Below, in pieces: positions 1 to 41,818 of a stretch of 41,818 bases of DNA (position 1 is its first letter; every line of letters begins with the position of its first letter). Below the pieces are notes generated by a model. It was not told the DNA's origin. It searched no databases and saw only the letters and a program-made list of their open reading frames with translations. The stretch is from an uncultured Candidatus Hydrogenedens sp. (GTDB lineage: Bacteria > Myxococcota > UBA4151). Location: assembly GCA_902574205.1 (NCBI GenBank), contig CACGMS010000001.1:1-41818 (forward strand), written 5' to 3'. Both the position numbers and the translations under genes were made by a program.

Positions 1-116
1 TGAAAAGGGCAAAGCCCGACATGATTTGCGCCCTTTTTCTCAAGAGCGACCACCTCGCCGACTAACTCAACGATATCGATCTCTTCGCGTAGCCGCTCAA
101 TATCCTCTTTGCGCAC
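1..116 (-). CDS. dnaG: DNA primase DnaG, N-terminal fragment (runs off window)
   Basis: Only the first 38 codons are inside the window. The reverse strand reads VRKEDIERLREEIDIVELVG and then a segment ending NHVGLCPF, which matches the start of bacterial DnaG: the helix ending in DIVELVG, followed by the first part of the CHC2 zinc-binding domain (VGLCPFH). DnaG synthesises the RNA primers used by the replisome. The start is GTG at 116; the frame is closed by a TAG at 137-135 and a GGAG-type ribosome site lies about 10 bases upstream. It lies 58 bases downstream of the yqeY remnant on the same strand, matching the common yqeY-dnaG-rpoD order. The CHC2 cysteine/histidine set cannot be checked because the gene leaves the window. 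Identity is seen directly from the signature; the neighbour logic is family knowledge. Confidence 0.9.
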   Translation of the reverse strand, partial: MRKEDIERLREEIDIVELVGEVVALEKKGANHVGLCPF

Positions 117-174
117 GCTCGGCGGTCTCCAGGCCTAAGGCTGTGCGCAGTCTGCCTTTGGCAGCGACAAAGCG

Positions 175-486
175 CTAGTTTCCTATGCCTAAAGCCGCCT
201 TGACCTTCGCAGCAACCACTCGACCCTCGGCACGCCCTACCGCTCGACTATTTACCAAGCCCATCACTCGACCCATGTCTTTGATCGACGAAGCACCCGT
301 CTCTTGAACCGCTTCAGCGATCAATGCATCGACCTCATCTTCAGACAAAGGCTGAGGTAAGAAAGCTTCGAGCACAGCAACCTTGGCTTGCTCTTCTTCG
401 GCTTCTCCAGCCCGACCTGCTGCGGCGAAGCCTTCGATGTCATTATTGAGCGCTTGAGGACCATGCCGGTCGGGACCATCGATCAA
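175..486 (-). pseudogene. yqeY: GatB/YqeY-family protein, N-terminally truncated
   Basis: The frame encodes the C-terminal part of the GatB/YqeY domain: IEGFAAAGR, then AVLEAFLPQPLSEDEVDALI, then GASSIKDMGRVM, ending AKVKAALG. These match the family from its SI..F..AGR motif to the end. Full-length YqeY proteins are about 150 residues; only about 90 family-like residues remain. Upstream of about position 445 the frame no longer resembles YqeY, there is no convincing ribosome site before the TTG at 486, and a stop lies some 17 codons further up. No other minus frame in 487-700 gives the missing N-terminal helices. A plus-strand ORF begins at 463, exactly at the break. I read this as a 5'-deleted gene, probably a pseudogene, though a short product from TTG 486 or an internal start is not excluded. 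It directly precedes dnaG. Confidence 0.75.
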
Positions 487-1044
487 GATGCTGAGCGAGA
501 GGCGCTGGCGCAGCGTTGGTTTGCTGCGCTTCCTTCAGGCACTCTCGCCAACGCTTTTGGGCAAGCGGCATCGCAAGCACTTGGGCGCCAGGTTTCGGCA
601 CCTAAACAAACGCGTCGGCGTCAACGCCCAACGCAAGAGCAGCCAGTTGATGAGCCGGTGCTGCCGTCGATGGATGCCATGCGTCCCGATCATCTGGATG
701 TACCCGAAGTCATGCGCCAGCTGGCACGACAAGACGCGGTCGCCGGTGCCGTCTGGAACACCTGGCAATTTGTCGTCATGCGTCGCTTTGAGCCCGAGTT
801 TCGGCAGTGGGGTATCGCTTTACCGATGCTACCGGTGCAGGCTCAGCCGGCGCCTTTGGTTGAGGATTCGAAGCGCGTGGTTTTGCAAGCTATTGATCAG
901 ATGATGCGTCATCAAGCCGCTCAGGTTCTCGGTTATCATCATGGACCGATTTCTGCCTGGAGACCGGCGCTCAGCCTATGCAAAAAGGTCGCTGACGATG
1001 CCTTAGAAGTTGTCGAGCGTATTGAGCAGGGTGATTTGCCCTAA
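463..1044 (+). CDS. Hypothetical protein, 193 aa
   Basis: I do not recognise a family. The ATG at 463 has a GAGGA ribosome site six bases upstream, which is why it is preferred over the longer open frame starting at 388 that overlaps the yqeY remnant on the other strand. The protein has a basic, proline-rich low-complexity stretch around residues 45-65, then an amphipathic, Trp- and Met-containing region that looks like a folded helical domain. No signal peptide or membrane helix is visible. It ends 11 bases before the 3' end of the RNase P RNA gene, which is transcribed towards it. Its start coincides with the point where YqeY homology stops, so it may be a gene that landed there in the rearrangement. 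Confidence is limited because there is no family match. Confidence 0.5.
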   Translation: MPVGTIDQDAEREALAQRWFAALPSGTLANAFGQAASQALGRQVSAPKQTRRRQRPTQEQPVDEPVLPSMDAMRPDHLDVPEVMRQLARQDAVAGAVWNTWQFVVMRRFEPEFRQWGIALPMLPVQAQPAPLVEDSKRVVLQAIDQMMRHQAAQVLGYHHGPISAWRPALSLCKKVADDALEVVERIEQGDLP

Positions 1045-1055
1045 GGCGCTATCCA

Positions 1056-1423
1056 CGCCTCGTGAGGCGATGCCGTGACGTAAGCCGGGTTCTGTAATGG
1101 TGATCATTCATCTGGGATTCTGGTCGCCCAGAACCTCACGCGAATCGAATCGAAGCTATCCAAGGGGTCTGTTATGATAGCTCCTGTCTTGCGCCAGGTG
1201 GGGTTTACCGTGCCATCTTTGTCTCCAAAGATGCGGTGCGCTCTTACCGCACCGTTTCACCCTTGCCGCTCGCCCGAAAGTCTGCGGCGGTCTATTCTCT
1301 GTGGCACTTTCCTTCAGGTTGCCCTGACAGGCCGTTAGCCTGCACCTTTACCCTTTGGCGCCCGGACTTTCCTCCAGTTGATTAAACCAGCGATCACCCT
1401 TCACGGCATCACCTCACGAGGCG
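1056..1423 (-). ncRNA. rnpB: RNase P RNA (bacterial class A)
   Basis: Read on the reverse strand this has the diagnostic core elements: GAGGAAAGTCCGGGC near the 5' end, CAGGGCAACCTGAAGGAAAG, the AGACCGCC/GGGCGAGCGGCAAGGGTGAAA region, GGTAAACCCC, and AGAACCCGGCTTACGTCACG near the 3' end. The ends are set by the P1 helix: bases 1401-1423 pair with 1056-1078 as a 23-bp stem with a single wobble. The RNA is the catalytic subunit that removes 5' leaders from pre-tRNAs. Its 5' end overlaps the last codons of the upstream zinc-ribbon gene by 10 bases. No T-run terminator is visible past 1056. The order CAT tRNA, zinc-ribbon gene, rnpB on one strand could allow read-through transcription. Confidence 0.96.
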
Positions 1424-2175
1424 AGGATACCTGCAGCTTCGAGTTCTGCACCTGCTGCCATCACCGATTCGTGAACCATCGCACGGCGACAGCCTTGGCA
1501 GTAGATAATCTTTTCTTGGCGTTGAACTTCGATCCAGTTCTGCGGTTGCATGGTCACATTGCAAAACCCGCAAATACCCTTTCGAGCGACGGTGACCGCA
1601 ATCGCCGGACGACGCTTGATTGAACCGACTAAGTTCACGTAACGGCGACGGTCTTCGTCGGGGATCGATTCAAGTAGCGCCTGGCGATGGGACATCTCAC
1701 TCTCGAGCGCCTCGCTTGTTGCTACTTGTTGGACGCTTAACTCTTCATTGAGCGCGCCGATATTGTTTTGCGCCGTTTCGAGCGCTTCTTGAGCCGCGTT
1801 GAAGCTTGCCTCAAGCTCTTCGACGACCGCAATTTTCTCGTTGGCGGTGGTCTCAGCGAATTCGATGGTTCGCTTATGCTCTCGAATGGCGGAATTGAGC
1901 GCTTGCTGTTCACGCCAATCCTGAAGCGTTTGCAGCCGAGCTTCCCACTTTTTGAGCTCAGCTTTCTTGGTGTCGACGCTTTCCTCAATCTCACGCCACT
2001 CACGCTTAGCTGCATCAAAGCGATCCTGGACCTCGTTACGCTTTTTTGTGAGGTCTTTGACAATGGCCGTTTGGGTTTCGACTTTGATGACCAGTTCGTC
2101 ACGGACTTTGCTGGTCTCAGCGATTCGGTCTTCGGTCAGCTGCAACCGCGCTAGCGTTTTGAGATCCTCACCCAC
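1414..2175 (-). CDS. Coiled-coil zinc-ribbon protein (DUF164 / zf-RING_7 type), 253 aa
   Basis: Residues about 1-180 are a long charged heptad-type coiled coil, and the C-terminus has a four-cysteine zinc ribbon: CGFC at about 202-205 and CQGC at about 226-229, separated by the usual segment ending in EKIIYC. This is the architecture of the DUF164/zf-RING_7 proteins, proposed to bind nucleic acid or to act as an adaptor; the exact role is not established. The open frame extends upstream through the tRNA at 2195-2269, so the start must be downstream of it. GTG at 2175 is chosen, with a GGAAGGA site before it. The TGA stop (1414-1416) lies within the P1 stem of rnpB. It is probably cotranscribed with the tRNA and rnpB. 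Confidence 0.85.
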   Translation of the reverse strand: MGEDLKTLARLQLTEDRIAETSKVRDELVIKVETQTAIVKDLTKKRNEVQDRFDAAKREWREIEESVDTKKAELKKWEARLQTLQDWREQQALNSAIREHKRTIEFAETTANEKIAVVEELEASFNAAQEALETAQNNIGALNEELSVQQVATSEALESEMSHRQALLESIPDEDRRRYVNLVGSIKRRPAIAVTVARKGICGFCNVTMQPQNWIEVQRQEKIIYCQGCRRAMVHESVMAAGAELEAAGILAS

Positions 2176-2194
2176 GATTGCACCGTCCTTCCGT

Positions 2195-2269
2195 TGGTAG
2201 GCCCGCCAGGATTCGAACCCGGATGACATCGGTTATGAGCCGAGCGCTCTACCATTGAGCTACAGGCCC
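2195..2269 (-). tRNA. tRNA with CAT anticodon (elongator Met or Ile2)
   Basis: A 75-nt cloverleaf on the reverse strand with encoded CCA. The D arm is GCTC...GAGC, the anticodon loop is CTCATAA, and the T arm is CCGGGTTCGAATCCTGG. The acceptor is GGGCCTG paired with CGGGCCT, giving a G1-U72 wobble. It lacks the three G-C pairs of an initiator anticodon stem. C4-G69 and C5-G68, which TilS favours in E. coli tRNA-Ile2, are present, so a lysidine-modified Ile2 is as possible as elongator Met. Positions 27 and 43 do not pair. Confidence 0.9.
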
Positions 2270-2426
2270 CTATTGGCCGTCGGCGCAGTACACAGGACTT
2301 GTAGGGGTTGCAAGCGTTGGCATAGTGTTTGCGACACATTGCGTACGCGCGTCATCCTTTACGTCGGTTGTTCGTTGACACTCACGTGCTCGAAGGTTCA
2401 CAGGCCATCAGCGGTGAGGAGTGCCT

Positions 2427-4553
2427 ATGTTGGTCTTGATTCATGTGGCTACGTTAGCCGCAGAAATGGTTGGTAGCGGTGGCCTGACCGTTACTGGCCA
2501 GCGCCATGCGGAACGTGTTTCAGAGACGCCACAGAGTATGGAAGTCGCTGATCGCAAACAGATCGATGACGCAGGACATTTGGATTTGTCTGAATGGTTT
2601 GCGACGTTACCCGGCGTTAGTCTGCGTGAGGTGACCCCAGGTTCGATCAGCCCGGTCATTCGCGGCCTGATGGGCGCCGACAATCTGATCGTGATCGATG
2701 GTCTGCGTTACAACACGTCAGTTTTTCGGCGCGCCGCCGATCGTCAGATTAACAGCTTAGGTTTGTATTCGTTTGAAGGTTTAGAGTTGATTCGGGGCGG
2801 GGGTGGAGTGGTGCATGGAAGTGGTGCGCTTGGCGGTGGGCTGGCTTTTCGTACTCGCGACTTGTTTCGACCGGATAAGCGCTGGTGGTATTGGCGTGAA
2901 TTCTTCGCCTATCCTGGCAACACACGGTACAATTTTACGTCGTTACTCAAGAAGCAAATCGGCCGACTGTCGTTAGGCTTTGCCGCCCAGCGGGATAAGT
3001 TTCGTGGTCGTCGACATGGCGGCGTTTACCAAGGTGAACCAAGTGTGATTCCCAAAGCCGATCATGGGCAATGGGATTGGATGGGGAAGATCAGCTACTC
3101 GACGGATGCTTGGAAGTTCAGCGCCGGCTACTTGGGTATGACGGTCAAGGGTGGCGGTGAGATTGACCAGCTCGCCCGCGGTGAGCTTCGACGCGAAGCG
3201 CCGAACGACCATTTTGGCTGGCTGCGCGCCCGCGGCCGGCACCAAGGACTTTGGCGTCGTAGTGAGGTCTTTGCGGGTAGTCGTCTGTCGCTACGCTCGA
3301 CACGCGTGGACCGCTGCACGACCAACAACGACGGCAGCGCAGTCGATACGCGAGCCTGTTTGGATCGTTTCGATTTGAACCCGGGTGATGAGGGGTTTGA
3401 TGAGACGGGCTTAGCGCAGCGTGTACTCGAAGATGAATCAGTGTTGATGCATCAAGCGGGCTTTCGCTTACGCACGCGACGCCTGGCGGGTTGGCGGTTT
3501 CGAACCGGTGCCGAGATCGCTCATGAAACGGTCGACGCGACGCAAGCGCTCACTTTAGGTTCAGGCTTTGAAGTGCCGCCGTATGGATCAGGATTAGGTT
3601 ATCTCACCGGCGGTGTATTTGTTCAGGCTCAGCGCGCATTAGGGCAAAGCTTTGGCCGTGAACTGAGCCTGAGTACCGGAATTCGCTTAGCCACGTTTTC
3701 GGTACTCGATTCTAGTGAGGACCGTTCTCAAGCCTGGCTCACGCCAGCGGGTGACTTCGCCCTAAATTGGCGTCAGCGTGGCAAGTCGGCGTCGTGGCTG
3801 AGTGTGAGCGCCAGCAGTCGAGCACCGAATCTTTTCGAGCTATTTTATAGCGGCGATATCGGCAATTTTTACCAGCAGGCAACCGGTGATTTGGGGGCTC
3901 AAAACTCACGTATGATTGAACTCGGCAGCAAAAAGCGAACGGGGAGTTTATCGTATCAGGTGTCTGCATTTGGTCTTTGGGTGGATCAGTTGATTGAAGA
4001 GCAGCGAGCGACCCCGACGACCATGTCGGTTAAGCCCGCTGTAGCTCTCGTCAATGTCGACCAAGGGCGATTTTGGGGCGGCGATTTAGGTGTGCAGCAT
4101 CAGGTCACCGCAGCGATTGCGCACAGCCATCATGTGGGTTGGGTTTTGGGTGAAGTGGAAGATCAAGGGTCAGTGACACCGAGTCGGCGAGCCTCGCCGC
4201 TTCAAGGTCGGCATCGACTGGCGCAAAAGTGGAGCAAAAAATGGTGGGGTGAGGTCAACGTCAACTGGGCGCTTGCCGTCCCCAAGGATGATCTTGGACC
4301 CCTTGATGCTTTTGACTTGCGCGTCTGTCCGGTCAGCGATCAGCCGTGGTTGAGCAGTGGACAAGCGAGCGTGGATTGTGACGGCACACCGGCCTGGTGG
4401 ACGGCGGGCTTACGGGCGGTTTATCAGCGCCGCAAAGACTGGCGAGTTGGTCTGCGGATCGATAACCTGCTCGATCGAAAATATCGGACACACCAAAGTG
4501 CGGCATGGGCAAAAGGGGTGACCGTGCGTTTAGATGTTGAAGTGGCTTTCTAG
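2427..4553 (+). CDS. TonB-dependent outer-membrane receptor, 708 aa
   Basis: A short hydrophobic signal-like N-terminus (LVLIHVATLAAEMV) is followed by a plug domain that begins LTVTGQR. It continues through GSISPVIRGLMGADNLIVID, FEGLELIRGGGGVVHGSGALGG and then a large beta-barrel rich in alternating aromatic strands. It ends in DNLLDRKYRTHQ... and a C-terminal phenylalanine, the BAM signature of outer-membrane barrels. Such receptors import chelated metals, vitamins or glycans using TonB-ExbBD energy. The substrate cannot be told from sequence, and no TonB or ABC uptake genes adjoin. The ATG at 2427 has GAGGAG five bases upstream and is preferred to the GTG at 2421. An extracellular loop carries a Cys pair around residues 295-310. 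The stop overlaps the next gene by 20 bases, suggesting translational coupling. Confidence 0.88.
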   Translation: MLVLIHVATLAAEMVGSGGLTVTGQRHAERVSETPQSMEVADRKQIDDAGHLDLSEWFATLPGVSLREVTPGSISPVIRGLMGADNLIVIDGLRYNTSVFRRAADRQINSLGLYSFEGLELIRGGGGVVHGSGALGGGLAFRTRDLFRPDKRWWYWREFFAYPGNTRYNFTSLLKKQIGRLSLGFAAQRDKFRGRRHGGVYQGEPSVIPKADHGQWDWMGKISYSTDAWKFSAGYLGMTVKGGGEIDQLARGELRREAPNDHFGWLRARGRHQGLWRRSEVFAGSRLSLRSTRVDRCTTNNDGSAVDTRACLDRFDLNPGDEGFDETGLAQRVLEDESVLMHQAGFRLRTRRLAGWRFRTGAEIAHETVDATQALTLGSGFEVPPYGSGLGYLTGGVFVQAQRALGQSFGRELSLSTGIRLATFSVLDSSEDRSQAWLTPAGDFALNWRQRGKSASWLSVSASSRAPNLFELFYSGDIGNFYQQATGDLGAQNSRMIELGSKKRTGSLSYQVSAFGLWVDQLIEEQRATPTTMSVKPAVALVNVDQGRFWGGDLGVQHQVTAAIAHSHHVGWVLGEVEDQGSVTPSRRASPLQGRHRLAQKWSKKWWGEVNVNWALAVPKDDLGPLDAFDLRVCPVSDQPWLSSGQASVDCDGTPAWWTAGLRAVYQRRKDWRVGLRIDNLLDRKYRTHQSAAWAKGVTVRLDVEVAF

Positions 4554-4992
4554 GGTGCTCTCAACTCGTTTGGTGCGCGAGCCTGAGCTGGCAGAGCTTG
4601 CCGAATGGGAAGCGAGCAACACCCTCGGTGCGCGTTGGGGTTTGGACCAAATCACTGAGGAGTATTTGCTTCAAAGCAGTCAGATTTTGGTGGCGGAAGA
4701 TGCAAGCAGTTTACTCGGCTATGCCGTGGTTCGTTCCTTTCCTGACGGCGTTGAACTCTTTAATATCTTGGTGCCCAAGCACGCTCGACGTCGAGGTGTT
4801 GGCACCGCGTTGATGCAGGCGATTCATGAGCGCGTCGAGGGACAAGCCGTATGGCTCGAAGTCAGAGCAGGCAACGAGTCAGCGCAGCGGTTTTATGAGG
4901 GCTTAGGCTATGAACAAATCGGCGTTCGGTCGCGCTATTATCGTGACGGTGAAGATGCGGTCTTGATGAGCCGTGAGCCTGCGATGGATTAG
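4534..4992 (+). CDS. GNAT-family N-acetyltransferase, RimI-like, 152 aa
   Basis: The GNAT fold is recognisable: motif A with the acetyl-CoA loop RRRGVGTALM (about residues 85-94) after the beta strand LFNILV. Motif B is NESAQRFYEGLGYEQIGVRSRYY (about 114-136), the arrangement of RimI, which acetylates the N-terminal alanine of ribosomal protein S18. Length is typical of RimI. It starts inside the end of the TonB receptor gene, so a functional coupling to that receptor is not necessarily implied. Its TAG stop shares bases with the stop of the convergent DUF3152 gene (overlap TTAG, 4989-4992). It could be a general GNAT enzyme rather than true RimI; substrate assignment is by motif resemblance only. 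Confidence 0.82.
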   Translation: MLKWLSRVLSTRLVREPELAELAEWEASNTLGARWGLDQITEEYLLQSSQILVAEDASSLLGYAVVRSFPDGVELFNILVPKHARRRGVGTALMQAIHERVEGQAVWLEVRAGNESAQRFYEGLGYEQIGVRSRYYRDGEDAVLMSREPAMD

Positions 4993-5648
4993 CGCAGACC
5001 TGCCTTTTCGCTGGCGAGCGGCCAATAGTTAGGCCTGCAATTCATAAACCCGTAGGTCTGCGGGTGCATCACCGGGACCAAGCCGCCCGCACGGTTGCAG
5101 TACTCGTGGCGACGACCGAGGGCATGCCCGACCTCGTGGTTGATCAGGTAGCGTCGATAATCGAGCAGTTTACCTTTCCAGGCTGCAGCGCCTTCACGCC
5201 AGCGCATCACATTAAGCACGACTTTGTTCTTTCGATAACAACTGACGTAGCCGTTAGTGTCCAGCGGCGCACAGAGGCGATCAACGGTGAGCGGGGTGGC
5301 GAGAATAATGCGCAACTGGGCGCGCTTTCGTTGCTGAAAGTAGACCTTGCCTGTGGCTTGCCAGCCGCGCTGATCATCCAAGATCGAGCGCACTTCTTGA
5401 GCAAACTCTTTGAGCGGGTAGCCGGTGGCCTTCTCGACTTGGATGCGATACATAATTTGCCGGCCCTTGGCGCCTTTGGGGCGACGGCCGTTGGGCGCCG
5501 TGCGAAAGCGAGGGCGATTACGTCGACCAAACTGCTTGTAGGATCGCGCACCAAGCACGGTCGGACCTGCGCCGGTGATCGGAGGTGCAGTGATCGCCGG
5601 AAGGTCAGCGAAGACGGGGACGGTGATGGCGAGTGCGATGCTGAGCAT
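4989..5648 (-). CDS. Secreted zincin-like protein, DUF3152 type, 219 aa
   Basis: An N-terminal signal segment (MLSIALAITVPVFA) is followed by a basic Pro/Arg-rich linker (residues about 35-62) and a DUF3152-like domain. The domain carries a classic extended zinc motif HEVGHALGRRH (H171, E172, H175, H181) and a downstream methionine in PVMHPQ that could form the Met-turn of metzincin proteases. The segment LDDQRGWQATGKVYFQ is typical of the family. The natural substrate of these proteins is not known. AGGAA lies before the ATG at 5648. The intergenic space to 5790 is shared with a divergent gene. All catalytic residues expected for a zinc peptidase are present, so activity is plausible. Four cysteines in the C-terminal half may form disulfides outside the cytoplasm. 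Confidence 0.8.
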   Translation of the reverse strand: MLSIALAITVPVFADLPAITAPPITGAGPTVLGARSYKQFGRRNRPRFRTAPNGRRPKGAKGRQIMYRIQVEKATGYPLKEFAQEVRSILDDQRGWQATGKVYFQQRKRAQLRIILATPLTVDRLCAPLDTNGYVSCYRKNKVVLNVMRWREGAAAWKGKLLDYRRYLINHEVGHALGRRHEYCNRAGGLVPVMHPQTYGFMNCRPNYWPLASEKAGLR

Positions 5649-5789
5649 GAGCGGGTTCCTAGGCCGGTTTGGAGTTTAGTAAAAGTTCTAAACGTTCTCC
5701 ACCCTTCGTCGGCCCCTTTTTCAAAAGAGTTGAGGCGGAAAGTCTGCAAAATGATCGAATGTGTTGCATGATCCATGCAGGAGGCCAAG

Positions 5790-6170
5790 ATGAATGATCA
5801 CGAGGACTTTAATCCACCGGCTGATCAAGAAGAAGATCGCAGCCTAGGGCGCAAGCTCTTGCGCACCGGTCTAGGCGCGTTATTGGTCTCTGAGAGCGTG
5901 GTTCGTGAAGTGGTTAAGGAGCTGCCAGCCGAGGCTGCGAATCGGTTAATGCAGGGCACCAAAGAGACCAAAAATGAGGTCATGAGGCTGGCCGGCGGTG
6001 AGGTGAAAAACTTTCTCGAACACCTGGACCTGGTCGGTATCTTCTCCGACGTCCTTGAGCGCATGGACATGGAGGTCGAGCTTAAAGTGCGGTTTACCCG
6101 AAACGAAGACGGTGACTTAGAGCCTCAAGTTGAGGTGGTTGAGGGGTCTGAACGCGCCTCGTCTGATTAG
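5790..6170 (+). CDS. Small acidic helical protein of unknown function, 126 aa
   Basis: No family recognised. The ATG at 5790 is chosen because GGAGG lies seven bases upstream. The protein has an acidic N-terminus, then a predicted helical stretch (residues about 20-85) containing RKLLRTGLGALLVSESVVRE. It ends in a short, strand-like region (MEVELKVRFTRN) with an acidic tail. There is no signal peptide. Hydrophobic helix plus acidic tail is reminiscent of surface-coating or scaffold proteins such as phasins, but there is no real evidence for that. It is divergent from the DUF3152 gene and its stop shares TTAG (6167-6170) with the convergent M60 gene. Confidence 0.65.
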   Translation: MNDHEDFNPPADQEEDRSLGRKLLRTGLGALLVSESVVREVVKELPAEAANRLMQGTKETKNEVMRLAGGEVKNFLEHLDLVGIFSDVLERMDMEVELKVRFTRNEDGDLEPQVEVVEGSERASSD

Positions 6171-8671
6171 CGCATGGGGTTCTCTTGCCACTCGGGTAGG
6201 TTCTGCAACGCGGTGCGAACGGCTGGCGTGATCGGAAAGCCCCAGGCTTCATAAAAGGGCACCAAGTTACGCTGCGTGTAGTTGCTGGTGCGCGTGATCC
6301 ATTCATCGATTCGGTCTTGAGCGCTGCCTTGGCTGGCGTTGCTCTCTTCGCGGTAGATGGTGAAGACGTCGGTAAAGAAGTCCCAGCCAAAGCCCTCTTG
6401 CAGCTGCAGATAGGTATCGAGCGCGACCCAGACGTTCCATGACTCGCTAAAGTTGGCGCCACCGTTGAGATAGGCTTGGCGGCGCTGTCTGCGCATCTGC
6501 GGACCGAGCCTTCCTTCTGTTCGAGTCGGCAGGTTGAGCAGGTTCTCGTGGATGTAGACGCTCCATAAATTGCAGCTGGCTTCTGTGCTTCCGGGTAAGA
6601 ACCAGTCGCGCCATTGATGGTTGTGCCCCAGCTCATGAAACGGTCCCCAGGAACCCTCAGCGCGGATATGCTCGAGATCGAGCAGGCCTTGGTGGTGTCG
6701 CAGGTGACCCATCATGGGGTAGCCCGAGTGCAGCGCACCAATGCTGATTTGTCGATCAAGCGCAAAGCGTTCCTTGCGCACTCGCTCGTGTGAGGTGCCT
6801 TCAAGGTCAGCCATAGCGTTGAGCACCTCATCCCAAAAGGTCATCAGCGCCACCGGGTCTTCGAGTTGACGAGCTTCTTCGGTCAGCACTGAGAAAGCCA
6901 CTCGGTCACCCTCAATTTCAGCCCACGGGGCGGGGTAGTCGCGCAGCTGACGCTGCCATTCTTGCGCGGTGGTGACGCCATGCTGGTAATGAGGCGCTCG
7001 CACGATCTGGTCGATGGTCACGGCGATGCGACCAACCTCGGTGTCTGCTGGCAGCAGCAGGTACACCGGACCACCAAAGGCGCTGGTCGCCTGGATGACG
7101 GCGTCGTTGACGGGGTAGCGCCGGATGATTTGGGGGAAGCGCTCGATGGACTCTTTGTTCCAGAGCCGGTCGCTGTGCGCACCGATTTGTATGCTCAAGC
7201 CCTCGCCGGCGGCGCGCTCGGGGACGGTAACGGTAAAGGTTTGCCCAGGCAGCGCGTAGGCGCCCGTGCTCAGCCGAACCGGCTGCCCAGCGCCGCTGGC
7301 GTTGTATTTGCGTGAGCGCCCTTCGTACGTCGCGTCGAGTTCAAGGCTGACCTCGGTCAGCGGTGTGCCCTCGGGGACTGTGCCGGGGAAGTCGGCGGCG
7401 GCCGGGTGGGCTTCAATTTGGTCAAACGGTGAGCCCGCGAGGAACTTGTCGACCAGGCGCAAGGTGAGCATCTTGAGTGGCTCATCGGCTGAGCGGATTG
7501 GATTGTCCTCTGTGGGGATCACCTCGGGGAGCGAGGGCATCAGCGCTCGAATCGGCTCGTAGTAGTCGGTGATCCATAAGTTGAGGTGGCTGATGGCGAA
7601 GGTGATGGTGGCGACGGCAGTCGCCTGGTCTTCGGCACTCAGGACCTCCTCGCCTGCGAGATGGCGCGCCACAGCGTACACGGCATAAAGGGCATGATCG
7701 ACCTCACCGAGCGTGGTCTCGGGTACAACCGCCGCCCCAGACTGTTGGTTGGCTTTGGTGATGGTGATGCCCGAGCCAAGGATGTTGCGGTTCCCAACAA
7801 AGTTGCGCACCGCTTGGAAGTTGTTACCGTTCCAATTCCAGGCAAAACCCGACTGAATTAAGCCACCGCCTTGGCGCACCCATTGGTTAAGCGCTGTGAC
7901 CTCTTCATCGCTGTACTCGGTGCGGGCGTTAGCAAAGTAGACGCTAACCTCTGCCAGCGCCTCGGCGCTGGGGCGAAAGGCGCTGACGTTGTGCCCGTCT
8001 TGGGTCATCAGGTTAGCGGTCCCACCAAAGAGACCGGGGTGCCTGCCGATGCGCAGGGTCTCTTGTCCGCGCGTCATCCACGACACGGCGTTGCGCACCA
8101 GTTGAACCCCGTCGTGGTTGTCGGCCCGCAGGTCGCGGTTCATGGGGTGCTCATGACCTGTCTGCAGGACTCGCCCGCGTCCGAGCCGAGCCGAAGCGAC
8201 GACGGTCTTTCCTTGGCGGTTGGTGATCAGCGGACAGGCGGTGCGTCCGTAGGTGATCAGGGCAGAAGGCCAGACCCGCTCGCCCATGACAAAGGCGTCG
8301 ACGCCCGCAAGCAAAGGGCGTTGATCGACGCTGCAGTCAAAGATGCAGCGCGGCGCTCGCGCCACTTGGTTCTCGCAGCGCCAGCGCTCAGCATTACCAC
8401 AGCCACCATTGTCCACCAGGCATTCATTGATATCGACGCATTCATCGCCTTGCCGCTCGGTGCCTTCGGGACACTCAACCCCTACGTCCTCGGCGGCGCC
8501 TGCATCGACGATCACGTCAGCGTCTGCCACGGTACTCGCGTCCACCGCGACAGCGGCGTCAGCGGGTGTGCCCGCGTCCAAAGTCGCGCCGCTATCAAGC
8601 GGGCTTGAGGGAACCTCGGTTTCGCCGCAGGCGGCGAACAGGACAAGACAGGATAGCCAGTGGATACGCAT
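6167..8671 (-). CDS. M60-family (enhancin/mucinase-type) metallopeptidase lipoprotein, 834 aa
   Basis: The peptidase M60 signature is clear: HELGHNHQW (H679, E680, H683) with a glutamate 14 residues after H683 (E697, in STEASCN) and the following N..S.Y pattern. M60 enzymes cleave heavily O-glycosylated proteins such as mucins. The N-terminus is a lipoprotein signal ending LFAAC, then an Asp/Ala-rich linker (residues about 20-65) and an EGF-like calcium-binding module (DINECLVDNGGCGN). A large domain precedes the catalytic part. The ATG at 8671 has GGGGA upstream; the frame extends four codons further to a TTG, which is less likely. The protein is probably displayed on the outer membrane. Its stop overlaps that of the convergent 5790 gene. 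The substrate is inferred from family only. Confidence 0.87.
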   Translation of the reverse strand: MRIHWLSCLVLFAACGETEVPSSPLDSGATLDAGTPADAAVAVDASTVADADVIVDAGAAEDVGVECPEGTERQGDECVDINECLVDNGGCGNAERWRCENQVARAPRCIFDCSVDQRPLLAGVDAFVMGERVWPSALITYGRTACPLITNRQGKTVVASARLGRGRVLQTGHEHPMNRDLRADNHDGVQLVRNAVSWMTRGQETLRIGRHPGLFGGTANLMTQDGHNVSAFRPSAEALAEVSVYFANARTEYSDEEVTALNQWVRQGGGLIQSGFAWNWNGNNFQAVRNFVGNRNILGSGITITKANQQSGAAVVPETTLGEVDHALYAVYAVARHLAGEEVLSAEDQATAVATITFAISHLNLWITDYYEPIRALMPSLPEVIPTEDNPIRSADEPLKMLTLRLVDKFLAGSPFDQIEAHPAAADFPGTVPEGTPLTEVSLELDATYEGRSRKYNASGAGQPVRLSTGAYALPGQTFTVTVPERAAGEGLSIQIGAHSDRLWNKESIERFPQIIRRYPVNDAVIQATSAFGGPVYLLLPADTEVGRIAVTIDQIVRAPHYQHGVTTAQEWQRQLRDYPAPWAEIEGDRVAFSVLTEEARQLEDPVALMTFWDEVLNAMADLEGTSHERVRKERFALDRQISIGALHSGYPMMGHLRHHQGLLDLEHIRAEGSWGPFHELGHNHQWRDWFLPGSTEASCNLWSVYIHENLLNLPTRTEGRLGPQMRRQRRQAYLNGGANFSESWNVWVALDTYLQLQEGFGWDFFTDVFTIYREESNASQGSAQDRIDEWITRTSNYTQRNLVPFYEAWGFPITPAVRTALQNLPEWQENPMR

Positions 8672-8745
8672 GGTGTTCCCCAAGGGGTTGAGCCAGCGCT
8701 AACTGCCACTCCCGGCTTTTGAGTGCAAGGCGCGTCACTTTGCTG

Positions 8746-8774
8746 TTGACCAGTTCATCGGACCCCTCTAGAAG
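8746..8774 (+). promoter_or_regulatory. Candidate sigma-70-type promoter of the initiator tRNA
   Basis: TTGACC at 8746-8751 and TAGAAG at 8769-8774 are separated by 17 bases, placing a start about 10 bases before the tRNA. The -10 box is a weak match (four of six). Confidence 0.45.
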
Positions 8775-8790
8775 CGCTCCGCAATCATAC

Positions 8791-8867
8791 TGCGGGGTGG
8801 AGCAGATGGTTAGCTCGTCGGGCTCATAACCCGAAGGTCACTGGTTCGAGTCCAGTCCCCGCTACCA
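8791..8867 (+). tRNA. Initiator tRNA-fMet (CAT)
   Basis: A 77-nt cloverleaf with encoded CCA. The anticodon arm GGGCTCATAACCC has the three consecutive G-C pairs that define initiators. Positions 1 and 72 are T and T, an unpaired end that is the formylation determinant. The D arm reads GGAGCAG...TAGCTC, as in known tRNA-fMet. Confidence 0.97.
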
Positions 8868-8873
8868 GCACAA

Positions 8874-8916
8874 AACGGGCGCTTACGGTCAATCCGAAGG
8901 CGCCCGTTGTTGGTTT
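8874..8916 (+). terminator. Rho-independent terminator after tRNA-fMet
   Basis: AACGGGCGC (8874-8882) pairs perfectly with GCGCCCGTT (8900-8908) across a 17-base loop, followed by TGGTTTTTC. It lies seven bases after the tRNA. Confidence 0.85.
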
Positions 8917-9030
8917 TTCTCGGTCCATTTCGGACCACTTTGAGTCGAAAGTGTAAAAGGTCACCCGCAGATTTGGTGCGTGTTGGAATGGAGTGTCAGA
9001 GCAGGAACGCTTTGCAAGCCCTACTTATCC

Positions 9031-9963
9031 TCAAGTTTCGTCGTAGCTGCGGATGAGCAAGGGTTTGGCACGTTCTAAATCGGCTAAACTTTTGATTGAT
9101 ATTTCAAGGTCGCCCGTTCCCCAGTGACCGACGTTTGTCACATCACGGGTAAAGCCATCAATGAGTTCGACCGTAGCTGGGTCAAGATTGACCCATACTC
9201 TTATCTGGCTTTTCATCGGTCGCATCGTCGCAAAGTTCTTTATCCTTCGATAAGCGACATAAAGTTGGGTCGATGTGCAGCTGACGTCATCGCCTAAGTT
9301 CAGAAGAAATTCATTGAAAGCAAAGTAAGTATCAGAAAGCTCGCCCGTAAGCTCATGCAGTACTTCAGTTACGGCTCGGTCTTTCTTTCGTGTCTTCTTT
9401 GACTTGTTTGGTTCGATTAAAAGCTGGGCGTCGGATCCACTCGGACTTAATGATTTGGTTTCGGTTCGATTGATCAAGTCCAAGAGCAAGAAGTCACTCC
9501 CGTAGCGCGTGTATCGAATGAGTTCGATATTACGATTGATTTGCGATGCGGCGTGTCGATCATACTTTTTGAAGTCGCCAGCGATACACAACAGACGAGT
9601 TCCAGCCCAATTAATTCCAGATGCAGATGAGGCGTCAATCTGTTCCATCACGAGTAACGTAAATTCGGCTTTATGGTCGAGCAGCCAGTCCAAATAGTAC
9701 AAGCCTTGGTTCATTACATTTTCATTAACCGTTCGCTTGTACTCAATAATCACCGGGCAACCATTTTCGTCGATACCCAACGTATCAATACGACCGCCAT
9801 GCTTAACGCCTGTGCTGTATTCACTCGCTAGGAATTTAATGCCTAGGAGTACCTCGAGATTTTTCTCCATCAGTGCTTGAAGTGACTTTTCGAGTGCAAC
9901 CGAAGAACCGATAATAAGTTCGACGTTGTCTCCCCGAGTTCTAAATAATTTGAGATTGCTCAT
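9031..9963 (-). CDS. PD-(D/E)XK nuclease-like protein, DUF5655 type, 310 aa
   Basis: The N-terminal half carries a PD-(D/E)XK-like core: GRIDTLG with D60, then PVIIEYKR with E74 and K76, the arrangement of NucS/DUF91-type and Holliday-type nucleases. A basic linker (KSKKTRKKDR, about 185-195) leads to a C-terminal domain of the DUF5655 type, with AYRRIKNFATMRP and a final stretch about GHWGTGDLEISIKS. Such proteins are often annotated as transporter homologues or unknown; the nuclease reading rests on the visible active-site residues. It is divergent from the mcrB gene, sharing a 158-base intergenic region, and its base composition is more AT-rich than the flanking genes. It sits directly after tRNA-fMet. 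A role in the defence island is inferred from context. Confidence 0.8.
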   Translation of the reverse strand: MSNLKLFRTRGDNVELIIGSSVALEKSLQALMEKNLEVLLGIKFLASEYSTGVKHGGRIDTLGIDENGCPVIIEYKRTVNENVMNQGLYYLDWLLDHKAEFTLLVMEQIDASSASGINWAGTRLLCIAGDFKKYDRHAASQINRNIELIRYTRYGSDFLLLDLINRTETKSLSPSGSDAQLLIEPNKSKKTRKKDRAVTEVLHELTGELSDTYFAFNEFLLNLGDDVSCTSTQLYVAYRRIKNFATMRPMKSQIRVWVNLDPATVELIDGFTRDVTNVGHWGTGDLEISIKSLADLERAKPLLIRSYDET

Positions 9964-10121
9964 AAGTCAGTCTCCACCAAACAGATTTCTGATATCCCTA
10001 TGATTTGACGGTTTTTGCAACCCAACGTCTGATCGCTTGCCCTTTTATTACTTGATGATGCAGGCTCGCCGGCGTTCAGCAAATGTTTATCATCTGCTGC
10101 TTTTAGAAAGACGAGTCTTTG

Positions 10122-12332
10122 ATGACAAAACCACAATATGAGCGGATTTTTGAGGGACTTGAAGCGTTCAAAAACTTCTGTTTGGTGAGCGACCAATCCT
10201 TGTTTGTCGATAACGCTGAAGTTTGGACGAGCGCTAACTTTGATGAGCTTTATCGACGTTTTAATGAAAATCCAGATGAGTCGAGCGCTTCGTTTGTTGA
10301 GAAACTGACCCGCCAAATGGCCGGTGTCGCCGATCCTGTTTTACAGTTGATGGCAGAAATCCTTTGGCTCCATTTTTGCGGCGCAGGCGATGTGTCTGGG
10401 GTTAAAAAGCGTGAACACATCAACCGCGTTCTTGGCTGGATGCAACACCCGGTCGCTATGCCCGAGCCATTAGACCAAGCATTGGAGACCGGACCGGCAA
10501 GCACTGGCGTTGCGTTTAATACCTACCGACCACAGCAGCTATGGTTTTTGATCAATTTTGGCCGAGCGTGGAAGAACTGCGATTCCGCTCGGGTCGATAA
10601 ACTCCTGAGCGATCCATGGGAGTTCAAAGCCTTTGTGTTCGCATTGGACGTAGAGAGCGCCTATTTGCAGCGCAATGCGCTTCTTCATTTACTGCACCCG
10701 CAGACTTTTGAGGCGATTTATTCGAGGAGTCATAAAGCACGAATTACCCAGTCTTTCGCTCATCTGGTGCCGGGTGGTGTAGACGATATCGACCGCCAAA
10801 TTCGAGTGATTGCAGACCGGCTGAATCAAGCACCAATACCCGAAGGAGCGACTGAGAGTTACAGCATTTTTTATCGTGATGATGTGGTGCAACGTTGGAA
10901 CAGTAAGCCTGAGTCTGAACGGATTGAAGGTGAGGGTCAGACCTCTGAAGCAAGGCGCAGTTATTGGCTTTATTCACCAGGTGAGAACGCGTTCGATTGG
11001 CAGCGCCAATATGAGGCAGGCGTCATGGCGATTGGCTGGAGTGATGTTGGTGATTTGAGGCGATTCAACTCGGCAGCTGAGATCGGTGAGGCGGTCGATG
11101 CAATTTATGCGAGTGGTGGAAAGAATCCGTACAATACCCGTTTAGCGCTCAGCGAAATTCGATTTGCTGCCAAACCGGGTGACGTGGTCATAGCCAAACG
11201 TGGGCGGCGCTTATTGCTTGGTGCAGGTATTATTACTGGTGACTATCGATTTGAGATCAATAACGATGAACACGGTCACGGCCATGAGGTTGCGGTTGAT
11301 TGGCACACTAAAGGCGAGTGGCTAGTGGACCATCACTTAGTGGTGAAGACATTAACTGATATTGGTAAATATCCTGGATATGGTGCCCACTTACTTGGCG
11401 ATATGGGTACTTCACCTGAGGACTTATTGGGTGATGCCGTTGTAGCTGCGGAAAGCAGTGATCATGTCACCGCCTACGCTCTAAAGGATGCACTTGATGA
11501 TCTGTTCATGGATCAAGATGACCTCGGATCCATGTTGTCTTTATTGCATACAAAAAAGAATCTTATACTCACGGGGCCACCAGGCACCGGCAAGACCTTC
11601 ATCGCCGAGCGGCTGGCTTATTTGTTAGCTCAGGAGCGTGATCCGGAGCGGGTCACACGAGTACAATTTCACCAATCGACGTCCTATGAAGACTTTGTTC
11701 AGGGCTATCGACCGTCGGCATCAGGTTTTGAACGACGTGACGGACCGTTTGTTCGGATTTGCTACCAGGCGGCGCAGGATGAACGCCCCCAGGTCTTGCT
11801 GATCGATGAAATCAATCGGGGTAATTTAAGCCGAATTTTTGGCGAAGCGATGATGCTGATTGAGAGCGACAAACGAGCCGAACAGTGGGCGACTCAACTT
11901 GCCTATGCGCAAGGCGGCGAGCCTGCCTTTTGGGTTCCGGAGAATGTATATATTATCGGCACGATGAACACAGCAGATCGATCCCTTGCGCTGGTTGATT
12001 ATGCCCTTCGGCGACGCTTCGCGTTCTTTCATATTGGACCGGCAGTCGATCACACTGGCTTTCATAAGCATTTGCGATCCAATGGCTTGTTGGCTGAGGA
12101 AGTCGATCGTTTGGTCGCTGCCATCCGAGAGGTTAATGATCTCATCAAAGACGACGCTAATTTGGGCGGAGGATTCTGCCTTGGGCACAGCTACTTCTGC
12201 GCGCTGTCCAACTTAGATAATGACCTGCCACAACTCATCGAGCATGAACTTGCGCCGCTCTTGCGCGAGTATTGGTTTGACGACACCGAGCGCGCCGACG
12301 CTGCAGTCAGGATTTTTGAGCGTGTGGTCTAG
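10122..12332 (+). CDS. mcrB: McrB-like GTPase/AAA+ subunit with EVE-type domain, 736 aa
   Basis: Residues about 1-270 form a helical domain I do not recognise. Residues about 279-415 look like an EVE/PUA-like domain (YWLYSPGENAFDWQ, GVMAIGWSDVGDLRRF, PGDVVIAKRG), a module that reads modified bases. From about 470 an AAA+ motor of the McrB clade follows. It shows Walker A GPPGTGKT (about 485-492), FHQSTSYEDFVQGYRP, Walker B VLLIDEINRG (about 558-567), the McrB signature IGTMNTADRS (about 611-620) and arginines in ALRRRF. McrB translocates DNA for the McrC nuclease in type IV, modification-dependent restriction. mcrC follows after 16 bases. The recognised modification cannot be told. The start ATG at 10122 has a weak purine-rich site. 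Confidence 0.92.
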   Translation: MTKPQYERIFEGLEAFKNFCLVSDQSLFVDNAEVWTSANFDELYRRFNENPDESSASFVEKLTRQMAGVADPVLQLMAEILWLHFCGAGDVSGVKKREHINRVLGWMQHPVAMPEPLDQALETGPASTGVAFNTYRPQQLWFLINFGRAWKNCDSARVDKLLSDPWEFKAFVFALDVESAYLQRNALLHLLHPQTFEAIYSRSHKARITQSFAHLVPGGVDDIDRQIRVIADRLNQAPIPEGATESYSIFYRDDVVQRWNSKPESERIEGEGQTSEARRSYWLYSPGENAFDWQRQYEAGVMAIGWSDVGDLRRFNSAAEIGEAVDAIYASGGKNPYNTRLALSEIRFAAKPGDVVIAKRGRRLLLGAGIITGDYRFEINNDEHGHGHEVAVDWHTKGEWLVDHHLVVKTLTDIGKYPGYGAHLLGDMGTSPEDLLGDAVVAAESSDHVTAYALKDALDDLFMDQDDLGSMLSLLHTKKNLILTGPPGTGKTFIAERLAYLLAQERDPERVTRVQFHQSTSYEDFVQGYRPSASGFERRDGPFVRICYQAAQDERPQVLLIDEINRGNLSRIFGEAMMLIESDKRAEQWATQLAYAQGGEPAFWVPENVYIIGTMNTADRSLALVDYALRRRFAFFHIGPAVDHTGFHKHLRSNGLLAEEVDRLVAAIREVNDLIKDDANLGGGFCLGHSYFCALSNLDNDLPQLIEHELAPLLREYWFDDTERADAAVRIFERVV

Positions 12333-12348
12333 TTTTCAGAAAGTCGAC

Positions 12349-13413
12349 ATGACACATGATTCGGCGCCGAGCGCCGTACCCATTGATAATCTTTATTATC
12401 TGCTCTGCTACGCGACCAAATCATTGGCGACTCTCAAGCAGGTGCCCACTGGTGCAATCGATGGGCCGACGCCGGCGCGGTTATATGCCGCTGTGCTTGA
12501 CGAGGGCTTGGCGCGGTTACGGCGGCGCGGCTTTCCAAAACGGTACCGAGAGCGTCGAGAGCTAACCTCAACACCAAGAGGTCGGATTAATGTTGCCACC
12601 ACCTTGGCTCGAGGTTTGCTTGTTCGCCGCCAAGTTGATTGCACAGTCTCTGAGCTGATTCATGATCATGCGATCAACAGAGCCCTTAAAGCGGCAGTTC
12701 GATGGTTGGCACCCCATCGAGGATTGTCAAAGGAGCGTCAGGCTCGACTTAGACGACACGTTCAGATCCTTGGCTCGGTTGCAGACCAGCCCCTTCGAGA
12801 GATTGATTTGCACCTCGCAACGCATGGGCAGCGACTCGATCCGTTGATTCGTTTCTTATTGCAGATCGTGCGTATGGTTCAGATGGCGGCTTTGGTTCAC
12901 CCTGATGGTTCGAGCGCTCACTTCTTTGATGTGCGGCGAAGCCCTCAGCAAATGGGACTTATATTCGAGAGCTTCCTCTATGAATTTTATAAGCGCGAGC
13001 AGGCTGAGTTTCGGGTTAAGGCGCCGCATCTGAATTGGCGCGTCGATCAAGAGGAGAGCGATGACATCGTTGACCTGCCGACGATGCGAACGGATGTGGT
13101 TCTTGAATGTGCTGATCAGCGCATATTGATCGAAGCCAAATGCACGGGCTCGATGATGGCATCGAATCAAGGCGGCCGTCGTAAACTGCGCTCAGATCAC
13201 CTGTATCAACTGACTAACTACATGCGCCATATCGTTCATGACCGCCCAACGGTTGGAGTTTTACTTTACGCACAATGCGGAGCCCCTTTGAGTCGAAGTT
13301 ATCTTATTGATGGTCAGCGTATCGTCGTCGAGTCGATCGATCTGAGTCTACCTTGGCAGCAGATACACGCGGCGACATTGGATATCGTCAACCGAGTGAG
13401 GGTAAAATTCTGA
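12349..13413 (+). CDS. mcrC: McrC-like restriction endonuclease subunit, 354 aa
   Basis: The N-terminus (PIDNLYYLLCYA) and the segment ending TPRGRINV are characteristic of McrC family proteins. The C-terminal third has the PD-(D/E)XK nuclease core: RTDVVLE (D at about 248) followed by ILIEAKC (E262, K264). McrC cuts DNA when driven by the McrB ring. The ATG at 12349 follows the mcrB stop by 16 bases; a longer open frame begins at 12220 but would overlap mcrB heavily. The stop at 13413 is only 25 bases from the stop of the convergent lipoprotein gene, with no clear terminator. A short related copy of its nuclease motif survives at 17441-17503. Confidence 0.92.
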   Translation: MTHDSAPSAVPIDNLYYLLCYATKSLATLKQVPTGAIDGPTPARLYAAVLDEGLARLRRRGFPKRYRERRELTSTPRGRINVATTLARGLLVRRQVDCTVSELIHDHAINRALKAAVRWLAPHRGLSKERQARLRRHVQILGSVADQPLREIDLHLATHGQRLDPLIRFLLQIVRMVQMAALVHPDGSSAHFFDVRRSPQQMGLIFESFLYEFYKREQAEFRVKAPHLNWRVDQEESDDIVDLPTMRTDVVLECADQRILIEAKCTGSMMASNQGGRRKLRSDHLYQLTNYMRHIVHDRPTVGVLLYAQCGAPLSRSYLIDGQRIVVESIDLSLPWQQIHAATLDIVNRVRVKF

Positions 13414-13438
13414 GTGAGTGGCTTAGCAAAAGCACTCA

Positions 13439-15379
13439 CTACCGCTTTAACGAGAAGTGCGTGATGAGCCCCGCCTCACCGGATGGTTCGCTCGCACCCC
13501 AGGTCGGCACCGCAGTGGTAGGCACGGGGTTACCCTTTGCACGACCGGTCTCTGTGTCGAGTTGATGCCAGCCGGCGGCGATGATGCCGTCATCGACAGG
13601 TAGAACGGATTGAAGGACCGTATTACTGGATTGCGGTCCCTCGACGGCGTCCCATGTGCCGGTCACCAGTGTGCTGTAGTCGATGCCTGACAAGTCCGCC
13701 GCGTAGACCCGTACGAACTGGTTCCATTTCGAGACACCCTCATCGAAGTGGAGCATCTTTTGATGAGCGTTCGTCGTGGTGATGGTGCGGCGACCCGTGC
13801 AGGTGATCGCCACGCGGCCATCGGACAGGACGTCGACGTCGGCGCAGCGGGTGGTGTTTACGTCCGGCCAGCCGCCGTTTGGACTCTGCCAGCCGTCGAG
13901 GTTGGGATCGCCTAAGGCATCGCCGAGACCGCCGGTGGTGTTGGTGTACTCAGCGACGTAGGTGCTGGCTCGAAGCACACCCTCTGCGAGCGAGAACTTA
14001 CCTAGCCACGAGATGTGGATGTTGCCGTTGGTGCCGGTGAATTGATTCTGGAAGCCCGAGGCTGAAGGATGCGCAGCGATTTGATCGCCACGCCACAGGT
14101 TGACCGTGTTGTTGCCGTGGCATCGTGCGAGCACGATGAGCGAACTCGAGACGGCGTCGATCGCCAAACCGTCGACGTATTGGTCGGGTGTGGAGTTAGC
14201 GGGGGTCTGCTCGTACAGTCGGTTCCACCACAGCAGCCTACCTGAGTCGTCGAAGGCGACCACCGAAGGTTCAAAGTCGGGGAGTCCATCGGGGAGTACC
14301 GACTGAGTTGAAAGACCCAAGTAGATCGCGCCCGAGTTGCGATCGATGACGACTGCGCCTAGGCGCTGCGTCGGTTTGTCGGACGTCCTGTAACCGGTGT
14401 AGCCAGGACCGCCGGCGCAGTCTGCTGCGCAGGGACCTGCGAAGAAGTAGTCGTCGGGCCATCGACCTTGGCGGTCGGCGCGACCGTTCCCGTCACTGCC
14501 TAGCCAGGCGTAGTCTTCGGCGCTGTGTGAACGAAGGCTGCCCTTACGCCCCGCTTTGAGCACCACGCCGCTGTGCGAGACGGGTGCACCGCACGCGCTG
14601 GCGGGCGTGTGATGACACTCCCCTGCATCGGTCCAGTGTGCAGGCCAGTGCTCCACTACGCTGAGCGCTCCTGAAGCGTCGAGCCGATGCAGACTCGCCC
14701 AGTCAAAATCGTATTCAGCGCCTCGTCCAAAGACGACGCGCCCCACGGCGTCGACGTCCCAAGGCTGAATCGTCTTGTAGGCGGAACGTCCTCGAGAGCC
14801 GCCGGCGCGACGGGGCTTAGCCCCGACGTCATAGGTCCAATCGGCTCCTGACGGGATCTCGTCGACGAAATTGCCGTTGAGACGGGCGATAAAGTAGCCA
14901 TCGTCGGCCGTGCTGGCGGTCGTGCGCCCGGCAGAGACGTAGAGCACGTCGGTGGCAAGCTCTGCGCTGTTCGTCGCCCGGATCCGTCGAAAGTCCTCCG
15001 TTTGGTCACTGGGCAGATGGGCAACCCGAACGATCTGGCTGAGGTCACTCGAGAGATGAAGCAGGATCGCAACACGCCCTGACCCACTGCTCTGGACCCC
15101 AGAGAAGCCCGTGAGCGTAATGCGCTCGACGCCACCAGGCAGCCAGTCCAAATGGTTGGCGCCTCCAACGACCACGAAGGTGCCATCGGAGAGCCGGATC
15201 GCGTCATGAAGTCGCACGCTGCCATCGCCAGCGGTGTAGGTCACCAGATCGCCCGTGAGCGGCATCGATTCGGCGGCGCCGTCAGCACGGGTTGAGTTGT
15301 TTTGAGGCGGCTCATCCGAGGAGCAACCTGCGAGCGTGAAGACTGAGAGCAAAAAGAGAGCGGATGTCCAGCTTATCAT
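13439..15379 (-). CDS. Lipoprotein of unknown function, probable beta-propeller, 646 aa
   Basis: A lipoprotein signal ends in the lipobox TLAGC, followed by a polar linker. The rest is beta-rich with repeated propeller-like phrases such as DAIRLSDGTFVVVGGANH, GRVVFGRGAEYDFDW, GAIYLGLSTQS, SLIVLARCHGNN and VDDGIIAAGWHQLD. These resemble the delta-60/SBBP style repeats of large secreted bacterial proteins. Conserved cysteines cluster about residues 255-275 and 320-330. No enzymatic motif is visible. The ATG at 15379 is used rather than the start 13 codons upstream because the signal peptide begins there. It is convergent with mcrC. The function is unknown; a surface-exposed role is inferred from the lipobox. 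Confidence 0.7.
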   Translation of the reverse strand: MISWTSALFLLSVFTLAGCSSDEPPQNNSTRADGAAESMPLTGDLVTYTAGDGSVRLHDAIRLSDGTFVVVGGANHLDWLPGGVERITLTGFSGVQSSGSGRVAILLHLSSDLSQIVRVAHLPSDQTEDFRRIRATNSAELATDVLYVSAGRTTASTADDGYFIARLNGNFVDEIPSGADWTYDVGAKPRRAGGSRGRSAYKTIQPWDVDAVGRVVFGRGAEYDFDWASLHRLDASGALSVVEHWPAHWTDAGECHHTPASACGAPVSHSGVVLKAGRKGSLRSHSAEDYAWLGSDGNGRADRQGRWPDDYFFAGPCAADCAGGPGYTGYRTSDKPTQRLGAVVIDRNSGAIYLGLSTQSVLPDGLPDFEPSVVAFDDSGRLLWWNRLYEQTPANSTPDQYVDGLAIDAVSSSLIVLARCHGNNTVNLWRGDQIAAHPSASGFQNQFTGTNGNIHISWLGKFSLAEGVLRASTYVAEYTNTTGGLGDALGDPNLDGWQSPNGGWPDVNTTRCADVDVLSDGRVAITCTGRRTITTTNAHQKMLHFDEGVSKWNQFVRVYAADLSGIDYSTLVTGTWDAVEGPQSSNTVLQSVLPVDDGIIAAGWHQLDTETGRAKGNPVPTTAVPTWGASEPSGEAGLITHFSLKR

Positions 15380-15447
15380 GATTCCGTTGACCCTTCGCGG
15401 TTGATCGACCTCGAGCACGTCAATCGAGGGTGTGCTGATTCCTTAGC

Positions 15448-15660
15448 ATGTGTCGGTTATTGCTCGCAAACGGCGAGTTTAGAGCAAGCCGCCACGTTGT
15501 CATGGCTGCCGCAGCCGCTGATACCCTTTTCGGCATAACGATCTCAATGACCGGGGATGAGTCGTTGTACTGCCTTGCTCTTGCAATGCTCGTTGGTGCA
15601 AAAGATTCGCCCATGAGTCGATGGGGATCTGACACCGGGGCACATGCGTTGCCGTTGGTC
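15448..15660 (+). other. Gap 15380-15828, first part: unassigned, possible degraded ORF
   Basis: An open plus frame begins MCRLLLANGEF, which faintly resembles the start of class II glutamine amidotransferases (MCRxLL), but there is no ribosome site and the similarity fades after about 12 residues. The frame runs on into the lectin relic, so it is chimeric. I see no supportable gene. Confidence 0.25.
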
Positions 15661-15689
15661 ACTCAAAATTTAGCGAAACGCACCGAAAT

Positions 15690-15820
15690 TCAACACGCGG
15701 GAAAGCGAATCGTGTTGCACACAGATGGTCGCTGGTACGGTGCCCCGGGTGTGATATCGATCCGAATTTTCCTGCAAAAAGTCTCCTTGATAAGGTCTCG
15801 CTGTTCATCGTTAAGCGGCC
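15690..15820 (+). pseudogene. Relic of the 3' end of a C-type lectin gene
   Basis: The plus strand contains ACAGATGGTCGCTGGTACGG (15721-15740), exactly as in the lectin end of the gene at 31291-34098 (match at 34027-34046). Weaker similarity continues through the region equivalent to that gene's stop codon and into CTGTT(C/T)ATCGTTA(A/G)GCGG just after it. Frameshifts and substitutions prevent it from encoding the lectin end. The homology past the stop shows it derives from a DNA copy of that gene or a close relative. An inverted repeat (15792-15799 with 15823-15830) lies at its end. Confidence 0.7.
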
Positions 15821-15828
15821 TTGAGACC

Positions 15829-17232
15829 TTAATCGCTTCCTGTTAAGTCAAAAGAGCCTCCAAAAACACAAAGCACCCGATAGCCTGAACCTCGCACCAG
15901 ACGAAAAGTCTCGCGGGCTTCTTCTTCGAAGCCGCCTTCGCTCCATTGCAAGCCTACCGCCTGACCCGTCAAATGCTCAAAACGTAGCGCCACATCCGTT
16001 GTGCTTTGCCCTTTGCTTTTGAGTGAGCGGCGGGTGTAGGCGTACCCAAGACTAATTCCAGTTGTTTGCCAGGTCTCATCGAAAATCTGCGCCTCAACGG
16101 CTGCCAGTTCCTTGTTTTCCCAGCGATGCGCTAAGCCCATCCGCGCTACACCATTTCGGTTGATTCGGCGCTCATAACCGAGCGCCAACTCCCACGCTTC
16201 TGGTAAAACCACTGATGTCGCTCCAAAATCGACACGTTGCGCATCCTCGTCGTCACCAACCTCGATCTGCAACACGTCCTCTCGCGACAGAGGTAGCCAA
16301 TGGGTACCCCTGAATTCAAAAGCTTGAATACCACCTGGCCGACGCCAGCCCACACCCATATGCACACTACCTTGAAGCGGCTCGCGTGTCTTAGCTAAGC
16401 CTTGAACATCGGAATAGTGCCAACATCCGGGCGTTGCGTCTTCGCCGGGTTCGCACCACCAATCAGGCATGCCCTCAAAAGCGACTGCGTTGACTGTTCC
16501 ATTGCTCCATAAATGCCAACCAGGAGTGCGTAGGGCTAAACCTGCGCGCCAGCCATGCCCGAGAGCGACTTGCAGCCCTAAAACGGTCTGAGCGGAAAGC
16601 GTCATGACGTCGAGTTGGCGCAGGGTCATATCTTGAAAATCTTCACCTATAGCGCTGTCAACACTTCCAATACTACCGTCGCTGTAATAGATTTGCTCTT
16701 CGATTTCGGCCAACCGTAGATTGAGACTCCAGCCCAGAGCCCAGCGACCTCGGCGAAGGCCCAGCGCCGCGGTAGGTACCGAAACATAAGTCCGAGTGGT
16801 TTCATCCAAATGCGTCGACCAATACCCTTCGTCAATGGCGGCAACCTCATGCCTTTTGCCAGCGTCAGGAACCAGTACGCCCGCCGCCAAACCACCCTGC
16901 CAATCGCCCCACGAAAATGGGTAGGTGTACAACAAACTCGCCGGGAAGCTCATAAAACCGTCGGATCGGTAGATGCTGTTCGCGACGGTGCCGTCGTCGA
17001 GGATGCCTTGAATTAGGCCATCGAGTTGGCGTGATTCGAGTTGGTAAGCGTTCGCCGACAGCGACAAAGAACTGCGCTTGAGCAAGGCTAAACCCGCCGG
17101 GTTGTAATGAGCCGAAGCAGGCTCCCATCCCGTGGCGATCACCGCGCCTGCAAGGCCGACCTCTCGATCACCGATGGGGCTTGCTACGGCGCCGCTTGCC
17201 CAAAGGGTCAGGCAAATCATGCTTACACGCAT
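15829..17232 (-). CDS. FadL/OmpP1-like outer-membrane channel, 467 aa
   Basis: A signal peptide (MICLTLWASGAVA, cleaved before SPIGDREVG) is followed by GLAGAVIATGWEPASAHYNP, the conserved N-terminal plug region of the FadL/TodX family (G..g..A.a.DassayyNPAgl). The rest is a beta barrel with repeated GxxxGLxxR-type strands. FadL-type proteins let long-chain fatty acids and other hydrophobic compounds cross the outer membrane. The open frame extends to 17565, but the first 111 codons lack signal features and overlap the mcrC relic, so the ATG at 17232 is preferred; MICL at 17220 is an alternative. The end is unusual: the chain continues to FGGSFDLTGSD rather than a terminal aromatic, suggesting replacement of the last strand, next to the lectin relic. 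Confidence 0.75.
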   Translation of the reverse strand: MRVSMICLTLWASGAVASPIGDREVGLAGAVIATGWEPASAHYNPAGLALLKRSSLSLSANAYQLESRQLDGLIQGILDDGTVANSIYRSDGFMSFPASLLYTYPFSWGDWQGGLAAGVLVPDAGKRHEVAAIDEGYWSTHLDETTRTYVSVPTAALGLRRGRWALGWSLNLRLAEIEEQIYYSDGSIGSVDSAIGEDFQDMTLRQLDVMTLSAQTVLGLQVALGHGWRAGLALRTPGWHLWSNGTVNAVAFEGMPDWWCEPGEDATPGCWHYSDVQGLAKTREPLQGSVHMGVGWRRPGGIQAFEFRGTHWLPLSREDVLQIEVGDDEDAQRVDFGATSVVLPEAWELALGYERRINRNGVARMGLAHRWENKELAAVEAQIFDETWQTTGISLGYAYTRRSLKSKGQSTTDVALRFEHLTGQAVGLQWSEGGFEEEARETFRLVRGSGYRVLCVFGGSFDLTGSD

Positions 17233-17623
17233 GAATGTTTTGTCATGCAGCCTAAAGTCGAAAACCGCCCACGTTGAATGCCTTGAATTGCACACGACTA
17301 CACCCCGATACCAACTTGACCACAACGACCTCTTTTGTCGAGCCAAGTAAAGACCTTCGCTAGCCGCAACTGAGGTGCAGGCAGCAACTGGATTATGGCG
17401 AGCAGCCAAGTTCTTATGCATCTGCGACTGCCTGTTTGCGCACCGGATGTAATTCTTGAACGCGCTGATCAGCCGATATTGATCGAAGCCAAATGTACGG
17501 GGGTTGTGGGGTGCGTTGAGGTGAGCGAAAGAAGTCAAGCGGTGGCAATCCAGAAGGAGGTACACCAGCTAGAACAACCGCCACGCCACGAGACTGGCTA
17601 AACAAATAGCATCGAGCGCTTCC
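17233..17623. other. Intergenic region with McrC relic
   Basis: Apart from the relic at 17441-17503 I see no gene. An open plus frame (17395-17601) passes through the relic but has no ribosome site. Confidence 0.5.
17441..17503 (+). pseudogene. Fragment of an mcrC nuclease motif
   Basis: The plus strand encodes DVILERADQPILIEAKCTG, nearly the same as the McrC catalytic segment of the gene at 12349-13413 (DVVLECADQRILIEAKCTG, nucleotides about 13093-13149). About 58 bases align with few substitutions. Neither side continues the McrC homology. It is a remnant of a second, lost mcrC copy or of a recombination product. Confidence 0.75.
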
Positions 17624-18811
17624 TTATTGTTCCTCACAGACTCGAGGTCCGTCACATACGGTGACCAGCGGGTTCCAGCTGCAGTCCCAATCGGCGCAGT
17701 CGATGTAGCCATCACCATCATCATCTAGTCCATTTTCGCAAAAGGCGTTGGCTTGGGTAATCTCTTGAGGTCCTGCGGCAATACCTAGGAAATTCGGCCG
17801 GTAGACGGATTCTTGGCACGCTTGGCGAACAAAAGAGTCTTCAGCATTACGGCAATTGTAATCGGCGCAATCGGCATAGCCGTTTCCGTCGTTATCGATG
17901 CCATCAGCGCATGATGCCTTGGCGGCTTCAGGGTCGACACCCGCACCTTCGGGAGTTCCGCAGAGCGAAGCGACCTCCGGATTATCCGCCTGTGAGCAGC
18001 TAAAGTCGTTGCAGTCGACAAAGCCGTTACCATCATTGTCCTCACCATCGGTACACGCGGCGATCGTGTCTTCGGCGTTGGCGGCGCACAGCGCTAAAAT
18101 TTCAGGATCGTCGCTGCGCGAACAGGAAAAATCGTTGCAATCGACAAAGCCATTATCATCATTGTCGATCCCATCACCGCAGCGCTCGAGCGTGTTTTCC
18201 ATGCGCTGAGCGCAGTAGTCGAGAATCGCTGGGTTTTGGCTTCGAGTGCAGCCGAAATCGTTGCAATCGATATAACGGTTACCGTCGTTGTCCGCACCGT
18301 CGGTGCAGCGCTCAAACGTGTTTTCTGGTCCAAGGTCAGGTGTGCAGGCTTGAACAATCGCCGGGTTTTGACTCAGCGCACAATTACGATCATCGCAATC
18401 GGTGTAGCCGTTTCCATCGTTATCGCATCCATCTGTACAATTTTCGACGCTGTCCTCTCGACCCACCGGTAAACCCTGACACGCATCCGAACAACTCGGC
18501 TCTCGCTTGCATGAGGAATCAGCGCAGTCAATATCGCCGTCTCCGTCATTATCAATTCCATCACTGCAGCTTGCACTGTTTCCCTCAAAGCAAACAGTGA
18601 CATAGATACCTGTGCGACAGGGAAGATCGGCACAGTCAGCAAAGCCATTTTGATCGTTATCAATACCGTCCGAGCAGGCTTCATTTGAAAATTCTAAAAT
18701 GCAGCAGTTTTCCATTTTTTCTCGGCAAGTTGGTTTACCCTGCGGAGCACCACAGTTCATGCTCAACGGCAGTGCACACAGTAGCACAGCAAAAAGTGGC
18801 TGTTGGCGCAT
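17624..18811 (-). CDS. Lipoprotein with eight DGxDNDxNGxxDC calcium-type repeats, 395 aa
   Basis: The ATG at 18811 follows GGAGAA, and the signal ends LSMNC, a lipobox-like cysteine with an unusual Asn at -1. The mature protein is made of eight units of about 28-50 residues, each with C.DG.DND.NG..DC.D..C. The aspartates (DNDGNGYIDC) resemble EF-hand-like or thrombospondin type-3 calcium loops, and two cysteine pairs per unit probably cross-link them. Units alternate with SQNP- or EDS-type spacers. A rigid calcium-dependent rod on the cell surface is a fair inference. It lies 101 bases downstream of the DUF4215-RCC1 gene on the same strand and is likely expressed with it. No catalytic motif is present. 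Confidence 0.8.
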   Translation of the reverse strand: MRQQPLFAVLLCALPLSMNCGAPQGKPTCREKMENCCILEFSNEACSDGIDNDQNGFADCADLPCRTGIYVTVCFEGNSASCSDGIDNDGDGDIDCADSSCKREPSCSDACQGLPVGREDSVENCTDGCDNDGNGYTDCDDRNCALSQNPAIVQACTPDLGPENTFERCTDGADNDGNRYIDCNDFGCTRSQNPAILDYCAQRMENTLERCGDGIDNDDNGFVDCNDFSCSRSDDPEILALCAANAEDTIAACTDGEDNDGNGFVDCNDFSCSQADNPEVASLCGTPEGAGVDPEAAKASCADGIDNDGNGYADCADYNCRNAEDSFVRQACQESVYRPNFLGIAAGPQEITQANAFCENGLDDDGDGYIDCADWDCSWNPLVTVCDGPRVCEEQ

Positions 18812-18912
18812 AACGGGTTCTCCAAACATCCCCTGATTATCGCTTGCTCACCATTTAGAGAAGGGATTAAGAGTTTATCGTAAGCGCATCAAAGCCACCG
18901 TTTAAGAATCAT

Positions 18913-21900
18913 TCAAAAACCCTGCAAAAGCTGAAGCGTTTCGTAGCGGTCTTCTCGACCCTCGCCTAAACCCAATAATGGGCCCATACCACCCGAGAAA
19001 TTGTCGCCCCACGCATAGACGCGATCAGCGGCTGAAATGACAAAACGTGAGACAGATCGCCCACGCCATAATTGTGCGACCGGCCCGATCGTTTGAAAAT
19101 GATGTGCGACCGGCCCGATCGTTTCAGGATGTAAACGTTGCTGGTCCCGCTCCGGCGACGAACACCACAACTGATTTCCATTTCGTAAAACACACATCAC
19201 AAAGGAACCCACAGAGACATCGGTCACACCGGTTAAATGGGCACCATTCAATCTCAAAGGTTGAGGTACGCCAGTTGAGATAGGCCCACCGTTTGGATGC
19301 ACCCCTCTGTCCTCACCCCAACACCAGACCGTGCCATCATTTCGTCGAGCACAGAATACGCCAAAGCCAACACTCAGTTGAACAAAACCTTGGGCGTTAG
19401 GCACTTGTACCGGAACCCTTGACTGTCGAACGCAGTTCATCTGCTCATCCACACCCAAACATCCTACAGTGCTCATCCCCATATTAGCGCCCCAACACCA
19501 AGTCGTATCATCACGGCGGCGAACGCAAGTTGCACCCTCTCCCGCTGCGACTTCCACAACATCATTAATTACCGTCATTTGCGCAGGCTCGGTGCGGGCG
19601 TTTACCGCCGCAACATCGCCAAGTTCACCCCAATTTGAACCCCAACACCAGACGGTATTGTCATTGCGCTGCGCACAGAAATGAGCATATCCGCCAGTAA
19701 TACGCTTTATATTGGACAACCCTCGGACACGCACGGGTTGGTTGCGCTGAATTTGTGTTCCATCACCGAGTTGTCCCGATCCGTTTGCACCCCAACACCA
19801 GACGTTGCCCGCACCGACGACTGCGCAGACGGAACTAAAGCCACTTGCGATTGAGATCACATTAGTCAGACCCACGACACGCGTCGGCACGGCTCGATTT
19901 TCGGTCGTACCGTCACCGAGACTACCGTTCGAGTTATCACCCATACAATAAGGTATGCCACCACGTACAATACAACTGCTGTACCTCCCTAGAGCGATTT
20001 GCTGTCCGCTGGTTGCGCAGGTGTTGTCGCAGGCGTCTTGGTCATTGCGGTTACCATCATCGCATTGTTCATAGCCTTGTGCCCCATGGTTTAAGTCACC
20101 ACGGACCACGCCGTCGCCGCAACGCGCTCGAGTGCAGGTATTAAGACAGGCATCGGCATCGACCTGATTGCCATCATCGCAGGCCTCATGCCCCTCTTGG
20201 TCTTCCGCAATATCCAGGCGCACGATTCCGTCACCGCAGCGTGCCACCTCGCACGCATTGGTACAGGCATTGGTGTTATTTTGATCTGCGTCATCACAAG
20301 CCTCTTCACCTTCATGAATATGTCCGTCGCCGCAGGTCGCTGTGCTGCAATCGTTGAGACAAGCGTCGGTTTGCGCCTGGTTGCCGTCATCGCAAGCCTC
20401 GTAGTCTTGCTGACCCTCAGCAATGTCCTGGCGCGCAATGGCGTCACCGCAACGCGCCACTTGGCAGGCGTTGGTACAAGCATTTGCGTTGTCTTGGTCG
20501 CCGTCATCGCAGCCCTCTGCGCCCGCACGAACATGCCCGTCGCCGCAGACGGCAGCACTGCAGTCATTCAGGCAAGCATCGGTTTGGAATTGGTTGCCAT
20601 CATCGCAAGTCTCATATCCCTCCTGATCCTCGGCTAAATCAGCCCGGACAATACCGTCGCCGCAGCGAGCCACTTGGCAGGTGTTCGTGCAGGCATCAGT
20701 CGGATCGCGATTGGCATCGTCGCAAGCTTCGAAGTCCGGTGCGCCTTGGACTACATCCACACGCACCAAACCGTCGCCGCAGCGCGCCCGCTGGCAACTG
20801 GTTGTACAGGCATCCAATTCGCTTTCGTTACCGTCGTCGCAAGCCTCGTAGCCTGCCTGATCTTCGGCGCGGTCCAAGCGCGCAATGCCATCGCCACAGC
20901 GCGCAGGTACGCAGGTATTCGTGCATGCATCGGCGGCGACGGCGTTGCCATCATCGCAGCTTTCATGGTCCTGCCAGACGATCCCATCACCGCAACTCGC
21001 CTCAGCGCAGCTGTTCAAACAGGCATCGGCGGCGATCAGGTTTCCATCGTCGCATTGCTCACCGGCTTGAACCACGCCGTCGCCGCAGGTGGCTGGCTGA
21101 CAAGCATTGCAGTCATCCGACGGATCGTCGTTGCCATCATCGCAGCCTTCGCCGGGACCCACAACGCCATCACCGCAACGCGCCACCTCACAATTGGTGC
21201 GGCATGCGTCGGTGTCGACGTCGTTGCCATCGTCGCAAGCCTCAAAGCCCGCCTCGCCTTGCGCCAAATCGGTACGCACGATCGCATCCCCGCAGCGCGC
21301 TAACTGCCCGTTATTGAGGCATGCGTCGGTATCGATAGTGTTGCCATCATCGCAGGCCTCGTAACCGTCCTCGCCTTCGACCAGGTCTGTGCGGACCACC
21401 CCGTCACCATGACGGGCCGGGACACAGCTGTTGCGACAGGCGTCGGTGTCGATGTCATTGCCGTCGTCACAGCCCTCGTAGCCTTCTTCGCCCTGGGCTC
21501 GGTCGATGCGTACGACCCCATCGCCGCAACGCGCGACCTGTCCGTTGTTCCGGCATGCGTCCGTATCCACGTCGTTACCGTCATCGCAGGCCTCATAACC
21601 CTCTTCACCCTCGTTGAGGTCGGTGCGTACCACGCCATCGCCGTGTCGGGCGCTTTGGCAATTGTTACGGCAGGCATCGGTGTCCACATCATTACCGTCG
21701 TCGCAGGCTTCGTAGCCCGGCTGACCTTGCTGTCGATCGGTGCGAACGATCCCATCACCGCACTGCGCCAATTCGCCGTTGTTACGGCACTCGTCGGTAT
21801 CGATCTCGTTGCCGTCGTCGCAGGCTTCGTAGCCCTCATCGCCTTCTGCGAGATCGTCACGTACGACCCCATCACCGTGCCGCGCCTCTTGGCAGTTGTT

Positions 21901-22074
21901 GCGGCATGCATCGGTATCGATGGTGTTGCCGTCGTCGCACTCTTCGTTTGCCTCGACTACGGCGTTGCCACACCGAGCCTGCGGTTCTGGTGCGCGCACA
22001 TCCAGCTGACAGGCGAGGGTCATGCTTAGGCTCAATGCGTACACATGGCATAAAAAGCGACTCGATGGGCGCAT
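18913..22074 (-). CDS. DUF4215 x18 stalk with RCC1-type propeller head, lipoprotein, 1053 aa
   Basis: The signal peptide ends in the lipobox TLAC. Residues about 30-685 hold 18 DUF4215 units (CGDG...CDDGN...DAC...C), some of 27 and some of 35 residues. Residues about 690-1050 form an RCC1-like propeller, with repeated VWCWGANGSGQLGDG phrases, about seven blades, the last ending YAWGDNFSGGMG. The ATG at 22074 has AGGGA upstream. The product is probably a long disulfide-rich lipid-anchored rod presenting a propeller. Units 2, 4 and 6 have lost both the first and last cysteine (HGDG and NNG), a two-unit pattern. Blade six carries an in-frame 30-bp tandem duplication (19073-19124). Its ligand is unknown. 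Confidence 0.88.
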   Translation of the reverse strand: MRPSSRFLCHVYALSLSMTLACQLDVRAPEPQARCGNAVVEANEECDDGNTIDTDACRNNCQEARHGDGVVRDDLAEGDEGYEACDDGNEIDTDECRNNGELAQCGDGIVRTDRQQGQPGYEACDDGNDVDTDACRNNCQSARHGDGVVRTDLNEGEEGYEACDDGNDVDTDACRNNGQVARCGDGVVRIDRAQGEEGYEGCDDGNDIDTDACRNSCVPARHGDGVVRTDLVEGEDGYEACDDGNTIDTDACLNNGQLARCGDAIVRTDLAQGEAGFEACDDGNDVDTDACRTNCEVARCGDGVVGPGEGCDDGNDDPSDDCNACQPATCGDGVVQAGEQCDDGNLIAADACLNSCAEASCGDGIVWQDHESCDDGNAVAADACTNTCVPARCGDGIARLDRAEDQAGYEACDDGNESELDACTTSCQRARCGDGLVRVDVVQGAPDFEACDDANRDPTDACTNTCQVARCGDGIVRADLAEDQEGYETCDDGNQFQTDACLNDCSAAVCGDGHVRAGAEGCDDGDQDNANACTNACQVARCGDAIARQDIAEGQQDYEACDDGNQAQTDACLNDCSTATCGDGHIHEGEEACDDADQNNTNACTNACEVARCGDGIVRLDIAEDQEGHEACDDGNQVDADACLNTCTRARCGDGVVRGDLNHGAQGYEQCDDGNRNDQDACDNTCATSGQQIALGRYSSCIVRGGIPYCMGDNSNGSLGDGTTENRAVPTRVVGLTNVISIASGFSSVCAVVGAGNVWCWGANGSGQLGDGTQIQRNQPVRVRGLSNIKRITGGYAHFCAQRNDNTVWCWGSNWGELGDVAAVNARTEPAQMTVINDVVEVAAGEGATCVRRRDDTTWCWGANMGMSTVGCLGVDEQMNCVRQSRVPVQVPNAQGFVQLSVGFGVFCARRNDGTVWCWGEDRGVHPNGGPISTGVPQPLRLNGAHLTGVTDVSVGSFVMCVLRNGNQLWCSSPERDQQRLHPETIGPVAHHFQTIGPVAQLWRGRSVSRFVISAADRVYAWGDNFSGGMGPLLGLGEGREDRYETLQLLQGF
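19073..19124 (-). repeat. 30-bp in-frame tandem duplication in an RCC1 blade
   Basis: TGTGCGACCGGCCCGATCGT occurs at 19073 and again at 19103. The protein therefore reads ETIGPVAHHFQTIGPVAQL, adding ten residues between blades. Confidence 0.85.
20015..21985 (-). repeat. DUF4215-encoding tandem repeat array (18 units)
   Basis: Units of about 81 or 105 bases within the gene at 18913-22074. The segment from about 21190 to 21885 shows a higher-order dimer period (about 220 bases), because every second unit has HGDG/NNG in place of CGDG/NNC. Confidence 0.85.
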
Positions 22075-22432
22075 GAAAGATCCCTAGCAAACGAAGCATG
22101 AGTTTGGACGAGATAGGAACTACAGACAAGGGATCGCTCCGTCGGTATAAACGACCTGTATCGACTCTTTTGCCTTAGTTTTGTGGTGTTGGCGTGTTCA
22201 CAACTGTTTCGCCTTGGTGGGTCATGCGGGCGCACGGGCACAGATGTTTTCGGCTCTCACCCGAGTCACGCTACGGCAAATTGACACGGCTTCTCCCAGA
22301 CCTTTATCGAGGCGACTGTGGCCTTTTTGACTGCATCTTGAAGGTTTCTCGCGCAGACCCCGTGCGTTTGGCATGGACAGAACGGACTCAATCCTTAAGA
22401 TGCGATGAGTGGATTTGGGTAAGGAGCGCAGG
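22075..22432. other. Divergent intergenic region, nothing recognised
   Basis: About 360 bases between the minus-strand DUF4215-RCC1 gene and the plus-strand ABC operon. It must hold both promoters, but I see no strong -35/-10 pair, RNA or repeat. Confidence 0.5.
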
Positions 22433-23140
22433 ATGATTGTACAGGCACAAGGCCTGGTGAAGCATTACGGGGACCACGTGGCTCTTCGCGGGCTCGACCT
22501 TGCTATCGATTCCGGCGAAGTGTTCTGCCTTTTAGGCGCCAATGGCGCCGGCAAAACCACCACCATCCAACTCTTTTTGGGATTCATCGAACCCACCCAA
22601 GGACACGCTAAAATCAAAGGGCTCGACGTTCAAACACACCCGCTAGAGACCAAAAAGGCGCTCGCCTATATCCCTGAAAATGTGATGCTCTACCCGAACC
22701 TAACGGGCATCGAGAACCTGGAGTACTTCGCCACCTTGGCTGGGTGCGAAGAGACGGGCGAAGCGAAACTTCGAGACACGCTGATTCGTGCAGGTCTCCC
22801 TAGAGATGCCATTGAGCGTCCGGTGGGTAATTATTCCAAAGGCATGCGCCAAAAAGTGGGAATTGCCATGGCGATTGCCCGCCAGGCGGAGCTCTTGCTC
22901 CTGGACGAGCCGACCTCGGGGCTCGACCCCAAAGCCTCGAACGAATTCTCCCAATTGGTGGCAAGCCTTCGCGATGAAGGGGTGGCGGTCTTAATGGCGA
23001 CCCACGATCTCTTTCGCTCGCGCGAAGTCGGAACACGTATTGGCATCATGAAAAGCGGCGTGTTGGTCAAAGAGTTTAACGCCTCCGATGTCTCGCACAA
23101 GGAGCTTGAGCAAATCTACTTAGAGCAGATGACCGAGTAG
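22433..23140 (+). CDS. ABC transporter ATP-binding protein, 235 aa
   Basis: All ABC ATPase motifs are present: Walker A GANGAGKTT (about residues 37-45), a Q-loop replaced by YIPENVMLYPNLTG, the signature YSKGMRQKVGIAMA, Walker B LLLLDEPTSGLDP and the switch histidine in LMATHD. The Q-loop glutamine position is PEN here, as in the CcmA/NosF/BcrA-type ATPases of ABC-2 exporters. Start ATG 22433 has GGAG upstream. It energises the two permeases that follow at once (one- and two-base gaps), giving a three-gene exporter operon. The cargo is unknown. NosF-like copper-related ATPases are the nearest style, but no nos genes are present. Confidence 0.93.
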   Translation: MIVQAQGLVKHYGDHVALRGLDLAIDSGEVFCLLGANGAGKTTTIQLFLGFIEPTQGHAKIKGLDVQTHPLETKKALAYIPENVMLYPNLTGIENLEYFATLAGCEETGEAKLRDTLIRAGLPRDAIERPVGNYSKGMRQKVGIAMAIARQAELLLLDEPTSGLDPKASNEFSQLVASLRDEGVAVLMATHDLFRSREVGTRIGIMKSGVLVKEFNASDVSHKELEQIYLEQMTE

Positions 23141-23141
23141 G

Positions 23142-24602
23142 ATGAGCGCGTTCATGATTAAGCATGTGGCACGAAAAGAGGTCCGGGAGATCGTCCGAGA
23201 CGGACGGATGCGCCTGCTCGGTGTGATCGTGATCATCCTGACTTTGGCCGCCCTCGCTTTTGGGGCGCAGCAAGCTGTGCGCGCTCAAGAGGCACGCGAC
23301 AACGCCATGGCACGGGCGGAAAAGCAGTGGGAAGGTCAAGGCGAGCGGAACCCTCACTCGGCTGCCCACTATGGAACGCATGTCTTTAAACCAACCAGTG
23401 CAGCGACAGCCATCGATCCCGGGGTCTCTCCTTACTTGGGACGCTCCGTTGAGATCAAAGCGCATCAACGAAGCCTTGCATCCCATTCCGAGGCGCAAGA
23501 CTCGGGTGGCTCGAAGCGATTGGGCTCGTTTTCAGTTGCCAGTGTGTTCTTGTTGCTCATTCCGCTGCTTATCATTGCACTGGGTTACGGGCTGTGGAGC
23601 CGAGAACGCGAACGAGGAACGCTGCGACAAGTGTTGAGCACGGGTGTGAACCAAGCGGAACTCTTTTGGGGAAAGACGCTCGCCCTGTTCTTTGTCCTTC
23701 TCATTCTGCTGATTCCAGCTGCCCTCATCATCGTCGGTGTGCTGTGGGGACTGGGTGGAGGCGATGCGGATACCCTGGTTCGACTCGCGCTGCTTGCACT
23801 CGGTTACGTTGCCTATTTTGGCGTTTTCGCTGGGCTCACTCTGTTCGCCTCGGCCATCGCGCGTACCTCGAGAGGAGCCCTGGTCGCCATGGTCGGAACA
23901 TGGGGCCTGTTCTGCTTGGTGACCCCGCGGGCTGCTACGGAAGTCTCCGGCGTACTGCAACCGCTACCCAGTCAGGCTGAGCTGGGGCGTCAGGTCGCCC
24001 AGAGCTTGAAAACCGGTCTCGATGGCAAGACCGACAAAGACGTCTTCATCGAAGCGAAGCTCGCCGATGCGCTCGACGCAGAAGGGATCTCAGAAGACGC
24101 GCTCGAGTTCTTTACAGACGACGCCGAGGCGCAACGGATTAAAACGTACACAGACGGCTTGATGCTCAAGTTCACCGCCGAGTGGGAGAACGTGATCTTT
24201 GACCATTACATCAAAGAATTGGACGATCAGGTCGCGGCTCAAGAAGCGGTTATGGACGCGGTCTCCTTTCTCTCGCCCTACGTCGCGATGCGCACGCTTT
24301 CGGCTGCATTGAGCGGTACCGATTTCGCCCATCACCGGCATTTTACGCACTACGCAGAGACCTGGAGACAAGGCTTTGTCGATTCGCTCAATAAGGCGTT
24401 TGCCGACAAGGCGGGCGCGCAAGGCTGGAGCTATCGTGCCGGCCCTGAGCTTTGGAAAAAAGCGCCAGCGTTTGCGTATCAACCCCCGAGGCCGAGCTAC
24501 GGATTGGATGTGCATCGCCTGAGCGCTCTGGCGCTGTTGGGGTGGCTACTCCTTGCGTTCGGTCTCGCACGTTGGGCTGCCGGTAGAGTGAAGGTGGTCT
24601 GA
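23142..24602 (+). CDS. ABC-2 type permease with large periplasmic domain (DUF3526-like), 486 aa
   Basis: An N-terminal cytoplasmic stretch (KHVARKEVREIVRDGRMRLL) and one membrane helix are followed by about 95 residues of outside loop. A cluster of helices comes next, with the ABC-2 coupling motif LWSRERERGTLRQVLSTGV. A second large loop (about 275-455) precedes the last helix. This split-loop layout is that of DUF3526-type permeases. It begins one base after the ATPase stop and ends two bases before its paralogue. The two permeases presumably form a heterodimer. The substrate is unknown. Confidence 0.87.
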   Translation: MSAFMIKHVARKEVREIVRDGRMRLLGVIVIILTLAALAFGAQQAVRAQEARDNAMARAEKQWEGQGERNPHSAAHYGTHVFKPTSAATAIDPGVSPYLGRSVEIKAHQRSLASHSEAQDSGGSKRLGSFSVASVFLLLIPLLIIALGYGLWSRERERGTLRQVLSTGVNQAELFWGKTLALFFVLLILLIPAALIIVGVLWGLGGGDADTLVRLALLALGYVAYFGVFAGLTLFASAIARTSRGALVAMVGTWGLFCLVTPRAATEVSGVLQPLPSQAELGRQVAQSLKTGLDGKTDKDVFIEAKLADALDAEGISEDALEFFTDDAEAQRIKTYTDGLMLKFTAEWENVIFDHYIKELDDQVAAQEAVMDAVSFLSPYVAMRTLSAALSGTDFAHHRHFTHYAETWRQGFVDSLNKAFADKAGAQGWSYRAGPELWKKAPAFAYQPPRPSYGLDVHRLSALALLGWLLLAFGLARWAAGRVKVV

Positions 24603-24604
24603 GT

Positions 24605-26017
24605 ATGTGGCGCACGGTTTTAGAACTTGAGTGGCGGATCCTGCGGCGAGACAAAGCCGCTTTGGGGATCGTGCTCCTCTTTGCCGTCTTCGTCGTCGCA
24701 GCCGCCCTTGCGGGGGGTAGACAGGCAGACAGCGTTCGAGAGGGGCTCAAGCGCTCGCAGGAAGCGGAATCTATTCGTTTCCAGGGTCATCTCAAGGAGC
24801 TCAAACGCCTCGAAGCGACCCAAGAACCCCTGACAGGACAAGACCCTCGAGACCCCATTTGGATGGGTCAAGAAGGAGCCGCCAAGATCGCCATCTTGCC
24901 TCCGGCACCCTTAGCTCCGGTTGCCGTAGGTCAGCGAGACCTTCAGCCGCAAGCCGTGCGCCTAACGACCGAAGACCACTTGAGCTCTGAGCGAGAAAGC
25001 GAAACCGCCATGAGCGGTCCTACGCGCCTGATGACAGGTGCCTTTGACCTGGGTTTTCTCTTTGTTTTCCTCTTTCCCTTGGTCGTGATTGCTCTGTCTT
25101 ATGAGCTCTTAAGCGGCGAGCGAGAACGCGGAACGCTTGCCATGCTTTTATCGCAACCGGTCAGCCAGCGGGCGCTGGTGCTGGGCAAAGCCGGCGCGCG
25201 TGCCGTCGCCCTGTGCGGCGTCACGCTCATCTTTGCGCTCCTCGGGCTGCTGGTGGCGGGTGCCGACATGAGCGCAGAGGGCGCCTGGCTGCACGTCGCT
25301 CTTTTCGCCCTAATTCTCGTCACCTGGGCGCTCTTTTGGTTTGCGGCGGCGGTCCTGATTAACAGCTTTGGCGGCACCTCGGCTCGCAACGCGCTCCAAC
25401 TGGTTGGCCTGTGGTTGGTCCTGGTGATCGTCATACCGGGGCTTGTGCATGTGGCGGTCGATACCCTCTATCCGCCACCGTCCACCATTGACCTCCTTCA
25501 TGAGGCGAGGGAAGCGACTCAAGAAGTCGAGGGTAAACTACGGGGAGTGGAGGGGAACCACGACCGGGACGCGAAGGCGCCAGACCCCAAAGAGCAGATC
25601 GCCCTCAAAAAGGAGATCGCTAATCGTTCTGAAGCCGCTCACGAGGTGATGAATGAACAAGTTCAGGCACGGCAGGAGCTGGTGGATTGGCTGCGCTTTG
25701 CGAGCCCTGCGATCATCGTCCAATTGGCGCTAGAGGATGTCGCAGGTTCGGGCGCAACACGGCATCGACGGTTCGACGAGCAGGTCGAAGCGACCCATGA
25801 CCGGTTCAAAGACTTTTTCTTCGGGCATGTCGAGCAGGACCAAACGCTACGCAGCGAAGCACTCGACGACATCCCACACCTCCGATTTGAGGAGGAACCT
25901 CATGGGGTGCTCGCAACGCGTCTGCTGGCTGGAGTCTTCGTTTTGCTGCTGCTTGCGCTCGGGCTCATCGTGCTCGCCCTGCCGCGCCTGCGCCAGATTG
26001 GACGCCTGACCCGCTAA
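24605..26017 (+). CDS. ABC-2 type permease, second subunit, 470 aa
   Basis: Same plan as its neighbour: TM1 near residues 15-37, an outside loop, then four to five helices with YELLSGERERGTLAMLLSQPV, the ABC-2 family motif. A large loop (about 295-430, charged, coiled-coil-like) and a final helix follow. It is related to, but clearly diverged from, the preceding permease. The TAA stop shares CTAA (26014-26017) with the stop of the convergent FKBP gene. Together with the ATPase it forms a complete exporter. The loop contains a basic/acidic stretch and histidines (around ATRHRRFDEQ) similar to a segment in the first permease (FAHHRHFTHY), a possible shared functional site. Confidence 0.87.
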   Translation: MWRTVLELEWRILRRDKAALGIVLLFAVFVVAAALAGGRQADSVREGLKRSQEAESIRFQGHLKELKRLEATQEPLTGQDPRDPIWMGQEGAAKIAILPPAPLAPVAVGQRDLQPQAVRLTTEDHLSSERESETAMSGPTRLMTGAFDLGFLFVFLFPLVVIALSYELLSGERERGTLAMLLSQPVSQRALVLGKAGARAVALCGVTLIFALLGLLVAGADMSAEGAWLHVALFALILVTWALFWFAAAVLINSFGGTSARNALQLVGLWLVLVIVIPGLVHVAVDTLYPPPSTIDLLHEAREATQEVEGKLRGVEGNHDRDAKAPDPKEQIALKKEIANRSEAAHEVMNEQVQARQELVDWLRFASPAIIVQLALEDVAGSGATRHRRFDEQVEATHDRFKDFFFGHVEQDQTLRSEALDDIPHLRFEEEPHGVLATRLLAGVFVLLLLALGLIVLALPRLRQIGRLTR

Positions 26018-26700
26018 GGGGTGGCGGGTGGCTGATTGCTGCCGATCAGCTGGATATCGAAGACAACCATGCCTCGATCCGGTCTGGGAGTAAGGTTGGC
26101 GGGGATCCAAAATCGGTACTCGGAGCCGACCTCCATCAGCATGAACGCTTCTTGAAGTCCTTTGTAGACACGACCGAGTGGGATGGTTGCAGGGCGCTTT
26201 CGAGCCGAGGTGCTTGAGAGCGATTTGCCGTCGGTGCTCCAGCTGTTGAGGTGCGCAACGACCGTGCTCTCGAGCGTTGGTTTCTTGTCGCTTGAGCCTG
26301 CAGTGAGCAGTTTATAGGCGAGGCCACTCGTCGTGCGTTTGGCGTCCGCCGGTGGGGCAGCGACATCTGCTGGAGCCGGAGGCTTGGGCGGCTCGATGAT
26401 TGTCGTCGCGCCCATTTTCTCCATTACTTGTTTGTAGGACTCAACCCCACCACCAACCACATGGCAGTGATTGTGATGGCACTTCGTGTATCCAGCAGGC
26501 GGCTTGAGGGGATTGAAGACAATTTCTTTGCTCTGGTTTGGCACCTTGGCCTGGGTCGATGTCGACGACGCTGGATCCACTTTTGAAGTCGCCTCAGTCG
26601 GAGGTTTTTCTTTCGCTCCCTCCGTCTTTTGGGATTTTTCGCATGCACCCAAAGTGAATAAAAGCGTAAGCGCCAAGCCGGTAAATAGTCGATTCCACAC
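26014..26700 (-). CDS. FKBP-type peptidyl-prolyl isomerase lipoprotein, 228 aa
   Basis: The GTG start at 26700 is preferred because GGAG lies seven bases before it and the signal peptide begins there (LFTGLALTLLFTLGAC, lipobox LGAC). A Lys/Thr/Pro-rich linker and a His/Cys motif (TKCHHNHCHVV, about residues 73-83) precede the FKBP domain. The domain starts TTSGLAYKLLTAG and includes IPLGRVYKGLQEAFMLMEVG, YRFWIPANL and a final MVVFDIQLIG. This domain isomerises prolyl bonds during folding of exported proteins. Active-site aromatic residues are only partly conserved, so activity is not certain. The CxxxxxC-like histidine cluster may bind metal. It is convergent with the exporter operon. Confidence 0.82.
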   Translation of the reverse strand: MWNRLFTGLALTLLFTLGACEKSQKTEGAKEKPPTEATSKVDPASSTSTQAKVPNQSKEIVFNPLKPPAGYTKCHHNHCHVVGGGVESYKQVMEKMGATTIIEPPKPPAPADVAAPPADAKRTTSGLAYKLLTAGSSDKKPTLESTVVAHLNSWSTDGKSLSSTSARKRPATIPLGRVYKGLQEAFMLMEVGSEYRFWIPANLTPRPDRGMVVFDIQLIGSNQPPATP

Positions 26701-27349
26701 GTTTTTTCTCCAGATTCCAGAACGATATGTTTCTACCGAGAACACATCAAAGGTTGAGCCCCCGGTTGTTAATCATGGATTGCGCGGATGCTCCACACTT
26801 CTTGCAGTCTCAACTCAGACTTTGGACGCGTTAGCTACGAAACGGGGCGCACGCTCGAGCCGCCCCAGACGCGCTTTATCGATATTGGTGAATATTCGAG
26901 TCGGATGCTTGGACGAATTAGGTGGCATCCACAGTTCACCGCCGACCCATCGTCGTCCATTTACGCTTGGGCTCGCCGAGACCAAAGCGCAAATCCCTCG
27001 GCGATGATGTATTGCTGCTTTGTCTGGGCTTCAAGGCTGCGCGGAGGGACTGCCAGACGAACCTTCTGCTTGGGGTGAGGCGGGTTTTTGTGCGGGCGCC
27101 CTTGACCGAACGACAGCGAACCAACGGTCTAAGGGGTCTAGGGTTGTTCTCGGCTTGAATCACGGGATTAGGGTGGTGTTGCCTGAAGGGTTTATAGCGA
27201 ATTAGGTTGGACTGCTGGGAACGTCGGTGCGTGAACTCGTTAGCGGGCGAATAGGCAGTTGGGCTCAATAGAATGCAAACCGCTGAACAGATTGACGTCG
27301 TCTCAACCCTCGTGGCAGTTGATCACGGTCATGAAAGGTGGGGATTTCG
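26701..27349. other. Intergenic region, nothing recognised
   Basis: About 650 bases between divergent genes. Overlapping short ORFs exist in several frames, but none has a ribosome site or a recognisable product. Promoters for both flanks must lie here. No RNA fold, terminator or repeat stands out. Confidence 0.5.
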
Positions 27350-28327
27350 ATGACCCGACTAAAGATCTTTTCACGGGTTTCTTCGTTCATATTGCTGGCT
27401 AGTTCCTGTGCTTCGTCCCCGAGTAGCCAAACTCAATATGCACCGTTGACTTCAGACACTGCGACCAATCAATCGGTACAGACTAAAACATCTTCTGCGG
27501 ATCCGCCTACAGCAGCTGTTTCCAAGCCCGAAGCGGACGAAACGACGTCGGTTGAACGCAGGGATGAAGAGCTTTTTGAACGTCTATGCGCAACCGAGCA
27601 ACTTAAAGGGTGCGAGCAACTCAAGGCAGCGCGAAAGGCGAGAGCGGATAAACAAAGGCTGGTGAAGGAATACATCGATCTCTACCGTCCTACGGTCGCA
27701 AAACTAGCAGGACTTTTGGTGGTTCCTGTGCGCGCCCCGGATGCTCGTGTCGATGCATCAGCCACCGTCAATACAAAACAGCCAGACGGACCTCAAATGG
27801 TGCAAGTCGAAGTCGAAGTCGACTATCGAAATGGTTTAGAGCGACACCCGAATACCAACATGATTCGTGCCACGTTCACTAGTCTCAAAGAACTCAATAA
27901 TATCATGAACGCTAAAGGCGCTTATCCCTCGGAGGTAACAACTATTATTCGCTCGCAGATGGTTGAACTAAAGCTCAAGACCTTAGCGAAGACAATCACG
28001 GTCTTGGTTCCAGCTAAAGACACCGGATTAATTCTGAACGCTCGTATCCTAAATGGTACAGTGAACTATGCCCTCGTGACTTCTATACCGGGTTTGAAAT
28101 ATTTGGTGGTCAAGGAATGGACCAAACCCATGTATGCGGCGCTTAAAATCGCCCAGTCGATGCCAGAAGGAGCTGTGGTCATCGAAGAAGCGAAACCGAC
28201 TCGTCAAAAGCACATCAGCATCTACAATGTACCGAGCAAAGCGCTTTGCGATAACTTGCGCGCAGAGGTTAGGCTTTCTGTTTCGGGTAAACCTCAGCGC
28301 AAATGGAATCCAAGGGCAATTAAATGA
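27350..28327 (+). CDS. Lipoprotein of unknown function, first gene of surface operon, 325 aa
   Basis: No family recognised. The ATG at 27350 follows GGTGGGG; the signal ends LLASSC, a lipobox. A Thr/Ser-rich linker (residues about 20-65) is followed by a short cysteine pair (LCATEQLKGCEQL). A mixed alpha/beta region follows with strands such as MVQVEVEVDYRNG, TITVLVPAKDTGLILNARIL and KHISIYNVPSKALC. The next gene overlaps its stop (ATGA at 28324-28327), so the two are translationally coupled. Four genes in a row (27350-34098) are exported proteins with overlaps or short gaps, which implies a shared task. Its composition is more AT-rich than the glycosidase region downstream. Confidence 0.7.
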   Translation: MTRLKIFSRVSSFILLASSCASSPSSQTQYAPLTSDTATNQSVQTKTSSADPPTAAVSKPEADETTSVERRDEELFERLCATEQLKGCEQLKAARKARADKQRLVKEYIDLYRPTVAKLAGLLVVPVRAPDARVDASATVNTKQPDGPQMVQVEVEVDYRNGLERHPNTNMIRATFTSLKELNNIMNAKGAYPSEVTTIIRSQMVELKLKTLAKTITVLVPAKDTGLILNARILNGTVNYALVTSIPGLKYLVVKEWTKPMYAALKIAQSMPEGAVVIEEAKPTRQKHISIYNVPSKALCDNLRAEVRLSVSGKPQRKWNPRAIK

Positions 28328-29589
28328 AGTCGCTAGCGTGTCTTTTGGTGCTCACTTTTACGCTTGTATTTCCTTTGCAATCTGCCGAAGCAAAGCGACG
28401 ACGAGGACAGCGCACCCGTATCGCCAAACCGCAGCCTGCCAACTATTGTCAGATGAGTGGGGTGAATTGTGACAACGCTGAACAAGGTATTGCCGAGGCA
28501 TTAGATGATTGGGCAGCACAATCAGCTGGTCAACAGCCGGCTGTGACGCACTCATCCATGACCCCTTTGGTCAAGATCGAACTCGGTAAAGAGCTTGCCA
28601 AAGCATTCCTACTTCCATCGACAGCGATCGAATCGATAAGTGGTGACCAGACGAACCTAAATTTGTCGATTGATTTGAATTACAATCCAACCAGTTCAAT
28701 CCGACGACTCAACACCGTACTCAAGAAGCATTTCAGCAGATGGGCAGTTGGTGGCGAACAGATCTGCTTTGCAGGTCCTGCGCGAACCAGCGATCCTTCA
28801 AGCGGTATTTTGTACCGACAAGGTTATAAGACGGTCAATGAAGATCAAATCCTTACGGCTTTAGGCATAAACCCGTTAGCACTTTCGCCATACAATATGT
28901 TGGACGTGTGGCTGTCTGACGGAAAGGTCACCTATGAACAAGAAAAAGTGGGTGATAAGTTGTGGGCGGTATTAGAATCGAGTTTGGATTCAGGCCGTAG
29001 TGTACGACTGCAGTTGGATCCGGCACCATCCAAACGCCCCGTTGAGCTTCAACTCAAGACGGTGGAAGGGGAAACGATCACAATGAAGGTGGGTTTGGAC
29101 GGAGCGCGTCAATCGGTCACTGTCCCAGAAGACGCACAATGGCGTGTGATACCTGGTAATTTCCAAGTCTCTCTTAACCGGAAATTCGAGGCGCAAGAGG
29201 CATTGCTTCAGCAAGTCGTTGCCGGCGGCAACACCGCAAAAAAAGATGGGACCATACTCCTTCGAGCACAAGACTGGGCCATACGATCAGACGATTATGA
29301 GGCGATCTACAAAGATGCCCAAGCTATTCATCTCCATCTTCACGGAAACGGTGGCGCTTGGTTCGGAATGAAAAAATTTGCTGTTGGAGCAACGATGCGC
29401 GCCTCACGCTCTCGATATGGATGCGACCTTTTAATCGAGATTATTCCCAAACTAGAACCGGTGGAACTCGGAGGCATAACGCTTGCCGAAGCCGGACAAA
29501 TTACCGGTGTTACGGCGATTGATCCGGTTGAGGTTGCTGTGGATATCGGTTATCTAGAGCAACCGTATTGTGGCGGGCCGATCCGATAA
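28324..29589 (+). CDS. Secreted protein of unknown function, second gene of surface operon, 421 aa
   Basis: A signal peptide (LACLLVLTFTLVFPLQSAEA) is followed by a basic stretch (KRRRGQRTR) and a cysteine pair (YCQMSGVNC). The body is alpha/beta with LNLSIDLNYNPTSSIRRLNT, VRLQLDPAPSKRPVELQLKT and a His-containing segment AIHLHLHGNGGAW. Two C-terminal cysteines lie around RYGCDLLIEI and EQPYCGG. No lipobox, no catalytic motif and no family match. The start ATG overlaps the previous stop, and its own stop overlaps the next start (TAATG, 29587-29591). The 'R-N/S-tail' phrase DLNYNP resembles DVEVDYRN in the preceding protein, so the two could be distant relatives, but this is a guess. Confidence 0.68.
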   Translation: MKSLACLLVLTFTLVFPLQSAEAKRRRGQRTRIAKPQPANYCQMSGVNCDNAEQGIAEALDDWAAQSAGQQPAVTHSSMTPLVKIELGKELAKAFLLPSTAIESISGDQTNLNLSIDLNYNPTSSIRRLNTVLKKHFSRWAVGGEQICFAGPARTSDPSSGILYRQGYKTVNEDQILTALGINPLALSPYNMLDVWLSDGKVTYEQEKVGDKLWAVLESSLDSGRSVRLQLDPAPSKRPVELQLKTVEGETITMKVGLDGARQSVTVPEDAQWRVIPGNFQVSLNRKFEAQEALLQQVVAGGNTAKKDGTILLRAQDWAIRSDDYEAIYKDAQAIHLHLHGNGGAWFGMKKFAVGATMRASRSRYGCDLLIEIIPKLEPVELGGITLAEAGQITGVTAIDPVEVAVDIGYLEQPYCGGPIR

Positions 29590-31277
29590 TGTGTAGGCTG
29601 TCTTTTAGCTTGTTAATCATGGTTGTGCCCGTATCGGCTTCGGCTGGAATCTTAGTGGTGAATACCAACCCAAAAGTTTCAGTACCTATCCAAGTCGATG
29701 GAATCGATCGCGGCGTAACCCCGCTGACTTGGCCTGGGTGTTCAAAAGGTCGTCATCAAGTGACGATCGATCACCCCGACTACAGCGCAAAGCCGATAAC
29801 AGTCGTCTGTAAGGCTGCCGGTCTGACACGAGCGACCATCAATCTTAAGAGTCAGCGTTGGACACTCAAACTCAGTTCATCGCCATCCAAATTGAACGTG
29901 TTTGTCAACGAGCAGAAGGTGTGTGTCACCCCCTGCTCCCACAGTGGTAAAGGTAAACAAAATCTCAAAATCGATATGCGCTCGCCAGACAACCTTTTAG
30001 TCAGTTTGGGTATGAGTTCAACGCGTCGAATCCGCATCTCATCGGGCATAGAAAAGGCGGTGAAAATTAGCATCCCTCATGGCTTTATTGCATTGAAGCG
30101 AGCGACAGATTTAGGCCAGCTCAAAATCAACGGCACCGTCACACTTGGTGAAGAGGCAATAGCGATTCCCACTGGCCGATATCAAATCGTACTCGATTAC
30201 GATTCGAAAACCCGTGATCCCAGCCGTGTTCCGTCGTGGGTTAGCCGAAAGATTTCAGTCAAGCGCAACAAACTTATTAGGATTGCACCACCTCTTTTGC
30301 GCCGAGTCAGACCCGCTTCGATTAACCTGAGCGCACCAGCGCAATGGGTCAGTGTATTTGTAGATGGTAATAGGCTGACAACAAAGCGACTGCGCCTGCG
30401 TCCTGGTCAGGTCGAATTAACGGCTAAGTTACCCAACTCATTTTATAAGGCAGATTGGCTGACCAAAACGATCAGGCTTACCGAAGGCAAAAGACATCTG
30501 ATTGTACCCCCGGTTGTTCAGCGACTACCGCATGGCGCTGTTGTGTTATCTGAACAGAGTGAATACGGTACAATCAAATTAGCCGAGAGCAGCCAGTTGG
30601 ATACATCAATCCAATCTCCTCTCCTATCGGCAAACAAGGACGGCGAAGTCTACCTCAAACCGGGGCAATACGAAGCACGATTGGTTGATGTGCCCGTTGC
30701 GCAAAGAGCGAGTTGGAACACCAAAAAATTTACCATCAAAGATGGTGAAACCGTCGCGATAAAGCCTCCGAATTTTGCGTTGGCGCCAGCGACGTTGATG
30801 GTCAAACTCTCACCGTCTGACGCGCAAGTTGTTGCGAACAACACAATACTCGGTCCTGTGCCCGTAGAGGGGCTTGAATTACCCGCCGTTGCGACTCGGC
30901 TTGAGTTTCGTAAGTCAGGCTACAAGCCAAAGCGAGTTCGTGCCAACCTCAAGCCGGGGAAGCCCCTGCAACTCGAGCCGATTGTGCTGCGCCGACTCGG
31001 TATGACCGATAACGTTCCCGGCGGTTTGGCGACGACTTTAATGAGCGGGGCAGTATTGGCAGCAGGTGTGGGTAGTGTCATGTATGCTGGTCAATTGCGT
31101 TCCGAATATACGGGGTTGTGGGAAACAGGCGGCAACCGAGCGCGTCAAGAAGAACTCTACGAACAACATCAATCGATTTATCCGGTGGCGATGGGCCTAA
31201 TTTCGGTCGGAACACTTGGGGCAACTTGGGTGGGTTATCGCTTGTTCAAAGCACCGGCTGTAGGCATCGATGATTAG
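29589..31277 (+). CDS. PEGA-domain protein with C-terminal two-helix membrane tail, 562 aa
   Basis: A signal peptide ([15 protein letters not shown]) is followed by a PEGA-type domain ([19 protein letters not shown]...[20 protein letters not shown]). Further beta-sandwich repeats follow, including [30 protein letters not shown] and [18 protein letters not shown]; four to five such modules make up most of the chain. Near the C-terminus are two hydrophobic helices (about 478-500 and 530-552) separated by about 30 polar residues, a membrane hairpin. PEGA domains are common in surface and cell-wall proteins. The ATG at 29589 overlaps the preceding TAA; its stop lies just before the ribosome site of the next gene. 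A 90-bp copy of its 3' end recurs at 34310. Confidence 0.8.
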
Positions 31278-31514
31278 AGGAGCACTGCGTATGAAACGGT
31301 TGCTCGTTGGCTGGGTTCTACTCAACTCGTGCGGACTCGCCCCAATGCCAGGAGAGCCACGCTATTGCGGAGATAAAAAAATACAAACATCACTCGAAGA
31401 GGAGTGTGATGACGGTAATGACATCGATACCGATTCTTGCACCCACTGTCGTGTTGCTCGCTGCGGTGACGGTCACGTTCAAGCGGTTCGTGGTGAGGCG
31501 TGTGATGATGGCAA
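31185..31514 (+). repeat. Segmental duplication, copy 1
   Basis: About 330 bases covering the 3' end of the PEGA gene, the ribosome site and the first 75 codons of the lectin-headed lipoprotein gene. By eye it differs from copy 2 (34310-34640) at about eight positions and one indel. Confidence 0.92.
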
Positions 31515-34098
31515 TTCGGACGAGAGCGATGCCTGCACTTCGTTATGCGCCCCCCCAAGGTGTGGTGACGGAATACACAGCGAAGGCGAAAACTGTGATG
31601 ATGGCAACACGAGTGACTTCGACGACTGTATTGCCGGCTGTCACCGGGCAAGTTGCGGTGATGGCTTTACACATGAAGGCGTAGAAGAGTGTGACGACGG
31701 AAACTCGGTCAATACAGATAGCTGCATAGACAACTGCCTTCAGGCGCGTTGCGGCGACGGCTTTGTTGGACCGGGTGAAGAGTGTGATGATGCCAATGAA
31801 GAGCAAACAGACGCCTGCCTCGACACCTGTGTAAATGCTCGCTGCGGTGACGGTTTTGTTGGTCCAGGGGAAGCGTGCGATGATGGAAATGATGATGAAC
31901 TTGATGAGTGTACGACCGCCTGTGCATTGGCTTCGTGTGGAGACGGTCATGCTCAAGAGGGCGAGGAATGCGATGATGGCAATAACGATGAAAACGATGC
32001 GTGCTTAAACAGTTGTCTAGAAGCACGGTGTGGTGATGGTGTATTGCGTGAAGGCCTGCCGCGGGGTGCTGAAGGCTATGAAGCATGCGATGATGGGAAC
32101 CTCGTCGAATCTGATGATTGTCTTCAAGATTGCGTGCGTGCTACCTGCGGTGACGGTTTTCTTCGGGTGGGTTTTGAGACTTGTGATGACGGCAACGCGA
32201 TTGATTCTGATTTATGTACCAACCGTTGTCACACGGCGCGGTGCGGCGATGGTGTTCAGCGACTTGATTTAGGGCCCGATGAGGAAGGCTATGAGGCTTG
32301 CGACGACGGTAATCTCGATGAGTTTGATGCTTGCCGTGGCACCTGCGTTGAAGCTGCTTGCGGTGACGGAGTGCGTCGTGAAGACCTAGCGCCCGATGAG
32401 GCGGGCTATGAAGCCTGTGACGATGGTAACGATATTGATAGCGATGCATGTCCGAGCAATTGTCAGGATGCTCGCTGTGGTGATGGTTATGTGCGTGATC
32501 TGCGCGTCGGACAATGGCGCTACGAGGAATGCGATGACGGCAATGAAGATAATACGGATGCTTGCGTCGAGGACTGTCGCTTAGCACGCTGTGGTGATGG
32601 TCACGTTCAGGCAGGCGTTGAAGCCTGCGACGATCGGAATTACAGTAACCGCGATGCCTGCACCAACGCTTGCGAGGTTGCGCGTTGCGGCGATGGCATC
32701 GTGCGCTATGGCGGATTCGAAGATTGCGACGATGGAAATCGAGTTGAAACAGACTGGTGCCGCAACAACTGTCAGCGCGCACGCTGCGGCGATGGTGTGG
32801 TTCACCTCGGCGTTGAAGAATGCGATGACGAAAACGAAGTGCAGACCGATGCTTGTACCAATAGGTGCCGGTCAGCGAGCTGCGGTGATGGGCACATTCA
32901 AGAAGGTGTTGAGATCTGTGATGACGGCAATGTGAGTGATACCGATGCCTGTCGGGGTGATTGCTTAGCCGTAGCTCGCTGCGGTGATGGCATCATCCGG
33001 GGGGACCTTAGTCATCTGGAAGAAGGCTTTGAAAATTGCGAAGATGGTAATCAGGTCCCTGACGATGGTTGCACGGATTGCCGCGCAGGGGTTTGCGGTG
33101 ATGGTCACGTCGATCCTGGAGAACCCTGCGACGATGGTAATGAGATCGAGAGCGATGCCTGCACTTCGCTGTGCCTCACTGCGAGGTGCGGTGACGGTAT
33201 TCTTCGCCTTGGTCTCAATGATGATGAACCCGATTACGAGGCCTGTGATGATGGGAACGAAACCAATTACGATGCGTGCCTGAACGACTGTACGGTCGCT
33301 CGCTGTGGCGACGGCTTTCTGCGAGAAGACCTCGTTCAAGGTGAGCTTGGCTGGGAAATTTGTGATGACGGCAACCAACAAAATTTTGATGGTTGTCTTA
33401 ACACATGTCAGCCACACCGGTGCGGCGATGGTATTGTGCAACAAGGCGTCGAGGTGTGCGATGACGGCAACCAAGCAAATTTTGATGGTTGTCTTAACAC
33501 ATGTCAGCCACACCGATGCGGCGATGGTATTGTACAAGAAGGTGTCGAGGCTTGTGACGATGGAAACAATAATCCGCAAGACGGTTGCCAACAATGTCGT
33601 CAGAGCAACTGCGGAGACGGCATTGTTCAAGGTAATGAAACCTGTGATGACGGCAACCAAAACAACAATGATGGTTGTTTAATCAATTGCATTGTTTTCA
33701 ATTGCGATACGGAATTTTCGCGGCACGTAATAGGAAACTCAGTGTACTGGCGCTGCGGCGAGGGCGTCTCACTATCGACTGCTCGCGCAAGGTGTCGAAG
33801 TGCGAACTGGGAACTTGCTGAGATACCAAATTCTGAAACCAATGACGCACTAAGGGCGCTCGCAGTCAGTGGCCCTGTACAGAATACGGAGGATGACAAC
33901 CGTCATCGATGGATTGGCTTGGACTATCGTGGTGGATGGCGCTGGGACACCGGTAATCCTGTGACTTGGCAGGCGAGATGGGTGCACGAAGGAGAAGCAA
34001 GACATCGCAATGCAACCGTCTTGCATACAGATGGTCGCTGGTACGGTGCCGGGGTGGGATTTAGATCTGGATTTTTCTGCCAAGAGATTTCTGAGTAG
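31291..34098 (+). CDS. DUF4215 x23 stalk with C-type lectin head, lipoprotein, 935 aa
   Basis: Start ATG 31291 has AGAGGAG upstream; the signal ends in the lipobox LLNSC. Residues about 25-800 are 23 DUF4215 units with all four cysteines kept. The last 130 residues (from about 805) form a C-type lectin-like domain: [47 protein letters not shown], and a final FFCQE. CTLD heads bind glycans or proteins. It is the fourth gene of the operon and probably the displayed one. Units 20-22 are nearly identical, a recent 96-bp duplication. The first 330 bases including the upstream end are duplicated before a second gene at 34417 with another head, and a decayed copy of its 3' end lies at 15690. Confidence 0.9.
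33384..33575 (+). repeat. Recent 96-bp tandem duplication in the DUF4215 array
   Basis: Two adjacent 96-base units (from 33384 and 33480) share TGATGGTTGTCTTAACACAT and most of the rest. They encode [20 protein letters not shown] twice. Confidence 0.85.
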
Positions 34099-34200
34099 GG
34101 GTATCGCTGTTTATCGTTAGGCGGTCATTCTGCTAAAATCTAACTTTGATACCTACGGATCGACAACGCTGCTAACTCGGCCGACCCGCCCGGTCAGGGC

Positions 34201-34251
34201 AAGGTGGGGTGGTCGTTCCTGCCGCCACTCGCTACAATCATGGCGAGGATG
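34201..34251 (+). repeat. Flanking direct repeat, left copy
   Basis: GGTGGGGTGGTCGTTC at 34203-34218 is followed by a related segment. Without gaps about 40 of 51 positions agree with 36281-36331, and both copies are preceded by GGCCGACCC. The two copies bracket the RCC1-headed lipoprotein gene. Confidence 0.75.
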
Positions 34252-34256
34252 AACCA

Positions 34257-34319
34257 TGACCCGACCGACCAAGCTCAACGCCAAACGCGTCCAGCCAATC
34301 TACGACTACGTGGCGATGG
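34257..34319 (+). pseudogene. N-terminal fragment of a small DNA-binding-like protein
   Basis: The frame from ATG 34257 reads MTRPTKLNAKRVQPIYDYVA and then crosses into the duplicated PEGA 3' end. The opening resembles the first helix of small helix-turn-helix or terminase-small-subunit-like proteins (RPTKL...R...I.D.V..G). It is cut at GTGGCGATGGG, the point where the duplication begins. Family assignment is tentative. Confidence 0.4.
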
Positions 34320-34640
34320 GTCTAATTTCGCTCGGAACACTTGGGGGCAACTTGGGTGGGTTATCTCTTGTTCAAAGCACCGGTTGTAGACATCGATGAT
34401 TAGAGGAGCATTGCGTATGAAACGGTTGCTCGTTGGCTTGGTTCTACTCAACTCGTGCGGACTCGCCCCAATGCCAGGAGAGCCACGCTATTGCGGAGAT
34501 AAAAAAATACAAACATCACTCGAAGAGGAGTGTGATGACGGTAATGACATCGATACCGATTCTTGCACCCACTGTCGTGTTGCTCGCTGCGGTGACGGTC
34601 ACGTTCAAGCGGGTCGTGGTGAGGCGTGTGATGATGGCAA
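34310..34640 (+). repeat. Segmental duplication, copy 2
   Basis: This copy of 31185-31514 has one extra G in the PEGA part, which breaks that reading frame. The PEGA end is thus only passenger sequence, and the lipoprotein start is intact. Confidence 0.92.
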
Positions 34641-36186
34641 CCGAAATGATTTAGACGGCTGTCGTAATACGTGTGCGGTTGCGATCTGCGGTGATGGTGT
34701 TGTGCGAGCAGGCGAAGAGCAATGCGATGATGGCAACCGGGTGGATACCGATGTTTGTCTCAACAACTGTCAGCAGGCACGTTGTGGCGACGGGGTGGTG
34801 CGAGTCGGCGTTGAAGGGTGTGATGATGGTAATAATATTGACGACGACCGCTGCAACAACAACTGCGCAACCACAACCTGTGGCGATGGAATCATCCAGG
34901 CGAGCGCTGGCGAGGTCTGTGACGATGGCAATACCGAAGATGCCGACGCATGTACCAACGCGTGTCAGGCGGCTACATGTGGCGATGGGATTGCCCGCAT
35001 GGATCTAACCGAGGACGACGACGGTTATGAAACGTGCGATGATGCGAACCTGAGCAATGCGGACGCGTGCACGAACGGTTGTCAGTTAGCGGTTTGCGGC
35101 GATGGTTATGTCCGCGCCGGACTTGAGGCTGGCGACGAGGGCTATGAAGCCTGCGATGATGGCAATACCGAGGAGACAGACGCCTGTCTGAATGCTTGTC
35201 TTTTGGCGAGCTGCGGCGACGGGTTTGCACGCCGAGACTTGCAGCCTGAACACCCTGATTACGAATACTGTGACGACGGCAACGATAACAATACGGATCA
35301 ATGTTTAGCGAATTGTCGTGTCGCAAGCTGCGGTGATGGTTTTCTCCAGGCAGGAGAGGCTTGTGATGACGGCAATCAAGTCGATGCCGACGCCTGCACA
35401 AACGGTTGTCAACTTCGCGGTGTCGCCGAGATCAGCGCTGGTTTCCTTCACAGTTGCGCTCGGTTTCATTCTGGCGCCGTCAAATGCTGGGGTTATAACT
35501 ATTACGCTCAACTTGGCGACGGCACTCGCACTAACCGCACAACTTCGGTCAGGGTCAGAGGGATCACCGCAGCGACCAAGATCGCTGCTGGTGCGGATTA
35601 CAGCTGCGCGCTCCTTGAGTCTGGCGCCGTCCAATGCTGGGGGAGGAACAGTGTCGGTCAACTCGGCGACGGCACTCGCAGGATGAGCGGAACCCCGGTC
35701 AGCGTCAGCGGGATCACCGCAGCGACCGAGATCGCTGCTGGTCGTGATCACAGCTGCGCGCTCCTTGAGTCCGGCGTCGTCCAATGCTGGGGGGGGAACT
35801 ATGAGGGTCAACTCGGCGACGGCACTAGCAGGGACCGCATCACTCCGGTCAGCGTCAGCGGGATCAGAGCAGCAACCAAGATCGCTGCTGGTAATGGTCA
35901 CAGTTGCGCGCTTCTTGAGTCCGGCGCCGTCCAATGCTGGGGGGGGAACCGATCCGGTCAACTCGGCGACGGCACTCTCATGGACAGCAACACTCCGGTC
36001 AGCGTCAGCGGGATCAGAGCAGCAATCAAGATCGCTGCTGGTTATGGTCACAGTTGCGCACGGCTTCAAGACGACGACGACTTGTTTTTGGTCAAATGCT
36101 GGGGATATAATGCTTATGGTCAACTTGGCGACGGCACTAGCAGGGACCGCATCACTCCGGTCAGCGTCATTTTGATGGATGAATAG
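34417..36186 (+). CDS. DUF4215 x9 stalk with RCC1-repeat head, lipoprotein, 589 aa
   Basis: The first 75 codons are almost identical to those of the lectin-headed gene, including signal peptide, LLNSC lipobox and the first DUF4215 unit. After that the chains diverge. Nine DUF4215 units (to about residue 335) lead into five RCC1-type repeats of exactly 50 residues (CWGxNxxGQLGDGT...PVSVSGI.AATKIAAG..HSCALLESGAVQ). The last unit has a four-residue insertion and stops abruptly at VILMDE. A closed RCC1 propeller normally has seven blades, so the head may be incomplete, may dimerise, or may be shrinking by recombination. Start ATG 34417 with AGAGGAG. Whether it has its own promoter is unclear. Confidence 0.88.
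   Translation: MKRLLVGLVLLNSCGLAPMPGEPRYCGDKKIQTSLEEECDDGNDIDTDSCTHCRVARCGDGHVQAGRGEACDDGNRNDLDGCRNTCAVAICGDGVVRAGEEQCDDGNRVDTDVCLNNCQQARCGDGVVRVGVEGCDDGNNIDDDRCNNNCATTTCGDGIIQASAGEVCDDGNTEDADACTNACQAATCGDGIARMDLTEDDDGYETCDDANLSNADACTNGCQLAVCGDGYVRAGLEAGDEGYEACDDGNTEETDACLNACLLASCGDGFARRDLQPEHPDYEYCDDGNDNNTDQCLANCRVASCGDGFLQAGEACDDGNQVDADACTNGCQLRGVAEISAGFLHSCARFHSGAVKCWGYNYYAQLGDGTRTNRTTSVRVRGITAATKIAAGADYSCALLESGAVQCWGRNSVGQLGDGTRRMSGTPVSVSGITAATEIAAGRDHSCALLESGVVQCWGGNYEGQLGDGTSRDRITPVSVSGIRAATKIAAGNGHSCALLESGAVQCWGGNRSGQLGDGTLMDSNTPVSVSGIRAAIKIAAGYGHSCARLQDDDDLFLVKCWGYNAYGQLGDGTSRDRITPVSVILMDE
35440..36170 (+). repeat. Exact 150-bp tandem repeats encoding RCC1 blades
   Basis: GGCGACGGCACT recurs at 35515, 35665, 35815 and 35965 (spacing exactly 150) and at 36127 (162). 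Units share long identical stretches. ACTAGCAGGGACCGCATCAC occurs in both the third and the fifth. Confidence 0.92.
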
Positions 36187-36203
36187 CTGCCAACGGGTGG
36201 CAG
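36187..36203 (+). terminator. Possible hairpin after the RCC1-headed lipoprotein gene
   Basis: CTGCCA (36187-36192) pairs with TGGCAG (36198-36203) right after the stop codon. There is no real T-run, so it is at best a weak terminator. Confidence 0.35.
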
Positions 36204-36280
36204 TTAAACCAAGGCGATCTCAGTCCGAGCATCTTCCCATTTTACCCAACCAAAATATAAAGAAACACAATGGCCGACCC

Positions 36281-36331
36281 TCGGTGGGGTGGTCGTTCGC
36301 GCCTCCGCTCGCTCCGATCACGGCGACAATG
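36281..36331 (+). repeat. Flanking direct repeat, right copy
   Basis: Partner of 34201-34251, same orientation, between the end of the RCC1-headed gene and the convergent glycosidase gene. Confidence 0.75.
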
Positions 36332-36342
36332 TCCGCCCTTGT

Positions 36343-38712
36343 CTAGCGTATCAACAGGAGTTTGAACTCGGCGATGTTGACGTCATTGGACGGTCGATCG
36401 CCTCCGCCGCGACCGGCTTGATAGGCTCGGTAGTGATCGAGATAACTCATGTTGACGCCGTCGCTTACCTGCACGGTGTAGGTCCGCCCCGCCTCGAGTA
36501 TCGCCGGTACGAAACTGCTGTCACCCCAATCACTCCAGCCGCTGCGATGCGGCATCACAACAGCCCCCTCGGCAATCACCGCATTTTGCTCGTCGCGCAC
36601 GGTGATCCTCTTGACGCCTGCAGTGACCCCCGTCTCGATGGAACCGGCGCCATTGCCATAGACCAACTGCAGGAGATATTTGCCGGTTTGGTTGGGTGCA
36701 ACTCGCATGGTGAGCGTGTGCTCAGGGGCTCCCCACAGGCTGTAGTGACCTCGCCCATGCTCAGTCGACCACACACCACCTGAGGCAGTAAAGTCTTGCG
36801 CGTAGATACTTTGAACTCGGGTTGAGCCATCGCCCCACCAACACTGCGGTTGGCTGGGTAGCGAGGGCAGCCGAAGGCGCGCCACCACGCTGTAACAACC
36901 GGTCGTCGCCGAACGGTCACGCCAAGGCGAGCTGGCGTTGTCTGCGACCTGCCGTCCATCTTTATAAATGGCGAAGGTTGCGCCCTCTTCGCCCTCAAAT
37001 CGAAGCGTGACCGAATCCCCAGTGCCCTCAAGCGTTACGGATGGGATGCGTGCACCAAAGAGGTCGCGCCAGTCCTCGGTCGCCAATCGGGTGATGGTGC
37101 CAGCAGGCAGCCGCGCACTGCCGATGCGCGCCTCGAAATTTCCGACTGTCAGCACGGCACCCTCACGGAACCATTCACTGGCGGGTAAAATCGGATCGGC
37201 GGTGCGCACGCCGCCTTCTGCGCTCAATCCAAAGACGCCCTCGACCACAGCGCCGATAAAGCCGGCGACGCTCCACAGCTGACGCGGCGAGTTGACCACC
37301 GGACCAGAGAACGCGCCATCTTCAACAAAGTTGGCGCCGCTGGCGAGCTCAAGGTTTTCCATGTTGGAGAGATTGAGCGCGGCACCGCGCACCAAACTGT
37401 CGAGACCGGCTGCAAAGATCTCGCCCTGACCGACTCGCCGTGCAGCAAGAACCGAGTAGGCGGTCACAAAAGGCCAGATGGCGCGGTTGTGATAGATGGG
37501 AACTTGTTGTTGTTGCGGCCAGATCACCGGCGGCCCGTAGTCGCCAAATGGGTAGGCCGTGAGCGCTTCGGGGTGGGTGCCCAGGTCCAGCACGGCGAGG
37601 CTCGTCGCCAGCAGGTCTTGTTGCTCGACGGGCGCAGGGTTGAGCGGATTACCGATAAAGCTGCGGTAGGTGGCGCCGTCAAAGAAGACGGCGTCGATGC
37701 GTTCGGCGAGCGCTTGCGAGCCATGTACTTCACGGGTCAACTCCTCAAGTGCTCGCAGTAGAACGAGGTGGTTGAGGTTGGTGCTGAGTGATTTGGACAT
37801 GGCGATCTCAACCACATTACCGGCGGTGTAGGCGGCGTAGGTTTGTTCACGCCAGTCGAGGAAGCTGGTCTCGCCAAAGTACAGCCCGTCGCTGGGGTCG
37901 TAGGCGTACAGTCGATCCCACTCGGCGCTGTTCCGCATTGCCTCAATCGCTGCAGCGCGCAGCTCGGGGTGATCGATTTGACGCAGCACCGCCATGGCGC
38001 CGCGCGCCCATGCCACGCGATCCGTCGAGACCGGCCAGCTGCCGCCGGTGCCGGTGTCTTGAACGATCTGAAGCCCGCCGCCATCTTTGGGTCTGGATAA
38101 CTTAAACAGCAGTGAGTTCGCCGCACGCTGCGGGTCCAGCCAAGCCAATCCAAGGTCCACCGCATAGGCGATGTCGCGCGTCCACACCCAGTTCCACAGG
38201 GCACCCGTTTGGTAACACGAGCAGTCGACAGGTGCGGCGAAGGCGTCGTCACGGATTTGCTCGACGGCGTTTTGGCGTGCCTCTTCGACCGCCATGGCAA
38301 AGAGCGCGTCTGTGAGCAGGACGCCAGAGCGCAAGATGGGGTCGCCTGCGCGCTCAGTGACGCTGCGTTCGTTGGGTCCCTGGTCGCGCATGGTGTGGCT
38401 GCTGGTGAGGGTGTATGTGCGCAGATCGCCCTGCTCGTTAGCATTGACGACGACCGTGTCCCCACCAAACCGCCAACGACCTTCAAGAGGTGCCGGACCG
38501 GCGTCAGGGAGCGAATTGGCGTCGGCCGAGCCGCCGCCGTCGCCTGCTCGGCCTGCATCTGTTTGACCGCCGGCACCATCGAGCGTTGACCCGTCAGGAG
38601 CGATGGTGCCCCCCGCATCGATGGGCGCGCGACGTCCGCTGTCTGCTGGAGTGAGCATCGGCGAACAGGCCATGGCAAAGAGAGCAAAGACGCTTGTGCA
38701 TAAAGGTTTCAT
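36343..38712 (-). CDS. Six-hairpin glycosidase-like lipoprotein, 789 aa
   Basis: The signal ends LFAMACS (lipobox MAC) and is followed by an Asp/Gly/Ala-rich linker (about residues 20-75). The body from about 120 to 510 looks like an (alpha/alpha)6 barrel glycosidase: LWNWVWTRDIAYAVDLGLAW, SWPVSTDRVAWARGAM, GLYFGETSFLDWREQTYAAY, WPQQQQVPIYHNRAIWPFVT and RQLWSVAGFIGAVVEGVFGL. This resembles GH15/GH37/GH63-like bacterial glycosidases. Acidic residues in WTRD and SFLDWRE are catalytic candidates. The C-terminal 200 residues include a carbohydrate-binding-like beta sandwich (GKYLLQLVYGNGAGSIETG). It is likely surface-exposed and acts on an alpha-glycan; the exact family and substrate are not determined. 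The ribosome site is weak. Confidence 0.78.
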   Translation of the reverse strand: MKPLCTSVFALFAMACSPMLTPADSGRRAPIDAGGTIAPDGSTLDGAGGQTDAGRAGDGGGSADANSLPDAGPAPLEGRWRFGGDTVVVNANEQGDLRTYTLTSSHTMRDQGPNERSVTERAGDPILRSGVLLTDALFAMAVEEARQNAVEQIRDDAFAAPVDCSCYQTGALWNWVWTRDIAYAVDLGLAWLDPQRAANSLLFKLSRPKDGGGLQIVQDTGTGGSWPVSTDRVAWARGAMAVLRQIDHPELRAAAIEAMRNSAEWDRLYAYDPSDGLYFGETSFLDWREQTYAAYTAGNVVEIAMSKSLSTNLNHLVLLRALEELTREVHGSQALAERIDAVFFDGATYRSFIGNPLNPAPVEQQDLLATSLAVLDLGTHPEALTAYPFGDYGPPVIWPQQQQVPIYHNRAIWPFVTAYSVLAARRVGQGEIFAAGLDSLVRGAALNLSNMENLELASGANFVEDGAFSGPVVNSPRQLWSVAGFIGAVVEGVFGLSAEGGVRTADPILPASEWFREGAVLTVGNFEARIGSARLPAGTITRLATEDWRDLFGARIPSVTLEGTGDSVTLRFEGEEGATFAIYKDGRQVADNASSPWRDRSATTGCYSVVARLRLPSLPSQPQCWWGDGSTRVQSIYAQDFTASGGVWSTEHGRGHYSLWGAPEHTLTMRVAPNQTGKYLLQLVYGNGAGSIETGVTAGVKRITVRDEQNAVIAEGAVVMPHRSGWSDWGDSSFVPAILEAGRTYTVQVSDGVNMSYLDHYRAYQAGRGGGDRPSNDVNIAEFKLLLIR

Positions 38713-38775
38713 GAGATGAGTGATGCCTGAACGGCGTTGAGACGCAAGTGGTTGAGCGCGTCATCTCCTGGGCGC

Positions 38776-39837
38776 CTAGCGCGCGGTGAGCGTCATGTCG
38801 GTGCGAGTTTTCATGCTCACGCCGCTCATCTTCATCTCAGAGGTCATGCTGCCCTTCATGCTACTGAGCATGCCCTTGGTGACCAAAAAGACTGCCTCAA
38901 AGTCACCGTTGATCGACATCTCTGGGGCACCGCCCATCGCACCCATGCCACCCATGTCACCCATACCACCCATATCGCCCATGCCCATGGCACTTAGATC
39001 CATCCCCATACCTCCGCCGCCGCCCATGTCCATCTTCATCTGGCCCATGGAGTTACCGGCTGCGGCGCCACCTTTGCCGGTGCTAATGGTGGTCTTGAGC
39101 GTTGCCGATTGAGCGTTGACGGTTGGCGTGGTGGTGGTGATCTTCATGTTGGCGACGTCCATGCTGAACCGATGCCCTGCGGCGACGTTTCCTTCCGGGA
39201 GTTTGAGCATCTCAAGGAATTTAGTCGGTAGAATATCGACTTTTTGCGCGTCCTGCTTGACGGCGACCTTCTTCTTCTTCGCTGCGGGTTGCTTGACCTT
39301 CTCGATGCTGTAACCGGCGCTCAGTTGTCCCGTTTTCGGGTCGAAAGAGGCATGCAGCGTCATCTTCTCACCGCCCGCTTGAGCGCTGCCCGAGGCACCG
39401 TTTGGACCGACCTTCGCTGAGACCAATAGGTTCTCACCTTTCTCCGAGACGACCATGTAGATGATCTCTTTGAACTTGAAGTTTCCTTTGCGGTCGATCT
39501 CAACCAGATTCTTGAGCGCGCCTTTGGGCAGGTCGGATAAGGCACCGACGACGCGTCCCTTATCGTCAACGACCTTAAAGCGTTCAATGACCAGCGCACC
39601 CTCAGCTGTGCCATCTCCACGCACCCGATCCACCTGCAGCGCAAAGGTTGAGGTATTGGTGAGCTTGGTTTTGACGCCCATACCCATCGCTGAGATGTCG
39701 ATATGATCGACGGACTTCGCTTCAAAACGTACGGTCGACCCGGCCTTCCACGTGTAGGCAAGCTCAGCGGCTGTCGCGGTCTGAGCGAAGGTCAGGAGGA
39801 TAAGGGCAGAGCGGAACGGCGAGACGAATAAGCGCAT
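38776..39837 (-). CDS. Secreted Met/Gly-rich protein of unknown function, 353 aa
   Basis: The ATG at 39837 follows AAAGG and begins a signal peptide (FRSALILLTFAQTATAAEL, cleaved after TAA); the upstream 21 codons of open frame are not needed. The mature protein is beta-rich (YTWKAGSTVRFEAKSVDHID, GTAEGALVIERFKVVDDKG). It has a lysine-rich patch (KQPAAKKKKVAVK, about 205-217) and near residues 270-310 a Met/Gly repeat (MGDMGGMGDMGGMGAMGG). The final part resumes the beta pattern and many Thr/Met (MTSEMKMSGVSMKTRTDMTL). DUF6263-like secreted proteins have this general style. The Met run could bind copper or simply be a flexible loop. It is 63 bases upstream of the glycosidase gene on the same strand. 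Confidence 0.7.
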   Translation of the reverse strand: MRLFVSPFRSALILLTFAQTATAAELAYTWKAGSTVRFEAKSVDHIDISAMGMGVKTKLTNTSTFALQVDRVRGDGTAEGALVIERFKVVDDKGRVVGALSDLPKGALKNLVEIDRKGNFKFKEIIYMVVSEKGENLLVSAKVGPNGASGSAQAGGEKMTLHASFDPKTGQLSAGYSIEKVKQPAAKKKKVAVKQDAQKVDILPTKFLEMLKLPEGNVAAGHRFSMDVANMKITTTTPTVNAQSATLKTTISTGKGGAAAGNSMGQMKMDMGGGGGMGMDLSAMGMGDMGGMGDMGGMGAMGGAPEMSINGDFEAVFLVTKGMLSSMKGSMTSEMKMSGVSMKTRTDMTLTAR

Positions 39838-40362
39838 GGTAGGCCTTTCATGAGTCGCTGCAGCGTGACTTAGGACGAGCGTTCTGTGAACCGTATTCAC
39901 GAATAGGTTGTAGAATCACTCGTTGTCCCTGCCTGTTTGGTCGGCAGTGGGTCGACGAGGTTCGATTCATGCTTGCGGCGCTCTTGAGCCGCCGACTGAC
40001 GTGCCGTGTTGAGGCGTCGTTGGAGTTCAAAAGGTGCCGATGTGTGGGGGAACGAACTGATACGACGAAAGCCACGACCCGGCAGCTGAGTGGTAGGAGC
40101 CGCCACCAGCGATTTACAAATTTCGGTGTAGCGTCATGGCTTACTGTGTTTTGATCATCATGTGGTTGCGGCGGTGGGTCTTTGTGGGCTGGTTTCGAAT
40201 GCAGGGCATCGGCGAATCTGACGACGCCGAGTCTTGGGTTCGGTCGATAACCAACACGTTTGAGCCTTTTGGATCGCTCCAGGGCTTGTCGAAGACCTGA
40301 TGTCCAGTTTATGGTCACAGCCCGTGTGCTTCAGACGGTTGGCTTAGAGAGTCGGGGTCATC
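39838..40362. other. Intergenic region, nothing recognised
   Basis: About 525 bases between divergent genes. A minus ORF (39848-40318) has no ribosome site, and its product (rich in Arg/His/Ser without hydrophobic core) looks non-coding. No RNA or repeat seen. Confidence 0.5.
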
Positions 40363-41088
40363 GTGCGTTTCAGGTCGATTGTAACTCTTTTGGTCGCGAT
40401 GGCGCTGTGCTTGACCTCGGCTGATATCGCCCTTGCTCATGCTCCAAGCGCAATGGGGACCAGCCATTATCTCCTCGTGGCTAAGCGGAAAAAGCTTAAA
40501 AAACGAAAGAAGCGTAGGAAAAAGCGAGCGCGGAAAAAGCGCAGAAAAAAGAAGAAGAGAGCGACTAAGCGCCGCTCGAAATCAAAGCGCAAATCAAAGA
40601 AGAAGGACGCCAAACCACAAAGCGAGGTGAAGCCCGTAGAGACAAAGCCTAGTCAAGAGTCCGAGTCAGGTTCTGAGGTCAAAGCCGTCGATCAAGCGGT
40701 CGCGCCACCGTCGCCAGAACAACCTGCTGAACAGATCGGTTCAACTGAGGTGAAACCAGCCAGCGCAGCAGCTTCGACGGCGGCTCGTGCAGGTACAGAA
40801 GTTGGTAGTCCGCAGACCGCTCGATCTGGACGATCAGATTGGATCACCTACTCAGGACTTGGGTTAGCGATCACAGGCTTGGGCACAGCCGTCATGGGGT
40901 GGAGTATGATCGATGCTGCCAATGAAAACCGCCAATCCCTAGGTACTCAAGCGGTATGGAGCGACACGCAGCGTAGCGAGTTTGCCCAAAGCGGAGCCGA
41001 TCACGCCTTAGGGACGCAACTTAATGCAGCGGGCTATGCCCTTGGTTTGCTTGGCACGGGTATCGTGCTCGGAGCCTGGTTACCATGA
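40363..41088 (+). CDS. Exported polybasic protein with two-helix membrane tail, 241 aa
   Basis: The GTG at 40363 follows a GGGG site. A signal peptide ([20 protein letters not shown]) is followed by an extraordinary Lys/Arg run (about residues 41-82, nearly all K and R) and a Glu/Pro/Ser-rich linker. Two hydrophobic helices (about 160-183 and 220-241) separated by about 36 polar residues form a C-terminal membrane hairpin. The next gene, a DUF4215 lipoprotein, starts inside its stop codon (ATGA, 41085-41088). The tail arrangement and the partner match the PEGA gene at 29589-31277. The polybasic part could bind acidic polymers (LPS, DNA, acidic exopolysaccharide). No family recognised. Confidence 0.75.
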
Positions 41089-41818
41089 ACCGTTTTCGAT
41101 GGACGCTCCTCGTCTTGATGAGCTGCAGCGCGCCCTTAGCGCCGGTAATTCCTCCGTGTTCCAGTGATACCGATTGTACCACTGAGGTGCTGGGCGATGA
41201 CTATGAGCGCTTTGTCTGTCGAGGCGGACTCTGCCAGCCAGCGGCTCGTCCGGACGCTCCGGATACGGGCATCATCGCGGATACAGGTGTCGGTGTCGAT
41301 GCAGGATCTAATTCGGACACGGGTGGGGCGCTCGACGTTGGCGTTTCTTCTGACGCGGCGGGCTTTGAAGATGCTGGTGAGCAGGACGCTGATGTTCAGC
41401 TACCCGCCTTTTGCGGCAACGGCCGAGTCGAGGAAGGCGAGGAATGTGACGACAGCAATCGTATCGACACCGATCAGTGTACCAACTCATGTACAGAGGC
41501 GGTCTGCGGCGACGGCATTTTGCAGATCGGTGAAGAGGAATGTGATGATGGCAATCAGGATGATACCGATGCCTGCCTCAGTGGCTGCGAAACGGCACGC
41601 TGTGGTGACGATTATGTCTGGAATGGGGTAGAAACCTGTGACGACGGCAACCGCGTTCGAAGTGACGCGTGCACCAATGCTTGTGAAGAAGCAGTCTGTG
41701 GTGATGGTATCCGCCGTACGGATATCGCCGAAGGTCAACCCGATTACGAAGCCTGCGATGATGGTGACCAAGACGATGACAACGAGTGCAGTAACACCTG
41801 TATCGCTAGTCCGTCGTA
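41085..41818 (+). CDS. DUF4215-repeat lipoprotein, partial (runs off window)
   Basis: The frame from ATG 41085 is open to the window end. It encodes a signal peptide ending VLMSC (lipobox), a short cysteine segment ([16 protein letters not shown]) and an Asp/Ala/Gly linker (about residues 50-100, many DTG/DAG). DUF4215 units follow: [50 protein letters not shown] and [20 protein letters not shown] in turn. It overlaps the stop of the preceding gene by four bases, so the two are coupled. The head domain, if any, is outside the window. By analogy with the other loci it may carry a lectin or RCC1 head, but this is not seen. Confidence 0.88.

Follow-up and report, generated by a model that had tools for sequence, protein, structure and literature searches.

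Gene 2, a lipoprotein gene with a stalk of DUF4215 units and a head of RCC1 blades, is in our judgement quite probably a natural chimera that formed by non-reciprocal ectopic recombination within the large DUF4215 family of stalk lipoproteins, and this chimera is most likely a single fixed accident rather than a switch. The gene lies in the window analyzed here, bases 1-41818 of contig C1 (112 kb), which belongs to a 2.02-Mb genome in 141 contigs that is about 60% complete (G000); the nearest genomes used for comparison were G001 (same genus) and G002 (same family). DNA comparison with the rest of the genome divides gene 2 into a part matching its upstream neighbor gene 1 up to position 34640, a stretch of stalk matching gene 3, which lies 9 kb downstream, and a remainder (Table 1). 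Across the 142 DUF4215 ORFs of the three genomes, the two matching tracts are the only DNA common to different genes at >90% identity over 200 bp, the next pair (C74/C64) reaching 81-86%, and this concentration in one gene counts in favor of a chimeric origin. A previous sequence-only reading described the start common to genes 1 and 2 and missed the gene 3-like tract, and with it the three-part mosaic.

Table 1. Features of the chimeric lipoprotein locus, with positions in the window unless a contig is named
Feature	Position	Strand	Description and evidence
PEGA-domain gene upstream of gene 1	29568..31277	+	PF08308 E=5e-13; last 93 nt form the block's left part
Source copy of block	31185..31514	+	PEGA tail, RBS GAGGAG, start codon 31291, signal peptide, lipobox, first stalk unit; alignment
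Gene 1, lipoprotein	31291..34098	+	23 DUF4215 units and C-type-lectin-like head; translation, profiles
Gene 1 head, Lectin_C-like	33706..34095	+	Lectin_C E=7.1e-10
Derived copy of block	34310..34640	+	97.3% identical, extra G near 34343-34348; alignment, BLAST
Gene 2, probable chimeric lipoprotein	34417..36186	+	9 DUF4215 units and RCC1 blades, intact frame; translation, profiles, DNA comparison
Gene 2 tract common with gene 3	34621..34836	+	Two stalk units; C1:43224-43439 (outside window), ~95% identical
Junction interval GATGGCAA	34633..34640	+	Within CDDGN codons
RCC1 head of gene 2	35420..36183	+	RCC1_2/RCC1 profiles; 150-bp blades (35426-36169) 78-86% alike in DNA
Start of gene 3	41085..41818, continues to C1:44309	+	DUF4215 stalk, headless, own unrelated leader

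Genes 1 and 2 both encode tandem cysteine-rich acidic units that fit the DUF4215 profile PF13948 (E=3e-103 and 3e-42, respectively) and TIGR02232 (E=2e-116 and 2e-43), preceded by a signal peptide with a lipobox cysteine that reads MKRLLVG(W/L)VLLNS-C by inspection. The C[DE]D.N motif occurs 23 times in the translation of gene 1 and 9 times in that of gene 2, and these counts together with the head profiles bear out the claim that a 23-unit stalk with a C-type lectin head stands beside a 9-unit stalk with RCC1 blades. The gene 1 head scores 40 bits against Lectin_C (curated cut-off 22.6) and by inspection lacks the canonical calcium/sugar motifs (EPN or QPD, WND); another lectin head of the same genome, L043:1507-1920, has QPD and WND. 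The likeness among the RCC1 blades of gene 2 suggests recent blade amplification or homogenization. The window also contains an M60 (enhancin-like) peptidase gene at 6167-8683, and a McrB-like AAA ATPase paired with a McrBC component at 10119-13413 that is adjoined on the other strand by a DUF5655/NucS-like protein at 9031-9963. A short tandem repeat gatgctggcacgagc is present in the region after gene 3 (L027:2700-2790, C1:44499-44589).

One of the two proposed exchanges is visible as a copied block that covers the PEGA gene's 3′ end and the beginning of gene 1. Pairwise alignment of the two copies gives 97.3% identity over 331 columns (554 bits by BLAST), with 8 substitutions (31196, 31206, 31240, 31258, 31264, 31285, 31313 and 31487) and one extra G in a G-run of copy 2, in agreement with the near-identical starts claimed from the sequence alone, which had been credited with about eight substitutions and one indel. 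Both edges are sharp and identity collapses there into unrelated flanking sequence, so the likeness of the copies is far beyond chance. The block occurs in exactly two copies in the genome searched and places the same RBS, signal peptide, lipobox (LLNS-C) and first stalk repeat ahead of two different proteins. At copy 2 the PEGA tail is non-coding, with nothing known encoded, yet it remains ~94% identical to copy 1, and the likeness therefore reflects recent copying rather than selection. Codon-level comparison finds 2 changes/224 in the coding DNA of the leader block, both amino-acid changing and with 0 of 50 synonymous sites altered, against 6/106 in its non-coding DNA (Fisher p=0.015). At copy 1 the PEGA frame is intact, and at copy 2 it survives as a fragment put out of frame by the extra G, which supports copy 1 as the source and a copy direction from the operon outward; the proposals that the 3′ end of the PEGA gene had been dragged along, that an extra G had broken its frame, and that copying ran in this direction all hold up on this evidence. 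The PEGA gene itself has no good match among 195 genomes of the phylum, the gene 1 lectin head has no match in G001 or G002, and a search for the ancestral state found no close orthologs of either.

The trace of the other exchange follows the copied block. Gene 2 still has the base of gene 1 at 34632 and has those of gene 3 starting at 34641, which places the switch between these positions, within 8 nt of codons for CDDGN, the motif of every stalk unit. The gene 3-like tract likewise terminates in CDDGN codons, two 96-nt units on, and joining at this motif preserves both the reading frame and the unit spacing; because the motif codons fill ~15% of a unit, the placement of the junctions there could be due to chance. 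BLAST aligns gene 2 past the block with C1:43210-43438 at 93% over 232 columns including edges, and beyond ~34836 the best genome matches of gene 2 are only 65-76% identical. A tandem duplication of the whole of gene 1, with later loss or replacement of all that followed the first unit in the second copy, would account for the adjacency of genes 1 and 2 on the same strand and for the inclusion in the block of DNA upstream of the start codon. We nevertheless regard it as unlikely, given that gene 2 after its first unit is no closer to gene 1 than to other family members and that the piece after this unit resembles gene 3; a subsequent replacement of this kind would in any case still be ectopic recombination at the stalk. 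The best head partner of gene 2 in G002 (C46) is 41% identical and has an unrelated leader, which would fit leader replacement in the genome of the window, a weak indication because RCC1 heads are common.

Base differences between gene 2 and gene 3 point to selection acting on both stalks. All eight differences over positions 34641-34830 are synonymous, an outcome with a probability near 1e-5 in the absence of selection by our own arithmetic (~23% of sites synonymous), and the first amino-acid difference appears at 34831. Purifying selection thus seems to have acted on the stalks of genes 2 and 3 since their divergence, and because changes in this tract are restricted to synonymous sites, gene 2 is probably functional. 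The leader shows less synonymous difference than the gene 2/gene 3 tract (~8 of ~45 sites), and these small counts suggest that leader capture came second, after the exchange with gene 3. The order of events is inferred, as are the mechanism and the surface location and function of the gene 2 protein.

The same differences bear on whether gene 2 could be a product of a misjoined or mixed-strain contig, as might arise in a draft genome of 141 contigs that is ~60% complete and rich in repeat-containing genes. The block copies differ at 8 sites and an indel and have unique flanks, the frame of gene 2 is kept with only synonymous differences from gene 3 in the tract, and genes 1 and 3 have only 8 exact nt in common at the junction, which would be too short for an ordinary assembler misjoin. 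An assembly artifact at gene 2 is unlikely because of this short junction and because both tracts differ from their partners, and we give this explanation the least credence of those considered here. Against the chimeric reading, an empty site or a close relative with the gene 2 head was not found for comparison, and additional identical copies may be missing from so fragmented an assembly. We considered collapsed repeats as a place where such copies could be concealed and rejected the idea of many collapsed copies, since stalk DNA is not overrepresented at contig ends (6/44 ends compared to 13.7% of bases).

A chimeric gene 2 would be explained by two exchanges. In one, probably the older, genes 2 and 3 would have been left with two stalk units in common; in the other, ~330 bp comprising the PEGA gene's 3′ end and the beginning of gene 1 would have been copied onto the front of gene 2 and joined in frame within CDDGN motif codons. 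The RCC1 protein would now be started and lipid-anchored through the leader of gene 1, because the copied piece carries the RBS, signal peptide, lipobox and first unit. The right edge of the piece coincides with stalk-motif homology and the left edge with little or none (GTGGCGATGGG, resembling CGDG motif codons), and as the probable mechanism we favor either microhomology template switching during repair or homology-facilitated illegitimate recombination involving a fragment of DNA. We rejected insertion of a mobile element, as neither inverted ends nor a transposase was seen at gene 2 and nothing related to the intergenic DNA preceding gene 2 occurs elsewhere. A direct repeat flanks gene 2 (34203-34251 and 36283-36331, 82-84% alike); it was considered as an insertion boundary and is not claimed as one because it is found nowhere else in the genome. 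A short open frame MTRPTKLNAKRVQPIYDYV at 34256-34312 runs in frame into the copied PEGA tail and may be a truncated gene start, a candidate that we set aside when a full copy was not found. A promoter scan around gene 2 gave nothing above shuffled sequence.

The wider DUF4215 family provides the setting in which to judge whether the locus varies the cell surface. We identified 51 DUF4215 ORFs in 615 kb read from the genome of the window, 36 in the stretches from G001 and 55 in those from G002, with the heads of the 51 including RCC1, fibrinogen/COLFI-like, C-type lectin, FGE-sulfatase-like (sulfatase-modifying-factor-like) and unassigned domains and some ORFs being headless. A leader of the form C-x-EQVVVRE-x-x-A-x-CGNG is common to ~30 DUF4215 genes across the three genomes (G000 L027-L066; G001/G002 L082-L161), where it precedes fibrinogen/COLFI-like, glycine-rich and other heads. 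The sequence-only reading proposed that a common anchor is reused for different heads, and this proposal holds in a slower form for the EQVVVRE class, an old paralogous group whose pairings look stable, but does not extend to the two-copy leader of the block. Among 25 reciprocal-best head pairs from the three genomes with both starts visible, 4 pair EQVVVRE with EQVVVRE, 21 pair other with other and 0 are mixed, where the class 'other' is broad and certain genes enter two pairs. Free assortment would predict ~7 mixed pairs by our own arithmetic, and their absence indicates that anchors and heads tend to stay together over genus-level time. The remaining close repeats sit inside single genes, as in the stalk of C61, which contains an 828-bp tandem duplication at 88% identity (L034:8536-10170).

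These family data weigh against an active surface-variation system in which frequent recombination would move a shared leader cassette between heads and display alternative heads. The diversity of heads in the family would suit such a system, as would the direct orientation of the two leader copies, whose 173 nt of perfect identity could recombine to delete 3,126 bp and so place the RCC1 head in the PEGA operon. However, the leader cassette that had been claimed to be reusable is present in just two copies in the genome and in none in G001, G002 or the genome-contig scan; matches to it in the two relatives are stalk units with unrelated leaders, and an all-against-all DNA comparison of DUF4215 contigs from the three genomes revealed no other recently shared leader. 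No silent leaderless cassettes were found, and DUF4215 lipoprotein ORFs with their start on the contig have their own leaders. Matches to tyrosine recombinases (PF00589) occur only on C4, C28 and C16 and not on C1, no recombinase was detected among the 20 window proteins scanned, and suitable inverted repeats flanking the genes were not found in the region. With heads that keep their anchor class in the relatives, the surface-variation system put forward in the sequence-only reading is highly unlikely. It is also very unlikely that the leader copies form an active hot spot, at which crossover in the 173-nt identity would replace the lectin head with the RCC1 head in the PEGA operon and repeated DUF4215 stalk exchange would yield a population in which one anchor carries varied heads.

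A single chimera-forming accident cleanly illustrates, in nature, the way in which surface proteins with repeat stalks can be rebuilt. The motif present in every unit can act as an in-frame joining point, and a start and lipid anchor can therefore be transplanted before another head with the protein left unbroken. The locus also draws attention to a little-studied family, with about 50 ORFs in the DNA read from one genome and no paper found under the name DUF4215 in the library searched. Genes 1 and 2 are by profile members of the DUF4215 (PF13948)/TIGR02232 myxo_disulf_rpt group of cysteine-rich acidic repeat proteins and do not differ from it in kind, gene 2 being probably a recent chimera of members. 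The class of event is ordinary, namely the formation of a chimeric gene through ectopic recombination within a repeat family, here in unusually clear form.

The Vpma proteins of Mycoplasma agalactiae are a surface lipoprotein family in which 5′ regions are common to different proteins. Vpma switching requires the adjacent dedicated recombinase Xer1 (PMC2268961), whereas no such recombinase was found near this locus and the shared region is a two-copy block. In BadA of Bartonella henselae, the repetitive stalk of a surface protein is a substrate for recombination between neighboring homologous arrays (PMC8859334), a likeness to the stalk reshuffling proposed here; BadA, however, is a trimeric autotransporter that varies between isolates and lies beside pseudogenes, whereas gene 2 belongs to a lipoprotein family and would record one event. 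Homology-facilitated illegitimate recombination joins a DNA piece through homology at one end and little or none at the other (PMC3240628), and by analogy the homologous end here would be the stalk codons, with the difference that the donor lies 3 kb away on the same chromosome. The kin-recognition receptor TraA of Myxococcus likewise uses cysteine-rich repeats to carry a recognition head on the cell surface (PMC3325183), but combines TIGR04201 repeats with a PA14 head and MYXO-CTERM, where genes 1 and 2 combine TIGR02232 repeats with a lipid anchor and other heads.
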